A stretch of 64,000 bases of DNA, from contig NZ_JAAAKV010000005.1 of assembly GCF_009905725.1 (NCBI RefSeq), positions 1-64,000 of the forward strand, in the 5' to 3' direction. This stretch comes from Emticicia sp. CRIBPO (GTDB lineage: Bacteria; Bacteroidota; Bacteroidia; Cytophagales; Spirosomataceae). Positions within the stretch are counted from its first letter, which is position 1, and each line of letters opens with the position of its first letter. A program made the translations under genes and the position numbers. A model generated the notes under the pieces. The model was not told the DNA's origin. It saw nothing but the letters and a program-made list of their open reading frames with translations, and ran no database searches. Shown one piece after another: positions 1 through 64,000 of this stretch.

Positions 1-170
1 TGCAAGTTCCTGACTTTTCGAAAGTCCGTCTATATCTCCAACAAGTTAATGAACTTTATCCTACTCTCTCGTAGGCTCGTTGATACTCCATGTATCTGAT
101 GTGATCACTTCTTCTTCGATCACTCTTTTCTGTTTTTCCGTTTTTGATTCGTTGTAAAAACTTATCGAAA
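1..170 (-). other. probable rRNA operon leader (5' external spacer), runs off the left edge
   Basis: Read on the minus strand, this stretch follows two tandem strong promoters, has no credible ORF, and ends with a GTTCATTAACTTGTTGG-like segment. That segment resembles the antitermination/processing leader found ahead of 16S rRNA in Bacteroidetes. Leftward transcription would also agree with replication direction from the candidate origin at 28.8 kb. The 16S gene itself is outside the window, so the assignment is inference; another strongly expressed stable RNA is possible. Confidence 0.55.
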
Positions 171-177
171 CGGATTG

Positions 178-208
178 CAAAGTTACTGCTTAATTCTTTT
201 CAAAACAA
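178..208 (-). promoter_or_regulatory. promoter P2 of the leftward rRNA-like operon
   Basis: On the minus strand a perfect Bacteroidetes -7 element TAACTTTG lies at 178-185, with a -33 TTG at 206-208 and a 20-base spacer. An AT-rich upstream stretch (about 210-240) resembles an UP element. The CG-rich initial transcribed bases are typical of rRNA promoters in this phylum. Confidence 0.7.
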
Positions 209-283
209 GAAAAATTTTAATTTTATTTTTTGTTTCTTTCTGCCGTACTTTTCAAAAAACTATCTCCGTGCTGAACGGGAGTG

Positions 284-313
284 CAAAGGTAGAAGCTTTT
301 TTTACAAATGCAA
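284..313 (-). promoter_or_regulatory. promoter P1 of the leftward rRNA-like operon
   Basis: The minus strand carries -7 TACCTTTG at 284-291 and a -33 TTG at 311-313 with a 19-base spacer. Its distance of about 106 bases from P2 gives the tandem P1/P2 layout common at rRNA operons. The remainder, up to the comEC stop at 454, holds no gene that I can support. Confidence 0.65.
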
Positions 314-453
314 AACCCCGCCAAATAATATTTTGTAGCCCTTTTCCCTTATTTTCTTGTTATCAGCATTTTGCGTAAAACAGGGTGTTAATAAATACAG
401 AAGATTCTTCGAATAATGCCATGCTTTTTTTACCGGCTGATATAAATAATGGT

Positions 454-2493
454 TTATTCCCTCCCAGAAATTATCAATGATCCATGGTCATAAAGTGAAA
501 TTAAGTCCATTTTGTAGGCCCTGGCCTGGTTTTTTAGTTTTTCCACCACCCATTTTTTGTTGGATCCATCTAAAATAATCTTCCCTCTAAAGCTAAATTC
601 TTTAAAATCCTTCAAATCTTTAACCGCATTGTTTGAAATTAAGACAATCTGAGCAGGTACCGGGGTCCATTTTATCCGCTTAAGAATCCAGACCACGGCA
701 TGTTTTCCATCTGATATCTGATTTGCTCCCACATCCGGAACAGGTATTTTCTCTGTTTTGTGAATTCCTGCATGATCATAATAGTTCTTTAAGTGAAACT
801 GATAAACCATGGGGTCGTTTAAAACAGAATCTGCAGCAATGGTTTTCACCTCCCTCCCGTCAATAATACTGACGGCAGAACTGTTGGGTATATAATGAAT
901 GGCCATTTCGTGTTGGGATGCCTGCCTGTAAAAACCAAAGATCTTCATCATACACAGTACGGCCGTACTAACAGAAGCCAGCTTGAGGGCACGGATGTCT
1001 GATTTCAGAAAGAAGTATGTTAATGATCCTATAAACAGGTAAAGAAGTGCGAGCCCCGGCAAGCTCATACTAAACCCTTTCAAAGAAGAAAAAGGAAGGG
1101 TTGTCGTAAAAATAACGAAATCGTTCAGCCATTGTATAAGGTATTTCAAAGCCATTCCCAGGGCATCAGCAAGGAAGGGCACCTTTGCAAAAACAATGAG
1201 GAGTAATCCGACAGGTAAAATCGGGGTGGCTAAAATGGCTACGGCAGGATTGGAAAGAAGGAAGTACGTCGGAAACTGGTGGAAATAATAGATACTTAAA
1301 GGAAAAGTAAATAACTGGGCGACAAATGAAACGACCGAGATCTCCCACAGCCACCGGAGTGCCCGGTTTTTAATCTCAAGTTGGTTGCGAATGGGATTAT
1401 AAAGCATGATTATCCCTAACACCGCCAGATAGGAAAGCTGGAATCCGACATCAAACAGCCAGTTGGGATTAATCAGCAACAATACAAAAGCCGAAAACGC
1501 TATAATATTATAGGAATTGGCATCGCGGTTAAGTGCCTGGCCGATCTGAATAAGAGAAAACATAAGGGTGGCCCGGCAAACACTGGGACTTAATCCGGTA
1601 TACAGGGCATAGATCCATAAGAGGCCAATAAGAATAATAGTAGGAATCAGCTTCTTGTTCTTCTCTTTGTTCAGAAAGCCTGCCATCCAGTTTAAGACCA
1701 GAAACAATATTCCAACGTGCATACCCGAAACGGAAAGAACGTGAATCGCCCCGGAAACAGAATAGGCATTGACAATGTCCTGGTCCAGTTCGCTCCTTAT
1801 GCCGGCAATCAGGGCTTCGGCCACCCCCAACTGATCAGGAGTCTCCAGGTGTTTTCTAAAACTTTGGTCAGAATACCGGTTAAGACTTTGTGCCCATTCA
1901 AAAAGCGGATGAATGGTTTTATGGCCTGCCCTGACAAAATCGCCCGTTCTGAGGAAGTGGTGTGTGTATACATTTTTCCTCCGCTGATATTGCCGGTAAT
2001 CAAATTCGAAGGCGTTTTTCGGGGGTTCTATTTCCCTCGGTTTTCCTCTTATTATATATACATCTCCAAAAGACGGAATACTGTTGCTGGATTTGGTGAA
2101 ATAAAGGAGTGTCTTACCTTTTACTTTCTTCCACTTATTCCCGGTTCTAATGGCTTTTATTTCGGCGGTGCACTTGTAGGTCTTAGGCTTAGGCTCTGTT
2201 GCAGAATTTATGCTTACCAGGTAAGAAGAATAATCACCATGGTTTAAAAAATGTGCGGGTGATGTTCTCTCATTATGAACAACGGCCATCCAGCATCCCA
2301 GGATAAATAACATCGGAAAAAGCATATACCTCAAATAGCGTTTGCGGTAAATTATGCCGGCGATATAAACCAGTGAAAACAAGAGAAGGGCCGTCAAAAG
2401 AAATTCCGGCTGAGTGCTGCAGTATTCATTGAGGACAATTCCTGGTATAAGGAAAAGTAAATACCTCAGAAATGGGTATGGTTTAAAATTCAT
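454..2493 (-). CDS. comEC: ComEC/Rec2-family competence membrane protein
   Basis: A 679-residue polytopic inner-membrane protein. In competent bacteria ComEC forms the channel that takes single-stranded DNA into the cytoplasm. The N-terminal third has a few TM helices and a DUF4131-like domain. The ComEC core follows, with the hallmark HVLSVSGMHVGIL near residue 255 and then many hydrophobic helices. The usual C-terminal metallo-beta-lactamase-like domain is missing: after about residue 540 there is only a short soluble tail, which is common in Bacteroidetes members. It is the last gene of a five-gene operon, 24 bases after panB. No other competence gene is linked except comF at 19.9 kb, so a DNA-uptake role is plausible but unproven. 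Confidence 0.9.
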   Translation of the reverse strand: MNFKPYPFLRYLLFLIPGIVLNEYCSTQPEFLLTALLLFSLVYIAGIIYRKRYLRYMLFPMLFILGCWMAVVHNERTSPAHFLNHGDYSSYLVSINSATEPKPKTYKCTAEIKAIRTGNKWKKVKGKTLLYFTKSSNSIPSFGDVYIIRGKPREIEPPKNAFEFDYRQYQRRKNVYTHHFLRTGDFVRAGHKTIHPLFEWAQSLNRYSDQSFRKHLETPDQLGVAEALIAGIRSELDQDIVNAYSVSGAIHVLSVSGMHVGILFLVLNWMAGFLNKEKNKKLIPTIILIGLLWIYALYTGLSPSVCRATLMFSLIQIGQALNRDANSYNIIAFSAFVLLLINPNWLFDVGFQLSYLAVLGIIMLYNPIRNQLEIKNRALRWLWEISVVSFVAQLFTFPLSIYYFHQFPTYFLLSNPAVAILATPILPVGLLLIVFAKVPFLADALGMALKYLIQWLNDFVIFTTTLPFSSLKGFSMSLPGLALLYLFIGSLTYFFLKSDIRALKLASVSTAVLCMMKIFGFYRQASQHEMAIHYIPNSSAVSIIDGREVKTIAADSVLNDPMVYQFHLKNYYDHAGIHKTEKIPVPDVGANQISDGKHAVVWILKRIKWTPVPAQIVLISNNAVKDLKDFKEFSFRGKIILDGSNKKWVVEKLKNQARAYKMDLISLYDHGSLIISGRE

Positions 2494-2517
2494 AGTTGTG
2501 TGAAAAGTTCGGCTTAA

Positions 2518-3333
2518 TTAATAGGACTCTTTCTCGTTCGGGAAATCGCCTTCTTTTACATTTTTTATATATTCTGTAAAGGCATTGATCATAACGCCAT
2601 ACAAATCTGCGTATCTTCTTAAAAACCTTGGCGAGAAGTTCTGGTTGATGCCAAGCATATCATGAACGACCAGGATTTGTCCGTCGCACCCGGCCCCTGC
2701 TCCAATGCCTACTGTGGGGATATCTATAGAGTCCGTGACTTCCTGGGCGAGTTTTCCCGGGATTTTTTCCAGCACTACAGCAAAACAGCCTAATTCTGTT
2801 AATAGTTTGGCATTGCTTTTTAAAAGCATGGCCTCCTCCTCTTCCTTAGCCCTGACAGAATACGTTCCGAATTTATAGATAGATTGCGGGGTAAGCCCCA
2901 GGTGGCCCATTACCGGAATACCCGCACTTAAAATCCTGACAATGGATTCTTTGATTTCCTCTCCTCCTTCCAGCTTAACAGCATGTGCCCCTGATTCTTT
3001 CATGATCCTGATGGCAGACCTGAGTGCTTCCTCGGAGTTTCCCTGATAACTTCCGAAAGGCAAGTCTACAACAACCAATGCCCTCTTTACCGCCCTCACA
3101 ACAGATTGGGCGTGGTAAATCATCTGGTCCAATGTAATAGGCAAGGTGGTTTCATGACCCGCCATGACATTAGATGCCGAGTCTCCGACCAAAATGAGCT
3201 CAATGCCTGAAGCATCCACAAGCCTCGCCATAGAATAATCATAGGCTGTAAGACAGGCTATTTTTTGTCCTTTTGATTTTAATTCTTTTAAGGTACTTGT
3301 GGTAACTCGTTTGATTTCAGAATGAACAGACAT
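2518..3333 (-). CDS. panB: 3-methyl-2-oxobutanoate hydroxymethyltransferase
   Basis: This 271-residue protein matches the usual PanB length. It uses 5,10-methylene-tetrahydrofolate to convert 2-oxoisovalerate to ketopantoate, the first committed step of pantothenate (CoA) synthesis in the cytoplasm. Motifs seen include [33 protein letters not shown] (metal and substrate loop), [18 protein letters not shown] and the catalytic-glutamate segment AVVLEKIP, then IGIGAG-type glycines. It lies between envelope genes in a compact minus-strand operon with 24-base gaps on both sides. No panC or panD is in the window. Confidence 0.96.
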
Positions 3334-3357
3334 TGCTTTTAATTATTTTGTTGTTTC

Positions 3358-4632
3358 CTATCTTGAACTTAACCAGGGTTCCGGATTAAGTTTCTCAAAG
3401 TTATGCCAAATTTGAAAATTTATTTCAGAAGATCCATCTTTTCTTGCGGCAGATCCTATGATATCTTTAGCTCCCACTTTCTGATTGATTCCCACATTGA
3501 CTGAGTTGAGGTTGGCATAGACGGTATAATAATCGCCATGCTGAATAGCCACAACCTTATTTAAACCCGGAATCTCAGATATATCCAGGACCACCCCATC
3601 AAAAACGCTGAAGACTGTTGCGTTTTCAGTCGTTTGGATATCTATTCCATTATTATCGATCATTACTCCTTTTAACAAAGGGTGACTTTTTACGCCAAAG
3701 TGATCCGAAACAAACCCTTCACTTACCGGCCACGGGAGTCTTGCCCTGTTGGCACGGAAACTCCCTGAAACCAGTTTTATATCAGCTTCCTCTTTAGGTG
3801 CTTTTACTACCCTGACGGCCGTTTCTTCTTTTTTCCTGTTTTCTATCGCTTCTTTTCTTGACTTCGGCGGGGTTTTCCTGCTGGCCACTTCTTTCGAAAT
3901 CACAGACGAAATCAGGTTATTCAGGTCTTTAACTGCAGCACGGGTACTTTCTATCTCCTTTTTTATTTCTCCTTCTTTTTTAGAGAGCTCGTCCACAATG
4001 GCATTCTGCTGTTTTACCAGCTCTTCCAGGTTTTTCGTTTCCTGGTTGATCTCAGCGGCCAGGCCTTCTTGTTTTTTCTTTTTATCGACCAATGCCTTTT
4101 GCCTCTGGGACAGCATTTCAGAGATTCTGTTGATCTGCTGCAATTGCGACTTCCGGTTTTCTGAGTACTGCTTAAGGTACTTGTATCGCATAAAAAGCTC
4201 ATTGAAGGAGCCGGAAGAAAACAAAAAGCTCAGTTTGGTAATCTTGCTACTGCTCTTGGAGGCTTTATAGATCATTTCAGCATATTCCTTCTGAAGGGCT
4301 GCCAGTTGATTTTTCAGGTCTTCCCTTGCCTTGATCAGCTCTCTCATTTCCAAAGAAATGAGCTTGACATCATCATTAATCAAAGCAATCTGCTGTTCTT
4401 TATTGGCTATCTGATGATTGAAGGCCTTTACCTGGCCCAGGGTGCTGGATTTTTCTTTCTGTGTGCTGGCAAGGATCTTCCTGGCCTGGTTGATCTTCGC
4501 AAGGTTCTGTTTCTTCTCCTTTTCTAACTGACTTCTGGATTTGGCAATCTGAGATTGTCCGAAAACAACCGAAGTCACCAGCATGAGAGCGGCTAAAAAA
4601 AACTTGCTTTTATTTAAGGTCTTAAGGGACAT
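3358..4632 (-). CDS. EnvC-like LytM-domain protein, probably catalytically inactive
   Basis: 424 residues with a Sec signal peptide (ends near VVFGQSQ), a long periplasmic coiled coil (about residues 28-255, rich in K, E, Q and L) and a C-terminal M23/LytM domain (about 290-420). This is the architecture of EnvC/NlpD activators of cell-separation amidases. The LytM zinc residues are lost: the HxGID position reads NNGID, the YxHL position reads YANL, and the HLHFE position reads INFQI; only the Asp survives. That supports a regulatory rather than a hydrolytic role. It lies between the DUF4292 lipoprotein gene and panB with 23-24 base gaps. No partner N-acetylmuramoyl-alanine amidase is in the window. 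Confidence 0.87.
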   Translation of the reverse strand: MSLKTLNKSKFFLAALMLVTSVVFGQSQIAKSRSQLEKEKKQNLAKINQARKILASTQKEKSSTLGQVKAFNHQIANKEQQIALINDDVKLISLEMRELIKAREDLKNQLAALQKEYAEMIYKASKSSSKITKLSFLFSSGSFNELFMRYKYLKQYSENRKSQLQQINRISEMLSQRQKALVDKKKKQEGLAAEINQETKNLEELVKQQNAIVDELSKKEGEIKKEIESTRAAVKDLNNLISSVISKEVASRKTPPKSRKEAIENRKKEETAVRVVKAPKEEADIKLVSGSFRANRARLPWPVSEGFVSDHFGVKSHPLLKGVMIDNNGIDIQTTENATVFSVFDGVVLDISEIPGLNKVVAIQHGDYYTVYANLNSVNVGINQKVGAKDIIGSAARKDGSSEINFQIWHNFEKLNPEPWLSSR

Positions 4633-4655
4633 CCGGTAATGGGTCTTCGAATACT

Positions 4656-5507
4656 CTAAAATTTGATTTTCCCTTCACTATATGATTTAGGGATACTAAA
4701 CGGAAACTTTAACTCCTTGTCTGAAAAATCGAACTTCGAATGTTGAAATGTTATCGTTGTGTTTTTCGGTTGTTCTCCTCCTCCTTTTACAATCACAGAG
4801 ATGATCTGCGGCAGGATCTTCTCACTCACAGAGACAAACTCCTTGTACTTTATCGACATCTGAGAATTTGACTTCTGATCGTTGGCTTCGATCTCAAACA
4901 GCTGGTTATTGCTGCTGTCGAATTTGTTGTCGATGCTTACCTCATTCCTCTTCTGAGCGATTGTATTAAATGATGCCTCTTTCTTATATATATCTGTGTT
5001 ATCCGGCCTGACGGGCATGTTTCCTAAAATAAGAGATTGCAGCAATCCGAAATTCAGGTCGAAATTCAGCTGCCTGCTTAAATCCGCAAAACTCAGCTTA
5101 TAATATTTCCTGTTGAGTCTGTCCAGCAAAAATACAGAATCCTGGTTAATGGTCGCTCTTGCAGCTTCAAGCCCGAAAACGACGGAAATCCAGATGACAC
5201 TGTCTTTCTTTATATTAATATTGGCCGGAAAAGCCTGGTTAAGCTGACTTGACCTGATATCTATCTGGGTTTTCAGTTTTGCTGTTTCAAAAGTGGTTTC
5301 AGCTACTTCGAAAAACACCTTCGGCTCATCAGAAGCATTGGTAGTATTTACGATTTCTTTCTCCGGTGCATTGGCAGAATCCTGACTGATGGTTGTGGTA
5401 GCGGTCACCGACGGTCCGACCTCCACTCTTGCTTTTTTTAGTTTCTGAGATCTGCAGGAGATAGAAAATATGACGACAAGACCGAGTATAATTTGTTGTA
5501 ATCGCAT
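4656..5507 (-). CDS. DUF4292-family lipoprotein
   Basis: 283 residues beginning with a lipoprotein signal (hydrophobic stretch ending IFSISC, Cys18 as lipid site), so probably anchored in the outer membrane. The body resembles DUF4292, with a LolA/LolB-like beta fold: motifs TAKLKTQIDIRSSQLNQ, KDSVIWISVVFGLEAARATI and ITFQHSKFDFSDKELKFPFS. The precise function is unknown; a role in lipoprotein or lipid handling in the periplasm is inference. It is co-transcribed with the upstream TPR gene (20-base gap) and the downstream EnvC-like gene, an order I recognise as recurrent in Bacteroidetes. Confidence 0.85.
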   Translation of the reverse strand: MRLQQIILGLVVIFSISCRSQKLKKARVEVGPSVTATTTISQDSANAPEKEIVNTTNASDEPKVFFEVAETTFETAKLKTQIDIRSSQLNQAFPANINIKKDSVIWISVVFGLEAARATINQDSVFLLDRLNRKYYKLSFADLSRQLNFDLNFGLLQSLILGNMPVRPDNTDIYKKEASFNTIAQKRNEVSIDNKFDSSNNQLFEIEANDQKSNSQMSIKYKEFVSVSEKILPQIISVIVKGGGEQPKNTTITFQHSKFDFSDKELKFPFSIPKSYSEGKIKF

Positions 5508-5527
5508 TCAATGTTTTTTAAAAATTC

Positions 5528-7255
5528 TTATTCTATTAATTCGCCGGTGGTGATCTTTTTCCCGATAGTCTGGTTTTCCGGGCTTTTGGAAAGTGCTTTT
5601 TTCCATTGTTCAATAGCCCTGGCCTTATCTCCCAGTTTGTACAAAACATCACCATAATGATCATAAACAGCGGCACTGGAGTTTGGATTGATGGTCAGGG
5701 CCTGCTCAATGATTTTTTTGGCATTCTGGTAGTCATTTTGCTGATAAAGGACCCAAGCATGGGTGTCCAGGTATGAGGCATTATTAGGATATTTCGAAAT
5801 CAGGGTTGTTGACAGTTCTTTGGCCCTGTCAAGCTTCTGCTTTCTTAAGGCCAGGAAATAACTGTAATTATTCAGTACATATTCGAAGTCAGGAGCGTCT
5901 TTTAAAACCGTTTCATAAGCCGCATCCGACTTGGTGTATTGTTTCAATTCATTCCAGGCATCGCCCAGCAGGGCATTCACATGGTTTTTCAGATCCGGGT
6001 TTCCGGATGCCAGTCTTCCGGCTTCCTGCAATGAAGCAACGGCATCTTCATAGTTTTTTAAAACATAGTTTCCCATCCCGTTCTGGTGCCACAGAAAAGC
6101 CTGGTTAGGAAAATACTCCAATGCCTTTTCTGAATGTTTCACGAGCTCTTTCATCTGGTTGAGCTTGGAATCGAGCTCTATAATGGCCAGCCACACTTCA
6201 AAAATGGAACTGTCATATTTTACAGCCTGCAGGTAGGCCTCTCTCGCTTTTTCAGGCTCTCCTTTTTTAACCAGGATGTCTGCGAGGAAAACATAGGCCT
6301 TAGCCTCCTGAGGAGCCTGTTGAATTACGCTTTCTGTCAACGAAAGCAACTGATTATAGTCTATCGGTTCTTTTCTTTCGTCAATGGAAAGGATATAATT
6401 ACCCAATATCTTAAGTTTGATATCGGCTGTGAGGCTCTTGTTGGCAAATGCCTTCTGAAGTTGCTCATTACTTTTGGCGATGTCTCCCTTTTTTCTGTAA
6501 ATTTCCGAGAGGAGTACATTGGCTTCGCCGATGGCAGGGTTATGTTTCAGGTTTTCTGTCAGCAAATCTATAGCTTCATTCAGCCTGTTGTTGGCCATCA
6601 TGATCTGAGCCTGCTGAATTAAAAACTCCGGCTCCAGGGGTTCAGACTTCATCAGTTTATCCCCTTCTTTTAAAGCGGCATCCACCTTATTCTGATTCAG
6701 GAAAATCAACTGTTTTTGCCTGGTAATTTCTTCGTTGACGCCGATGGTCCTTTCCAGGTCATCAAAAACCTTGATGGCTTCAGAACTTTTATTCTGAACC
6801 ATATAGGCGTCTGCCAGGGCCAGATAGTTTTCAATGTCTCCGGGGTGCATTTTTTCGATTTTCCGGAATACTTCAACGGCCTCTTTATATCTTTTGGATT
6901 TTACCAGCAACTCTCCGTACTGTTTCTGATAAAACACGTTTTCCTTATCTATACTCTGGGCTTTCTCAGCATATGAGGTTGCCTTATCCAGGTTATTCTG
7001 CAGGTTTTCAATCCGCGACAGCATGAAGAATGCCCCGGCATTTTCTCCGGATTTGTCAACTATCACCTTGAAGTTTTTCCCAGCATTGGCGTAATCCTCC
7101 GCAATAAAGTACTTCATCCCCTCCACAAACACCGCCTCAGTCTGAAGATCTTTCTCACTTACTGTGCCATCCTTTTTGTCAGGACGTCCCTTTTGAGCCA
7201 TCCCCATCAGTGGAATAAAACACAGAAAGTATATTTTAATAATACCTGTTTTCAT
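5528..7255 (-). CDS. secreted tetratricopeptide-repeat protein
   Basis: 575 residues with a short Sec signal (…CFIPLMGMAQK). The rest is nearly continuous TPR helices, for example AEDYANAGKNFKVIVD, NRLNEAIDLLTENLKHNP and GDKARAIEQWKKALSKSP near the end. TPR proteins act as scaffolds; the partner cannot be told from sequence. It is the first gene of the minus-strand operon TPR, DUF4292, EnvC-like, panB, comEC, so an envelope scaffold function is likely. The 200-base gap upstream separates it from the divergent TMTC-like gene and must hold both promoters, though I found no exact -7 element for it. Confidence 0.85.
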   Translation of the reverse strand: MKTGIIKIYFLCFIPLMGMAQKGRPDKKDGTVSEKDLQTEAVFVEGMKYFIAEDYANAGKNFKVIVDKSGENAGAFFMLSRIENLQNNLDKATSYAEKAQSIDKENVFYQKQYGELLVKSKRYKEAVEVFRKIEKMHPGDIENYLALADAYMVQNKSSEAIKVFDDLERTIGVNEEITRQKQLIFLNQNKVDAALKEGDKLMKSEPLEPEFLIQQAQIMMANNRLNEAIDLLTENLKHNPAIGEANVLLSEIYRKKGDIAKSNEQLQKAFANKSLTADIKLKILGNYILSIDERKEPIDYNQLLSLTESVIQQAPQEAKAYVFLADILVKKGEPEKAREAYLQAVKYDSSIFEVWLAIIELDSKLNQMKELVKHSEKALEYFPNQAFLWHQNGMGNYVLKNYEDAVASLQEAGRLASGNPDLKNHVNALLGDAWNELKQYTKSDAAYETVLKDAPDFEYVLNNYSYFLALRKQKLDRAKELSTTLISKYPNNASYLDTHAWVLYQQNDYQNAKKIIEQALTINPNSSAAVYDHYGDVLYKLGDKARAIEQWKKALSKSPENQTIGKKITTGELIE

Positions 7256-7456
7256 GTCTGGTGAGCACCTGCTAATTAGTAATTTATTATTTTTGATCTC
7301 GGTGATTTCTGGTTTATCTGAAATTAGCTTAAAACTACTTCAAAAACCATTAGAAAACGTAAAAATGAGTAATTTGTTACAAAAACACAAACTATTGCGT
7401 ATTTTGTGTGCCTTATTACAAAGCCCTGATAAAGTAAAAGCTTAAAACCCTTAAAA

Positions 7457-9460
7457 ATGGCCAAAAATAAAAAAATCTCTCAGCCTGTCATTGAGACAGC
7501 CCTGCCAATAAAGCCTTTTCAAATCAACCCGTATCTTGTCCTTTCCTTGCTTGGTGTCCTGGTTTTCATTTCGTATTCCCTGGTGTGGGACAATGGCCTC
7601 GTGTGGGATGATGAGATCTATATTCTACTGAATGATAATGTAAAAGACTTTAACCTTAAAGGCATTTTCACAGATTTTGCCGCGGGTAATTACCACCCCC
7701 TGACCATGCTTTCCCTGGCCATAGACTATACGATTGCAGGTAAAAGCCCCTCTGTCTATCATTTTACGAACATCATCTTTCATATTCTGAACTCCTGGCT
7801 GGTTTTTATTATCTTCCAGAAACTCCGTCAGTCTTTTAATGTTTCGATTTTATCTGCTTTGTTATTCGCTATTCACCCGCTACATGTTGAGTCTGTTGCC
7901 TGGGCGGCCGAACGCAAGGATGTTTTATACACGTTCTTCCTGTTGCTTTCCCTGATCAACTACCTGAAATTCGATGATAGCAACAGCAAAAAGTATTATG
8001 TCTACTCGATCCTGTTCTTTCTGGCGTCCTGTCTTTCCAAGGGTATGGCCGTTGTTTTGCCTGCTTTGCTGATTATTACAGACCTCTGGATGCTGAAGAA
8101 GCCGTTGAAACCCGCTTTGTTGATCAACAAAATCCCTTATTTCGTCCTGACGCTTATCTTTGCTTACATCGCTACAACGGCACAAAAAGATGCCGGAGCC
8201 GATGCTTCCCAGGTGATAAGCGATGCATATACCCCATTTGAACGTGTTCAAATGGTGGCGTTTGCCTTTTTGTTTTATTGGGTAAAGACTTTCTTCCCCA
8301 TCAATCTTCTGCCTTTTTATCCTTATCCTACCAAGATCGACGGTGCCATGCCTTCTGTTTATGCGTCTGCTCTGGTTGGTATAGTCATTTTTACAGTCCT
8401 GGTATGGTGGCTTGGCCGAAAAAAACCAAAGGTGTTTTGGGCTGCAGCATTCTTCCTGATTGCGGTTTCCACTGTTTTACAGGTTTTCCCTGTCGGAAGT
8501 GCCGTGGTGGCCGACAGATATTACTACCTGTCTTCTATAGGACCTTTGTTTCTGATTGCTTCTGTTTTGGCAAGGTTTATTGACAAAAGCAGCTTAGGTT
8601 ATATTGTTTCGGGGCTTATTATTGTGATATTATCGGTGATGTCGTTTTTCCAGGTGGGCCATTGGAAAAACGGGTTTACCCTTTTTAAGCCTGCAGAGAA
8701 ATTCTATCCGGCAAGTCCCATGGTTTTAAGCAATATTGGCTGGTATTACCTGGCTCAAAAAGACTTTGTAACCACCAAAAAATACATGCTGGCTGCTGAT
8801 GGTAATAATTTTCAGAACGCCGACGTTTGCCGTACCATCGGCTCTATCCTTATTGATGAAGGGGATTACAAAGGGGCCCTGGAGTATCTCCGGAAATCCG
8901 AGCAGTTTCTCCCTAAAAACAACCGTGTGTACTGGCTCATGTCACTGGCCTATTACAAAAGCAATGACTTTGATAATGCGATGAAATTCAATCTTATTGC
9001 GACAAAAAATGATCCAGACAACGCCGAATACCTCATTACCCAGGGCTCTATCCTGATGGGCCAGAAAAAGTATGACGCTGCGAGAGCTGTTTTTGACAGC
9101 ATTATTAAAAAAGATCCGAAGAACTGGGACGCTCATTTAAACCGGGCCCTGTCTTTTGGTCTCGAAGGTGATGCAGCCAGAGAAGTCCGGGACCTGGAAG
9201 CCCTGATTGCCAAAAACCCGCAGTTTATGCCGGCATATAAAAACATCGGGATTTCATTTATCAATACCGGCTCAGACAGCAAAGCCATTGAGTTCTGGCA
9301 AAGGGCTGCTGTTTATGACACTACCGGTGATTTTGAATACAATATCGGGGTAAATTACGCCATCAGGAACAATGCCCAGCTAGCAAGGGAATGGCACACC
9401 AAAGCTGCCCGTAAAGGCAAGAAAGAGGCGATTGAAGCTTTAAAAGTAAAACAACCTTAA
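7457..9460 (+). CDS. TMTC-like multi-pass membrane protein with C-terminal TPRs
   Basis: 667 residues. Residues about 25-410 form ten or more TM helices. The loop GLVWDDEIYILLNDN and the motif AIHPLHVESVAWAAERKD are characteristic of the GT-C/DUF1736 TMTC-like family related to protein O-mannosyltransferases. The last 240 residues are TPRs (for example KYDAARAVFDSIIKKDPKN). In eukaryotes TMTC proteins O-mannosylate cadherins; the bacterial substrate is unknown, but glycosylation of exported proteins is a reasonable inference. It stands alone between two minus-strand operons, and its stop interlocks with that of the next gene (shared TTAA). Confidence 0.82.
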   Translation: MAKNKKISQPVIETALPIKPFQINPYLVLSLLGVLVFISYSLVWDNGLVWDDEIYILLNDNVKDFNLKGIFTDFAAGNYHPLTMLSLAIDYTIAGKSPSVYHFTNIIFHILNSWLVFIIFQKLRQSFNVSILSALLFAIHPLHVESVAWAAERKDVLYTFFLLLSLINYLKFDDSNSKKYYVYSILFFLASCLSKGMAVVLPALLIITDLWMLKKPLKPALLINKIPYFVLTLIFAYIATTAQKDAGADASQVISDAYTPFERVQMVAFAFLFYWVKTFFPINLLPFYPYPTKIDGAMPSVYASALVGIVIFTVLVWWLGRKKPKVFWAAAFFLIAVSTVLQVFPVGSAVVADRYYYLSSIGPLFLIASVLARFIDKSSLGYIVSGLIIVILSVMSFFQVGHWKNGFTLFKPAEKFYPASPMVLSNIGWYYLAQKDFVTTKKYMLAADGNNFQNADVCRTIGSILIDEGDYKGALEYLRKSEQFLPKNNRVYWLMSLAYYKSNDFDNAMKFNLIATKNDPDNAEYLITQGSILMGQKKYDAARAVFDSIIKKDPKNWDAHLNRALSFGLEGDAAREVRDLEALIAKNPQFMPAYKNIGISFINTGSDSKAIEFWQRAAVYDTTGDFEYNIGVNYAIRNNAQLAREWHTKAARKGKKEAIEALKVKQP

Positions 9461-10293
9461 TGTGATCCCGGCTGTTTTTCCAGCTCATCAAGCAACTGGT
9501 TATATACTTTATACCTTCTTTCTTTGATTTTAGTCTGGGCTATTTTTTCGGCTTTGGTAAATCCTCCGGTATAGTACCTTTGAAACCACGGTAAGGTTGA
9601 AATACCGGCCTCCCAAAACGAATTGTTCAAGCCCGCACGGATGCCGAGATAGAATAAACCACCGGTAAGGATCATCGAATTAAGTCCGTTTTTTATGTCT
9701 CCCACGTAAAATTGACCAAGGCCGGGAATGATCATGCTCAGGATTTTGGCCTTTTTGGGGCTGATGCGGCTGATCCTGTCGTTCTTTCTGAAGAGTTTGT
9801 GTATGATTGTTGTATCAGAAACCTGGCTTTTAAAGCTCTTTTCAGAGGCAGCAAACTCATCTTTTGCAAAATAAACCATCCCTTCGTAATAGTCTCTTTT
9901 CCTGCTCTGGCCTGAATACAAACTATCGGTAAGGTTAAGCAGCTCTATCTGGGCATAGTCATATTGCCTCAGAATAAGATAGCAGGAGGCCTTCAGAAAG
10001 TTAATCTCATTTTTGACACTGTCAGAGCTTTCTGAAAAAAACGCGAGTTCGTAATAATTGGCTGCGTCCTCAAATTTCTCCGTATTATAAAGACAATCGG
10101 CTATGTTTTTATAGATTTCCCGGCCGTATTCACCGTTCTGGTCAAAAAACAGCACTCTCTTGTAAACTTCCACAGCATTACTGTACTCTTTCTTTTCAAA
10201 CAGAGTATTGGCAAAGCTTAACGTCTGGTCTATGGTCTGCCCATGGACGGCTACGCTGCTAATAATAAGTATTAAACAAAGCACTCGCCTCAT
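9457..10293 (-). CDS. secreted TPR protein with PGLGQFY membrane tail
   Basis: The ORF is open further upstream, but the ATG at 10293 is preferred: it gives a proper signal sequence (MRRVLCLILIISSVAVHGQ) and a 35-base overlap with the upstream gene instead of 152. About 278 residues. TPR-like helices fill residues 20-165, followed by a hydrophobic region with PKKAKILSMIIPGLGQFYVG and NGLNSMILTGGLFYLGIRAG. This PGLGQ-Y-G pattern occurs in small membrane proteins often found beside yidD. Its function is unknown. It is the last gene of the LolA-like/YidD/TPR/TPR operon, and the neighbouring gene upstream has the same two-part design, so the two are probably ancient paralogs. Confidence 0.78.
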   Translation of the reverse strand: MRRVLCLILIISSVAVHGQTIDQTLSFANTLFEKKEYSNAVEVYKRVLFFDQNGEYGREIYKNIADCLYNTEKFEDAANYYELAFFSESSDSVKNEINFLKASCYLILRQYDYAQIELLNLTDSLYSGQSRKRDYYEGMVYFAKDEFAASEKSFKSQVSDTTIIHKLFRKNDRISRISPKKAKILSMIIPGLGQFYVGDIKNGLNSMILTGGLFYLGIRAGLNNSFWEAGISTLPWFQRYYTGGFTKAEKIAQTKIKERRYKVYNQLLDELEKQPGSH

Positions 10294-11095
10294 GTTGCAA
10301 CGTATTAATCTTTTTCCTGTTATAGTCATTCGCCGATTTCGCAGATCCGTAGATATTCCCGATGTAAAACCCGGTTCCGATCGTTCCATAAATCCATCCA
10401 CGGGCGTCATTTATCCCATGTTTATTAAACATCCTGTAAGACTGAAACGCCATCACCCCCACAAATACAAAGGAAATCAGGCCGTCCTTCCAGTTTTTGG
10501 TATAGGCTTTTCCTGTTCCGGGAACAATCGTCGATAATGCGGCTGCCAGGAACGGGCTTTTCTTCTTGCCGTTCAACCCCCTGTCCAGGATAGATTGATA
10601 ACCGGCTGCCAAAGGGTTCTGAACATTTCCGAACTGGGACAACTGAGCCTGTGCATTTTTGAATTTTGAGTCAAATATCAGGGTGGTGGTCTTCAGTAAT
10701 ATTTTATCTTCTGCCGGTATCGATTTGCTTTCATTCCAAAAACTTACAGCTTCTGGAAAGCTCCTTTTGTTCATCAGTATTTTGGAATACTCCATCGCAT
10801 GCGGAAAGGGCATTTCAGCCGTTTCAGGATACAATTGTGACACCCTGAGCAAGCCCGTGTCAAATTTACCGGATAAACGATAGGCTTTGATAAGATTGAG
10901 TTTGAGACTGTCGTTGGATGAATTTAAAAATACCAGACGCTCATATTCTTTGGTAGCCAGGTCAAATTGCCCTGACTTAAGCAGGTATTCTCCGAATTTT
11001 TTTGAATTTTCGTAAGTATAAAGATCCTGGGAAAACCCGTTGCAAAATGGAAAAAGCAAGACAACCGTCAAAACTTTAAATAGTTGTTTTTTCAT
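10259..11095 (-). CDS. secreted TPR protein with PGTGKAY membrane tail
   Basis: 278 residues with a Sec signal (MKKQLFKVLTVVLLFPFCNGFSQ is processed near FSQ). Helical TPR-like repeats (YLLKSGQFDLATKEYERLVF) run to about residue 170. A hydrophobic segment follows, ALSTIVPGTGKAYTKNWKDG then FVFVGVMAFQSYRMF. It shares the overall plan of the next gene. It starts 9 bases after yidD and overlaps its downstream neighbour by 35 bases, which implies translational coupling. Function unknown; an envelope complex with the YidD-like protein is inference. Confidence 0.78.
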   Translation of the reverse strand: MKKQLFKVLTVVLLFPFCNGFSQDLYTYENSKKFGEYLLKSGQFDLATKEYERLVFLNSSNDSLKLNLIKAYRLSGKFDTGLLRVSQLYPETAEMPFPHAMEYSKILMNKRSFPEAVSFWNESKSIPAEDKILLKTTTLIFDSKFKNAQAQLSQFGNVQNPLAAGYQSILDRGLNGKKKSPFLAAALSTIVPGTGKAYTKNWKDGLISFVFVGVMAFQSYRMFNKHGINDARGWIYGTIGTGFYIGNIYGSAKSANDYNRKKINTLQHEASALFNTYY

Positions 11096-11104
11096 AACAA
11101 GGCA

Positions 11105-11545
11105 CTAGTTGACGATCGAAACAATGGGTACATATTTTTTTTCTCTCGGATCATCTTTTAAAAGCATGGTCTTTTTTTCAAGTTCATAATTTGAAGGGGA
11201 TAATCCGTTACACCTTGTAAGCCTGTCCATGGTCATCATACCCCCTCTGATCATTCCATACTGCTTAACCGACAATATCCCGAATTCCGAGCAGGAAGGT
11301 GTAAAAGTACAGACTGACTGATCCTGTGATGAAACGAAGGTTTTATAAAACAAAAAGAGTCCGGAGAACAGAACCTGTATTTCGTTTTTATTATTTTTTG
11401 CTTCTGTATACTCTCTTTTGACGTTTCCGTCATCAATAATGTTGCGATGACGACCGATCTCCGATTTTGTCTGTGCTTTCAGGTCATTTTTTAGCAGTAA
11501 CAGACTTAGTAATAGGAATCCTGTAACGATATATTTCATCTTCAT
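11105..11545 (-). CDS. yidD: YidD-family protein with an N-terminal signal peptide
   Basis: 146 residues. The YidD signature is clear in the second half: FYKTFVSSQDQSVCTFTPSCSE, then a Gly-rich MIRGGMMTMDRLTRCNG. Classical YidD is about 75-85 residues, lies on the cytoplasmic face and assists YidC in membrane insertion. Here 55-60 extra residues begin with a cleavable-looking signal (LLLSLLLLKNDLKAQ), which would place the domain in the periplasm. Two start codons are possible, 11545 and 11539. The 5' end overlaps the preceding gene by 56-62 bases. Linkage to two PG-x-G TPR proteins instead of rpmH/rnpA/yidC suggests a distinct role. Confidence 0.85.
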   Translation of the reverse strand: MKMKYIVTGFLLLSLLLLKNDLKAQTKSEIGRHRNIIDDGNVKREYTEAKNNKNEIQVLFSGLFLFYKTFVSSQDQSVCTFTPSCSEFGILSVKQYGMIRGGMMTMDRLTRCNGLSPSNYELEKKTMLLKDDPREKKYVPIVSIVN

Positions 11546-12215
11546 TATTTTGATCTATTAAAACGTTTTTATAGGTCGTCAATTGTGTATTGACCCTCCC
11601 GTCTTCAGCATAACTGATCATGGTCACTTCCGTTGGGAACTCCACTCCTTTTACGTTGACGTACTTCTTGAAAAACTGACGACTGACAATTTTCCCTTTG
11701 GCATTGTAAAAGATCATGGCATCCAGTTTCTTATTGATAGTCAGCATTTTGATGTCCCCAAATACCTTTTTAAATTCTTTTTCTGCCGGCACCCATGTTG
11801 TGGTCAGACCCTTCTCGTCCTTTTCCACTTTCCCGATCTTATAGATGGCCCGGTCATTGGCGGCGGCTTTTAAGCCGTAATCAGACAGTTTTCCTGTCAA
11901 AGCCAGGTGAAACACCGTAAAATCAGGGATAAGGAATGTCCTCGATGACTCAATAAGTTTATTTGTCTTGTCGATTTTAAAAAGCGTGGTATCCTGGATG
12001 ACCATGGTTTCGATGTTAGGGAAATTCAGCTTATAAACGATCTTTTTGTAGAGTTTATCATAATATACTTTCCCCATCGTCAGACGGTAGGTTCCGTCTA
12101 CCAACTTATCTTTCACCGAAATATCGGCTTTGAATCTGTAAAACTGCTGTGCCTGGCCATATTGCGAACCGGCAATCAACAGAAATACAAACAGGAATAT
12201 TTTTATTGGATTCAT
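11484..12215 (-). CDS. secreted LolA-like protein
   Basis: 243 residues with a Sec signal ending near GQAQQ. The remainder is mostly beta strands with motifs KVYYDKLYKKIVYKLNFP, IDKTNKLIES and MISYAEDGRVNTQLTTYKN, which resemble outer-membrane lipoprotein-sorting (LolA/LolB-like) folds. I do not recognise a named family with certainty. It heads the overlapping operon that continues into yidD and two TPR proteins. Its last 62 bases also encode the start of yidD. A role as periplasmic carrier or sensor of a lipid-like ligand is inference. Confidence 0.7.
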   Translation of the reverse strand: MNPIKIFLFVFLLIAGSQYGQAQQFYRFKADISVKDKLVDGTYRLTMGKVYYDKLYKKIVYKLNFPNIETMVIQDTTLFKIDKTNKLIESSRTFLIPDFTVFHLALTGKLSDYGLKAAANDRAIYKIGKVEKDEKGLTTTWVPAEKEFKKVFGDIKMLTINKKLDAMIFYNAKGKIVSRQFFKKYVNVKGVEFPTEVTMISYAEDGRVNTQLTTYKNVLIDQNNEDEIYRYRIPITKSVTAKK

Positions 12216-12243
12216 TACTCTTTTTTTAAAGCTCCGAGTGTAA

Positions 12244-12705
12244 TCAGTATGTCACACTTGCCGCTGTGGTTGCCAGAAACAAGAAATAGCCCAGATATAG
12301 TACCGCTGCTGTAGCCCCGCTTACCAGGCAGCCATAGAAGGCTTTTTTGGTTTGCTCTTTATCTTCATCGGAAAAGATATATACCAAAAGAATACCAAGA
12401 CCGCCTAAACAGCATCCCCACCAAAAACTCGGAACCCCCAGAGGCAATTCATCTTTGGTATCAAATGTCATCGTTGCCTCTTGTCTCATTTCAATATCTG
12501 ATAACAACTGTGGGTTTACTTTTTCAAGCTCTTTTATATCAAGGCCCTTGTTTTTCGACACGAATTCTTCGATCCGGTTAAGTTTCTCAAACTCCTGTGT
12601 CATTTGATTTTCATCATAATCAAAGGGCTGTGCAGTTTCTTTTGCAATGGAAAATAAAGAAATGGAACAAAACAATAGTACCAGGCCGGTGTATCTGATT
12701 TTCAT
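12244..12705 (-). CDS. small exported membrane protein, paralog A
   Basis: 153 residues: signal peptide, a charged helical periplasmic segment (residues about 25-85), then two TM helices around the motif FWWGCCLGGLGILLVY and an EDKEQTKKAFYGC loop. The same arrangement recurs in the adjacent gene at 12832-13263 (ELPLG-P-FWWGC, D-DK-QTKKA--GC), so the two are tandem paralogs. Family function is unknown. It lies 28 bases upstream of the LolA-like gene and could be co-transcribed with it; a terminator separates it from its paralog. Confidence 0.75.
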   Translation of the reverse strand: MKIRYTGLVLLFCSISLFSIAKETAQPFDYDENQMTQEFEKLNRIEEFVSKNKGLDIKELEKVNPQLLSDIEMRQEATMTFDTKDELPLGVPSFWWGCCLGGLGILLVYIFSDEDKEQTKKAFYGCLVSGATAAVLYLGYFLFLATTAASVTY

Positions 12706-12780
12706 CTGTTTTTAAAAATTATTCTTGGGATGGGGATAACGACGGGTTTCCCTTACAAATTGGGTATTTACTTATAAATA

Positions 12781-12817
12781 AAAATAGTCTAACCCTTTTG
12801 AAGGGTTAGACTATTTT
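12781..12817. terminator. strong bidirectional hairpin terminator
   Basis: A perfect inverted repeat: 17-base arms (12781-12797 and 12801-12817) around a 3-base loop. The AAAA/TTTT ends give a U-tract in either direction. It lies just downstream of the small membrane protein gene ending at 12832 and separates the two paralogs. Confidence 0.85.
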
Positions 12818-12831
12818 CTGATTTCTTATTA

Positions 12832-13263
12832 TTACCAGAACAGGCTGTTAATAAAGACCGCGTAAAGGATCCAGATACCAGTCCAGATCAAACAACCAAA
12901 AAGGGCTTTCTTGGTTTGATCTTTGTCTTTATCAGTAACAAGGTAAACGATAAGGATACCTATGATACCCAGTACACATCCCCACCAGAACGCCGGGATT
13001 CCAAGAGGAAGCTCGTCCGCCATTAGTGAAGCAGATGCATCTGCACTTAGGTTGATGCCTGAAACAAGTTCAGAGTTTTGAGATTTAAGGCTCTCTAAAG
13101 TAGTACCTTCGTTTTTCTGAACGTACTTCTCGATTTTTTCTAATTGCTTAAAGTCTGCATTGATTTTTTGTTCATTATAGTTGAACGTCTCTTTTGCTTC
13201 TTCAGCGAAAGACAATGAGATGCTTAAGCTGAATAATGCGATAAGGGAAAGAATTTTCTTCAT
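12832..13263 (-). CDS. small exported membrane protein, paralog B
   Basis: 143 residues: signal peptide ending near LSFAEE, an acidic/basic helical segment (KINADFKQLEKIEKYVQKNE), then two TM helices with FWWGCVLGIIGILIVYLV and TDKDKDQTKKALFGC. It is the tandem paralog of the gene at 12244-12705, with the highest identity in the membrane half. It is monocistronic, followed by a perfect hairpin terminator 15 bases after the stop. Similar small proteins of unknown function occur widely in Bacteroidetes, often beside yidD-like genes; that linkage is recollection, not a search result. Confidence 0.78.
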   Translation of the reverse strand: MKKILSLIALFSLSISLSFAEEAKETFNYNEQKINADFKQLEKIEKYVQKNEGTTLESLKSQNSELVSGINLSADASASLMADELPLGIPAFWWGCVLGIIGILIVYLVTDKDKDQTKKALFGCLIWTGIWILYAVFINSLFW

Positions 13264-13415
13264 AATTGAAAGATTTTATTGTTAAAAGAAAGTGACAATA
13301 TTAAACTATTTTCGTTTGCTTTTCAAAGAAATTAATCAAAACATTTTGTCTGTTTTGAAAATAGTTCATTAAAAGACATTTTTATTTAAAAATCACTCCG
13401 GATTCTTCGCTTTTG

Positions 13416-13907
13416 TTAAAACTTAAGTGTTATACCTACCGTAGAAAAAGGAGAGCCAAGTTCCGCATAAACGCCCAGGCTGCCTTTCAGCTGATATCTT
13501 AAGCCCACATAACCACCCAGCATAACCCCGGTGCCTGCTCCGCTGTATCCAACATAACCATCTGTGTAAGAAACCCTTCTGAAACCACCCGTTAAACCTA
13601 CATACGGATCGAATTTATCTGCATCCATTCCAAGCGGTTCTTCCAGGAATTTACCAAAGTGAACAGCTCCGCGTCCACCCAATACTAAATAGTTGTATCC
13701 GTATCCGAAGTAAGATCTTCTTGAAAAACCGGCCATCGCACCAACACTGATCAGATCTGACACCCCATAGTCAAGAGAAGCATTTGCTCCGAGACCGTAA
13801 CCATAACCAACACCCACATTCAGATTTTTTGTTCCTTTATCAAATCCCTGAGCCTGAACCAAACTCACTGAAAGGCAAAAAACGGCAAAAAACAATAGTT
13901 TTTTCAT
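13416..13907 (-). CDS. small outer-membrane beta-barrel protein
   Basis: 163 residues: signal peptide ending LVQAQG, then alternating Gly/aromatic strands (NLNVGVGYGYGLGANASLDYG, YVGLTGGFRRVSY, MLGGYVGLRYQLKG). It ends in VGITLKF with a terminal Phe, the usual barrel-assembly signal. Its size suits an eight-stranded OmpW/OmpX-like barrel. It stands alone, with 150-180 bases of AT-rich DNA on both sides. Ligand unknown. Confidence 0.8.
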   Translation of the reverse strand: MKKLLFFAVFCLSVSLVQAQGFDKGTKNLNVGVGYGYGLGANASLDYGVSDLISVGAMAGFSRRSYFGYGYNYLVLGGRGAVHFGKFLEEPLGMDADKFDPYVGLTGGFRRVSYTDGYVGYSGAGTGVMLGGYVGLRYQLKGSLGVYAELGSPFSTVGITLKF

Positions 13908-14143
13908 AATAACAATTTGGATTAAAATTTTTGTACGTTAAAAGTTTACTCATCAGATTCCGCAAATATCCGCTTCTCTGACTCCATATGAATATTTATT
14001 CTGCAAATCAACGGAAGATTATCGAATCAAGCTATTCAAGGCCTAAAAAAAAATGATTTTTTTATTTAACGGTTGGCAAAAAAACATACATGCTGTTTTT
14101 TGTTTATTATTACATTATTGTTTTATTCCTTAAATTCTTCAAC

Positions 14144-15034
14144 ATGAAAAACCTGACCGCCGGCGACTTTAAAATTACCGGGAAAAAATCTTTTAAACTG
14201 GAAGATGAAAAAACCAAAATAAAGGATTTATACGATTCTAAAGAAGATTATGAACTGCTCCTCAGCAATCTCCAAAACGAAATGGATGAGCTGCAGAGCA
14301 TGATGTATGCCCATAACCGCTATGGAATGCTGGTGATATTCCAGGCCATGGATGCTGCCGGGAAAGATGGAACCATGAAGGCTGTTTTTCAGAACGTAAA
14401 CCCGATGGGACTGAGTTTTTATTCATTCAAAAGGCCTTCAGAAACCGAGCTTAATCATGATTACCTGTGGCGTTGTTTCAAAGAGCTTCCTGAAAGGGGA
14501 AAGATCCAGGTTTTTAACCGGTCTTACTATGAAGAGGTGCTGGTGGTTAAAGTGCATCCTGAAATACTGATCGCTTCACAGAAAATTCCGCACGAATTGA
14601 CAGAGGATGTTGATAAAGTATGGAAAACCAGGTACAAAGACATTTCAGCTTTTGAAGACTACCTAAATAATAATGGTATAAGGGTTATCAAACTATTTCT
14701 CAATGTCTCAAAGCAGGTGCAAGGGGAGAGGCTGATCGAAAGAATCGAGGACATTAACAAAAACTGGAAGTTCGAAGAAGGCGATATCAAAGAAAGGGCT
14801 CTCTGGAACGATTATATGAAGGCTTATGAAGAAATGATTGACGAAACCTCGTCCAAAGAAAACCCCTGGTATGTCGTTCCTGCAGACGATAAAAAAAATA
14901 TGAGGCTGATTGTCGCCCAGATCATCAATGAAAACCTGAAATCATTGGCCATAAGCTATCCGAAATCGGATGAAAAACGAAAAGCCGAGCTCGAAAAGCT
15001 GATTGCTACCATAAAAGAGCAAAATTTATCCTGA
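14144..15034 (+). CDS. ppk2: polyphosphate kinase 2 family protein
   Basis: 296 residues from the ATG at 14144, chosen because the 18 upstream in-frame residues are hydrophobic and unlike the family. PPK2 enzymes transfer phosphate from polyphosphate to nucleotides. Visible motifs are the Walker A-like QAMDAAGKDGTMKAVFQ (about residues 65-80), the lid/Walker B region VFNRSYYEEVLVVKVHPE and FLNVSKQVQGERLIERI. The single-domain length fits class I or III PPK2; the choice of AMP or ADP as acceptor cannot be read with certainty. It is the first of three plus-strand genes before mfd. Confidence 0.92.
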   Translation: MKNLTAGDFKITGKKSFKLEDEKTKIKDLYDSKEDYELLLSNLQNEMDELQSMMYAHNRYGMLVIFQAMDAAGKDGTMKAVFQNVNPMGLSFYSFKRPSETELNHDYLWRCFKELPERGKIQVFNRSYYEEVLVVKVHPEILIASQKIPHELTEDVDKVWKTRYKDISAFEDYLNNNGIRVIKLFLNVSKQVQGERLIERIEDINKNWKFEEGDIKERALWNDYMKAYEEMIDETSSKENPWYVVPADDKKNMRLIVAQIINENLKSLAISYPKSDEKRKAELEKLIATIKEQNLS

Positions 15035-15070
15035 TTGCCATTTTTTTCCGGTAATTAAACAAATCATGCT

Positions 15071-15116
15071 TAATTTTGTGTTCTGTATAAAGACGGCCAA
15101 GCTATTGGGCGTCTTT
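15071..15116 (+). promoter_or_regulatory. mfd promoter -7 and start-adjacent hairpin
   Basis: A perfect -7 element TAATTTTG (15071-15078) is followed by an inverted repeat: AAAGACG (15089-15095) pairs with CGTCTTT (15110-15116), and CCAA (97-100) with TTGG (105-108), with one G-G mismatch and a GCTA loop. Initiation about 7 bases after the -7 element would give a short leader that is almost entirely this hairpin and ends one base before the mfd ATG. It could instead serve as a weak terminator for ppk2, but no U-tract follows. Confidence 0.55.
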
Positions 15117-15117
15117 C

Positions 15118-18100
15118 ATGCGTTTATTTAATATTAATCAATCATTCGTGAAAGCTTCCGATTTTCTTAAAATCTACACAGAGGATAGTTTCGTTCTGAA
15201 TATTCAAAAGAAACTCGGTGACCACAAAATACTCCAGATAGAAGGCCTGACCGGCAGTCTGGACGCTGTGATGGTGGCTGCGACATTTCTGAATAAACCT
15301 CAGACACTTCTGGCTGTCCTTTCCGATAAAGAAGACGCATCTTATTTTCTTAATGATCTCCAGCACCTGATGGGGGAGGAGAGTATCGCCTATTTTCCGG
15401 CTTCATTCAAAAAACCCTATGAATACCAGGAAATTGAGAACGCTAACGTATTGCTGAGATCCGAATTGCTTAATAAACTCAATCAGCAGGAGTCTCCTTT
15501 AATTATCGTTACCTATCCGGAAGCCCTCGCAGAAAAAGTGATCAACCGGAAAAGCCTGGTTGCCAATACCTTAAAGCTGACGAAAGGGGATACCCTGGAC
15601 CTTAATTTTTTGACAGAACTGCTTGTCTCTTATGATTTCGAACGCACCGACTTTGTTTATGAGCCTGGTCAGTTTGCCATCAGAGGGGGCATCGTCGATA
15701 TTTTTTCCTATGCATCCGAACATCCCTGCCGCATAGAGCTTTGGGGAGATGAAATAGACAATATCCGTTTATTTGACCCTGAAAACCAGCTTTCAAATAA
15801 ATCAGTAGGCTCTGTTACGGTTATTCCCGATGTGCAGCATAAGCTCACTCACGAAGAAACAGAACCTATTTTTGCGTTCCTGCCTGCCGAAACCACCGTA
15901 TGGGTAAAAGACCTGAACTTCACACTTGACAGGATAGAAGAAAATTTTGGAAAAGTAATCCAGGCCCACGATGCCCTGGTTCAGAAAAGCGGCGGAATTA
16001 AGGTCATTCTTGAACCCAGCCATTCTTTCTCAGACCGCAAAGAGAGCCTTTCTCTCGTAGAAAACCATTCCATTGTGGAATTCGGCCATCGTTTCTTTTT
16101 CCGCAAAGCAGAAAGGGTCTCTTATCTTTCCAAATCCCAGCCTTCATTCAATAAGGATTTTAACCTCCTGATTGATGACATCGCCGAAAGAAAAACCAAA
16201 GGATTCAGCCCTTTTATCTGTTCGGATTCATTGAAGCAGCTGAACCGCCTGGAGACCATTTTCACAGAAATCAAGCCCGGGCTTCATTTTACACCCCTTT
16301 CGGTAAGCTTTAGAGAAGGTTTTATAGACCATCAGAACAAAATTCTGGCCTATACCGATCACCAGATTTTTGAACGTTTGCACCGTTACAACGTAAAAGA
16401 CAAATTTTCCAAATCAAAAGCACTGACTATCAAGGAATTAAAGTCTCTGCATACCGGCGATTTTGTTACCCACATAGACTATGGTATCGGACGTTTTGCG
16501 GGGATGGAAACCATCGATGTGGGGGGTAAAAAACAGGAAGCTATCCGCCTGATTTACAAAGACAATGACCTGCTGTTCGTTAATATACACAGTTTACATA
16601 AAATAGCGAAATATTCCGGCAAAGAAGGTGTTCCACCTTCCATGAGTAAGCTGGGTTCCGGCGACTGGGAAAATAAAAAGTCGAAAGTCAAAAGGCAGGT
16701 CAAAGACATTGCCAAAGAACTTATTGCACTTTATGCCAAAAGGAGGGAGGCTCCCGGTTTTGCATTCTCCCAGGACGGTTTTATGCAGGCAGAGCTGGAG
16801 TCTTCGTTTATGTACGAAGACACCCCGGACCAGGCTTCTGCCATAGCCAAGGTCAAAGAGGATATGGAAAAATCTCACCCAATGGACAGATTGGTTTGTG
16901 GTGACGTAGGTTTTGGGAAAACAGAAGTGGCTATCAGGGCCGCCTTCAAAGCCGTCAACGACTCCAAACAGGTGGCCGTTTTGGTTCCGACTACCATCCT
17001 CGCCATGCAACACCACAAGACCTTCTCAGAAAGGTTGGCTAAAATGCCTGTCAATGTGGATTATATTAACCGGTTCAAAAGCAGCTCTGACACCACTGCC
17101 ACCCTTAAGAAGCTTAAAGAAGGAAAAGTGGATATTATCATTGGCACACATAGACTGCTCAATAAAACCATCGAATTTAAAAACCTCGGCCTTCTGGTCA
17201 TCGATGAGGAGCAAAAATTCGGGGTGAAGTCGAAAGACCGGATCAAAGAACTAAAGCTTAACGTCGATGTGCTGACCCTGACCGCCACCCCGATCCCGAG
17301 AACCCTGCATTTCTCTCTTATGGGAGCCCGGGATTTGTCGGTCATAGCCACGCCACCGCCTAACAGACAGCCTGTTACGACCGAAGTCGAGGTTTTTAAA
17401 GAAGAAATCATACGGGATGCCATAAGTTATGAACTGAGAAGGGGAGGGCAAGTCTTTTTTGTTCATAACCGGGTCAATGACATTGATTCTATTGCCAACA
17501 TTATTTACAGACTCGTTCCTGAAGCCCGGATTGGTGTCGCACATGGTCAGATGGAAGGTGATAAGCTGGAAAAAGTGATGATGAGGTTTATAGAAGGTGA
17601 TCTTAACGTCCTGATCTCTACCAACATCATCGAATCGGGCCTAGATATTCCAAATGCCAATACCATTATTATCAATCAGGCCCATATGTTCGGTATGTCT
17701 GACCTGCACCAGATGAGAGGCAGGGTAGGGCGTTCCAATAAAAAGGCTTTCTGTTACTTGCTAACTCCGCCTTTGTCAGGCCTTACAAAAGATGCCAGGA
17801 AGAGGCTTCAAACGCTTGAAGAGTTTTCAGACCTCGGAGATGGTTTTAAGGTCGCGATGCGTGACCTGGATATTCGGGGAGCCGGAAACCTCCTTGGATC
17901 CGAGCAAAGTGGCTTTATCAATGACCTGGGCTATGAAACATACCATAAAATCCTGGACGAGGCCGTTACAGAACTTAAAGAGACCGAATTCAGAAGTCTT
18001 TTTGAGGAAGAGCTTTCTGCCAAGAAATTCATCATTGAAGACTGCCAGGTAGAAACCGATCAGCAGATCCTGATTCCGGATACTTACATTACCAATATTT

Positions 18101-18510
18101 CAGAACGTCTTTCCATCTATAACAGCATCGATGCCCTGAAGGATGAAAAAGAGCTGGAAGAACTCCAGAGCTCCATCATTGACCGCTTCGGTAAACTCCC
18201 TGTTGAGGTGACAGAACTCTTTAAAGTAGTGAAGGTCAGGTGGAAAGCCGAAATCATCGGTTTCGAAAAAATAACCCTTAAAAATAATATCTTGAAAGGG
18301 TTCTTCGTTTCATCAAAGCACCAGGAATATTATCAGACGGATAAGTTTGGCAGAATTCTTGATTACATAAAATTGCATCCAAAGGTTTGCAGTCTGAAGC
18401 AGGTAAAGGAAAAACTCATATTTACTGTGGAAAATGCCCTCTCAATGGACCGGATCAGCAACTTATTTGATGATGTTATCAAACATATTAATGATTCAAA
18501 AGGTAGTTGA
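15118..18510 (+). CDS. mfd: transcription-repair coupling factor
   Basis: 1130 residues, full family length. Mfd is a cytoplasmic ATP-dependent translocase that removes stalled RNA polymerase and recruits UvrA. The N-terminal UvrB-like domains come first (PASFKKPYEYQEIENANVLL, FVYEPGQFAIRGGIVDIF). The CarD-like RNA-polymerase-interacting domain lies near residues 440-510 (GDFVTHIDYGIGRFAGM). The helicase motor has Walker A GDVGFGKTE near residue 594, the DEEQ box near 695 and TATPIPRTL. The C-terminal TRCF domain has FGKLPVEV. The only unusual point is the hairpin directly before the start. Confidence 0.97.
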   Translation: MRLFNINQSFVKASDFLKIYTEDSFVLNIQKKLGDHKILQIEGLTGSLDAVMVAATFLNKPQTLLAVLSDKEDASYFLNDLQHLMGEESIAYFPASFKKPYEYQEIENANVLLRSELLNKLNQQESPLIIVTYPEALAEKVINRKSLVANTLKLTKGDTLDLNFLTELLVSYDFERTDFVYEPGQFAIRGGIVDIFSYASEHPCRIELWGDEIDNIRLFDPENQLSNKSVGSVTVIPDVQHKLTHEETEPIFAFLPAETTVWVKDLNFTLDRIEENFGKVIQAHDALVQKSGGIKVILEPSHSFSDRKESLSLVENHSIVEFGHRFFFRKAERVSYLSKSQPSFNKDFNLLIDDIAERKTKGFSPFICSDSLKQLNRLETIFTEIKPGLHFTPLSVSFREGFIDHQNKILAYTDHQIFERLHRYNVKDKFSKSKALTIKELKSLHTGDFVTHIDYGIGRFAGMETIDVGGKKQEAIRLIYKDNDLLFVNIHSLHKIAKYSGKEGVPPSMSKLGSGDWENKKSKVKRQVKDIAKELIALYAKRREAPGFAFSQDGFMQAELESSFMYEDTPDQASAIAKVKEDMEKSHPMDRLVCGDVGFGKTEVAIRAAFKAVNDSKQVAVLVPTTILAMQHHKTFSERLAKMPVNVDYINRFKSSSDTTATLKKLKEGKVDIIIGTHRLLNKTIEFKNLGLLVIDEEQKFGVKSKDRIKELKLNVDVLTLTATPIPRTLHFSLMGARDLSVIATPPPNRQPVTTEVEVFKEEIIRDAISYELRRGGQVFFVHNRVNDIDSIANIIYRLVPEARIGVAHGQMEGDKLEKVMMRFIEGDLNVLISTNIIESGLDIPNANTIIINQAHMFGMSDLHQMRGRVGRSNKKAFCYLLTPPLSGLTKDARKRLQTLEEFSDLGDGFKVAMRDLDIRGAGNLLGSEQSGFINDLGYETYHKILDEAVTELKETEFRSLFEEELSAKKFIIEDCQVETDQQILIPDTYITNISERLSIYNSIDALKDEKELEELQSSIIDRFGKLPVEVTELFKVVKVRWKAEIIGFEKITLKNNILKGFFVSSKHQEYYQTDKFGRILDYIKLHPKVCSLKQVKEKLIFTVENALSMDRISNLFDDVIKHINDSKGS

Positions 18511-18525
18511 TTATAATTTTTAATC

Positions 18526-18533
18526 TATTTTTG
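18526..18533 (+). promoter_or_regulatory. gldJ promoter -7 element
   Basis: Exact TATTTTTG, 35 bases before the gldJ ATG, in a 57-base gap after mfd. A TTG at 18507-18509 could be the -33 box, but its 16-base spacer is shorter than the usual 19-20. Confidence 0.5.
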
Positions 18534-18567
18534 TGGTTTAAAGCGATTAACAAAATAAAACGATAAG

Positions 18568-19836
18568 ATGAAGAGACTAGTTTTAGGTGCTTCCATGGTA
18601 GCAATGTCTTTTTTAGTTTTTTCTTCCTGTAAGAGTGGAAAAAAGAACAGCCTTAATCCGGGCAGCAAAAGTGGGACAACGGGAGTTGCCTACGCCAAAA
18701 AAGGGAAAGAAGGGTTTCAGGTAGCTCAATTCAGCGGTCAGCCGGCAGGACCCAACATGGTGTTTATTGAAGGTGGTCGTTTTACAATGGGTACTTTGGA
18801 AGAAGATGTTACTTTCTCCCGCGATAACCTTGAGAGAACAGTAACTGTAGCCTCTTTTTACATGGATGAAAGAGAAATTGCGAATATTGACTGGCTTGAA
18901 TATCTATATGCCGTACAGGCAGACTCAACCCGTGAGTTTGTAGAATCAGCACTTCCTGATACTACCGTCTGGGCCAACCCGATGTCATTTAATGATCAGT
19001 ACGTTGATCAGTACTTGAGATACCCTGGTTTCAGGATGTATCCTGTAGTTGGGGTTTCGTGGGTACAGGCTGTTGACTATTGTAAGTGGCGTTCTGCTAC
19101 GGTAAACAATGCCATGGCTGCCAAATTTGGCGGAAGTGATAAAGGCGGTAAGAAATTATTCTCTTTCGGCAAAAAGAACAAAGGTGAGGCTCCTGCAGCT
19201 GAAACTCCGAAAGCCTCCGGCGGAAGAGTTGCGATTGAAACCGGTATTGTATTGCCCGATTTCAGACTTCCGACAGAAGCTGAATGGGAATATGCAGCCA
19301 AAGGTATGATCGGCACCCAGTACGTAGATGAAAACCAGGCCAATCAAAGGGTGTACCCATGGGATGGTTCATCCATGAGAAAATCTAAAGGAAAGTCAAA
19401 AGGAACCATGTTGGCTAACTTCAAAAGAGGTAGAGGAGACTACGCTGGTATCGCCGGAAGACAAAACGACAAAAACATCATTACTGCTGAGGTTTACGAT
19501 TTCCCTGCCAATGACTTCGGTCTTTATCAGATGGCCGGAAACGTTAACGAATGGGTATATGACCTTTATCGTCCGAACTCATACCAGGACTTCAACGATC
19601 TTAACCCGATCCGTAGAAATGATTACCAGGATGAGGCCAATCTTTATGACAAAGAAAACTTCAACTCATTGATCGACAATAAATTGAGAGTTTACAAAGG
19701 TGGTTCATGGAATGATGTAGCTTACTGGCTGTCTCCGGGAACACGTAGATATCTTGATCAGGACTCATCAACAGCCACTATCGGTTTCAGATGTGCGATG
19801 ATCTCGGTAGGTCCTAAAGGCAAAAGAAAGCTGTAA
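18568..19836 (+). CDS. gldJ: gliding motility/type IX secretion lipoprotein GldJ
   Basis: 422 residues with a lipoprotein signal (FLVFSSC, Cys21). The rest is a formylglycine-generating-enzyme (SUMF1)-like fold: MVFIEGGRFTMGTLEEDV, VTVASFYMDEREIANIDW, YPVVGVSWVQAVDYCKWR, LPDFRLPTEAEWEYAAKG, GLYQMAGNVNEWVYD and VYKGGSWNDVAYW. The preceding GFQVAQFSGQPAGPNMVF and the ALPDTTVW segment point to GldJ rather than GldK. GldJ is an outer-membrane lipoprotein needed for stable GldK and for type IX secretion and gliding. A Lys/Gly-rich insert (about residues 190-220) interrupts the domain. No other gld or por gene is in the window. Confidence 0.85.
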   Translation: MKRLVLGASMVAMSFLVFSSCKSGKKNSLNPGSKSGTTGVAYAKKGKEGFQVAQFSGQPAGPNMVFIEGGRFTMGTLEEDVTFSRDNLERTVTVASFYMDEREIANIDWLEYLYAVQADSTREFVESALPDTTVWANPMSFNDQYVDQYLRYPGFRMYPVVGVSWVQAVDYCKWRSATVNNAMAAKFGGSDKGGKKLFSFGKKNKGEAPAAETPKASGGRVAIETGIVLPDFRLPTEAEWEYAAKGMIGTQYVDENQANQRVYPWDGSSMRKSKGKSKGTMLANFKRGRGDYAGIAGRQNDKNIITAEVYDFPANDFGLYQMAGNVNEWVYDLYRPNSYQDFNDLNPIRRNDYQDEANLYDKENFNSLIDNKLRVYKGGSWNDVAYWLSPGTRRYLDQDSSTATIGFRCAMISVGPKGKRKL

Positions 19837-19857
19837 AAAGTTCTTAAAAATAATGAT

Positions 19858-19891
19858 AATAGCCTCTGTATTTCAATATGCAGAGGCTATT
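19858..19891. terminator. hairpin terminator between gldJ and comF
   Basis: 11-base arms AATAGCCTCTG (19858-19868) and CAGAGGCTATT (19881-19891) flank a 12-base loop. It serves gldJ on the plus strand. Its right arm lies inside the last codons of the convergent comF. Confidence 0.75.
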
Positions 19892-20565
19892 GTTATAATA
19901 TAGATTTCTGAACATCCGCTTTCCAGCAATGCTGCTCCTGCCACTTCAAGCGTTGCTCCGGTGGTCAGAACGTCGTCTACAAGGGCGATCCTCTTTCCTT
20001 CTACCTTGGATCTGTCATTGACTGTAAAAACGCCCTCAATGTTCTTAAAACGCCCGAAACGGCTTGATCTGCGGGTCTGCGACTCCGTGAAAGTATTCCG
20101 TTTCAGAATTTCTGTATCAAGCGGTATCTTCAGGGCCTCTGACAGTCCTTTGGCAAGATGATTAGCCTGGTTGTAGCCCCTTATTCTTTCCTTCTCCTTG
20201 TGTAAAGGAACGCCCGTTATAAGGTCAATCCTGTGCTCCAGTTCAAGTGCTTTCAACTCGGTTCCATACCAAAAACCCATATATTCGGCTAATTCAGGCT
20301 TGTTTTTGTACTTTAATGCATGAAGAAGCTTTTGAACTTTACCTTTTTTGGTAAACTTTAAAAATGAATACGTATTTTTAACATTTAATTTGCCCCAAAA
20401 CTTTCTCTCTATCAAATCTGTTGGTAAAATGTGAGAATCCGTTTTGGGAAGGGTGTAGAGGCAATTAACACATAGATGTTTTTCAGAAGCATTCAGCACT
20501 GTTTCACATGAAACACATGTTCTGGGATATATGATGTTAAGCAGGTGGTGGAAAAGTTTTTTCAT
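19873..20565 (-). CDS. comF: ComF-family phosphoribosyltransferase-like protein
   Basis: 230 residues. An N-terminal zinc ribbon (CVSCETVLNASEKHLCVNC, four Cys) is followed by a type I PRTase fold, with KEKERIRGYNQANHLAKGLS and the PRPP loop RIALVDDVLTTGATL. ComF supports DNA uptake in competent bacteria, possibly working with PriA; many carriers are not known to be competent. It is divergent from the 119-residue gene with only an 18-base gap. Its ribbon codons contain a 16-bp palindrome one base off parS. Confidence 0.92.
   Translation of the reverse strand: MKKLFHHLLNIIYPRTCVSCETVLNASEKHLCVNCLYTLPKTDSHILPTDLIERKFWGKLNVKNTYSFLKFTKKGKVQKLLHALKYKNKPELAEYMGFWYGTELKALELEHRIDLITGVPLHKEKERIRGYNQANHLAKGLSEALKIPLDTEILKRNTFTESQTRRSSRFGRFKNIEGVFTVNDRSKVEGKRIALVDDVLTTGATLEVAGAALLESGCSEIYIITIASAY
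20500..20515. other. near-perfect parS-like palindrome inside comF
   Basis: TGTTTCACATGAAACA differs from the canonical parS 16-mer by one base (G to A at position 9). It lies about 4.5 kb from the two perfect sites. It is also constrained as Cys-Glu-Thr codons of the comF zinc ribbon, so it could be coincidental. Confidence 0.4.
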
Positions 20566-20583
20566 GTGTGAAAATTACGTAAA

Positions 20584-20943
20584 ATGACAGAAGAAATCAA
20601 AGAAATACAGGAGAATTGGGATAATCTGACACGGTTTCTGAAGCAAAACCTGGGTAAAAAACCTGCCGATTTAAAAGGCGTTTTGTTTCTGATAGGGGTA
20701 CAGGAACTCGGGAAAGGCAATCTCCATTTTTCAAAAGAAGAAAAACAGGATTTAATACATATAGCGGTTTGCAAGGTTTTAAGTTATGACGGATACTATG
20801 AGCTTGACGGCCATGATCAGGATGGCTGGCCTCACTGGAAACTTGTCAGGCAATTGCCGGCGTTTGATTTATTCTCACAGGAGAATCTACTCAAACATTA
20901 TGTGATTCAATATTTCCGGAACGAGATTGGTTTACATATCTGA
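20584..20943 (+). CDS. conserved hypothetical protein (119 aa)
   Basis: A soluble, mainly helical protein without signal or membrane segment. The centre has GVLFLIGVQELGKGNLHFSK and the C-terminal half has DGHDQDGWPHWKLVRQLP, an aromatic motif that looks conserved. I do not recognise a functional family. It is followed after 5 bases by xth, so the two are probably co-transcribed from the short gap shared with comF. Good coding character and the tight context support it as a real gene. Confidence 0.75.
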   Translation: MTEEIKEIQENWDNLTRFLKQNLGKKPADLKGVLFLIGVQELGKGNLHFSKEEKQDLIHIAVCKVLSYDGYYELDGHDQDGWPHWKLVRQLPAFDLFSQENLLKHYVIQYFRNEIGLHI

Positions 20944-20948
20944 TATAA

Positions 20949-21716
20949 ATGAAAATAGTTAGTTTTAACGTTAACGGAATCCGTTCGGCCCTCAGCAAAG
21001 GCCTTAAAGACTGGTTTATTGAGCAAAACCCTGATATCCTCTGTCTTCAGGAAATAAAGCTCTCAGAGACAGAATTAGTAGAGCCGATCTTCCTTGAATT
21101 AGGGTACCATTGTTACTGGTATCCGGCCCAGAAAAAAGGTTACAGTGGCGTGGCTATCATCAGCCGTACCGCCCCAGACAATATCACCTTTGGCATGAAT
21201 ATTGAAAAATATGACAATGAAGGTCGGGTAATAGTTGCTGATTATCAACACTTTAGCTTATTATGTGCCTATTTCCCGTCCGGAACAACCGGCGATGAGA
21301 GACAAAGCGTAAAAATGAGCTTTTTAGATGACATCTACACTTTCATAGATCAGAAAATAAAGTCGGGAACAGGGAATCTGATTATTTGCGGGGACGTTAA
21401 TATCTGTCACACTGAAATAGATATTCATAACCCCAAGTCAAACGCAAAAACTTCAGGGTTTCTCCCGGAAGAAAGAGCGTGGGTAACAAAATTCCTGGAT
21501 ACGGGAATGATTGACACTTTCCGGCATTTTAACAGTGATCCGCACAATTATACCTGGTGGTCATACAGGGCAGGGGCAAGGCCCAAGAATCTGGGATGGC
21601 GTATCGATTATTTTTTCAGTACAGGACAAATGATTGATTTACTGATGGATGCAAAAATTCATGCGGATGTATTTATGTCTGATCACTGTCCTATTTCGTT
21701 AGAATTAAAGATTTAA
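20949..21716 (+). CDS. xth: exodeoxyribonuclease III / AP endonuclease
   Basis: 255 residues, standard length. It incises abasic sites and degrades 3' ends in base-excision repair. The EEP-nuclease motifs are all visible: MKIVSFNVNGIRSAL (metal Asn), ILCLQEIKL (metal Glu), GYSGVAIISR, NLIICGDVNICHTEIDIHNP (catalytic Asp and Asn), LGWRIDYFF and MSDHCPISLEL (catalytic Asp-His). It is tightly spaced after the hypothetical gene and 11 bases before the DUF4175 gene. Confidence 0.95.
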   Translation: MKIVSFNVNGIRSALSKGLKDWFIEQNPDILCLQEIKLSETELVEPIFLELGYHCYWYPAQKKGYSGVAIISRTAPDNITFGMNIEKYDNEGRVIVADYQHFSLLCAYFPSGTTGDERQSVKMSFLDDIYTFIDQKIKSGTGNLIICGDVNICHTEIDIHNPKSNAKTSGFLPEERAWVTKFLDTGMIDTFRHFNSDPHNYTWWSYRAGARPKNLGWRIDYFFSTGQMIDLLMDAKIHADVFMSDHCPISLELKI

Positions 21717-21727
21717 ATATTACTATT

Positions 21728-24700
21728 ATGAAAAAGGATACAGGCTTGAGTCAGTTGTTTTCAAAGATTGAAGAATATAAGAAAAAGTACTATACGAACC
21801 TGTTATTTAAAGGTTTACTGATCGGTTTTGCCCTCATACTTTCTGTATTCATATTCATCAACTTCCTGGAATTTTTTGGCCGTTTTGGTTCAGTTTTCAG
21901 AGCCACCCTGCTTTTTAGTTTCCTGGCCGTCGCCCTGTATACTTTCTTCTATCTGATCATACGCCCTGTTTTTTATCTTTTCAAAATAGGGGAGCCCCTG
22001 ACCGACCAAAAAGCCGCAGAGCAAATCGGTAAGTTTTTCCCTGAGGTGAAGGACAAACTATTGAATACTTTACAACTGATGTCTTCCATCAGTTCTTCCG
22101 AAAGTCAATTGCTCGAGGCCAGTATCAATCAAAAGACCTCTGATCTGAAATTAATCCGTTTTGCAGACGCCGTAAATCTCAATGAAAATAAAAAATACTT
22201 AAAATTCATCATACCACCCATCCTCGGCATCCTTCTTATCTCTGCTATTTCTCCTTCGTTTTTTACCAAGAGTACAGAGAGGATCGTATATTTTAAGAAA
22301 GATTTTGCAGAAGATGCTCCATTCCGATTCAAAATAACCAATAAGGATCTGCAGGCTGTAAAAAATGAAGATTTTAATCTTCACCTGAAATTGATCGGTG
22401 ACGCCCTTCCTGAAGACGTTTTCCTCGTTTATAATGGTCGCAAATTCAAAATGGATTCGAAAGATGCCCGGAATTACGACTTTACTTTTTCAAAGGTTCA
22501 GGACGAAATAGAGTTTCATTTCCTGGCTTCCGGTTTTAAATCCAATTCTTTCGACCTGGATATGGTTTCAAGACCAAATCTTTTATCATTTAATGTAAAA
22601 CTTAAATACCCTGCCTACCTGAATAAATCGTCTGAAACCTATGATAACGTAGGTAATCTTATCGTTCCTGAAGGGACTTTAGTAGAGTGGGATTTTAAAA
22701 CAGCAGATGCAGATTCTCTTAACCTTGTCTTCGACGACGTCCATAAAGCCAGGGTAAGCAAAAGCATCCTCTTCGGAGACTTCTCTTTTCAAAAGAAAAT
22801 GGTGAATTCGACGAATTATCAGATCAATCTGAAAAATAGTTTCTCATCTAACAACGAGAATATTTCCTATTATATCAATGTTATTCCTGATAAATATCCG
22901 CAGATACAACTTGAACAATTAAAAGATACAGCCCTTTATTCTTATATCGTATTAGGAGGAAATATTACAGATGACTACGGCCTTTCCGATTTTAAGCTTT
23001 TTTACAGAAAGAAAAAAGAAGGAGTTGGTGAAAATGCAGATGCCTATGCTTCTATCGATATTCCTTTTAATAAAAACTCTCTCTCCCAGACGTTCATTTA
23101 CCAGATGGGATTAGAGAAATTTCAACTGGACAAAAACGACAAGCTCGAATATTACTTACAGCTGTGGGACAATGACGGTGTCAATGGTCGTAAAACAACT
23201 AAAACTTCTGTACTTACCTTCTCTATGCCATCAAACAAGGAGTTTGACAAAGAAGTAGAGAAGCAGGTTAACCAGGCCGAAGACAAATTGGAAGACGTTT
23301 TAAAGAAATCTAAAGAGCTAAAGAAGTCTGTAGAAAACCTGGATAAGACCCTTAAGAGCAAAAAAGAAATAGACTTTCAGGAAAAAAAGCAAGTCAACGA
23401 CCTGCTGGAAAAGAAAGAAGAGCTTCTTAAAGAGCTCAAAGAGCTCCAACAACAGTTCCAGAATTTACAGGAAAAACAAAATCGCTTCAATAAACAGAGC
23501 CCTGAACTGCAGCAAAAAATGGATCAGCTTCAAAATTTATTGAATGAACTGATGAAAAATGAAGATACGAAGGTGTATGAAGAGCTGAAAAAGTTGCTGG
23601 AAGAACAGCAAAACGAGAAAGCCATCGAGAAATTAGACAAGCTGAAAAACAGTGACAGGAACCTGGACAAGGATATTGACAGGACATTAAAGCTGTTTAA
23701 GAATCTGCAGCTTAAACAAAAGGTAGAAGAGACGGCCAAAGAGCTTGAAAAACTGGCCGAAAAACAAGAGAATTTAGCCGAGAAAACAGAGTCTGAAAAA
23801 GATCCCGGCAAGTCTGAGGAGCTGCAAAAAGAGCAGGAAAAGATTTCCAAGGAATTTGATGAGAAAAAGGAGAAGCTCAAAGAAATAGAAAAGATGAGCA
23901 AAGAGCTGAAAAAAGACGTTGATACCAAAAAAGAAAGCCAGCAGTCTGTCAGCGAAAACCAGAAGAATGCCGAAAAGCAATTGGATAATAAAGACAATAA
24001 AGAGTCTTCCAAGTCACAGAAAAAAGCAGCCAAGACTATGAAAGCGATGGCTGCTGAGATGGCCCAGTCTATGCAAAGTGCAGAAATGAAACAGCTGGAC
24101 ATTGACATTGATGCCCTCAGGGATATCCTTGAGAACCTTGTTAAACTCTCTTTCGAGCAGGAAAAACTGATGAAAGAATTCAGATCTATTTCATTAGTAG
24201 ACCCCCGGTTTGTTAAATACTCCCAGGAGCAGTTAAAACTTTCCGATGATGCCAAGGTTATTGAAGATAGTCTGTACTCACTCGCCAAAAGGGTTCTTCA
24301 AATCGAGTCCTTTATTACAAAGGAAGTTACCGACATGAAGAATAACATGGACGAATCCATTCAATTTATCCGTGACAGAAAGCTCAATCAGGCATCTGCC
24401 AAGCAACAGTTTTCTATGACATCTATGAATAACCTGGCCCTTATGCTCAGTGATACCTTCAAACAAATGCAGCAAATGATGAGCATGCCTTCTTCCGGAA
24501 AAGGAAATAAGAAAGGAAATACACCTATGCCAGGCATGGAAGGGATGGGAGAGAAGCAAGGGGAACTTAATAAAAGAATGGAAGGTTTAGGTAAATCAGG
24601 GGAGAGTGGGCGACAATTATCCGAAGAACTGGCTAATCTTGCCAATGAACAAGCCAAGCTCAGAAAGCAAATTCAGAAAATGCAGGAGGAACTTAACGGT

Positions 24701-25045
24701 ACAGAGCTGGGCAAAAAGATAGGAGGGCAGCTTAATGATCTGAAGAAACAGATGGATGAGAGTGAGAACGACCTTGTCAATAAAAGAATAACACCAACAT
24801 TGATCAAGCGTCAAAAGGATATACAGACCAGGTTGCTTGAAGCTGAAAAAGCCATTAAAGAACAAGAGTTAGACCCTAAGCGTAAGTCAGCGACGGCTAC
24901 TACCTTTAACCGTACGAGCCCACCTGATCTGGAGAAATTTACAAAGGAGAAGCAAAAACAATTAGAATTGATACGTACTACTCCTCCAAACTACACACCT
25001 TTTTATAAGAAACAGACTGATAATTATTTCAAAAGAATTAAATAA
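21728..25045 (+). CDS. DUF4175-family membrane protein with long coiled coil
   Basis: 1105 residues. Two TM helices lie near residues 28-80 and one near 155-175. A beta-rich region follows to about 500, and then a very long Lys/Glu/Gln-rich coiled coil (about 515-800) with a later one around 955-1060, separated by Met/Gly/Pro-rich linkers (MQQMMSMPSSGKGNKKG). DUF4175 proteins are large envelope proteins of Bacteroidetes and some Proteobacteria without a proven function. The coil implies scaffolding or bridging across the periplasm or cytoplasm. It lies directly before the two parS sites. Confidence 0.88.
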   Translation: MKKDTGLSQLFSKIEEYKKKYYTNLLFKGLLIGFALILSVFIFINFLEFFGRFGSVFRATLLFSFLAVALYTFFYLIIRPVFYLFKIGEPLTDQKAAEQIGKFFPEVKDKLLNTLQLMSSISSSESQLLEASINQKTSDLKLIRFADAVNLNENKKYLKFIIPPILGILLISAISPSFFTKSTERIVYFKKDFAEDAPFRFKITNKDLQAVKNEDFNLHLKLIGDALPEDVFLVYNGRKFKMDSKDARNYDFTFSKVQDEIEFHFLASGFKSNSFDLDMVSRPNLLSFNVKLKYPAYLNKSSETYDNVGNLIVPEGTLVEWDFKTADADSLNLVFDDVHKARVSKSILFGDFSFQKKMVNSTNYQINLKNSFSSNNENISYYINVIPDKYPQIQLEQLKDTALYSYIVLGGNITDDYGLSDFKLFYRKKKEGVGENADAYASIDIPFNKNSLSQTFIYQMGLEKFQLDKNDKLEYYLQLWDNDGVNGRKTTKTSVLTFSMPSNKEFDKEVEKQVNQAEDKLEDVLKKSKELKKSVENLDKTLKSKKEIDFQEKKQVNDLLEKKEELLKELKELQQQFQNLQEKQNRFNKQSPELQQKMDQLQNLLNELMKNEDTKVYEELKKLLEEQQNEKAIEKLDKLKNSDRNLDKDIDRTLKLFKNLQLKQKVEETAKELEKLAEKQENLAEKTESEKDPGKSEELQKEQEKISKEFDEKKEKLKEIEKMSKELKKDVDTKKESQQSVSENQKNAEKQLDNKDNKESSKSQKKAAKTMKAMAAEMAQSMQSAEMKQLDIDIDALRDILENLVKLSFEQEKLMKEFRSISLVDPRFVKYSQEQLKLSDDAKVIEDSLYSLAKRVLQIESFITKEVTDMKNNMDESIQFIRDRKLNQASAKQQFSMTSMNNLALMLSDTFKQMQQMMSMPSSGKGNKKGNTPMPGMEGMGEKQGELNKRMEGLGKSGESGRQLSEELANLANEQAKLRKQIQKMQEELNGTELGKKIGGQLNDLKKQMDESENDLVNKRITPTLIKRQKDIQTRLLEAEKAIKEQELDPKRKSATATTFNRTSPPDLEKFTKEKQKQLELIRTTPPNYTPFYKKQTDNYFKRIK

Positions 25046-25050
25046 AAATA

Positions 25051-25066
25051 TGTTTCACGTGAAACA
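25051..25066. promoter_or_regulatory. parS centromere site 1
   Basis: Perfect palindrome TGTTTCACGTGAAACA, the canonical ParB/Spo0J-binding parS sequence. It lies 5 bases after the DUF4175 stop, and a second identical copy begins 65 bases further on. parS sites cluster near chromosomal origins. No parA or parB gene is in the window. Confidence 0.92.
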
Positions 25067-25115
25067 CTACCCTCATTTCTTAGTGAAATATGAGGATGGT
25101 TAAGAATCAAAACAA

Positions 25116-25131
25116 TGTTTCACGTGAAACA
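25116..25131. promoter_or_regulatory. parS centromere site 2
   Basis: A second perfect TGTTTCACGTGAAACA. The ATG at 25115 just before it opens a frame encoding MFHVKH, which would extend mnmG by 11 residues. This extension is an artefact of the parS sequence and not the likely start. A bulged hairpin (CCTCAT…ATGAGG) lies between the two parS copies. Confidence 0.92.
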
Positions 25132-25147
25132 TAATAGGATAGAAAGC

Positions 25148-27010
25148 ATGTTTGAAGAATACGATGTTATTGTTGTTGGAGCCGGTCATGCCGGATGTGA
25201 AGCTGCTCATGCTGCTGCAAGTATGGGATCAAAGACCTTATTGGTCACTATGAACCTACAAAACATTGCTCAGATGTCTTGCAACCCTGCCATGGGTGGT
25301 GTAGCCAAAGGGCAAATAGTCAGAGAAATCGATGCTATAGGAGGGATGTCTGGTATCATCAGTGACCACACTATGTTACAGTTCAGAATGCTGAACAGAT
25401 CAAAAGGCCCGGCCATGTGGTCACCCAGATGTCAAAGCGACAGGATGGAATTCGCATTACTATGGAGAGACACCCTGGAGAAAAATCTGAACGTAGACTT
25501 CTGGCAGGAAATGGCAGTAGGTTTATTGGTAAAAGATAACCGGGTAACAGGTATTAAAACAGCCCTTGGTCTGGAGATCAAAGCCAAATCAGTAGTGCTG
25601 ACCAATGGTACATTTTTGAATGGTGTGATTCATATTGGTGAAAAACATTATGGTGGTGGAAGAACTGGGGAGTCAGCAGCCTACGGAATAACTGAGCAAC
25701 TGGTTCAATTAGGATTTGAATCAGGAAGGATGAAGACAGGCACTCCACCAAGAGTAGACAGCAGAAGTATTAATTACGCCGCCATGGAAGAACAGAAAGG
25801 AGATGAAGATCCTGAGAAATTCTCCTATACCGACACTCCTCATTTAAAAGAACAACACAGCTGCTGGATATCATATACCAATGAAAAAGTCCATGATGAA
25901 TTGCGAAAAGGATTCGACAGATCACCTATGTTCAATGGACGTATCCAGGGTCTTGGTCCAAGATACTGCCCATCTGTAGAAGACAAGATCAACAGGTTTG
26001 CTGAAAAGAACAGCCATCAGATCTTCCTTGAACCTGAAGGTAGGTCAACCGTCGAGATGTACGTGAATGGATTCTCTACTTCCCTGCCGGAAGATATTCA
26101 ATACAATGCTATCAGAAAAATACCTGGCTTTGAGAATGTGAAAATGTTCCGTCCCGGCTACGCAATAGAATATGACTATTTCCCACCTACCCAATTGAAA
26201 CTAAGTTTAGAGACTCAGCTTATAGACAATCTATACTTTGCAGGTCAGATCAATGGCACCACGGGATATGAGGAAGCAGCGGCCCAAGGTTTGATGGCAG
26301 GTATTAATGCTCACCTGAAAGTGCATGAACAAGATCAGTTTATCCTGAAAAGGGATGAAGCCTATATTGCCGTACTTATCGATGACCTTGTCAACAAGGG
26401 TACGGAAGAGCCTTACAGAATGTTTACATCTAGAGCAGAGTTCAGAACATTACTCAGGCAAGACAACGCAGATATAAGACTAAGTGAAAAGGCCAATAAA
26501 ATTAATCTTGCTGATGATGCGAGAGTACAAAGGGTAAAACAGAAAGTAGCAGGTTCGGACGAAATATATACTGAACTGCAGAAAATAAAAGTTGATCCTT
26601 CAGATATCAACGGATTTCTGGAGTCAAAAAATTCAGCTACCATCAGAGAACGGGCAACCTTGTTTAATCTTCTTAAAAGACCTGAAATCAATATCCAGGA
26701 CCTAATAGGCGTCAATAAAAATTTAGAAACTTTAACAGCCAAGTACGACCGGGAAATAACAGAACAGGCAGAGATCAGCGTTAAGTATGAAAGATATATT
26801 GAGAAAGAGTTAGCTATGGCGGAGAAAGTCAACAAACTGGAAAACCTGAATATAAACGCTGAGTTTGATTACGAAAAACTCACTTCTATTTCTATTGAGG
26901 CCAGACAGAAATTAAAGAAAATAAAACCGCAGACTTTAGGACAAGCTTCACGCATTAGTGGGGTTTCTCCGGCTGATATATCAGTCTTAATGATACACCT
27001 AGGCAGATAA
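25148..27010 (+). CDS. mnmG: tRNA uridine-5-carboxymethylaminomethyl modification enzyme, FAD subunit
   Basis: 620 residues from the ATG at 25148, chosen because family members begin [14 protein letters not shown] and the longer start lies in parS. With MnmE it installs the cmnm5 group on wobble U34 of certain tRNAs, using FAD, NADH, methylene-THF and glycine. Motifs: [14 protein letters not shown] (FAD), [76 protein letters not shown]. mnmG (gidA) is classically near oriC with parS, as here. mnmE is not in the window; MnmD for the later step is at 61.9 kb. Confidence 0.97.
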
Positions 27011-27012
27011 TA

Positions 27013-28614
27013 ATGAAAACAAATTACCTGGTAATTCTAAGCTCACTCTTGTTGAGTTCCTGTGCACAGTTTGTACCACCTACAGGGGGAATAAAAGACG
27101 AGATACCTCCCAAACTCCTGAAAACACAACCTCTTAACAAAACGATCAATTTCAAGGGGAGTACCGTATCACTTGAATTTGATGAAGTGATTGACGTCAG
27201 TTCCTTAAGACAGGACCTTCTGGTTATCCCTGAACAACCGGGTGCGTACACCGTCAAACAAACTTCTAAAGGAGTAAAGCTTGTCTTTGATCAACCGTTC
27301 AAAGACAGCACTACCTATACCCTTAATTTCCGGAATGGTGTAAAAGACATCAATGAAAGAAATCCGGCTCAGAATCTTAAGCTGGTATTCAGTACCGGTG
27401 ACAAAATAGACTCATTGAGTGTATCAGGAAAAATACAGGATCTCTGGGCAAAAACAGAAGAACTTGATGTCACAGTCGGGCTCTACAATCTAACAGACAC
27501 CATTCCAATCCTGAAGCGGAAACCTGACTACTTTACAAAAACAGATTCTTCAGGAAACTATCTTTTTGAAAATATTAAGAATAACAAGTATCGCCTGATT
27601 GCCATCAATGACAAAAACCAGAACCTGCTTTTCGATCAGAAAAATGATAAGATCGGCTTCTTAAGCGATACCCTTAATCTTACAGAAAACAAGAAGCTTG
27701 AGACCATTGAGATATATAAATCTGACCTCATTAAGAATAAGCTCAAAAGAAGTATTCCCAGGGAAAACACCTTTACGGTTCAGATGGAAAGGAACGTAAA
27801 AGAACTGAATGTTCTGTATAACGACCCAAAAGATACAATAACTTATAATGTTAAAACAAATGAATTGACTTTCTTTAACCACCCGGTACTGAAAGATACC
27901 TTATTTGTAAAGATCAGAACAGTAGATTCACTTCTAAGGGTAGATGAATTCCAGCAGAAAGTGTACTTCACCAAACCGGTTGCTTCAACTTCAACCAGGA
28001 AAAGAAGGCCTGCAGATTTACCTATCATATCCAGCATCAAAAGCGGTGAAGCAGTAACGCTTCCCTTCGAATATGTACTCAGATTTGAAACACCGATTGT
28101 AAGGATAGATACACAGAAAATCAGGCTGTATAATGATACTACCATAGGCCCCAGGCCCGCATTATCCTGGATAGATAAGAATAACACCCAGCTTAAAATA
28201 AGCGTCCCTGGCAAAGCTAAAGAAGAAGTTTCGTTGAGAATACAGTCGAATGCATTTGAAAACTACAGGGGCGATACCAGTGCCAATTACTCACAAAAGA
28301 ACAAGATTCTCAAAAAGGATGATATGGGACTTATTGAAGGTTCCACCAAAATCAAAGATGGTACTAAAATTGCCCAGTTAATAAAAAACGATACCCGGGA
28401 GATCATTCGGGAAATAAGTTTTACCAATACCTTCAGATTTGATAATGTGGTACCTGATATTTACGACATCAGGATAATCATTGATGTGAACAAAAATGGT
28501 ATCTGGGATACCGGTGACTTTATCAACAATATACAACCTGAAAAGATACTCTTGAGTAAGGAGCCTATTAAATTGAAAGCCAATTTTGAAATAAGGGACG
28601 TACTCATAGAATAA
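27013..28614 (+). CDS. lipoprotein with N-terminal SbsA/Big_5-like Ig domain
   Basis: 533 residues with lipoprotein signal SSLLLSSCAQ (Cys17), followed by the recurrent PPTGGIKDEIPPKLLKTQP. An Ig-like domain follows (residues about 30-130, DSTTYTLNFRNGVKDINERN). The remainder looks like beta-sandwich repeats, including VNKNGIWDTGDF, a calcium-loop-like sequence. Family function is unknown; it is probably on the outer-membrane surface or periplasmic face. It begins 2 bases after mnmG, so it is co-transcribed, and it ends at the edge of the candidate oriC. Confidence 0.82.
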   Translation: MKTNYLVILSSLLLSSCAQFVPPTGGIKDEIPPKLLKTQPLNKTINFKGSTVSLEFDEVIDVSSLRQDLLVIPEQPGAYTVKQTSKGVKLVFDQPFKDSTTYTLNFRNGVKDINERNPAQNLKLVFSTGDKIDSLSVSGKIQDLWAKTEELDVTVGLYNLTDTIPILKRKPDYFTKTDSSGNYLFENIKNNKYRLIAINDKNQNLLFDQKNDKIGFLSDTLNLTENKKLETIEIYKSDLIKNKLKRSIPRENTFTVQMERNVKELNVLYNDPKDTITYNVKTNELTFFNHPVLKDTLFVKIRTVDSLLRVDEFQQKVYFTKPVASTSTRKRRPADLPIISSIKSGEAVTLPFEYVLRFETPIVRIDTQKIRLYNDTTIGPRPALSWIDKNNTQLKISVPGKAKEEVSLRIQSNAFENYRGDTSANYSQKNKILKKDDMGLIEGSTKIKDGTKIAQLIKNDTREIIREISFTNTFRFDNVVPDIYDIRIIIDVNKNGIWDTGDFINNIQPEKILLSKEPIKLKANFEIRDVLIE

Positions 28615-29009
28615 TGTTGTGGAAAAACCTGTTAATAAGGGTGAATTAATGCGAATAACTCTGAAAATGTGTGGGGATAAGTAATGGTAAGTCATACAAA
28701 ACAGGGAGGATCAGAAGAAAATGAGGACAACCTCTGACTTATAAAATTTTCTCAGCACGTTATACACCCGGGGAAAAGTCCTTAAATATATTAACATCAA
28801 CAACAGCAGGTTTCCCACAAAAAATATAAATAGCTGATAAAGAATATTCTAAATGTTTATTATAATTTTAGATATCCACAGCTGGAATATATTAATCAAC
28901 AAAGTATAAAAAGTAAAAGGTAGAAAGAACTCTTATCAACAAATCCACAGACATAATAATATAATAACAATAAGAATTAAATATATATATCTTTATTATT
29001 ATTAAGGTC
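28615..29009. other. candidate chromosomal replication origin (oriC)
   Basis: A 395-base non-coding gap. DnaA-box-like 9-mers with one mismatch to TTATCCACA or TTATACACA occur at 28618-28626 (-, TTTTCCACA), 28672-28680 (-, TTATCCCCA), 28760-28768 (+, TTATACACC), 28872-28880 (+, ATATCCACA) and 28933-28941 (+, TTATCAACA). Two-mismatch copies lie at 28811 and 28941. The right end (28950-29003) is almost pure A/T and suits a DNA-unwinding element. Two perfect parS sites and mnmG lie within 4 kb, and strand composition changes here. dnaA is not adjacent, as is usual in many Bacteroidetes. No promoter or RNA gene explains the box cluster better. Confidence 0.72.
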
Positions 29010-30803
29010 ATGCTTAAAACAATAATCATTTTCTTCCTGACGGCGGCAACAATAATGGGCCAGGACGTTGATTTGGCGAACGCCTATTTTAAACAAGGCG
29101 AGTACGACAAAGCAAATGAGCTTTATAAAAAAATAAGCAAGGATAAAGACCAGGCCAGAATTATACACAACAACTATCTTCTATCGCTTCAGAAGGTGAA
29201 AGATTTTGAAGAAGCTGATAAATTTATCAAGCGTCAGATCAAGGCAAACGAGAATATTATATCGTATAAAGCTGACTACGCCCAGTTTCTGGAGTATTCC
29301 GGGAAACCTGAGCTGGCCAGAAAAGAATTTGACATACTGATCGATAATGCCTCAAAAGTGGATGCTTATGTGTATGAACTGCAGAATTACTTTTACAGAG
29401 TCAATAAAATCGACCTGGCCATCAAACTTCTTCTGACTTCGAGAGAGCGTGGCAAAGATCCTTACAGACACGATGTGCAGCTGGCCCGGGCTTATCTGTA
29501 TGTCGGGCAGAAAGAAAAAATGCTGGAGGAAGTACTTGGATTCGGACAGAGAAATCAGAACCCTTCTTATGTTCAGGCCACTATTCAGGACAATATCAAG
29601 GAAGAAGCGGAGATTGAAATGCTGGAGAAAATACTATACTCTAAAATCCAGGCTAACCCGAATGAAACCTTTTATTCTGAGATACTGATATGGCACCTGG
29701 TACAGAAGCATGAATTTGCCAGGGCATTTCTCCAAACCAAAGCCATTGATAAAAGGCTGAAACTGGAAGGTATGAAAGTGTTCGAATTGGCTGCCCTGGC
29801 CTTTCAAAACGGTGATTTCAGGAATGCCTCCAAAATGTACCAATATGTGATGGAAGAATATCCTTCGGGAGATTTTTATCCTATTGCCAGAAGATTGTAT
29901 ATCCAGAGCAAGGAAGAACTGGTTAAAAATACCTACCCGGTAAGTCTGCCGGATATCAAGGAGCTGATCGTGGAATATGAGGGTCTGATCAAGGATCTCG
30001 GAAGATCCCCCAAGACCATCGAAGCCCTCAGAAACCTGGCTTTGCTGCATGCATTCTATTTAAATGATCATAATAAGGCGATTGAAATATTGCAATCGGC
30101 TATCCAGATTTCAGCGAATAACCCGAAGTTCAGGGATCAGTGCAAGCTCGACATGGGTGATATCTACATATTGAAAGATGAACCTTGGGAATCAACATTG
30201 CTCTATATGCAGGTGGAGAAAAACCAGAAAGAAGATAATCTGGGAGAAGTGGCTAAATTGAAAAACGCGAGGTTACAGTATTACACAGGGCAGTTTGAGC
30301 TCTCTAAAGATATTCTCGATATCCTTAAAAAAGCGACTACGAGAGAGATTGCCAATGATGCCATGCAGTTGAGTTTGCTGATTCAGGACAACATAGGACT
30401 GGACACTTCGGAAACAGCCATGAAGGAGTTTGCCAAGGTCGATCTGCTCATATTTCAGAACAAACATTACGAAGCGATAACCGCTCTGGAATCTCTTTTC
30501 CAGACGTATAAATCCCATAGCCTGGCCGATGAAATACTTTGGCTAAGGGCAAATACTTACCTGAAAATCAATGAAGTAGATAAGGCAATCCTTGACCTGA
30601 ATACCATTATTAATGATTATAAATACGATATTCTTTCAGACGATGCGATGTTTACCCTGGCTAAAACCTTTGAAGAAAAGAAGGGGGATAAAGTCCGGGC
30701 TATGGAATATTATAAACAGATTCTGAAAGATTATCCGGGCAGTATTTACGGGGCACAAGCCAGGATTAAGTTCAGAGAATTGAGGGGGGATTTTGTTAAC
30801 TAA
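29010..30803 (+). CDS. tetratricopeptide-repeat protein
   Basis: 597 residues with a short Sec signal (FFLTAATIMGQD). TPR-like repeats run throughout, for example AYFKQGEYDKANELYKKISK, RDQCKLDMGDIYILKDEP and GDKVRAMEYYKQILKDYPGS. The C-terminal repeats resemble the outer-membrane-lipoprotein/BamD type (YPGSIYGAQARIKFRELRG). Probably a periplasmic scaffold of unknown partner. It starts at the right boundary of the candidate oriC, so its promoter must lie in the AT-rich tract. Confidence 0.82.
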   Translation: MLKTIIIFFLTAATIMGQDVDLANAYFKQGEYDKANELYKKISKDKDQARIIHNNYLLSLQKVKDFEEADKFIKRQIKANENIISYKADYAQFLEYSGKPELARKEFDILIDNASKVDAYVYELQNYFYRVNKIDLAIKLLLTSRERGKDPYRHDVQLARAYLYVGQKEKMLEEVLGFGQRNQNPSYVQATIQDNIKEEAEIEMLEKILYSKIQANPNETFYSEILIWHLVQKHEFARAFLQTKAIDKRLKLEGMKVFELAALAFQNGDFRNASKMYQYVMEEYPSGDFYPIARRLYIQSKEELVKNTYPVSLPDIKELIVEYEGLIKDLGRSPKTIEALRNLALLHAFYLNDHNKAIEILQSAIQISANNPKFRDQCKLDMGDIYILKDEPWESTLLYMQVEKNQKEDNLGEVAKLKNARLQYYTGQFELSKDILDILKKATTREIANDAMQLSLLIQDNIGLDTSETAMKEFAKVDLLIFQNKHYEAITALESLFQTYKSHSLADEILWLRANTYLKINEVDKAILDLNTIINDYKYDILSDDAMFTLAKTFEEKKGDKVRAMEYYKQILKDYPGSIYGAQARIKFRELRGDFVN

Positions 30804-30907
30804 CTGATTACTAAATGTTTTATACGTAAGAAATATTATTCACAAATAAAATCGTATAAAATATTACTCCCCGGCCCAACGTTCTCTATGAGCATCAAAA
30901 GATAGAA

Positions 30908-32059
30908 ATGATAAAGAAACTCTTCTTCTCAACACTCTTATTAAGTTTATCAACAATTGTATCATCTGCCCAGCAGAATGACATTATTGTGTATGGCAAG
31001 AACTATTTCGGAAATACGGTAAATGAGAGTGAAATCTGCAAAATGCTGGGTTTTACTTCGAGGCCTGAAGCCAGCAGGGCTGTTGAAAACATCGTCAGGA
31101 GATCCGGGCTGAAACAGAACTTCTATGTGATGGAATGTCCGAGCATTGACAACTGTTTTGCAGCTACCAGGAACGGCGAAAGGCTGATTGTTTATGATCC
31201 GGGTTTCATGAGAAGGATCAACGACATTACCCAGACAGACTGGGCGGCACTGAGCATACTCGCTCATGAAATCGGGCACCACCTGCAGGGGCATACCATC
31301 AAACAGGGGGGAAGCGACCATGAGAAAGAACTGGAGGCTGATGAGTTCTCCGGATTTGTCATGTACCAGATGGGAGCCACTTTAAAGCAGGCTCAGTCGG
31401 CGATTTTCAAGCTGACCAGCGATTATCCTACCAGCACCCATCCGGTGCGAACCAGACGCCTTAAATCGATAGAAAAGGGCTATAACAACGCGATGGAGCT
31501 GTATCCGAATGTCAGAAATACAATGGGGACTAAAGAGCCGGAACGCCAGGTTTCGGAGCCCGTCGCGAGTAACAGGGAAGGGGAACTGATCATCGGGGAC
31601 ATTGTTATCAAACCCAATCATGAAACATCTGTGTATAAATTGCCTGAACCTGAAGTAGTTAAAAAGAAAACAGGTTGTATAGATGGCGATTGCTGGGAAG
31701 GCTTCGGGGTGATGATCAATTCAAAAACCAATGAAAAATTTGCCGGCGGATGGAAAAGTGGAAAAAGAGCAGGAAAAGGGACTGAGTTTTATAACGACGG
31801 ATTGAAGAAATATGAGGGAGAATACCAGAACGGGGTATTTAACGGGACAGGCACCTACTTCTTCAAAACAGGAGAAAAATATGTCGGGAAATTCAGAAAC
31901 GGCCAGATGCATGGACAAAACAGTGTTTTTCATTTCAGAAATGGCGACCGGATCGTGGTGGACTATGTCAACGGGAAAAAAGAGGGCAGGGCTAAAATCA
32001 TTTACTGGGATGGTGGTGAAGGCACGCGTTACTATAAAGATGACCGCGAACTCAACTGA
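30908..32059 (+). CDS. secreted M48-like metalloprotease fused to MORN repeats
   Basis: 383 residues with signal peptide (STIVSSAQQ). The protease half holds H120-E-I-G-H124 in LAHEIGHHLQGH and a likely third zinc ligand in KELEADEFSGFVMYQMGA, the M48 arrangement. Residues about 245-380 are MORN repeats: FAGGWKSGKRAGKGTEFYN, YEGEYQNGVFNGTGTYFF, YVGKFRNGQMHGQNSVF. MORN motifs bind lipids or act as spacers. The natural substrate is unknown; envelope-associated proteolysis is inference. A weak inverted repeat (30818-30826 with 30853-30861) lies in its 5' region, and a possible terminator follows the stop. Confidence 0.83.
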   Translation: MIKKLFFSTLLLSLSTIVSSAQQNDIIVYGKNYFGNTVNESEICKMLGFTSRPEASRAVENIVRRSGLKQNFYVMECPSIDNCFAATRNGERLIVYDPGFMRRINDITQTDWAALSILAHEIGHHLQGHTIKQGGSDHEKELEADEFSGFVMYQMGATLKQAQSAIFKLTSDYPTSTHPVRTRRLKSIEKGYNNAMELYPNVRNTMGTKEPERQVSEPVASNREGELIIGDIVIKPNHETSVYKLPEPEVVKKKTGCIDGDCWEGFGVMINSKTNEKFAGGWKSGKRAGKGTEFYNDGLKKYEGEYQNGVFNGTGTYFFKTGEKYVGKFRNGQMHGQNSVFHFRNGDRIVVDYVNGKKEGRAKIIYWDGGEGTRYYKDDRELN

Positions 32060-32088
32060 AGTCAATAATAAAAGCAGATAAAAATATC

Positions 32089-32113
32089 AAGTCGGTACAT
32101 TTCATGCCGACTT
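32089..32113 (+). terminator. possible terminator after the M48-MORN gene
   Basis: AAGTCGG (32089-32095) pairs with CCGACTT (32107-32113) and is followed by TCTTTTA. The stem is short (7 bp, extendable by a G-T pair), so its strength is uncertain. Confidence 0.45.
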
Positions 32114-32118
32114 TCTTT

Positions 32119-32126
32119 TATATTTG
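32119..32126 (+). promoter_or_regulatory. accD promoter -7 element
   Basis: Exact TATATTTG, 27 bases before the chosen accD ATG. No good -33 TTG at the usual distance. It overlaps the tail of the preceding hairpin. Confidence 0.45.
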
Positions 32127-32153
32127 TCAGCTCAAAAAACGAACATAAACAAT

Positions 32154-32999
32154 ATGTCTTGGTTTAGAAGAACAGATAAAGGTATACAAACCCCTACGGA
32201 ATTAAAACGTGAAACACCTGATGGGTTGTGGTATCAGTGTCCTGAATGCAAAAATGTGATGCATACCAGGGAACACAAACAGAATGCATTTACCTGCATT
32301 CATTGCAATTATCATGATAAAATAGGATCGGAAGCATATTTTCAGCTTTTATTTGATGACGGAAGTTATACGGAGTTAGACAAAGATATGAGATCGGGTG
32401 ACCCTTTGTCGTTTGTGGACACAAAAGCGTATCCGGATCGCTTAAAGGCAACAGAAGCTAAATCAGGCTTGAAAGATGCCTGCCGTACTGCCCACGGGAA
32501 AATGAATGGTGTTAATTTGACCATCTCCTGTATGGACTTTGGCTTTATCGGAGGTTCAATGGGATCCGTTGTAGGGGAGAAGATCGCCAGGGGGATTGAC
32601 TACTCTATTAAAAAGAAAATTCCGTTTCTGATGATATCCAAATCCGGCGGAGCCAGAATGATGGAAGCAGGATTTTCATTGATGCAGATGGCAAAAACCT
32701 CAGCAAAACTTGCTTTACTTGACCAGGCCGGAATTCCTTATATTTCATTGCTTACAGATCCTACCACCGGTGGTGTTACGGCGTCTTTTGCGATGCTGGG
32801 AGACTTTAACATTGCTGAGCCTGGATCACTGATCGGCTTTGCAGGACCGAGGGTAATCAAGGAAACCATCGGTAAAGATTTACCTAAAGGATTCCAGACG
32901 GCAGAGTTTGTTCTGGAGCATGGTTTTCTGGATTTCATAGTTGACAGGAAAGATCTTAAAGATAAACTCTCGAGTCTTCTTAAAATGCTCGAAAAATAA
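32154..32999 (+). CDS. accD: acetyl-CoA carboxylase carboxyltransferase subunit beta
   Basis: 281 residues from the ATG at 32154, which gives the family start MSWFRR; the ten upstream in-frame residues are unlike it. It transfers CO2 from biotin-BCCP to acetyl-CoA to make malonyl-CoA, with AccA as partner. The N-terminal zinc ribbon shows CPECKNVM…CIHC. The crotonase fold shows [51 protein letters not shown] and [13 protein letters not shown]. It is monocistronic, bounded by a strong terminator. accA is not in the window. Confidence 0.96.
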
Positions 33000-33028
33000 A
33001 AAAAGCCCGGAGGAGATCCGGGCTTTTT
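33000..33028. terminator. accD rho-independent terminator
   Basis: 12-base arms (33000-33011 and 33017-33028, AAAAAGCCCGGA/TCCGGGCTTTTT) around a 5-base loop, one base after the accD stop codon, with T-run. The A/T symmetry lets it act in both directions. Confidence 0.92.
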
Positions 33029-33344
33029 CTTTATATAAGGGTCAGATAATGAATCGCTTTTGGCTCTGTTTTCTGAAGATAGGAGCAGAAACCTCTACAC
33101 CGGCTTAAATCATTATTCTTCAGAAATAGTTTCTAGTACCTTCAGAAAACGAAAAAAAAGAAAAGATCCGGATGGCTTTCATATTGTTGAAACGCATTTT
33201 ATCAGTTAAAAGAGATTTTTTATCCGGAAAACAGGCCGGCTAACCGGAAAATCATGATTGATTCCTGATTACTTAAAATTCAAAAATTCGTCAAAATTTA
33301 ATAATCATAACAATTAAGGAAATTCCAACGAACTTTTGAGGCGA
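33029..33344. other. non-coding gap between convergent accD and DUF4249 gene
   Basis: No ORF that I support. It contains an 11-base inverted repeat, GTTTTCTGAAG (33068-33078) and CTTCAGAAAAC (33140-33150), and GC-containing CCGG elements around 33224-33248. These may fold as RNA. I see no promoter consensus or known RNA motif. Confidence 0.4.
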
Positions 33345-34265
33345 TTATTGTTTTGGCTTTGCTTTACTTTTGTCGACGATCGTCTCAAATTTACTCACAG
33401 ACGAAACGGCAAAGAATCCCAGGGCTTTATTCTTCGAAGAAGAGTTCAATGTAAAGATATTGGTAGGGATATTGGCCGGAGGAGTTCCGAAAATACCACC
33501 ATTGGACGATTCCTGGCGAACCTGAAGCAAGAAGTAAAAAGCCTCATTGCTTATGGAACGAAGTTCAACGTTAATAGTGTCTTTGTCATAAAATATATCA
33601 TCAAAACCACCATTGATGGATTGCCTGACAGGAAGAATGAATAGAAGTCCGTCAGATTTTGAGCCCGGAGAAAACCCGGCATCATAAGCGACTGAAATTT
33701 GGGAAGGAAGGTTTCTCTCCTTGCCGTTTTTCTTTGACTTTACCCAATAAGTATCTCCTTCTCCCACAGGGTCCTTAGCGTAGAACTGGGCCAGAAATCC
33801 GTCTCTTGGTTTTCCGTTTTCCGGGGCAATCGGCAGGCGGAATTCTTCATAAGTGAGAGAATCTATTTTGGGAACGCGAGGAAGCGTTGATATAGAATAG
33901 TATTCCTCATTTTTGTATTTGATATACAGGGCATGTCTTTTACCCAGCTTCAGAAAGGACCCTTTAACCGGCGTAAAGCTATAATTTCCATCGTTGTTCT
34001 TGTCTGTAAAAGTATGAGCAGTACTGTCTTCTTCGAAAACAATGACTGTGGCACCGAGAGCAGGCTTTACTGGTGAATTATCAAAATAGGGTTGAGAGAG
34101 GGTTAATTTGATCGTTTGAACACTGTTTTCATCGGTAAGCCAGGCATCAACGACCAGTTGCTCAACACCGTCTTTGACAGACAGGTCTATTACATCTTCA
34201 CAGCTGAAGAAGAAAGGCGTTAAAGCAAGAGAAAGAATCGGAAGTATTATTTTTTTGAAGTTCAT
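33345..34265 (-). CDS. DUF4249 lipoprotein, partner of the TonB receptor
   Basis: 306 residues from the ATG at 34265. This start gives a lipoprotein signal (LALTPFFFSC, Cys22) and a 4-base gap after the receptor gene; upstream in-frame Met codons would overlap the receptor. DUF4249 features: CEDVIDLSVKDGVEQLVVDAWLTDE, then beta-rich sequence and YTPVKG-like turns. Family members are outer-membrane lipoproteins paired with CarboxypepD_reg/TonB receptors and are presumed to be surface accessory or ligand-binding proteins. The substrate is unknown. Confidence 0.85.
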   Translation of the reverse strand: MNFKKIILPILSLALTPFFFSCEDVIDLSVKDGVEQLVVDAWLTDENSVQTIKLTLSQPYFDNSPVKPALGATVIVFEEDSTAHTFTDKNNDGNYSFTPVKGSFLKLGKRHALYIKYKNEEYYSISTLPRVPKIDSLTYEEFRLPIAPENGKPRDGFLAQFYAKDPVGEGDTYWVKSKKNGKERNLPSQISVAYDAGFSPGSKSDGLLFILPVRQSINGGFDDIFYDKDTINVELRSISNEAFYFLLQVRQESSNGGIFGTPPANIPTNIFTLNSSSKNKALGFFAVSSVSKFETIVDKSKAKPKQ

Positions 34266-34269
34266 TGTC

Positions 34270-36633
34270 TTAGAATTTAAAATTGTAGGTAACTGCAGGT
34301 AAAACGGACGCAAAAACAGAGTAGCGGATAGCTTCTGTGATGGCCGGATTATCTTCATTTTGTCTTACATAAACAGAGAACGGGTTGCGTCGGTTGTATA
34401 TATTATAAACAGAGAATACCCACTCACTTTCTCCTTTGCCAAAAAGGGCATGTTTGTTTTTCCTGGTGGCCGAAAGATCAAGGCGATGCGAGGCCGGAAT
34501 CCTGTAATTATTTCTTTCGTCGTAATAATTGTGTGGAAGAGCAACGCCCTGCCATTCAAATTTGTTGGTCGGAAAACTGGCCGGGGTGCCGCTGGCAAAG
34601 CTGAAATTTCCGGAAAAAGACCATTTTTTGCCGGGATCGTAAATCAGAACGGCCGAGAGGTTGTGAAGCTTGTCGATGCGGCTCGGAAACCATTCGAAGT
34701 TATTCAAACCCTCCACTTTACGTTCTGTGCGGGCCAAGGTATAGCTGATCCAGCCGTTAAAAACACCTTTGTTTTTCTTGATATAAAATTCGGCCCCGTA
34801 AGCCCGTCCCTGGCCTGAAAGAAGGTCTGCTTCAACATAAGGGTTGAGCAACAAGTCGGCGTTTCTTACATAATCGATCTGATTCTGCAGGCTTTTGTAA
34901 TAGACTTCTACAGAAGATTCGTATTCATTATCCGCAAAATTTTTGAAGTAGCCCAATGCAACCTGGTCAGAAAGCTGCGGTTTTATATTATTGCTGCTGG
35001 GTGTCCAGACATCAAGCGGAGAAGAAGCGGTCGTATTCGAAAGTAAATGAATGTACTGAGCCAGGCGGTTGTAGCTGAGTTTTAAAGAAGATGAATTGTT
35101 CAGGCCGACATTCAGAGCAAAACGAGGCTCCAGATTGCCGTAAGTCTGAATGTTTTCTCCTTTGCCATAAGTTTTAACGTCTTTTACAGATTTTCGCTCT
35201 CCGGGCTTGCCGCTTTCATCCAGGATAACAGCATTTCCTTTACCGAGATAGTGATAATCAGAATATCTCAGACCATAGCTTAATGAGACTTTCTCATTGA
35301 TTTTTTGCTCGTTACCCACATAAACGGCAGATTCAACGGCATATTTTCCATCCAATCCTATGGTCTGGCTTTCTCCTCCCGAAACGGCCGTGGCCTTTCC
35401 CGGGTTAAACGAATAGTAGATCACCTGGCCTCCGAATGAAAGTGTATTTTTGGTATTTATATAGTAGTTAAAATCGGGTTTTATACTATAATTCACGATG
35501 TTTGACTTCCACTCGAAAGAGTCCTGATCGTTTTCGTTTTTAGTGTCAGAATCAAGCGAATAATCATAATTCGAATAGAAAACGGTTGTGTTCAGAAACA
35601 ATTTGTCATTAAATACATGATTCCATCTGAACGTGGTGGTGGCATTGCCCCAGTTGAAGCCGAAGTCGGCACCGAAGACATCACGCCCGAAATATCCGGA
35701 AAGAAAAACAGTATTTTTATTGTCGATTTTATAGTTGGCCTTGGCGGTGAAATCGTAGAAATAGAACTTTGACCCTTTCAGGTCTGAATTCAGAAAAGGC
35801 TTGGCCAACAAGTCGATATAAGACCGGCGAAGGGCCACGATAAATGAACCCTTGTCTTTCACAAAAGGCCTTTCGTAGGCAAACCTGGAAAAAATTGTCC
35901 CTAAACCTCCGGTAAACTCCGCTTTCTTGGAGTTTCCTTCTTTCATTCTGACATCGAGAATCGAAGAAACACGGCCACCATAAGTGGCGGGAATCCCACC
36001 CTTGATGAGTTTAACGTCCTTAACGACATCCGGATTAAAGACGGAGAAAAAACCGAACAGGTGGGAAGAGTTATAAACAGGAGCTTCATCCATCAGGACG
36101 AGGTTTTGGTCAATGGCCCCGCCTCTGACATTAAATCCCGAAGCTCCTTCGCCCACTGAGCTTACTCCGGGCAAAAACTGTATACTTCTGATCACATCCA
36201 CTTCACCCAGTAACGCCGGCATTTTGCGAATGGTTTTCATTTCGACTTTGTTGACGGACATCTCCAGGTTACGGACATTATCGTCTTCTTTTTTAGCGGT
36301 TATTACGACTTCGTTAAGGGTTTTTCCTTCTTCCGAAAGCTCAAAATTGACCACGAGATTGGTATTCAGATCAATTTTTCTGCTGAGAGGTTTGTAACCG
36401 ATATAGCTCAGTGAAAAATTGTAAGAACCGGAGGGCAGGGTGATGGAATAGAATCCGTAGACATTGGTTTGCGTACCCAGCTTGGTTTCGGGGTTATAGA
36501 CCGTTACCCCGATCAGGCCTTCACCATTGGAAACGTCTTTGACATAACCGCTGAGTGTGAATTTTTCTTGGGAAGTAGCTGCGAAACTGATAAATAAGAG
36601 GAAAATAAAAAATTTCCCGGTTTGTTTTTTCAT
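34270..36633 (-). CDS. TonB-dependent receptor with carboxypeptidase-like N-domain
   Basis: 787 residues from MKKQTGKFF (signal peptide ending SFAATSQ). Residues about 25-105 form a CarboxypepD_reg-like domain (SGYVKDVSNGEGLIGVTVYNP, GFYSITLPSGSYNFSLSYIG). A plug follows with VDVIRSIQFLPGVSSVGEGA and FNVRGGAIDQNLVLMDEAPV, then a beta-barrel ending in a terminal Phe (TYNFKF). It imports an unknown substrate across the outer membrane using ExbBD/TonB energy. It is paired with the DUF4249 lipoprotein and does not belong to the SusCD class. The 380-base upstream region is shared with the divergent symporter locus. Confidence 0.9.
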   Translation of the reverse strand: MKKQTGKFFIFLLFISFAATSQEKFTLSGYVKDVSNGEGLIGVTVYNPETKLGTQTNVYGFYSITLPSGSYNFSLSYIGYKPLSRKIDLNTNLVVNFELSEEGKTLNEVVITAKKEDDNVRNLEMSVNKVEMKTIRKMPALLGEVDVIRSIQFLPGVSSVGEGASGFNVRGGAIDQNLVLMDEAPVYNSSHLFGFFSVFNPDVVKDVKLIKGGIPATYGGRVSSILDVRMKEGNSKKAEFTGGLGTIFSRFAYERPFVKDKGSFIVALRRSYIDLLAKPFLNSDLKGSKFYFYDFTAKANYKIDNKNTVFLSGYFGRDVFGADFGFNWGNATTTFRWNHVFNDKLFLNTTVFYSNYDYSLDSDTKNENDQDSFEWKSNIVNYSIKPDFNYYINTKNTLSFGGQVIYYSFNPGKATAVSGGESQTIGLDGKYAVESAVYVGNEQKINEKVSLSYGLRYSDYHYLGKGNAVILDESGKPGERKSVKDVKTYGKGENIQTYGNLEPRFALNVGLNNSSSLKLSYNRLAQYIHLLSNTTASSPLDVWTPSSNNIKPQLSDQVALGYFKNFADNEYESSVEVYYKSLQNQIDYVRNADLLLNPYVEADLLSGQGRAYGAEFYIKKNKGVFNGWISYTLARTERKVEGLNNFEWFPSRIDKLHNLSAVLIYDPGKKWSFSGNFSFASGTPASFPTNKFEWQGVALPHNYYDERNNYRIPASHRLDLSATRKNKHALFGKGESEWVFSVYNIYNRRNPFSVYVRQNEDNPAITEAIRYSVFASVLPAVTYNFKF

Positions 36634-36887
36634 GAAAATCATCATTAATAAATGTAAAGAATAGCTTGTATTTTGTTTTTAAAAGTTAAAATAGAAAACC
36701 CCAAAGAGCGGGTTTTGTTTTTGATTAATATGGATAACGACAGCTAATGGGCATAAATTCTGACTATCGCACGGTAAAATTAAAATTAACAAATACATAA
36801 AACAGGCATTTTGATTTAAAAGGCTGCTATCATGCATGAACGGGAGGCGAATCGTTTTAAAAGATTCTGACGATGTCCGCCGGCAAT

Positions 36888-37001
36888 TTGCAATAATTGC
36901 AACAACAGACTACAAAACAGAAGCTTTTTTTGCATTATTTTGAAAAATAATTGGGAAACCTGCTTGAAAATAGAAATTTATTTGCAATTTTCGCAAATAA
37001 A
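36888..37001. promoter_or_regulatory. palindromes in the symporter leader, candidate operators
   Basis: Two symmetric elements lie upstream of the symporter ATG (37014). TTGCAATAATTGCAA (36888-36902) is a 7-1-7 palindrome. TTTATTTGC (36977-36985) and GCAAATAAA (36993-37001) form a 9-base inverted repeat around 7 bases. Both share a TTGC/GCAA core. They could bind the DeoR-type regulator at 43.1 kb or another repressor; this is inference. The rest of the gap 36634-36887 shows nothing clear. Confidence 0.4.
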
Positions 37002-37013
37002 ACCCTACAATTG

Positions 37014-38483
37014 ATGAAAGAAATCAGTCCATCCAGTATTTTAACCGTAATCGTATTGCATCTCCTGCTGATTATGGTGATCTCTTACTTTACCAGCAAA
37101 AAAGCCAACAACGCCTCTTTTTTTATTGCAGGGAGAAAGGCTCCCTGGTGGTTGGTTACCTGGGGTGTGATAGGAGCAGTTATTTCAGGGATTACTTTTA
37201 TTTCTGTTCCGGGTGCAGTAGGGGTAAAGGGAGGGAATGAGCATTTTTCCTATTTTCAGTTGATTTTAGGTAATTCGGTAGGATATATTATTATCGCACT
37301 GGTGTTGCTGCCCACTTTTTATAAAATGAAACTGGTTTCCATTTATGGTTACCTGGAACAACGGTTCGGAGGTACAGCCATGAAAATCGGAGCAGCCTGC
37401 TTTACGGTTTCGAGGGTTTTCGGTTCCTCGCTGAGGCTTTTTCTGATGGCTTTGGTCCTTCAGAAGTTTGTTCTGGCCCATTATGGTATCCCGTTTTGGG
37501 TAACCGCCATTATCGTTCCCGGACTGATCTGGTTATACACATTTAAAGGGGGTACAAAAACAATAATAGTTACTGATTCCATACAAACTGCATTGTTTAT
37601 TCTGGCCATTATTATGACCATTTATGATATTGCAGGACACATGAATACGAATGTCGGAGGTCTGGTAAGTACGATCTGGAGCAGTGAATATTCCGAGACG
37701 TTTTATTTCGGAGACTTTTCTGATCCCAACAATTTTACAAAACAGTTTTTTGGCGGTATCCTGGTGGCCATAGGCACGTCGGGACTTGATCAGGATGTGA
37801 TGCAAAAGCACCTTTCCTGTAAAAATCTCAGGGAATCACAAAAGAATGTTTTTACTTCCACAGCGGCACTAATTGTGGTCAATCTGCTTTTTCTGATCCT
37901 CGGAGCGGGACTGTACCTGCTGGCAAAACAGCAAAATGTTACCTTACCTGAGCGGGCAGATGAAATGTATCCGTTAATGGCCTTTAATCACCTGTCGGTA
38001 CAGACCGGGATTATCTTCATCATGGGTCTGGTGGCTTGCAGCTACTCCAGTGCTGATTCGGCCCTTACAGCTCTGACGACTTCTTTTTGTGTTGATTTCC
38101 TGGGATTTGAAAAAAAGAAAGAAGTGGTTTCGGAAGATAAACTCGGCAGACAAAGAAAGCTGGTGCACCTTGGTTTTACAGTAGCTTTTATGCTGATCAT
38201 TATCCTGATGAATGTTTTAGGGAACGAAAGTATCCTGAATGTGCTTTTCAAGTTCACCGGATACCTTTACGGTCCTCTCATCGGGCTTTTCTCCTTCGGA
38301 TTTCTGACCAGGTATGAGATAAAAGAGAAGGGGATTGCCTATGTGTGTATATTGGCTGTGGCAGCAACGGTTCTTCTTGACTATGCGGTTCCATTGCTGT
38401 TTGATGGCTTTCAACTGGGCCTTTACATCTGGGGAATCAACGGCATTCTGGCTTTTACAGGACTTTTTTTAATACGGAAGTAA
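37014..38483 (+). CDS. sodium:solute symporter, probable amino-sugar transporter
   Basis: 489 residues from the ATG at 37014; upstream in-frame codons lie in the operator region. Thirteen or so TM helices, with SSS-family motifs: FFIAGRKAPWWLVTWGVIGA, SGITFISVPGAVG, GYLEQRFGG, GTSGLDQDVMQKHLSCKN, MGLVACSYSSADSALTALTT. It is the first gene of the locus with SusC/D, MurQ and NagB, a context like the Tannerella MurNAc locus, where an SSS protein (MurT) imports N-acetylmuramic acid. Cytoplasmic-membrane uptake of MurNAc or another amino sugar is inferred from context. Confidence 0.88.
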   Translation: MKEISPSSILTVIVLHLLLIMVISYFTSKKANNASFFIAGRKAPWWLVTWGVIGAVISGITFISVPGAVGVKGGNEHFSYFQLILGNSVGYIIIALVLLPTFYKMKLVSIYGYLEQRFGGTAMKIGAACFTVSRVFGSSLRLFLMALVLQKFVLAHYGIPFWVTAIIVPGLIWLYTFKGGTKTIIVTDSIQTALFILAIIMTIYDIAGHMNTNVGGLVSTIWSSEYSETFYFGDFSDPNNFTKQFFGGILVAIGTSGLDQDVMQKHLSCKNLRESQKNVFTSTAALIVVNLLFLILGAGLYLLAKQQNVTLPERADEMYPLMAFNHLSVQTGIIFIMGLVACSYSSADSALTALTTSFCVDFLGFEKKKEVVSEDKLGRQRKLVHLGFTVAFMLIIILMNVLGNESILNVLFKFTGYLYGPLIGLFSFGFLTRYEIKEKGIAYVCILAVAATVLLDYAVPLLFDGFQLGLYIWGINGILAFTGLFLIRK

Positions 38484-38527
38484 AAATTTTACAATCAATT
38501 TTCTAACAATCAAACCTTTTACGAATT

Positions 38528-41500
38528 ATGACCAAAATTCTAGACAAATTAATTATCCCTTTAAAATGGCGTTTCCTGGCTGTTCTGACAGCGATTTGCG
38601 TTTTTGGAGGGGTAGATGTTATGGCACAGCAGGTGTATAACATCAGTGGGAAAGTGAGTGATGCTACCGGCGGTGTTCCGGGTGTAACTGTGCAGATTCA
38701 GGGAACTACAGCCGGAACATCTACCAACATGGATGGGGTTTATCAATTGAGTACAACCCTTAAACCAGGCACATACAAACTACAGGTTTCTTCCATTGGT
38801 TATGCATCAGCTTCCCAGACCCTTGTTTTGGGAAATCAGTCATCCATAACTGTGGATTTTACCCTTAAAGATGATGCTACCAACCTGGATGAGGTGTTGG
38901 TGGTTGGCTCTACGGTAAAAGAAACAAGACGTCAGCTGGGTAATGCCATCAGCTCTGTTAAATCAGAAGATCTGCAAAAATCGGGTACAAATAACCTGGT
39001 TTCTGCCCTTCAGGGAAAAGTGCCCGGGGCACAGATTACCCAGAACTCGGGAGACCCGTCAGGCGGGATCACGATCCGTTTGCGTGGGGTGAAATCAATA
39101 CAGGGAAGTTCAGATCCTTTGTATGTGATTGACGGTGTGATTGTAAGTAACAACACCTCGAACATTGCCCAGACAGCGGTTTCAAACCAGGTAGGTACGG
39201 CGGCCAAAATAGGGAGTAACAGGTTAGCGGATATCAACCCTAACGATATCGAAAGCCTGAACATCATCAATGGTGCAGCGGCAGCGGCACAATACGGTTC
39301 AAGAGCAGCCAATGGTGTGGTGATCATTACGACTAAAAAAGGTAAGACGGGAGCACCAAGGGTCAATTTTACAACGAGTTTTAACACCAACGAGCTTCGT
39401 AAGAAGCTTTATATTACCAAATATGGTAAACAATTTGGTTTTGCGGGATTGAGACTCCATACCATCGGAGCGATTTCAGCAGCACAAATTGCAGCAAATC
39501 CGGGCGTGACTACCGTAGGAATCAACAGAAATGGTGAAGCTAACACGATCCTTGCCTCCAACCTGGTGGATGTAACGCGTTATGATTACCAGGATCAAAT
39601 CTTCAGAACAGGTTATGGCACAGACAATGGACTGTCTATCAGCGGTGGAACGGAGAAAACGCAGTATTTTGTCTCTTTGAATTACTCTAAAAACGAAGGA
39701 ATTGTTAAAGGCACCGATTTCTCAAGATATGGACTGAGAGCCAGAATAGATCAGAGACTGAACAATTGGGCGAAACTTTCGGCCGGATTGAGTTATACCA
39801 ACAGCTTTGCGAATGAGAAAGCAAACGGTAACGTATTTTACAGCCCGATCAACTCGATCAACATCACCAACAACATCTGGGATATCACCCAAAGAGATGC
39901 TGCCGGAAACCTGAAAGCGGTAGAGCCTACCCGTGTCAACCCTTTGACAACGGTAGAGGCCATGAAATTTAATCAACAAGTTAACAGGACCATCAATGAC
40001 TTGCAATTGAACCTGACTCCATTTAAAGGATTCGCGGTAGACTGGATTGTGGGGGTTGATGCCTATTCACAAACAGGAACCAACTATATTCCGCCTTATC
40101 CATATCAGGCCGAAGCAGGTTTGCCATTGGAGCGTTATCCTCTTGGATTTGCGTCTTCGATCACAAATACAGCCATGTTTTTGAATACAGATCTGAACAT
40201 ATCTTATGAAAACCAACTTACAGATGACCTGAAACTGAACCTGCTTGCGGGAACCAGCTATCAGTACAGCACCTCAGACCTTTTGAGAGGTAGCGGAGAG
40301 AGCCTGGCACCTTTTATCGAAACACTTAACGGCGGATCTACGATTACCGCGGGTTATGGTCTGGACAGATACAATCTGAGCGGACAGTTTGCCCAGGCAA
40401 CGATCGGCTATAAAAACATTGCGTTCTTAACGGGAGCAATCAGAAGAGACAGAAGCTCTAAGTTTTCCGCCTCTGAAACCAACCAGGTCTACCCTAAAAT
40501 ATCGGGAAGCTTTATCCCGTCAGACCTGAGTGCCTGGAAAAACAGCAAACTCAGTGATGCATTCAGCTCACTTAAGCTTCGTGCCTCTTACGGACAGGCT
40601 GGTAACCTTACCGGTATCGGGTCATACGACCGTTTCTGGCAGTATAACCCGATCTCTTACCTGGGTAAAAATACGATTGTACCAAGCAGCCAGCTTGCCA
40701 ACAACCGTGTACGTCCGGAGCGTATGACAGAAACAGAATTTGGTCTTGACGCCTCGTTCCTGAAAGACAGAATCGGATTGACCTTTACGACGTATCAGCA
40801 ACATATCAAAGACCTGGTTGTTAACGCAGTTTTGGCGGCTACGGCCGGAGGAACCAGTATTGTCAACAACACTGGAGAAATGTCTAACAAAGGGATTGAA
40901 ATCGGACTCAACCTGAACCCGGTGAAGACAAAAGACCTGAACTGGAATGTTTCCGTGATCTTTAACAGGAACAGGAACAAAATTGAGAAACTTGGAACAG
41001 CTTTGCTGGCGATCAACAACGTAGCAGGAGCTCCCGTTTTCCTTATCGAAGGACAACAGGCGTCACTTTTCTATGGTATTCCTTATGCCAAAGATGCCAA
41101 CGGACAGCTGATTCTGAATGCCCAGGGATTCCCGCAGAGAGAGCAGGGGATACAGAAAGTAGGTTATTATGAGCCGCAGAGAGATGATAAAGGCCAGCCA
41201 ACCGGCGGGTTTGTCAATGGTGTTATCGGTAATCCGAACCCAAAATGGACAGGATCAATCTCAAGTTCATTGGATTACAAAAAATTCGGTTTCAGATTCC
41301 TGCTTGATGCAGTGCAGGGCGTAGACGTTTTCAATGCGGATTTCAGGACCCGCCAGGGAGTTGGCGTTGGTGAAATAGCTGAAGCGGAATTGAAAGGGGA
41401 GGTAAAAAGAGGATATATTTTCTCTAATTACCTGATCGAAGAATGGAGAATTGACAATGGTTCATTTGTAAAGTTGAGAGAAGTAGCCCTTACTTATCAG

Positions 41501-41692
41501 TTGCCGCAATTCAAAGGCATCAAATCATGGAGCTTGTCTTTGATCGGCCGCAACCTGGTTTCGTGGGATAAATACAGAGGATATGATCCGGAAACCAATG
41601 CTGGTGGAAATAGTGATTTGTTCAGAGGTGTTGATTTTGGAAACGTTCCGATTCCAAGAACCTATCAGGCACAGTTAAACGTATCATTTTAA
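38528..41692 (+). CDS. susC-like: SusC/RagA-family TonB-linked outer-membrane transporter
   Basis: 1054 residues. After the signal (FGGVDVMAQQ) there is a CarboxypepD_reg domain (NISGKVSDATGGVPGVTVQI), a DEVLVVG TonB-box-like segment, a plug with GVKSIQGSSDPLYVIDGVIV and IESLNIINGAAAAAQYGSRA (Sus signature), and a barrel ending RTYQAQLNVSF with terminal Phe. SusC proteins import oligosaccharides or glycopeptides with a SusD lid. It is followed after 22 bases by its SusD partner. Genomic context points to peptidoglycan- or chitin-derived amino sugars. Confidence 0.95.
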   Translation: MTKILDKLIIPLKWRFLAVLTAICVFGGVDVMAQQVYNISGKVSDATGGVPGVTVQIQGTTAGTSTNMDGVYQLSTTLKPGTYKLQVSSIGYASASQTLVLGNQSSITVDFTLKDDATNLDEVLVVGSTVKETRRQLGNAISSVKSEDLQKSGTNNLVSALQGKVPGAQITQNSGDPSGGITIRLRGVKSIQGSSDPLYVIDGVIVSNNTSNIAQTAVSNQVGTAAKIGSNRLADINPNDIESLNIINGAAAAAQYGSRAANGVVIITTKKGKTGAPRVNFTTSFNTNELRKKLYITKYGKQFGFAGLRLHTIGAISAAQIAANPGVTTVGINRNGEANTILASNLVDVTRYDYQDQIFRTGYGTDNGLSISGGTEKTQYFVSLNYSKNEGIVKGTDFSRYGLRARIDQRLNNWAKLSAGLSYTNSFANEKANGNVFYSPINSINITNNIWDITQRDAAGNLKAVEPTRVNPLTTVEAMKFNQQVNRTINDLQLNLTPFKGFAVDWIVGVDAYSQTGTNYIPPYPYQAEAGLPLERYPLGFASSITNTAMFLNTDLNISYENQLTDDLKLNLLAGTSYQYSTSDLLRGSGESLAPFIETLNGGSTITAGYGLDRYNLSGQFAQATIGYKNIAFLTGAIRRDRSSKFSASETNQVYPKISGSFIPSDLSAWKNSKLSDAFSSLKLRASYGQAGNLTGIGSYDRFWQYNPISYLGKNTIVPSSQLANNRVRPERMTETEFGLDASFLKDRIGLTFTTYQQHIKDLVVNAVLAATAGGTSIVNNTGEMSNKGIEIGLNLNPVKTKDLNWNVSVIFNRNRNKIEKLGTALLAINNVAGAPVFLIEGQQASLFYGIPYAKDANGQLILNAQGFPQREQGIQKVGYYEPQRDDKGQPTGGFVNGVIGNPNPKWTGSISSSLDYKKFGFRFLLDAVQGVDVFNADFRTRQGVGVGEIAEAELKGEVKRGYIFSNYLIEEWRIDNGSFVKLREVALTYQLPQFKGIKSWSLSLIGRNLVSWDKYRGYDPETNAGGNSDLFRGVDFGNVPIPRTYQAQLNVSF

Positions 41693-41714
41693 TCAACATT
41701 AGAATTTAAGAATC

Positions 41715-42989
41715 ATGAAAAAACAAATAATTTATATCAGTGCTGCCCTTATGCTGGTGGTTTCATCTTGTAACAAAGATTATCTTAACCCAAGCACAGC
41801 CAGTGAAGAACAGGTAGTTAAGGACCAGACAGGTCTGATTGCGATGGTCAACGGGCTTCAGCAGAAGTTTACGATATCGAGAGCCGGCGTGATGTATTCT
41901 TATATCACAGCAAACGGCCTTACAACCAAAGAACTGGTTAACCTTAACGTAGGAAACACAGACGAGGCTAACCTGCAAACAGGAACAACGGCCGTACAGG
42001 GTAATAATTCTGTAGTAAGCAACCTGTGGAACCAGGCACACCTGGTAAAAGCGAACGCGGACATTGTGATTAAAAATATCGCAAGTGCACAGGATCCGGC
42101 TGTAAAATCGGGAATTCTGGCTTATGCTCATTTCTACAGGGCTCTGTCTTTGGGAACTGTTGCCCAGTTTTTTGAGCAAACGCCTATTGCTGTAGGAACG
42201 AATGCCGCATTTGTTAAGAAAGAAGATGTGCTTAAAGACGCGGTTAATTCCCTGACGATTGCTGCAAAAAGCCTTAATGACCAGGCCCCTTCTGCAGCAT
42301 TTACTGGAAGTGTGGTGATGCCGTTAGCCAGTGTGAAGAATGGTATCCAGGCCCTTTTGGCCAGATATAACCTAATGCTTGGCAATTATGATGCGGCTTA
42401 TGCTGCAGCAAATTCTGTAGACCTGACCGTGAAAGCCGGGTTTACCTTTGACGACATCAGCAGAAACCCGATGTTTGAAACCAGTTTCAGCAACAGGAAC
42501 GTAACAGAAGCGACGCCGGATTTCGGACTGCCTGCAACCCTGGCTTCTGAGGCGACAGATGGCAGAAAGGCGTTTTATTATAACACCACTGCAGGAGCAA
42601 ATGCATCGAGAGCCAGTTTCTTTACGGCAAATAATGCAGCGGTGCCTGTATATCTGCCTGGTGAAATGCTTCTGATTAAGGCAGAATGCAAAGCCAGAAC
42701 CGGGGTATTGGCAGAGGCGGTTACTGAACTGAACAAAGTCAGAACCAAAAAGAATGATGCCTGGGGTGTAAATGCCGGTCTTGCCGAGTATAGCGGAGAA
42801 GTGACGGCAACCGCTGTCCTGACTGAGATTTTCCGTCAACGTTGTATCGAATTATTCTTGTCTGGGTTACGCCTGGAAGACAGTCGCAGATTGTCAAGAC
42901 CAGCAACGGAAAGAACCAGAAACCATTATCCTTACCCATTGTCGGAAAGGAATAATAACACCAGCACCCCTGCTGATCCAACTTTGTAA
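41715..42989 (+). CDS. susD-like: SusD/RagB-family surface lipoprotein (compact)
   Basis: 424 residues, shorter than the usual 480-600. Lipoprotein signal LMLVVSSC (Cys19). The typical SusD N-terminus LNPSTASEEQVVKDQTGL precedes TPR-type helices (AYAHFYRALSLGTVAQFF, GIQALLARYNLMLGNY), with the C-terminal motif LPGEMLLIKAECKARTG and RQRCIELFLSGLRLEDSRRL. It forms the ligand-capturing lid over the SusC barrel. Shortness suggests reduced surface loops, consistent with small ligands; this is inference. Confidence 0.93.
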   Translation: MKKQIIYISAALMLVVSSCNKDYLNPSTASEEQVVKDQTGLIAMVNGLQQKFTISRAGVMYSYITANGLTTKELVNLNVGNTDEANLQTGTTAVQGNNSVVSNLWNQAHLVKANADIVIKNIASAQDPAVKSGILAYAHFYRALSLGTVAQFFEQTPIAVGTNAAFVKKEDVLKDAVNSLTIAAKSLNDQAPSAAFTGSVVMPLASVKNGIQALLARYNLMLGNYDAAYAAANSVDLTVKAGFTFDDISRNPMFETSFSNRNVTEATPDFGLPATLASEATDGRKAFYYNTTAGANASRASFFTANNAAVPVYLPGEMLLIKAECKARTGVLAEAVTELNKVRTKKNDAWGVNAGLAEYSGEVTATAVLTEIFRQRCIELFLSGLRLEDSRRLSRPATERTRNHYPYPLSERNNNTSTPADPTL

Positions 42990-43113
42990 AAAAAGGGACT
43001 AATAAATCCGGGTAATAGAAATTATTCGTATTTTTCGAAAGAAATAACGGGAAATCTTTATAGTTTTTATTATCCGGATTATATATCAGACATGTTCAAC
43101 CTGAACGGCTAAA

Positions 43114-43872
43114 ATGGCAAATCTGTTAAAAAAAGAGCGGAAAAACATCATTCTGAAGCATATCAATATTCACTCCAGAGTGACGTTCGACGAATTAGCA
43201 CAGCTTTTGAATGTGTCGGAAGATACCATCAGGCGTGACCTGAACGAGCTTTCCGAAAAAAACCTGATCAGCAAGATCAGGGGAGGGGCCATGGCCCGGG
43301 CAAATCAATACATACCTTCTTCTTCAAAATCGAGCTACGCCTATGAAGACAAAAGAATAATCGCTAAAAAAGCCATTTCATTGCTCAAAGACGGCATGCT
43401 GGTGCTGGTTGGCGGAGGTACAACCGTCCGGGAGTTTATCAAGATGATCCCGGAAAACCTGAAAGCGACCTTTGTAACGGCCAATCCGATGACCAGTATC
43501 GAACTGCTCGAAAAACCGAATATAGAAACGATTATCCTGGGGGGAAGAATCTCAAATTACAGCCAGACCGTGATAGGAGGAGACGCCTTTTTAAAGCTGG
43601 CTGAAATTAAAGCAGACCTGTGTGTGCTTGGAACTAATGCCATAGATTTTAATGAGGGGATAACCGACCTTGAATGGGAAACCGTAGAAATCAAGAAGGC
43701 GATTTTTAAAGCCTCAAAAAAGGTGGTTATTCTGGCAATATCTGAAAAACTGAATACTACCATGAAGTTAAGGGTCTGTCCTATCAACGAGATAGATTAC
43801 CTGGTTACAGAACTTTCACAGGATCACCCGCTTTTGAAAGCATATCAGAGCTCAGGAATAAAAATAATCTGA
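43114..43872 (+). CDS. DeoR/GlpR-family transcriptional regulator
   Basis: 252 residues. N-terminal HTH (RVTFDELAQLLNVSEDTIRRDLNELSE) and DeoRC sugar-phosphate sensor domain (ISLLKDGMLVLVGGGTTVREF, FVTANPMTSIEL, ILGGRISNYSQTVIGGDAF). Such repressors usually sense a phosphosugar and control adjacent catabolic genes, here plausibly GlcNAc-6-P, GlcN-6-P or MurNAc-6-P. It is separated from susD by 124 bases with no strong terminator. Palindromes upstream of the locus are candidate operators. Confidence 0.93.
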   Translation: MANLLKKERKNIILKHINIHSRVTFDELAQLLNVSEDTIRRDLNELSEKNLISKIRGGAMARANQYIPSSSKSSYAYEDKRIIAKKAISLLKDGMLVLVGGGTTVREFIKMIPENLKATFVTANPMTSIELLEKPNIETIILGGRISNYSQTVIGGDAFLKLAEIKADLCVLGTNAIDFNEGITDLEWETVEIKKAIFKASKKVVILAISEKLNTTMKLRVCPINEIDYLVTELSQDHPLLKAYQSSGIKII

Positions 43873-43873
43873 A

Positions 43874-43896
43874 AATGATGCCGTATCGGCATCATT
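43874..43896. terminator. hairpin between deoR-type gene and murQ
   Basis: AATGATGCCG (43874-43883) pairs with CGGCATCATT (43887-43896) around TAT, one base after the stop codon. No T-run follows on the plus strand, so it may act as an mRNA 3' stabiliser or processing site rather than a terminator. Confidence 0.5.
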
Positions 43897-43989
43897 CAAA
43901 AAACACAAAATAGCCTTTAAGACACATATCATATTTCTTTGGAGAAATAACAACATTACCAATCATTCAACAAGAAAACATTTACTGCA

Positions 43990-44808
43990 ATGACAACAAT
44001 GACTGAATCTCACTCGAGTTATGACCACCTGGAACTTATGTCGGTCAGTGAGCTGGTTCAAAATATCAATAAAGAAGATCAGACGGTGGCATTTGCCGTG
44101 CAGAAAGAGCAGGATTCCATTATCCGCCTGATCGAAAACATAGTTCCTAAAATCAAAAACGGAGGCAGACTTTTTTATATCGGGGCCGGAACAAGCGGCC
44201 GGCTCGGGATTCTGGATGCTTCTGAGTGCCCACCTACCTATGGTGTTCCGAATGATCTGGTTATCGGGATCATTGCGGGCGGAGACACCGCCATCAGAAC
44301 AGCTGTTGAAAATGCGGAAGATGATGACCAGCAAGCCTGGAAAGACCTGGGCAAGTTTCATATTGATGAAAATGACTTCCTGATCGGCATCGCCGCTTCC
44401 GGAACCACCCCTTACGTAATCGGAGGGCTCAAAGAAGCACGTAAGCATGGCGTTTTAACGGGATGTATTACCAATAATAAAAACTCTCCTTTAAGCAGGG
44501 AGGCTGATTTTCCCGTTGAGGTGGTGGTTGGCCCTGAGTTTGTGACCGGCAGCACCAGGATGAAGTCGGGAACGGCCCAGAAAATGGTGCTGAACATTGT
44601 GTCTACCTCAGTGATGATACAATTAGGGCGGGTTAAAGGAAATAAGATGGTAGATATGAAACTGTCTAACTCCAAGCTGGTAGACAGGGCCATCAAAATG
44701 GTCATGCAGGAAACACCGCTGGATTATGAAACAGCCGCTAAATGGCTTGAGAAATCAGGAAGTGTCAGACAAGCCGTCACAGCTTATCAGGAGAGCCTGA
44801 ACGTATAA
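43990..44808 (+). CDS. murQ: N-acetylmuramic acid 6-phosphate etherase
   Basis: 272 residues (an alternative start three codons in). MurQ cleaves the lactyl ether of MurNAc-6-P to give GlcNAc-6-P and D-lactate. SIS-domain motifs: NGGRLFYIGAGTSGRLGILD, ASECPPTYG, IAGGDTAIRTAVENAEDD (catalytic Glu region), IGIAASGTTPYVIGGL, FVTGSTRMKSGTAQK. It is shorter than E. coli MurQ (298) because the N- and C-terminal extensions are trimmed. Co-location with NagB allows MurNAc-6-P to enter glycolysis via GlcN-6-P, if a deacetylase (NagA) and MurNAc kinase are supplied elsewhere. Confidence 0.95.
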   Translation: MTTMTESHSSYDHLELMSVSELVQNINKEDQTVAFAVQKEQDSIIRLIENIVPKIKNGGRLFYIGAGTSGRLGILDASECPPTYGVPNDLVIGIIAGGDTAIRTAVENAEDDDQQAWKDLGKFHIDENDFLIGIAASGTTPYVIGGLKEARKHGVLTGCITNNKNSPLSREADFPVEVVVGPEFVTGSTRMKSGTAQKMVLNIVSTSVMIQLGRVKGNKMVDMKLSNSKLVDRAIKMVMQETPLDYETAAKWLEKSGSVRQAVTAYQESLNV

Positions 44809-45027
44809 ACATTTTTGAACAGAAAGGCCACAAAGACGGCCCTCGCCTCTGAAATATATTAGGACTATTTTGACAAATAGTATTAAATTGTAAATCAGGA
44901 TGTATATTTATATCCAAATCTAAAATAGGTATTCAGAAAAAGAACTTTTGCCGGAACAGGCAGGGTATTTCAGGAACACATTATTAAAAAAAATTAAAAT
45001 ATCGCCCGACTTAATAAATTAATTGAA

Positions 45028-45035
45028 TAGATTTG
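45028..45035 (+). promoter_or_regulatory. nagB promoter -7 element
   Basis: Exact TAGATTTG, 28 bases before the ATG, in a 255-base gap after murQ. No TTG at the canonical spacing. It suggests that nagB has its own promoter within the locus. Confidence 0.45.
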
Positions 45036-45063
45036 TAAAATATTTAAGAATTAAAATTTTATC

Positions 45064-46983
45064 ATGGAGAACCTTCAGGTCAAAGAACCCATCGCTTACG
45101 AAAAGATACCTACCAGAATCTATCAGGATCCGAAACAAGCATCAAAGTCTGTAGCGGTTGAAATCGCAGCATTGATTCGATCAAAAGCAAAAGCCGGCCA
45201 AAACTGTGTTTTGGGTTTGGCAACCGGATCATCACCTAAGACCGTTTATGCAGAATTGATCAGAATGCACCGGGAAGAGGGCCTGAGCTTCAAAAACGTG
45301 ATCAGTTTTAATCTTGATGAATATTATCCTATGGAGCCTGACGCTGTTCAGAGCTACTGGAGATTTATGAAAGAGCAACTTTTTGACCATGTGGATATCC
45401 CTAAGGAAAACTACTTTATTCCGGACGGAACCCTTCCGCAGGAATTGGTTGCTGATTTTTGTAAAGAATATGAAAGAAAGATAGATAACCTTGGTGGTCT
45501 GGATTTTCAACTGCTGGGAATAGGAGGGAACGGTCACATCGGTTTCAATGAGCCGGGTTCTTTAATCAACTCGAAAACCAGGTTAATGATGCTGGATCAC
45601 TCTACGAGGGCTGCAGCCACCATGGATTTCGGCGGAGAACTTCCAAAAGTGCCTAAAAAGGCCATTACGATGGGGGTTTCTAAAATTTTGAGTGCTAAAA
45701 GAGTTGTTTTGCTGGCTTGGGGAGAGAGAAAAGCGGGTGTTATTGCTGAAGCCGTTGAAGGTTCTGTAACAGAACATAACCCGTCATCTTATTTACAGAC
45801 CCATCCGAATGCCTTGTTCATCGTGGATAATGCTGCCGCAACAGAACTTAAGAGGGTGAAAACACCTTGGCTGGTTGAAGATGTGGACTGGAGCGGGCCG
45901 ATGGTTAAAAAAGCCGTGACGAGCCTGTCATTAAGTCTTCAGAAGCCGATTTTGAAGCTTACAAATAAAGATTACAACGACAATGGATTAAGCGATTTGC
46001 TGGCCAGACACGGACAGGCTTATGAAATCAACATAGATGTATTTAATCAGCTGCAGCACACGATCACAGGCTGGCCTGGAGGGAAACCTAATGCAGATGA
46101 TTCAAACAGACCAGAGCGTGCCCAGCCGGATAAAAAAAGATGTATTATCTTCAGCCCGCACCCGGACGATGATATCATCTCAATGGGTGGAACTTTCCAG
46201 AGGCTGGTAGATCAGGGTCATGAGGTACATGTGGCTTACCAAACATCCGGAAACATCGCTGTGGCAGATGACGAGGCCCTGAGATTCATTGACTTTGTGG
46301 TTGACTATAACCAGCAATTCGGGATCAGCAGTCCGCAGGCGGAGGTGATCTTTGAAAACGCTAAAAAATTTCTTCAGAACAAGAAAGACAGCGAACTGGA
46401 TTCTGAAGATGTAAGATATGTTAAAGGCATTATCAGAAGGGGAGAGGCCAAGGCGACGTGTCGTTTTGTAGGTATTCCTGTAGAAAATGCACACTTCCTT
46501 AACATGCCTTTTTATGAAACCGGAACAGTGCAGAAGGCTCCGATAGGCGAAAGAGACGTGCAGATCATTGTAGACCTGATAGAAGAAATTAAACCTCATC
46601 AGATTTATGCTGCAGGTGACCTGGCGGATCCGCACGGAACGCACAAGGTTTGCCTCGATGCTATTTTTGCTGCCGTTGAGCGTGTAAAACATAAAGACTA
46701 CATGAGCGACTGCTGGTTGTGGCTGTACAGAGGAGCATGGGCTGAGTGGGGTATCCATGAAATTGAGATGGCTGTTCCGATGAGTCCTGATCAGGTGCTT
46801 CAGAAAAGATTCGGGATATTCAAACACCAGTCTCAGAAAGACGGCGTGGTATTCCAGGGTTCGGATTCAAGGGAGTTCTGGCAGAGAGCTGAGGAGAGAA
46901 ACCAGGGCACTGCAGAGCTTTACAACAAGCTGGGTCTTGCAGAATATGAAGCGATGGAGGCTTTTGTCCGCTGGAAATTTTAA
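45064..46983 (+). CDS. nagB: glucosamine-6-phosphate deaminase fused to a PIG-L/LmbE-like domain
   Basis: 639 residues. Residues about 20-270 are NagB (VLGLATGSSPKTVYAELIR, SFNLDEYYPM, LLGIGGNGHIGFNEPGS with catalytic Asp/His/Glu): GlcN-6-P to Fru-6-P plus ammonia. Residues about 355-600 are a PIG-L/LmbE-type deacetylase (CIIFSPHPDDDIISMGGTF with the zinc motif PHPDDD, and ADPHGTHKVCLDA). Bacteroidetes often carry this 630-660 residue form. The deacetylase half could remove the N-acetyl group of GlcNAc-6-P and so replace NagA; that is inference. Confidence 0.93.
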   Translation: MENLQVKEPIAYEKIPTRIYQDPKQASKSVAVEIAALIRSKAKAGQNCVLGLATGSSPKTVYAELIRMHREEGLSFKNVISFNLDEYYPMEPDAVQSYWRFMKEQLFDHVDIPKENYFIPDGTLPQELVADFCKEYERKIDNLGGLDFQLLGIGGNGHIGFNEPGSLINSKTRLMMLDHSTRAAATMDFGGELPKVPKKAITMGVSKILSAKRVVLLAWGERKAGVIAEAVEGSVTEHNPSSYLQTHPNALFIVDNAAATELKRVKTPWLVEDVDWSGPMVKKAVTSLSLSLQKPILKLTNKDYNDNGLSDLLARHGQAYEINIDVFNQLQHTITGWPGGKPNADDSNRPERAQPDKKRCIIFSPHPDDDIISMGGTFQRLVDQGHEVHVAYQTSGNIAVADDEALRFIDFVVDYNQQFGISSPQAEVIFENAKKFLQNKKDSELDSEDVRYVKGIIRRGEAKATCRFVGIPVENAHFLNMPFYETGTVQKAPIGERDVQIIVDLIEEIKPHQIYAAGDLADPHGTHKVCLDAIFAAVERVKHKDYMSDCWLWLYRGAWAEWGIHEIEMAVPMSPDQVLQKRFGIFKHQSQKDGVVFQGSDSREFWQRAEERNQGTAELYNKLGLAEYEAMEAFVRWKF

Positions 46984-47101
46984 AGAACGGGAGTAATTCA
47001 GCCTGAACTATAGACTTAGTGAAAGTTTTTTGATTCCCTTTCGAACTGACATTGTACAATAAGTGTTTTTTTTATAATTTTAGCAAGACAATAACACATT
47101 G

Positions 47102-47135
47102 ATGTTGCAACATATACTTGCAATTTTTATATTTG
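47102..47135 (+). promoter_or_regulatory. consensus promoter with palindrome over -33
   Basis: -33 TTG (47105-47107), a 20-base spacer and -7 TATATTTG (47128-47135), a full Bacteroidetes consensus. The 12-bp palindrome ATGTTGCAACAT (47102-47113) covers the -33 box and may be an operator. It drives the 51-residue small gene, whose ATG lies 20 bases after the -7. Confidence 0.72.
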
Positions 47136-47155
47136 ATGTGTTGACTCTAACCAAT

Positions 47156-47311
47156 ATGAAAAAAATAAATGTGTTTATGACAGTGCAATGGCTGATATTC
47201 ATGCCTTTGCTTTTGCCTCTTGGTATTGTTACCGGAGCTTTTGAGGGAATCAAAAAAACGTTTGATCAGGCTGCATCAGACATTTTTGAGAACCAGGAAA
47301 TTATTTCTTAA
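47156..47311 (+). CDS. small membrane protein (51 aa)
   Basis: From the ATG at 47156: a Lys-containing N-terminus, one long hydrophobic segment (VQWLIFMPLLLPLGIVTGAF) and a charged amphipathic tail (EGIKKTFDQAASDIFENQE). It resembles small single-pass membrane proteins seen in Cytophagales, with no known function. A perfect consensus promoter lies just upstream, and its stop interlocks with that of the convergent pseudouridine synthase gene (TTAA), which supports a real gene. Confidence 0.68.
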   Translation: MKKINVFMTVQWLIFMPLLLPLGIVTGAFEGIKKTFDQAASDIFENQEIIS

Positions 47312-48045
47312 TGTAAGAAACCCAGGTTCTCAACTTTTATTTCTTCTTTATCCAATTCTAAAAATTCTTCCCAAAAAGGATTTTCAGGAACCGCTGCCTT
47401 ACATAGAACCGGTTCTTTCTTCACAGGATGAATAAAGTAGACACGTCTTGCATGAAGATTGATAGAGCCGTCAATATTGGCTTTTGAATAACCATATTTT
47501 ACATCTCCCCTGATCGGACAGCCCATTGAGGCCAGTTGTACCCTTATCTGATGTGGTCTTCCTGTAATCGGATCAACTTCGATCAGATGATGCTTGTTCA
47601 GCGTACCGATATATCTGTAGTGTAATTCTGCTTTCTGAGAATCCGGAACCTCCTCGTCATAGGCCTTAACCGTATTTCTATCATTGTTTTTAACCAGCCA
47701 GTGGGTTAGTTTTCCTGATTTTTTCTCAGGCTTGCGGTCTGTAATGGCCCAGTAGGTTTTTTGAATATCTCTTTTCCTGAAAAGCTCGTTCATCCTGGTC
47801 AAAGCCTTGGAAGTCTTCGCAAAAATAACAATGCCGCTTACAGGCCTGTCGAGGCGGTGTACAGTGCCCAGATAAACGTCACCGGGCTTGTCATATTTTT
47901 CTTTGATGTATTCTTTGACATAATCCTCCAGGGTTTTATCCCGGGTGATGTCTTCATGTACCAGCACCCCTGATGCCTTATTGACGATGATCAGGTGGTT
48001 ATCTTCATATATAACATGAAATGGTTTTCGGTTTCTTGTTGCCAT
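47308..48045 (-). CDS. RluA-family pseudouridine synthase
   Basis: 245 residues. It isomerises uridine to pseudouridine in rRNA or tRNA. Motifs: DNHLIIVNKASGVLVHED, the catalytic loop GTVHRLDRPVSGIVIFAKT (Asp of HRLD) and ITGRPHQIRVQLASMGCPI. No S4 domain at the N-terminus, so it is closest to the short RluA/RluC/TruC type; the target site cannot be told. It follows dxr by 7 bases in the same operon. Confidence 0.93.
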   Translation of the reverse strand: MATRNRKPFHVIYEDNHLIIVNKASGVLVHEDITRDKTLEDYVKEYIKEKYDKPGDVYLGTVHRLDRPVSGIVIFAKTSKALTRMNELFRKRDIQKTYWAITDRKPEKKSGKLTHWLVKNNDRNTVKAYDEEVPDSQKAELHYRYIGTLNKHHLIEVDPITGRPHQIRVQLASMGCPIRGDVKYGYSKANIDGSINLHARRVYFIHPVKKEPVLCKAAVPENPFWEEFLELDKEEIKVENLGFLH

Positions 48046-48052
48046 GGCAATA

Positions 48053-49204
48053 TTAAATTATTTGTTCTAGTGCAAACGCACGGGTTTGACGATCAGTTTC
48101 AATATAGTCTTCTAATGTGGGGTTTTGGACAAAATTAATTTTGTTCATGCACTTTTCAATCACCTCAGACATGGTCAGAAACCCGACTTTGTCTTTCAGA
48201 AAGGCATCCACAGCAATTTCATTGGCGGCATTTACAACACAAGCCATGTTTCCTCCGGCTTTCAGGGCTTCAAACGCAAAGCCGAGATTTCTGAAAGTAG
48301 CGATGTCCGGTTTTTCAAAGGTCAGAGAAGGATAATGGATGAAATCGAAACGCGGGAAGTCTGATTTCAGACGATCAGGGAAGCCCAGGGCATACTGTAT
48401 CGGCAGTTTCATATCCGGAAGTCCCATTTGGGCTTTGAGGCTGCCGTCTTCAAATTGCACCAGCGAATGGACGATACTTTGAGGATGGACAATGACTTCT
48501 ATCTGATCAGGGGTGAGTCCGAATAACCATTTTGCCTCAATGACTTCAAGGCCTTTGTTCATTAATGAAGCCGAGTCAATTGTAATTTTGGCTCCCATTT
48601 CCCAGTTGGGGTGCTTCAGGGCTTGCTCTTTTTTGACGGATTTCAGAAAATCGGTGTCTTTACCTCTGAACGGGCCGCCGGAAGCGGTGAGTATGATTTT
48701 CTCTATCGGGTTGTGAAACTCACCTACCAGGCATTGGAAAATCGCGGAGTGTTCGGAATCTACAGGAAGAATATTTACCTGGTTTTCTTCGGCCAGGCGG
48801 GTAATCAATTCTCCGGCTACAACAAGCGTTTCCTTGTTGGCGAGGGCGATGTGCTTTTTAGCTTTAATGGCGTGAATGGTCGGAATTAATCCCACATAGC
48901 CTACTAAGGCTGTTAACACCATGTGGATATTCTCGTTTTCCACAACAGAAGCGAGCGATTTTTCACCACAATATACTTTTATATCTAAAGGATCAAGGGC
49001 TGAAAATACCTGGTCGTAAAGCGACTCGTTGGTGATGACAACCGCATTTGGTTTGAACCTGGCGGCTTGTTCAATTAACAATCCGGCGTTGTTCTGAGCA
49101 GTTAAAACTTCTACTCCAAACAAGTCGGGATGGGCCTCAATGACTTCAAGTGCCTGCGTACCGATGGAGCCGGTTGACCCAAGAATTGCAATGTTTCGTT
49201 TCAT
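48053..49204 (-). CDS. dxr: 1-deoxy-D-xylulose 5-phosphate reductoisomerase
   Basis: 383 residues from the ATG at 49204 (MKRNIAILGSTGSIG); the 15 upstream in-frame residues do not match the family. It converts DXP to MEP with NADPH in isoprenoid synthesis, and is the fosmidomycin target. Motifs: ILGSTGSIGTQALEVI (NADPH), ALANKETLVVAGELI, LPVDSEHSAIFQCL, TASGGPFRGKD, IDSASLMNKGLEVIEAKWLF. The rseP gene that often follows dxr is replaced here by an RluA-type gene. A one-mismatch -7 box on the minus strand lies at 49258-49265. Confidence 0.96.
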   Translation of the reverse strand: MKRNIAILGSTGSIGTQALEVIEAHPDLFGVEVLTAQNNAGLLIEQAARFKPNAVVITNESLYDQVFSALDPLDIKVYCGEKSLASVVENENIHMVLTALVGYVGLIPTIHAIKAKKHIALANKETLVVAGELITRLAEENQVNILPVDSEHSAIFQCLVGEFHNPIEKIILTASGGPFRGKDTDFLKSVKKEQALKHPNWEMGAKITIDSASLMNKGLEVIEAKWLFGLTPDQIEVIVHPQSIVHSLVQFEDGSLKAQMGLPDMKLPIQYALGFPDRLKSDFPRFDFIHYPSLTFEKPDIATFRNLGFAFEALKAGGNMACVVNAANEIAVDAFLKDKVGFLTMSEVIEKCMNKINFVQNPTLEDYIETDRQTRAFALEQII

Positions 49205-49361
49205 TAAATCGGGAAGTAAAAATAAAGAGCGAGCTCTTCGTTCTTTCAAAAAGAATGCAAAGGTGCAAAAAAATGCCCTATTTAACTAAACTATTGTCAT
49301 TGAACCTTTTCTATAGAATAACTCGTCTGTCTGTTCATAGCGGTTAATATCTAAATCTTCC

Positions 49362-49369
49362 TATTTTTG
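49362..49369 (+). promoter_or_regulatory. promoter -7 element of the M3 peptidase gene
   Basis: Exact TATTTTTG 25 bases before the ATG. No convincing -33 TTG at 19-20 bases. Confidence 0.45.
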
Positions 49370-49394
49370 TGAAAAATAAAAAAGAGATTTAAAT

Positions 49395-51113
49395 ATGGAG
49401 ATACTGGAAAGAAAGAAGCGGATTTTTTTGCCTGAAAACTTTGAATTGCTTTCATGGGAAGAGGTCAGGCCTTTTTATGAAAACCTCGTAAACCGTGAAT
49501 TAGCAGATAAAGAAGCTCTTGAAAAATGGTTTCTCGACAAAAGTGAGCTGGAATCGTATCTTTCTGAAAACATGGCGTGGAGGTATATTCACATGACCTG
49601 CGATACATCTGACGAATCATATCAAAAAGAATATCAGTTTTTTGTGGAGGAGATACAGCCTCATACAGCCACCTATGGTGATCAGCTGAATAAAAAGGCA
49701 CTTGATTGCCCTTATCTTGACGAATTGACGGATCCTGGCTATGCCATCATGATCAGGGGAATGAGGAAGGCGGTTGAGATTTTCAGAGAGGAAAACATTC
49801 CTCTTGAAACCCAGATACAGCTGAAACAGACAGAATATCAGGCCATCATCGGTGGAATGACTGTGGAAATCAATGGGGAAGAAGTCACCATGCCTAAAGC
49901 CGGCACCTATCTGCAGTCGGTCAACAGGGTCCTGAGAAAAGAGGCGTGGACGAAAATATCAGAAAGAAGATTCAGTGAAAAGGATAAGCTTGACGGAATA
50001 TTTGACGAATTGAGATCCCTGAGAAACCAGGTGGCCACCAATGCCGGGTTTGATAATTTCAGGGATTATATGTTTGCAGCGATGGGAAGGTTTGACTATT
50101 CCCCGGCAGATTGTTTTGATTTTCATGATGCTGTAGAGCAGGCGGTTGTTCCGCTTCTAGACGAGATGTTTGCAGCAAAAAAAGAGAAACTGGGAGCGGC
50201 AGTCCTGAAGCCCTGGGACGCCAAGGCAGATGCAGACAAAAGACCCGCTTTAAGACCCTTCAAAAACGGAGAAGACCTTTTGGACAAGACCGAAATCTGT
50301 TTTGATAAAATAGATCCTGAATTGAGCCGCTACATCAGGATCATGCGTAACATGAAGCATTTTGATGTGGAGTCGAGAAAAGGAAAGGCTCCGGGAGGTT
50401 ATAATTATCCGCTGGAAGAAATTGGCGTGCCGTTTATTTTTATGAACGCAACAGACAGTTTGAGAGATCTGGTAACGATGGTCCATGAAGGAGGTCATGC
50501 CATACACTCTTTCGAAGTCAGGGATTTGCCGGTAAATGCCTTCCGGAATACGACATCAGAAGTAGCCGAACTGGCCTCTATGAGTATGGAGCTGATCTCG
50601 ATGGAACACTGGGATGTGTTTTTCAAAAATGAAGACGATCTGAAAAGGGCCAAAATAGAGCATCTGGAAGATATTCTTACCGTTTTACCATGGATCGCTA
50701 CTGTGGATAAGTTCCAACACTGGGTTTATGAACATCCTTTGCACACCGTTGAAGAAAGAAACGATGCCTGGGATAATATCTTTAAAGCATTCTCAGACAG
50801 TATTACCAACTGGGGCGGGCAGGAGAAATTCCGGACTTATACCTGGCAAAAGCAATTGCATATTTTTGAGTTGCCGTTTTATTATATAGAATATGGAATG
50901 GCACAGTTGGGAGCTATCGGAGTCTGGAGAAACTATAAGAAAGATCCCCAAAAAGGACTTCAGGGATATCTGAATGCTTTGAGACTCGGATACACTGCAA
51001 CGATAGGGGAGATATACGAGGCAGCAGACGTAAAATTTGATTTTTCAAAGGAAAATATTTCTGAATTGATGGCCTTTGTGGGAGAGGAATTAAATGTCCT
51101 GAGAAATAAATAA
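49395..51113 (+). CDS. M3-family oligoendopeptidase (PepF-like)
   Basis: 572 residues, cytoplasmic, no signal. Zinc metallopeptidase of the thimet oligopeptidase/PepF group that trims peptides of about 7-20 residues. The active-site helix MVHEGGHAIHSFE has H364-E-x-x-H368, with a third ligand in the following TTSEVAELASMSMELISME segment. The C-terminal HIFELPFYYIEYGMAQLGAI is typical of this group. It has its own -7 element and is followed by a broken small gene and a terminator. Confidence 0.94.
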   Translation: MEILERKKRIFLPENFELLSWEEVRPFYENLVNRELADKEALEKWFLDKSELESYLSENMAWRYIHMTCDTSDESYQKEYQFFVEEIQPHTATYGDQLNKKALDCPYLDELTDPGYAIMIRGMRKAVEIFREENIPLETQIQLKQTEYQAIIGGMTVEINGEEVTMPKAGTYLQSVNRVLRKEAWTKISERRFSEKDKLDGIFDELRSLRNQVATNAGFDNFRDYMFAAMGRFDYSPADCFDFHDAVEQAVVPLLDEMFAAKKEKLGAAVLKPWDAKADADKRPALRPFKNGEDLLDKTEICFDKIDPELSRYIRIMRNMKHFDVESRKGKAPGGYNYPLEEIGVPFIFMNATDSLRDLVTMVHEGGHAIHSFEVRDLPVNAFRNTTSEVAELASMSMELISMEHWDVFFKNEDDLKRAKIEHLEDILTVLPWIATVDKFQHWVYEHPLHTVEERNDAWDNIFKAFSDSITNWGGQEKFRTYTWQKQLHIFELPFYYIEYGMAQLGAIGVWRNYKKDPQKGLQGYLNALRLGYTATIGEIYEAADVKFDFSKENISELMAFVGEELNVLRNK

Positions 51114-51135
51114 GTAATCTTAAAAATTGATACCA

Positions 51136-51262
51136 ATGAAAAAATGCGGCCTCTTATTTGTCCTTTTGTTATCCGGGATTTCTGTTTTTTCACAAAAACT
51201 GACGCCGAAGTGGAAAACCGGCAGTTTATAAAAACAGTGTGATTGCGTATACCATAAAGTAA
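51136..51262 (+). pseudogene. remnant of a small secreted protein, frameshifted
   Basis: The ATG at 51136 opens 31 codons: a good signal peptide (KKCGLLFVLLLSGISVFSQ), then KLTPKWKTGSL and a stop at 51231. Skipping one base near 51226 continues as YKNSVIAYTIK to a stop at 51262, so the original frame seems broken. A strong terminator follows at 51281. It could also be a genuine 31-residue secreted peptide, but remnant status is more likely. It lies 22 bases after the M3 peptidase gene. Confidence 0.5.
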
Positions 51263-51280
51263 AAACGGAAGATCACTTTT

Positions 51281-51320
51281 AAAAGTCAGGTTGCGGAGAT
51301 TAAACCGCAACCTGACTTTT
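51281..51320. terminator. long hairpin terminator
   Basis: Perfect 16-base arms (51281-51296 and 51305-51320) around an 8-base loop, ending in TTTTTT. It terminates the M3 peptidase unit and isolates the S9 peptidase gene. Confidence 0.92.
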
Positions 51321-51473
51321 TTGTCTGCGAATATTGGTAAGCGTAGAATATTCTTTTACGTTATGTTTTGAAATAGGGCAAAACGGGACCCTTTTTAAGA
51401 GTTTTGTATTCGAAACAGCACATTATATCAGAAAAACACTTATTTTTATCCCAAACTTCTCTTATAATAAAAT

Positions 51474-54437
51474 ATGAAAAAACTCTTCATCTTCTACCTC
51501 CTATTTATTTCATCATTTGCATTTGCCCAGGATAAAACCAAGCCCCCGCTGACGTGGAAGGATGTGGCTTCCTGGAAATCCATCCCGACATTCGGAGGCA
51601 CCCAGCTTTCTGCTGACGGAGCGTGGTTTGCCTACGTTATTACTCCCAATGAAGGAGATGCCGAACTTATTGTCAGGAAAACGGCCGACACCACGCAATT
51701 GAAGTATCCGGTCGGATCCGGTTCGTTCTTTTCTTTCAGTTTTTCGGAGGACTCCAAATGGATAGCCTTTAAAGTTTATCCGAAAGACAAGGACAAAAAA
51801 GCGGCAGCTAAAAACCCTGCCGGAAAGCCGTTGACCGATAAGGTGATTCTTGTGAACCTGACGAACAAAAAGAAAACGGAATTCGAAAGGGTAAAGAATT
51901 TTGCTTTTAATGAGGACAAGTCGTCTGTCCTGGCCCTGCACCTGACCGGAGCTGCTCCTGCCGGGGGTAGACCTGGCGGACCGTCGGACGGGCCGAAAGG
52001 AACCGACCTTTTGCTTTTTGACCTGGCGGGAAGCAAGACTCAGAATATCGGAAACGTGGCTGAATTTGCCTTTAACAAAACCGGGGAGTGGTTGGCTTTA
52101 AGTATCGATGCCACAGAAAAAGCCGGAAACGGAATCCAGGTCAGGAATATGAACACGGGCATCATCACCATTCTGGACAGTGATAAAGCGAGCTACAAAT
52201 CGCTTAACTGGACAGAAAAAGGAGACGGGCTTGCTTTGTTGAAAGGAACCAAAGATGAAAAATACAAAGAAGACCTTAACAGTGTTTTAGCCATCAAAAG
52301 TATCGGATCAAACCCTGAGATCGTCAGTTATGAACCGAAGAAAGACACACTGAATTTTCCAAAGGGAATGACCGTGAGTGGAAACAGAACCCCTTATTGG
52401 TCTGAAGATTTAAGCAAGGTGTTTTTCGGCATATCGAAACCGGAATTGGTGAAAAAAGATGCCAAGAAACCGGAAGCTAAAAAAGACACTGTAAAAGCCG
52501 GAGGAAGCGATCTGGATAAGCTGGCCAAAATCAAAGCGGATACGACCATCAAAACCCTGGAAGACCTGACAAAGGCCCTGGCTAAAATTAAAGCAGATAC
52601 CACCAGGAAAACCGGGGCAGTTACACCGGATGCCGATAAAGACAAACCGGAAATGACGATCTGGCACTGGCAGGACAAAAGATTGCAGTCAAGACAGGAA
52701 GTGCAGGAAAGACAGGACAAAAATTTCAGCTTCCTGGCGACCTATATTCCGGCAGACAAGAAATTTATCCAGTTGTCTGACAGCACCATCAGGAGTGTCA
52801 ATGTGGCTCCGAAAGAACTTTACGGCGTTGGTCAGGACATTTCAAATTATGAACTGGACATAAACCTGGATGGTCAGCAATATGCAGATTTCTATGCCAT
52901 AAACCTGTTAACCGGAACAAAGACTAAAGTACTGGAAAAACAATACCTTCCTAATTTCTGGGCATCGCCGAATCCGTCCACAGACGGCACTAAATTTTTA
53001 TATTGGGTAGATGGAAACTGGATGGTTTATGATTTTAAAAGCAATCAATCGGTCAATATTTCGGCCAAAGCACCTACTTCATTTATCAACATTGACGATG
53101 ATCATAATGTGAAGAAGCCGCCATTGAATATATACGGATGGACTTCTGACAGCAAATTTGTATTGGCCAGCGACGGCTGGGATGTGTGGCAGCTGTCTGC
53201 CGATGCTTCCTCAGCCCCGGTTAATCTGACCGGAAGCGGCAAGAAAGACCAGGTGCGTTACCAAAACAGGTATGTGTTTGACGAGGAAGAAAAAGGCATT
53301 GACCTGAGCAAGCCTCAGTATTTTAAAACTTACGGAGAATGGACCAAGAAAAGCGGCTTTGCGGTTTTGGAAAATAAGGCGGCTAAAAAATTGTTGTGGG
53401 ACGATGTGACCTTCGGTAGTTTGAGTAAGGCGAAAAAAGCAGAAGCATTTGTTTATACTTCTCAGACATTCAAAAATGCTCCTGAATATTACTTGTCCAC
53501 ATCTGCATCACTTGAAAGTCCGAAGAAGATCTCCCAGAATGCACCTTTGCTGGAGAAATATGCCTGGTCGCCATCGGTAAAACTGATCGATTATAAGAGT
53601 GATAAAGGCGATAAACTCCAGGGAGCGTTATTCCTGCCTGCCGGATATGAAGCAGGGAAGAAATATCCTACGATCATTTACTATTATGAAAAGCTGTCAC
53701 AAACGCTCAACAATTTTGCGAATCCGGGATATTCGGGAACAGGATGGAATCCGAGCGTTTATACTTCAAACGGCTATGCGGTGTTTATTCCGGATATTGT
53801 GTATAAGATGAACGACCCGGGAATGTCGGCCGTCTGGTGTGTGATTCCGGGAGTAAAAGCGGCGATCAAAACGGGTGTAATTGATGAAGCAAAAATCGGT
53901 ATCCACGGCCACAGCTGGGGAGGATACCAGACCAGTTTCCTGATTACCCAGACCAATATGTTTAAAGCTGCTGCTGCGGGAGCCCCTTTGACAGATATGA
54001 TATCGATGTATAACCTGATTTACAAAAACAGTGGCTCAACCAACGGAGCTATTTTTGAAGCCTCGCAGGGCCGTCTGGTAGCACCTTGGGATAACTGGGA
54101 AGCATATAACAGGAACTCGCCGCTATACCATGTGAAAAAAGTGAATACACCTCTTTTGATGCTTCACAATGATGCGGATGGTGCAGTGGATTTCACCCAG
54201 GGGATTGAATATTACAATGCCCTGAGAAGACTTAAAAAGCCGGTGGTACTGATTCAATATAAGGGAGAAAACCATGGACTGGCGAAGTTGCCGAACAGAA
54301 AGGACTATGCGGTAAGGATGATGGAGTTTTTTGATTATCATCTGAAAGGAAAGCCGGCTCCGGATTGGCTCAACAAAGGAGTTGACCGCCTGAACCTGGA
54401 TGATCACCTGGAAAACCGGGCGATGGGGCAGGAGTAA
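51474..54437 (+). CDS. secreted S9-family prolyl-oligopeptidase-type peptidase
   Basis: 987 residues with signal peptide (FISSFAFAQD). A long beta-propeller N-terminal part is followed by a C-terminal alpha/beta hydrolase. The nucleophile elbow is GIHGHSWGGYQTSF (Ser814), with the acid near HNDADGAVDFTQG and the His in KGENHGLAKL. Between about residues 325 and 400 there is a Lys/Asp-rich insert with a repeated LAKIKADTT. No type IX sorting domain is seen at the C-terminus, so it is probably periplasmic. It likely degrades proline-containing peptides. Confidence 0.92.
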   Translation: MKKLFIFYLLFISSFAFAQDKTKPPLTWKDVASWKSIPTFGGTQLSADGAWFAYVITPNEGDAELIVRKTADTTQLKYPVGSGSFFSFSFSEDSKWIAFKVYPKDKDKKAAAKNPAGKPLTDKVILVNLTNKKKTEFERVKNFAFNEDKSSVLALHLTGAAPAGGRPGGPSDGPKGTDLLLFDLAGSKTQNIGNVAEFAFNKTGEWLALSIDATEKAGNGIQVRNMNTGIITILDSDKASYKSLNWTEKGDGLALLKGTKDEKYKEDLNSVLAIKSIGSNPEIVSYEPKKDTLNFPKGMTVSGNRTPYWSEDLSKVFFGISKPELVKKDAKKPEAKKDTVKAGGSDLDKLAKIKADTTIKTLEDLTKALAKIKADTTRKTGAVTPDADKDKPEMTIWHWQDKRLQSRQEVQERQDKNFSFLATYIPADKKFIQLSDSTIRSVNVAPKELYGVGQDISNYELDINLDGQQYADFYAINLLTGTKTKVLEKQYLPNFWASPNPSTDGTKFLYWVDGNWMVYDFKSNQSVNISAKAPTSFINIDDDHNVKKPPLNIYGWTSDSKFVLASDGWDVWQLSADASSAPVNLTGSGKKDQVRYQNRYVFDEEEKGIDLSKPQYFKTYGEWTKKSGFAVLENKAAKKLLWDDVTFGSLSKAKKAEAFVYTSQTFKNAPEYYLSTSASLESPKKISQNAPLLEKYAWSPSVKLIDYKSDKGDKLQGALFLPAGYEAGKKYPTIIYYYEKLSQTLNNFANPGYSGTGWNPSVYTSNGYAVFIPDIVYKMNDPGMSAVWCVIPGVKAAIKTGVIDEAKIGIHGHSWGGYQTSFLITQTNMFKAAAAGAPLTDMISMYNLIYKNSGSTNGAIFEASQGRLVAPWDNWEAYNRNSPLYHVKKVNTPLLMLHNDADGAVDFTQGIEYYNALRRLKKPVVLIQYKGENHGLAKLPNRKDYAVRMMEFFDYHLKGKPAPDWLNKGVDRLNLDDHLENRAMGQE

Positions 54438-54461
54438 AGAAGGTGCAATTTTACAGAAGGG

Positions 54462-54494
54462 GGCCGCTGCATTGTATGCAGCGGCCTTTTTTTT
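54462..54494. terminator. rho-independent terminator between convergent S9 and CPBP genes
   Basis: 11-base perfect arms (54462-54472, GGCCGCTGCAT; 54476-54486) around TGT, followed by eight T. It belongs to the S9 peptidase gene. The CPBP gene stop lies at its right edge. Confidence 0.95.
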
Positions 54495-55314
54495 ATTGCA
54501 GCGGTTTCACGGGAAACATTCTTCTCCAGAGCAATGCAAGAGCTACACCGAAAACCAGCGAGAAAAATCCTGAAGAAGATTCTGAAGCAATGACAACGAT
54601 GGAAAAGTTGAAAAAGGCGTGACAGAAAACCGTGAACCAAATATTCCTGGTAAGCAGGAAAATAACGGAATAGACCACACTATTCGTAAACAAATAGCCG
54701 GAATTATTCCAGAAGTTTATAAAGTTGGAATCGAACCGCAACAGGTCCCGGGGGATATGCGAGATCCCAAATATGAATGTGCTGACCAGGATAGCCAGTA
54801 TGATGGATATTGATGGACTTTTGAGCTTGGCATTAAAAATCAGGTAGAGTTGCGGCAGCAAAAATGCCCGGAAGGAAAGCTCTTCGATAAAAGCACCCGG
54901 AAGAATATTAAAGACGAATACCCCCAGGGTCTGAGTCGTTGCGGACAGACTGTTAAACTTACCGGAAACGGAAAAGCCCTTACCAATATTATGGGCAAAA
55001 AAGATAAACAGAATATTCAGAAGGATAAACAGCAAAGAGGCTCCTGTTAAAGCCTGTTTTAAATGAAGGGGTGTGAGGGTCAGGTTTTGAAAAGTGAGCC
55101 CGGCTTTTTTTAACAGGGCGAAAATGAAAATCAGCCATAAAGCATAAATGAAAGCACCGAAAGAAATGAAAAAGAGTTTGTTTTCGAAGAAAGGTTTCCA
55201 TGACGGAATCTGGAATAGAAGATTTACGCCCAGGATAACAGCGGTATTCATCAGGATAAAGATGACCAGATATATGCCTTTGCTTTTCGGGAAGTTGTTC
55301 AGAAAGTTATACAT
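54493..55314 (-). CDS. CPBP-family intramembrane protease
   Basis: 273 residues with about eight TM helices. The Abi/CPBP motifs are present: PGAFIEELSFRAFLLPQLY (EExxxR), FIFGISHIPRDLL (conserved His) and FCHAFFNF (third motif). Family members are Rce1-like glutamic intramembrane proteases, some involved in bacteriocin self-immunity or peptide maturation; the substrate here is unknown. Its last codons (MFPVKPLQ) contain a parS-like sequence with two mismatches. Confidence 0.88.
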   Translation of the reverse strand: MYNFLNNFPKSKGIYLVIFILMNTAVILGVNLLFQIPSWKPFFENKLFFISFGAFIYALWLIFIFALLKKAGLTFQNLTLTPLHLKQALTGASLLFILLNILFIFFAHNIGKGFSVSGKFNSLSATTQTLGVFVFNILPGAFIEELSFRAFLLPQLYLIFNAKLKSPSISIILAILVSTFIFGISHIPRDLLRFDSNFINFWNNSGYLFTNSVVYSVIFLLTRNIWFTVFCHAFFNFSIVVIASESSSGFFSLVFGVALALLWRRMFPVKPLQ

Positions 55315-55444
55315 AGAATAAATGAAAAGTTTCTCAAACCTACTTAAGAAATCCGGAAAAGCCTGTAATCAATATGACAAAGGGATGATAAAAACGGTTA
55401 AGCGGAGAAATACTAAAAGGGTCATAAGGAAAACAAAATTTGTT

Positions 55445-55452
55445 TATCTTTG
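55445..55452 (+). promoter_or_regulatory. promoter -7 element of the M28 peptidase gene
   Basis: Exact TATCTTTG 32 bases before the ATG. The -33 region lacks a TTG at standard spacing. Confidence 0.5.
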
Positions 55453-55483
55453 GATTTTACATTTTATCATTAAATAACCATTT

Positions 55484-56983
55484 ATGTTAAAGAAAATAAC
55501 TATTACTTCTGTCGCTGTAGCCATGGCGATAAGCTCAAATGCCCAGAAACTAAAAAAAACGCCGGAGTATTTACTGACCCCAAGTTTTACCGAAACCCAC
55601 ATCCGTTTTCTCGCATCAGATGAGTTGCTTGGAAGGAGGACCGGAGACCAGGGGAACAAAGTGGCGGCACGGTATATAGCCGAACAATTCAGAAGCTTGG
55701 GTATTAAGCCGGTAAATACCGGGGACTATTTTCAGAAAGTTGAACTTGAGTCAGTAACCCCTCCTGCAGGAGCTACGATTACCACTCAGGAAGGCGTGGC
55801 AAAAATAGGAGAGGATTTTGTCCTGATGTCAGGAGATGGTCTGACCAACTCGTCTGCAGAAGTTGTTTATCTTGAGTATGCCTGGATAGACGCAGAAAAG
55901 GGATATGATGATTATAAAGGGGTGGATGTAAAAGGAAAAATAATTGTGACGAGTGCCGGGACGCCCGATACCAAGTCGCCTCAGCAGATGTTTTCGACCA
56001 TTGGTCCGAAACAAAAGATTGCTAAGGAAAAAGGAGCCCTGGCGATCATCGAAGTGTTTAATTCGCCTGTACCGTGGAGAAACATATCCAATTATTTTGG
56101 AAGAAAGGGCATAAAACTCAAAACCGCCGGAGAGACCAGCGGAGGGCCTACCCATCTTTGGATCAGCTCGGCATCGGCAAAAATCCTCGCCAAAAACAAG
56201 ATCAGTAAAATAGACCTGAATATTCCCAAGAAACAAACCGAAGAAGTTAACTCATCCAATGTAGTAGGTGTGCTGGAAGGCTCAGATCCGGTACTTAAAA
56301 ATGAATACATTGTGCTTTCTGCTCATTATGACCATATCGGTTATGGAGCAGCCCGCGGGAACGTAGCTTCCGGGGATACTATTTTTAACGGAGCCAGGGA
56401 CAATGCTTTCGGAGTAACAGCTGTGCTTACTGCCGCAGAATCATTTGCCAAATTAAAACCAAAAAGATCAATTCTTTTCATTGCTTATACGGGAGAAGAA
56501 CTTGGGATGCTGGGAAGTAAATATTATTCTGAGCACCCGTTGATCCCAATGAAAAATTGTGTTTTTAACCTGAATTGCGACGGTGCAGGATATAATGATA
56601 TGACAAAGATCACGGTAATAGGCCTGAGCAGAACAGATGCCAAATCGGAGATCGTTGCAGCAGCCACGGCATTCGGATTAACGGCTACCGATGACCCTGC
56701 TCCCGAGCAGAATTTATTTGACAGGTCGGACAATGTGAGTTTTGCCGCAAAAGGAGTCCCTTCTCCAAACTATGCTCCCGGGATGACGGCATTTGATGAT
56801 GCGATCAATAAATACTACCACCAGTCGGCTGATAACCCGGAATCTGTGGATTTTAATTACCTGTTAAAATATGCCCAATCATATACTTATGCCGCCCGCC
56901 TGATTGCCAACAGAGCCAAAGCTCCGGCCTGGATAGCGGGTGACAAGTATGAAAAAGCGTATCAGACGCTGTATGGTAAATAA
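55484..56983 (+). CDS. secreted M28-family zinc aminopeptidase
   Basis: 499 residues with signal peptide (VAMAISSNAQ). Residues about 90-215 form a PA (protease-associated) insert. The M28 catalytic core shows LSAHYDHIGYG (zinc His and Asp), NGARDNAFGVTAVL (bridging Asp), AYTGEELGMLGSKYYSEHP (catalytic Glu pair), FNLNCDGAGY and a final His near KYYHQSADNP. Periplasmic or exported release of N-terminal amino acids is expected. It forms a single-gene unit ended by a strong terminator. Confidence 0.93.
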   Translation: MLKKITITSVAVAMAISSNAQKLKKTPEYLLTPSFTETHIRFLASDELLGRRTGDQGNKVAARYIAEQFRSLGIKPVNTGDYFQKVELESVTPPAGATITTQEGVAKIGEDFVLMSGDGLTNSSAEVVYLEYAWIDAEKGYDDYKGVDVKGKIIVTSAGTPDTKSPQQMFSTIGPKQKIAKEKGALAIIEVFNSPVPWRNISNYFGRKGIKLKTAGETSGGPTHLWISSASAKILAKNKISKIDLNIPKKQTEEVNSSNVVGVLEGSDPVLKNEYIVLSAHYDHIGYGAARGNVASGDTIFNGARDNAFGVTAVLTAAESFAKLKPKRSILFIAYTGEELGMLGSKYYSEHPLIPMKNCVFNLNCDGAGYNDMTKITVIGLSRTDAKSEIVAAATAFGLTATDDPAPEQNLFDRSDNVSFAAKGVPSPNYAPGMTAFDDAINKYYHQSADNPESVDFNYLLKYAQSYTYAARLIANRAKAPAWIAGDKYEKAYQTLYGK

Positions 56984-56992
56984 ACCCCAAAA

Positions 56993-57023
56993 AAAACCGA
57001 CGCCAATAACCGGCGTCGGTTTT
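56993..57023. terminator. terminator between convergent M28 and oxidoreductase genes
   Basis: 12-base arms AAAACCGACGCC (56993-57004) and GGCGTCGGTTTT (57012-57023), 7-base loop and T-run. The A/T symmetry suggests that it works for both genes. Confidence 0.93.
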
Positions 57024-57028
57024 TTATT

Positions 57029-57931
57029 TTAAAATGCTTCTTCAATCATTTCTGCGTTGATAATAGCTCCCGCAACACTTCCGGCTGCAATGGCCACCGA
57101 GAGTGACCGCATCATGCTGGTGTTATCCCCGGCCGCAAAAATCCCCGGGATGCTTGTTCTTTTGAAATCATCTGTTTTGATAAATCCATCTGCTGTGATT
57201 TCACAACCTGCTTTCTGAGGCAGGTCACAATGTTGAGTGAACGGCAGACGGGCAAATACGGCTGTGAGGAGCTGGCTGGTTTTATCCTCAAAAACAAGGT
57301 TTTTGATTTGGCCCTTATCATGATCAAACGCCGCAACCGGCTTTTCAACAATTCTGATCCCTTTTGATTGTAGTTTTTGGGTTTGCTCACCGTTGAGTTG
57401 TGAAACTCCGTTCGTAAACAGGCTCAGGTCTTTTGACCAGTTGTTGATCAGCGTGGTCATGTGATACCCCACGTCTCCGTTCGCCAGGATACCAAGCGGC
57501 TGGTGGCTGACTTCATACCCATGACAATAAGGGCAATGTAAAGCCGAAACGCCCCAGCATTCAGCGAACCCGGTGATATCCGGCATCTGGTCCTTAACCC
57601 CGGTTGTGAACAAGACCTTTTGGGTTTTGTAAATCATCCCGTTTCCGGTTTCTATTTCAAAAGCCTTGTTTTGACCTGATAACCGGGTGGCTGTTCCGTA
57701 TTCAAAAGAAACGGAAGGATAGTTTAACACCTGTTTTTTTGCTTCAGCAGCAATGGAGGAGGGTTTTTCCCCATCGTGTGTAATCAGGTTGTGAGCATGC
57801 GGGGTTTGCCGGTTGCAAGGCAGGCCGGAGTCTATGATCAGCACTTTTCTGTGAGACCTGCCCAAAGCCATAGCAGCTGAGAGTCCGGCGAAACTGCCTC
57901 CGACGATAATGACATCAAAAGTATTGTTCAT
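57029..57931 (-). CDS. thioredoxin-reductase-like NAD(P)/FAD oxidoreductase
   Basis: 300 residues from the ATG at 57931 (MNNTFDVIIVGGSFAGLSAA); the 36 upstream in-frame residues are unlike the family. FAD-binding GGSFAGLSAAMALGRS, a redox Cys pair in ALHCPYCHGYEV, the NAD(P) region GILANGDVGYH and a C-terminal GIFAAGDNTSMMRS. It resembles low-molecular-weight thioredoxin reductase-like proteins with CPYC; the electron acceptor is unknown. Its promoter carries a large palindromic operator, so expression is likely repressor-controlled. Confidence 0.88.
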   Translation of the reverse strand: MNNTFDVIIVGGSFAGLSAAMALGRSHRKVLIIDSGLPCNRQTPHAHNLITHDGEKPSSIAAEAKKQVLNYPSVSFEYGTATRLSGQNKAFEIETGNGMIYKTQKVLFTTGVKDQMPDITGFAECWGVSALHCPYCHGYEVSHQPLGILANGDVGYHMTTLINNWSKDLSLFTNGVSQLNGEQTQKLQSKGIRIVEKPVAAFDHDKGQIKNLVFEDKTSQLLTAVFARLPFTQHCDLPQKAGCEITADGFIKTDDFKRTSIPGIFAAGDNTSMMRSLSVAIAAGSVAGAIINAEMIEEAF

Positions 57932-58036
57932 TCCATTTGTTGTTTTGAAGTAATCCATTGAAAAAAGCGGGGAAAGATTGATTAACCCGGTATACTTTAA
58001 GAATAATCTTCTTTTGAGGAACACTGTTTTTCTGAG

Positions 58037-58085
58037 CAAAGATAAGAGGCGGATTTATTATTTGCAACATTGTTGCAAATAATAA
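58037..58085 (-). promoter_or_regulatory. promoter with 31-bp palindromic operator
   Basis: Minus-strand -7 TATCTTTG (58037-58044) and -33 TTG (58065-58067), 20-base spacer: a full consensus promoter for the oxidoreductase gene. A perfect palindrome with 15-base arms (TTATTATTTGCAACA, 58055-58069; mirror 58071-58085) around one T covers the -33 box. This is a strong candidate repressor site of the Fur/Zur- or MarR-like symmetric type; the regulator is not in the window. Confidence 0.75.
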
Positions 58086-58184
58086 ATAATACGCTGAAAT
58101 GAATATTCCGGAAAATCAGAAAGCTAATTGCTTATAAATAAGATAATAATCCTACAAAAGTTTTAATTTGTAGAGAGGATATAT

Positions 58185-58192
58185 TAATTTTG
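58185..58192 (+). promoter_or_regulatory. ahcY promoter -7 element
   Basis: Exact TAATTTTG 57 bases before the ahcY ATG. The -33 position has TTTT with a 20-base spacer rather than TTG. The leader is longer than at other genes here. Confidence 0.5.
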
Positions 58193-58249
58193 TTGCAGAA
58201 TTAGACAAATGCTATAATTACAGACATTTTTATAGATAAAATAACTTTT

Positions 58250-59563
58250 ATGTCAGCAACAAAAACATATTTGCCTTACAAGGTAAAAGACATCTCACTG
58301 GCCGAGTGGGGTCGTAAAGAAATTAAACTGGCTGAGGCCGAAATGCCGGGTTTGATGGAAATCCGTAAAGAATACGGTCCTTCAAAGCCGTTGAAGGGTG
58401 CAAGAGTGGCAGGATGTCTGCACATGACCATTCAAACCGCTGTTCTGATTGAAACATTGGTTGAGCTGGGTGCAGAAGTTACCTGGTCGTCATGTAACAT
58501 CTTCTCTACCCAGGATCACGCTGCTGCTGCTATCGCTGCTGCAGGTATCCAGGTATATGCCTGGAAAGGACAAACCGCTGAGGAATTTGACTGGTGTATC
58601 GAACAAACGCTTTGGTTTGGAGAAGATCAGCAGCCATTGAATATGATCCTTGACGATGGTGGTGATTTGACCAACATGGTATTTGATGTGTACCCTGAGC
58701 TGGTAGCTGGCATCAAAGGTCTTTCTGAAGAAACAACCACCGGTGTTCACCGTCTTTATGAAAGAAAGAAAAACGGAACATTGCTTTTACCGGCAATCAA
58801 TGTGAATGACTCGGTTACAAAATCGAAATTTGATAACAAATACGGCTGTAAAGAATCGTTGGTAGATGCTATTCGCAGAGCAACCGACTTAATGCTTGCC
58901 GGAAAAGTAGCGATGGTAGCCGGTTATGGTGATGTAGGAAAAGGTTCTGCTGAATCTTTGCGTGGGGCCGGATGTCGTGTGCTTGTTTCTGAAATTGATC
59001 CGATTTGTGCCCTTCAGGCTGCCATGGACGGTTTCGAAGTAGTTACAATGGACGAAGGAGCAACGAGAGCAAATATTTTCGTAACAGCTACCGGAAACGT
59101 GAACATTATCAAGGAGCGTCATTTCCTTAAAATGAGAGATAAAGCCATAGTATGTAACATCGGTCACTTTGACAACGAAATCGATATGGCCTGGCTGAAT
59201 AAAAACTATGGTCATACCAAATCTGTGGTTAAACCTCAGGTAGATATGTACACCATTGAAGGTAAAGATCTGATCATCCTGGCAGAAGGACGTCTGGTAA
59301 ACCTGGGTTGTGCCATGGGTCACCCGTCATTCGTGATGTCATGTTCATTCTCAAACCAGACACTGGCTCAGCTCGAACTATGGACTAACACAGATCAATA
59401 CGAGAAAAGTGTTTATGTACTTCCTAAGCACCTGGATGAGAAAGTTGCGGCTTTCCACCTGAGCCACGTAGGAGCGAAGCTTGAAAAACTGGAGAAAGAA
59501 CAGGCTGATTATATCGGGGTATCTGTTGATGGTCCGTTTAAGTCTGAGATGTATCGTTATTAA
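58250..59563 (+). CDS. ahcY: adenosylhomocysteinase (SAH hydrolase)
   Basis: 437 residues. It reversibly hydrolyses S-adenosylhomocysteine to adenosine and homocysteine, keeping methyltransferases active. Motifs: [63 protein letters not shown], the NAD-binding [26 protein letters not shown] and [11 protein letters not shown], with C-terminal MYRY. Length matches the bacterial class. It is a single-gene unit with its own -7 element and terminator. Confidence 0.98.
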
Positions 59564-59596
59564 GAAATTTTTCTTTAGATTTGATTTTATAGATAC

Positions 59597-59631
59597 AACC
59601 ATCCCTGAGTTTTTCAGGGGTGGTTTTTTTG
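59597..59631 (+). terminator. ahcY rho-independent terminator
   Basis: AACCATCCCTG (59597-59607) pairs with CAGGGGTGGTT (59615-59625), with one G-T wobble, followed by a T-run to about 59630. Confidence 0.9.
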
Positions 59632-59650
59632 ATGGATATAATTAAAACGC

Positions 59651-60226
59651 ATGAAAATGATTGAAATCACAAGAGTGTCTTCTCAAAAAGACCTTCAGGG
59701 CATACTTAAACTGCAGCAGAAAAATCTCAGGAAGAATTTAAGCCCGGAAACGGCCGCTACACAGGGCTTTCTGACGCTTGAGCACAGTATGGATGTCTTA
59801 GCTAAAATGAACGAAGCAGAGCCCTCAGTCATCGCTCTTGAAGATGGAGAAGTAGTGGGCTATTCCCTGGTTATGCTGCCATCATTCAAAGATGAGATTC
59901 CGCTTTTGGGAGACCTTTTTAGAGCCATTGAAGCCTTAACGTATGAAGGTCAGCCGATTTCACCGGAGAGCTATGTGGTTGTCGGGCAGCTTTGTGTTGG
60001 TTTTGAACAGAGAGGACAGGGGCTGGTTGAGAGACTTTATGGTCATTTCAGGGAAAGTCTTCATGATAAATATGAATATCTGATCACCGACATTTCATCC
60101 AAAAACCCGCGATCACTTAAAGCCCATCAAAAGACAGGCTTTAAAGCCATCCATACTTTTTACGACAGCTTCACAGACGAAGACTGGAATATTGTACTCT
60201 GGGACTGGAGAAAGATACCTTCTTAA
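59651..60226 (+). CDS. GNAT-family N-acetyltransferase
   Basis: 191 residues (Met3 is an alternative start). The acetyl-CoA-binding A motif is visible as VVVGQLCVGFEQRGQGLVERLYG, followed by the B motif DISSKNPRSLKAHQKTGFKAI. The substrate is unknown. It lies directly after the ahcY terminator and ends with the interlocked TTAA shared with bshC. Confidence 0.88.
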   Translation: MKMIEITRVSSQKDLQGILKLQQKNLRKNLSPETAATQGFLTLEHSMDVLAKMNEAEPSVIALEDGEVVGYSLVMLPSFKDEIPLLGDLFRAIEALTYEGQPISPESYVVVGQLCVGFEQRGQGLVERLYGHFRESLHDKYEYLITDISSKNPRSLKAHQKTGFKAIHTFYDSFTDEDWNIVLWDWRKIPS

Positions 60227-61773
60227 ACGTAAAGAATATTAAACCTGAAATCCAGCGGATCGAAGGCATTAAGAAGTTTTTCCAGGAACTGAGGGTCATT
60301 CAGGTAAAAATTGAGGAGGTTCTCTTTTCGTTCCTGTAAGCCACCACCTGGAAACAGCTTTTCGCGGAGATTTAAAAGCTGGGTAACGGAGGTCTCAAAA
60401 TGTCTTTCTTCTGCTTTTTTCAGTTTCTTTTCAAGATTTTCGAGGGCATTGCTGAACTTGGCATTTTCTGCGTCTACAGCTGGTTTCAGGGTCTGGTCAA
60501 TGGCCTGAGCTTTGAGGGCGATTCTCCGGAATACCTCGGAAATCTCATCGATTTCAAAAGCAAGACTCAGGGAATTTTCTGAATTTCTTTCCACAAACCT
60601 TTTTCTGAGGGATACTTCGTCGTCAAACAGCTCATCAATGGCAACACCCAGTTTTTCGGCTTTTTTATACAATCCTGCATTGACAATAAGGGCAAAGTTT
60701 CTCGGCATTAAAATCGGGAAGTTTGTTTTATAATGGTCAAACACTCCTTTAAGCTGCAGCCAGTAAGGCACTTCGGAAGGGCCCCCGATATAAGCCAGGT
60801 TAGGAAGGATGGTTTCCTGGAATAATGGCCTGAGTACTACATTGGGGCTGAATTTCTCCGGTTCGTTTTCTATCAGATTTAAAATCTCCGCTTCAGTAAA
60901 TCCGAGGGGAGAGTTAACTACTTTCCATTGGTCTCCCTGGCGTTCGATTCTTTCGCGGATACCCTCATCAAGATAGAAAAAGTTTATCTCTCTCGGATGA
61001 ATCTGCGTTTTATAGCCTAATCCATCCAGTTTGCCTGAAACCTCTGTTACGGTTTTAACGGCAGAATGTTTAAAAAGGTCATCTTTAATCACCTCTTTAA
61101 ACAATGATTTGAGGTTGCGGTCATCGGCGTCGATGGAAATTAATCCTTCGGCACCGAAAAGTTCATGCATATAATGGCGGACGGCATCGGCCAGGCAATG
61201 GCTGTTCAGATAAGCATTTTCAAAAATAGCCGGCTTTTCCCTGAGAACGTCCAGTATTGAACGGAGCTCGCCGGGATGCATCCTGCCTACGGCACCTCGT
61301 TGTTCGGTTTCCCAGACATGCTTCTGTCCGAATAAGTTAAAATAGGAGATTTCCTCAAAGTCATGATCTTCGGTGGCCATCCAGTAAACCGGCACGAAGT
61401 TATACTCAGGAAATGCCTTTTTAAGTGACTTGGACAGGTTAATGATGCAGACAATCTTATAAATGATATAAAGAGGGCCGGTAAAAATATTCAACTGATG
61501 CCCGGTAGTGACGGTGAAAGTCCTCGGATCGAGGAGGAGGTCAATATCAGGAATATTGGTTAAATCCTTGTATTGTTTTTTAAGTGTATCGACTAAAACG
61601 GTACGTTTTTCAACAGAAAAAGAAGCAGAATTCAACTGATTTTTAAAACCATCCAGATCAGGGAAGTTTCCGTAAAAGTCTTCTAAGCTTGTTTTTTTTG
61701 ATATATAATCCAGGAATAATTTTGGAAAAGCACCCGTATTGATAAGGTCTAGTTTTTGGCAATTCGACTCCAC
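60223..61773 (-). CDS. bshC: bacillithiol biosynthesis cysteine-adding enzyme
   Basis: 516 residues. BshC adds cysteine to GlcN-malate in the last step of bacillithiol synthesis. Motifs: DPRTFTVTTGHQLNIFTGPL, VPVYWMATEDHDFEEISY, FGQKHVWETEQRGAVGRMH, PNLAYIGGPSEVPYWLQLKG, followed by a coiled-coil C-terminal part (LENLEKKLKKAEERHFE). Bacillithiol is common in Bacteroidetes lacking glutathione. bshA and bshB are not in the window. The promoter lies in the 97-base divergent gap with mnmD. Confidence 0.94.
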   Translation of the reverse strand: MESNCQKLDLINTGAFPKLFLDYISKKTSLEDFYGNFPDLDGFKNQLNSASFSVEKRTVLVDTLKKQYKDLTNIPDIDLLLDPRTFTVTTGHQLNIFTGPLYIIYKIVCIINLSKSLKKAFPEYNFVPVYWMATEDHDFEEISYFNLFGQKHVWETEQRGAVGRMHPGELRSILDVLREKPAIFENAYLNSHCLADAVRHYMHELFGAEGLISIDADDRNLKSLFKEVIKDDLFKHSAVKTVTEVSGKLDGLGYKTQIHPREINFFYLDEGIRERIERQGDQWKVVNSPLGFTEAEILNLIENEPEKFSPNVVLRPLFQETILPNLAYIGGPSEVPYWLQLKGVFDHYKTNFPILMPRNFALIVNAGLYKKAEKLGVAIDELFDDEVSLRKRFVERNSENSLSLAFEIDEISEVFRRIALKAQAIDQTLKPAVDAENAKFSNALENLEKKLKKAEERHFETSVTQLLNLREKLFPGGGLQERKENLLNFYLNDPQFLEKLLNAFDPLDFRFNILYV

Positions 61774-61870
61774 TATGAAAATTTTAAAATTTATCTAAAA
61801 ACTCTTAACAAAGAAAACGGGTATTGGGTTTCATGGATTATTTTTGAGGAGGATTAAATTTGTTTATAAG

Positions 61871-62503
61871 ATGTTAAGGACAACAGCGGACGGGTCAAAG
61901 ACCCTGTATTCTGAAAAATTTGGCCAGCATTATCATTCGGTGTTCGGAGCCGAAACGGAGTCTCTGGAAGTTTTTATACAATTGGGACTGCTTGAAGCCA
62001 CCAGGAAATTTAAGGAAATAAATCTGTTTGAGTTAGGCTTTGGTTCGGGTTTAAATGCTCAGCTTTCTGCCCGGTTTGCACAGGAAAAAGGGATATTGGT
62101 AAAATATACAGGCATTGAGGCCTATCCCGTTGAGGAGGCGTTTACCTCATCATTACCGGAAGAAACAGCAGCTTTACATGCTTTATCCTGGAATGAACCC
62201 CATCAGATTAACCCATGGTTCCGGTTCAGAAAAATAGAAACTTTCCTGGAAGAGTTTAGCTCTGAAGAAAGATTCAACCTGATTTATTTTGATGCCTTTG
62301 CCCCCGAGTCCCAGCCGGAACTCTGGACCGTTGAAGTCTTTGAGAAAATGGCAGGGCTCATGGTGGAAGAAGGCGTATTGACCACATACTGCTCAAAAGT
62401 TTCTGTTCAGAGAAATATGAGGGCAGCTGGCTTTAAAGTAGAAAAACATCCGGGCCCACCGCACAAGAGAGAGGTTTTAAGGGCTGTTAAAATGGCACTG
62501 TAA
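61871..62503 (+). CDS. mnmD: tRNA (mnm5s2U34)-methyltransferase domain protein
   Basis: 210 residues from the ATG at 61871; the nine upstream in-frame residues do not match the family start. It is a stand-alone version of the methyltransferase half of MnmC, which completes mnm5s2U at the tRNA wobble position using SAM. Motifs: FGQHYHSVFGAETESLEVFI, ELGFGSGLNAQLSARFA (SAM), IYFDAFAPESQPELWTVEVF, TTYCSKVSVQRNMRAAGF and GPPHKREVLRA. It acts downstream of MnmE/MnmG; mnmG is also in the window. Confidence 0.92.
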   Translation: MLRTTADGSKTLYSEKFGQHYHSVFGAETESLEVFIQLGLLEATRKFKEINLFELGFGSGLNAQLSARFAQEKGILVKYTGIEAYPVEEAFTSSLPEETAALHALSWNEPHQINPWFRFRKIETFLEEFSSEERFNLIYFDAFAPESQPELWTVEVFEKMAGLMVEEGVLTTYCSKVSVQRNMRAAGFKVEKHPGPPHKREVLRAVKMAL

Positions 62504-62578
62504 ATTAGAAAAGCACAAAATATTGTTGTTTTAACAACAATTCCTGTAGCAAACCGGAGATTCTTCAAGTTAATTAGT

Positions 62579-62586
62579 TAGGTTTG
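62579..62586 (+). promoter_or_regulatory. promoter -7 element of the CoA-transferase operon
   Basis: Exact TAGGTTTG 23 bases before the ATG. An AT-rich 9-base inverted repeat (62522-62530/62533-62541) lies between it and mnmD and may be an operator or weak terminator. Confidence 0.45.
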
Positions 62587-62608
62587 GTCTACAAATAAAT
62601 GCATAGAT

Positions 62609-63304
62609 ATGATCAATAAAGTAATCAACGGACCCGATGAAGCGGTAGCAGATATTTTTGACGGAGCAACACTTATGCTTGGTGGTTTTGGGTTATGCGG
62701 AATTCCTGAAAATACCATCGACGCCTTATTGAGAAAAGGAGTAAAACGCCTGACCTGCATTTCCAATAATGCCGGGGTAGATGATTTTGGCATAGGCCTG
62801 ATGCTCAAGACCCGCCAGGTTGTTAAAATGATATCCTCTTATGTGGGTGAAAACCAGGAGTTTGAAAGACAGTTGCTTTCCGGGGAGCTGGAAGTGGAAT
62901 TGTTGCCACAGGGGACCCTTGCGGAAAGAATAAGAGCCGGCGGAGCCGGGATTCCTGCTTTTTTTACACCGGCCGGAGTCGGAACAGAAGTGGCGGAGGG
63001 CAAAGAAATCCGGGAATTCAATGGAAAAAAATACTTGCTGGAAAGCTGGCTCAAAGCAGACTTTTCAATAGTGAAGGCCTGGAAAGGAGACACGGCCGGT
63101 AACCTCATATATAAAGGAACGGCCAGGAACTTTAATCCCATGATGGCTACTGCCGGAAAAATCACGATCGCTGAAGTGGAAGAGCTCGTACCTGCAGGAG
63201 AGCTCGATCCCAACATGATTCATACCCCCGGAATATTTGTTCAGCGGATATTCCAGGGAAGTCATTACGAGAAAAGAATAGAACAAAGAACCACCAAATC
63301 CTGA
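62609..63304 (+). CDS. scoA: 3-oxoacid CoA-transferase subunit A
   Basis: 231 residues. With subunit B it transfers CoA between succinyl-CoA and a 3-oxoacid such as acetoacetate. Motifs: [60 protein letters not shown] and a [20 protein letters not shown] segment; ends with [11 protein letters not shown]. Which 3-oxoacid is used is not determined by sequence. It is 5 bases from scoB. Confidence 0.94.
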
Positions 63305-63309
63305 AAATC

Positions 63310-63966
63310 ATGTTAGATAAACACCAGATCGCCAAAAGGATAGCCCGTGAATTAAAAGACGGATATTATGTCAATCTCGGGATAGGCATTCCCACGCTAG
63401 TGGCTAATTATATCCCTCAAAATATCAATGTTGTGCTTCAGTCGGAAAACGGCTTGCTTGGGATCGGACCGTTTCCGGCAGAAGGAGAAGTGGATGCTGA
63501 CCTTATCAATGCGGGCAAACAAACCATTACCATGGTTGACGGCTCTTCTTTATTCAGTTCGGCGGAAAGCTTTGCGATGATCCGCGGCGAACATGTTGAC
63601 CTGACTATTCTCGGAGCTATGGAAGTTTCTGAAAACGGAGACATTGCCAACTGGAAAATCCCGGGCAAAATGGTCAAAGGCATGGGTGGTGCGATGGATC
63701 TGGTAGCATCCGCCAAAAACATCATTGTGGCTATGCAGCATGTGAACAAGGAAGGGAAATCCAAATTACTGAAGGAATGCACACTTCCGATCACCGGGTT
63801 GCATTGTGTCAAAAAAATCGTCACAGAGCTGGCTGTACTGGATGTTTTACCGGAGGGTGGCTTCAGGTTGCTCGAAGTGGCTCCCGGGGTTACCGTTGAA
63901 GAGGTACAAAATGCCACGGAGGGAAAACTGATCGTGGGAGGAGAAATAAAAACCATTGAAGTATAG
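63310..63966 (+). CDS. scoB: 3-oxoacid CoA-transferase subunit B
   Basis: 218 residues. Motifs: [20 protein letters not shown], the catalytic-glutamate region [14 protein letters not shown] (Glu forms the CoA thioester), [20 protein letters not shown] and [15 protein letters not shown]. It completes the heteromeric enzyme with scoA. The stop lies 34 bases before the window edge; nothing further can be read beyond it. Confidence 0.95.
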
Positions 63967-64000
63967 CCCGCGTAGATTTTTAAAGTATAAATTTGACCCT

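Follow-up and report, generated by a model that had tools for sequence, protein, structure and literature searches.

A probable chromosomal replication origin of BUS type downstream of mnmG, away from dnaA, in a Cytophagales genome

According to the parts of the published accounts considered here, the BUS layout of bacterial origins is defined by tandem DnaA boxes that are followed, after a spacer of at most 16 bp, by no fewer than three 3'-NAN-5' triplets, and the distance between the better box and the trios peaks at 10-13 bp (PMC8287927). In Bacillus subtilis, box 6 overlaps box 7, and the 3'-GAT-5' trio corresponds to 5'-CTA-3' on the other strand (PMC8235120); the distal boxes are effective at a distance, whichever way they point (PMC6669920). 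The oriC of Helicobacter pylori carries two adjacent boxes, ts1 and ts2, beside a DnaA-trio array (PMC8235120). Within the Bacteroidota, Ori-Finder 2022 predicts an origin at mnmG in a Flavobacteriaceae genome, checked by GC skew (PMC12843772). Replicative plasmids carrying the oriC of Cytophaga hutchinsonii, which belongs to the same order as the genome studied here, have also been published (Xu et al. 2012, cited in PMC5891637 and PMC5553014), and the likeness to them is drawn from the title of that work. With these plasmids in print, the statement in the original prediction that Cytophagales origins are poorly characterised was only partly right. A literature search gave no title or abstract on the present locus among the matches listed, which does not imply its absence from print.

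The DNA analysed here (the window, 64 kb) is the first part of contig C35 (434 kb) in a 39-contig draft genome of 6.06 Mb. The closest named relatives agree with the original placement in Cytophagales. We read its intergenic gap at 28615-29009 as the candidate chromosomal oriC, in which DnaA would be loaded at a right-hand pair of boxes and would open the adjoining AT tract; judged from the sequence, this reading has a probability of about 0.93. Such an origin would very probably be of BUS type and ordinary in kind. The gap is bordered by two plus-strand ORFs, an Ig-like (Big_5) domain gene on the left (27013-28614) and a TPR-repeat gene on the right (29010-30803), so the predicted intergenic length of 395 bases was borne out. 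Its GC content is 0.286. Duplex stability was calculated from nearest-neighbour energies and compared across the whole window, and the least stable stretches of 50, 75, 100 and 395 bp start at 28953, 28953, 28905 and 28632, respectively. The extreme AT tract expected on the right was therefore found, with the lowest values of the window from 28953 on; it covers 28950-29009, adjoins the boxes and is presumed to be the DNA unwinding element. A search of 25000-33500 against Rfam found nothing that reached the gathering score.

The DnaA of this genome has the recognition helix GRDHSTVIHA, which we take to be of the common, standard kind, and an ordinary DnaA box is therefore expected in the host. 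Four 9-mers in the gap are one mismatch away from TTATCCACA, at 28618 and 28672 on the minus strand and at 28872 and 28933 on the plus strand, and seven differ from TTATNCACA by at most one base; none in the gap is a perfect box. The five one-mismatch boxes in both orientations that had been predicted were thus right as to clustering and strands, and wrong as to the count. When the gap was simulated 2000 times with a first-order Markov model, at least four one-mismatch boxes never occurred (the maximum was three, once), so even this imperfect cluster of four is above chance; its box density is also the highest of any 395-bp stretch in the window. The left end of the gap contains a minus-strand pair with a 12-bp step (28618-28638), composed of TTTTCCACA at 28618 and TTATTAACA at 28630. 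Two further minus-strand sites are the weak box TTATTCGCA (28650-28658, one mismatch to TTATNCACA) and TTATCCCCA (28672-28680), the latter recurring as an identical 9-mer on the same strand and in a similar place in two relatives (L088 and L092). On the plus strand are the weak box TTATACACC (28760-28768, one mismatch to TTATNCACA) and ATATCCACA (28872-28880, one mismatch from TTATCCACA), which is aligned with TTATCCACA or TTTTCCACA in seven of nine same-genus gaps.

The right-hand end is organised as a compact module. Two plus-strand boxes, TTATCAACA (28933-28941) and AAATCCACA (28941-28949), stand head to tail with an 8-bp step and a one-base overlap, pointing toward the TPR gene. They are followed by the three-base spacer GAC (28950-28952) and then by the triplets ATA-ATA-ATA in register (28953-28961), the complement of 3'-TAT-5' and hence similar to DnaA-trios. 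When tandem boxes were allowed at most two mismatches in one and at most four in the other, the pair fell inside the BUS definition, with one mismatch in TTATCAACA and two in AAATCCACA, three in total. The distance from the box at 28933-28941 to 28953 is 11 bp, and the window has exactly three in-register 3'-NAN-5' triplets at this place. The module therefore resembles the B. subtilis BUS in its tandem overlapping boxes, short spacer, lower-strand triplets with a central A and distal upstream boxes, as far as the sections considered describe them (PMC8287927, PMC6669920, PMC10721633, PMC8235120). Unlike that system, the module here is not beside dnaA, its boxes are imperfect, and its first triplet is 3'-TAT-5' rather than 3'-GAT-5'. 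The two adjacent boxes beside triplets also recall H. pylori, but ts1 and ts2 are described in the relevant part of that account as having no space between them and are not said to overlap (PMC8235120). The association with mnmG is shared with the Flavobacteriaceae genome, but that report gives no box-level anatomy in the parts covered (PMC12843772).

The same plan was then sought in relatives. A TPR match was present in 55 of 59 genomes, of which 50 were examined (30 + 20 loci; G021, G042, G048, G054 and G057 were left out). In 62 regions, drawn from named loci and other relatives and including the window, a gap of 258-750 bp separates the Ig-like gene from the TPR gene, and these regions together with 19 further relatives made up 81 upstream regions; L053, L091 and L094, where the left gene was not found, and L213, at a contig end, were omitted. 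Among these regions, which are not independent because some are near-identical (L006/L007, L084/L085/L087) and one genome may enter the counts of 81 or 62 twice as a named locus and under another handle, the 8-bp-step pair with at most four mismatches in total occurred in 58 of 81 (window included). The corresponding figures were 14/81 on the other strand and 5/2640 in control windows, and pairs with steps of 7 and 9 were found in 9/81 and 7/81 regions. The strict module with at least three in-register triplets was present in 19/81 regions, again including the window, compared with 1/81 on the other strand, 0/1620 simulations and 0/5280 control strands; its restriction to so few regions is a further difference from the B. 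subtilis BUS. Because this strict search is too strict for a common feature, the pair was also counted alone. Looser triplet words raised the count to 36/81 at four mismatches, a descriptive figure since the words were chosen after viewing the sequences, and CTAATA was read at the module's place in several relatives (e.g. L019, L020, L030, L092 and L097). At the other end of the gap, a minus-strand pair stepped by 12 bp, with no more than four mismatches, was found in 41/62 gaps, the window's 28618/28630 pair included, versus 19/2640 control windows of 600 bp; such pairs often lie near the left gap edge, and some lie further inside. The 2640 control windows came from only four relatives and have a lower AT content than intergenic DNA; the better-matched controls are the simulations for the strict module, and the other strand and other steps for the pair.

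A degenerate pattern of the module, searched with at most three mismatches, gave a single match in the 6.06-Mb genome, at C35:28933-28958, and the reversed pattern used as a control gave no match in the same genome. The pattern is present in 7 of 18 genomes, and six of the matches are directly upstream of the TPR gene. In G045 the sole match is at C1:1528020, about 0.2 Mb from its TPR gap and not within that gap; the origin of G045 may have moved, its skew being unclear.

The decisive evidence for the gap as oriC is the box clusters at orthologous positions. A scan with MnmG yielded 80 named loci, 52 of which were assigned to Cytophagales from their record titles and known taxonomy, and a locus was considered testable when it contained an Ig-like gene with 700 bp after it, as did 48 of the 52. 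At least four one-mismatch boxes lay directly after the Ig-like gene in 45 of these 48, versus 0 of 10 testable loci from other orders, all of them Pedobacter or Mucilaginibacter; the remaining non-Cytophagales loci have no detectable Ig-like gene and fall outside the comparison. The box count after the Ig-like gene also topped that of the rest of the locus in 45 of 48, not wholly the same 45. The exceptions among the 48 were L016, L038 and L046, and L038 scored 0 owing to a partial Ig-like match, its gap having six boxes. Two of three testable loci of unclear order also had at least four boxes at this place. Ten Sphingobacteriales loci (L052, L059, L062, L065, L066, L069, L073, L074, L079 and L081) have kept mnmG and the Ig-like gene with 0 or 1 box within about 650 bp after the latter, and the origin of these genomes is probably located elsewhere than after the Ig-like gene.

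Perfect parS sites and mnmG had been placed within 4 kb of the gap, which proved correct. By the 16-mer consensus, the only two exact parS copies in 6.06 Mb are at 25051-25066 and 25116-25131, about 3.5-3.6 kb from the gap, and mnmG is the plus-strand ORF at 25115-27010, with an alternative start at 25148. Two ParB-like genes are present in the genome, on contigs C38 and C10; in genomes with ParB, parS near the origin is usual, not universal. An exact parS appeared in one of 120 control stretches, namely the mnmG locus of G007. As counted by eye, a parS with at most one mismatch lies within about 160 bp of the start of the mnmG match in 35 of 80 named loci. It is also found beside mnmG outside the Cytophagales (e.g. 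L066, L071, L072 and L080), so the pairing of parS with mnmG is broader than this origin position. The second parS shares bases with the opening codons of mnmG as that ORF is listed. Since the MnmG matches begin at residue 1-2 for some relatives and at 11-12 for others, the real start of mnmG may be 25148, and the parS at 25116-25131 could lie inside or outside the translated part. A third parS-like site with one mismatch (20500-20515) is inside a minus-strand ORF (19873-20565).

GC skew was scored in six single-contig relatives over 20 stretches of 20 kb each, with negative values expected to the left and positive values to the right of the orthologous gap. The switch was clear in G007 (10/10 left, 9/10 right), G034 (9/11 and 9/9) and G013 (9/10 and 8/10). 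It was local in G030 (8/10 and 5/10), where the agreement holds only within about 0.5 Mb of the gap, and weak in G040 (7/11 and 6/9), and G045 (4/10 and 5/10) lent the gap no support; the outcome for the predicted skew signature was thus mixed.

This switch near the gap in several relatives also argues against the best of the alternatives, in which the gap would be a DnaA-controlled promoter region of the TPR gene and replication would begin elsewhere near parS. DnaA can serve as a transcription factor, and a five-box cluster is indeed found at the start of an nrdA-like gene near C35:93 kb. We nevertheless consider this explanation very improbable, as boxes follow the Ig-like gene even at loci without a detected TPR homologue (e.g. 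L008, L009 and L011-L015), and an overlapping pair with triplets and an AT tract would suit unwinding better than a promoter. The cluster near 93 kb (C35:93049-93314, or L202:9049-9314) consists of five DnaA-box-like 9-mers, one of them perfect, spread over the last part of one gene and the DNA directly before the nrdA-like gene (start L202:9537), a ribonucleotide reductase gene named by eye. In E. coli, nrd is under DnaA control, and the boxes here possibly reflect the same control. As an origin this cluster was set aside because the skew is positive throughout 80-104 kb, and it is probably an nrdA regulatory region. A box cluster in G007 (L133:5240-5825) was likewise rejected as an origin, being inside a coding gene. 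In G034, four boxes cluster at L172:1749-2046, immediately beyond the TPR gene and some 2 kb away from the gap of that genome.

Still less credible is an origin 10-15 kb to the left of the gap, where the skew has a local minimum (around 14-16 kb). Inside the window the cumulative G-C curve does reach its lowest point at 16473, some 12 kb to the left of the gap, but a shift of this size could be attributed to gene strand alone, and the window has its densest box cluster at 28615-29009. As had been stated, dnaA is not adjacent: the host's own dnaA is on another contig (C12:217404), and in the six relatives dnaA is 0.8-2.8 Mb from the gap. An origin beside dnaA, although a common arrangement in other phyla, can practically be dismissed here, given that no box within one mismatch occurs in the 3.2 kb around dnaA (L001) and only six in 20 kb with no two inside 450 bp, that three 20-kb stretches around this gene share one skew sign, and that dnaA of G007, G034 and G013 is well within a one-sign arm, 1.2-1.3 Mb from the gap.

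The proposed oriC in a non-dnaA context is therefore supported by synteny, the box clusters, the unique module, parS and the skew switch in most of the complete relatives sampled. What the sequences themselves show is the set of sites, the fact that these recur in relatives, a module pattern found only once in the genome, a duplex of low stability and a skew switch in several relatives. From this we infer that DnaA binds and unwinds the DNA here, that replication fires from it, that ParB acts nearby and what each box does, as follows. With the gap as oriC, DnaA would bind the scattered boxes and be loaded on the overlapping pair at 28933/28941, from which a filament would extend onto the lower strand of the triplets from 28953 on. 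The AT tract beside the TPR gene would then be opened, allowing helicase loading. By analogy with the distal boxes of B. subtilis, the left boxes at 28618, 28630 and 28672 may recruit DnaA and thereby raise its local concentration. ParB on the two nearby parS sites would contribute to the segregation of new origins.

It can tentatively be suggested, at somewhat less than even odds, that the Cytophagales origin left dnaA once for the mnmG/Ig-like neighbourhood and has been kept there throughout the order on a two-ended plan that combines a leftward 12-bp-step pair on one side with, on the other, an overlapping rightward pair and triplets. The Ig-like gene is common to Cytophagales and Sphingobacteriales, but on this reading the origin position would not be.

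The gap offers a concrete oriC candidate in a large order where dnaA is no guide to the origin, and lets the BUS layout be studied comparatively within Cytophagales. It is also an origin that possibly functions without any perfect DnaA box. The useful part is the precise location, common to most tested Cytophagales loci, together with the two-ended plan. The resulting location rule, directly after the Ig-like gene downstream of mnmG, might serve genome rotation, replichore assignment and the construction of shuttle plasmids in these bacteria.
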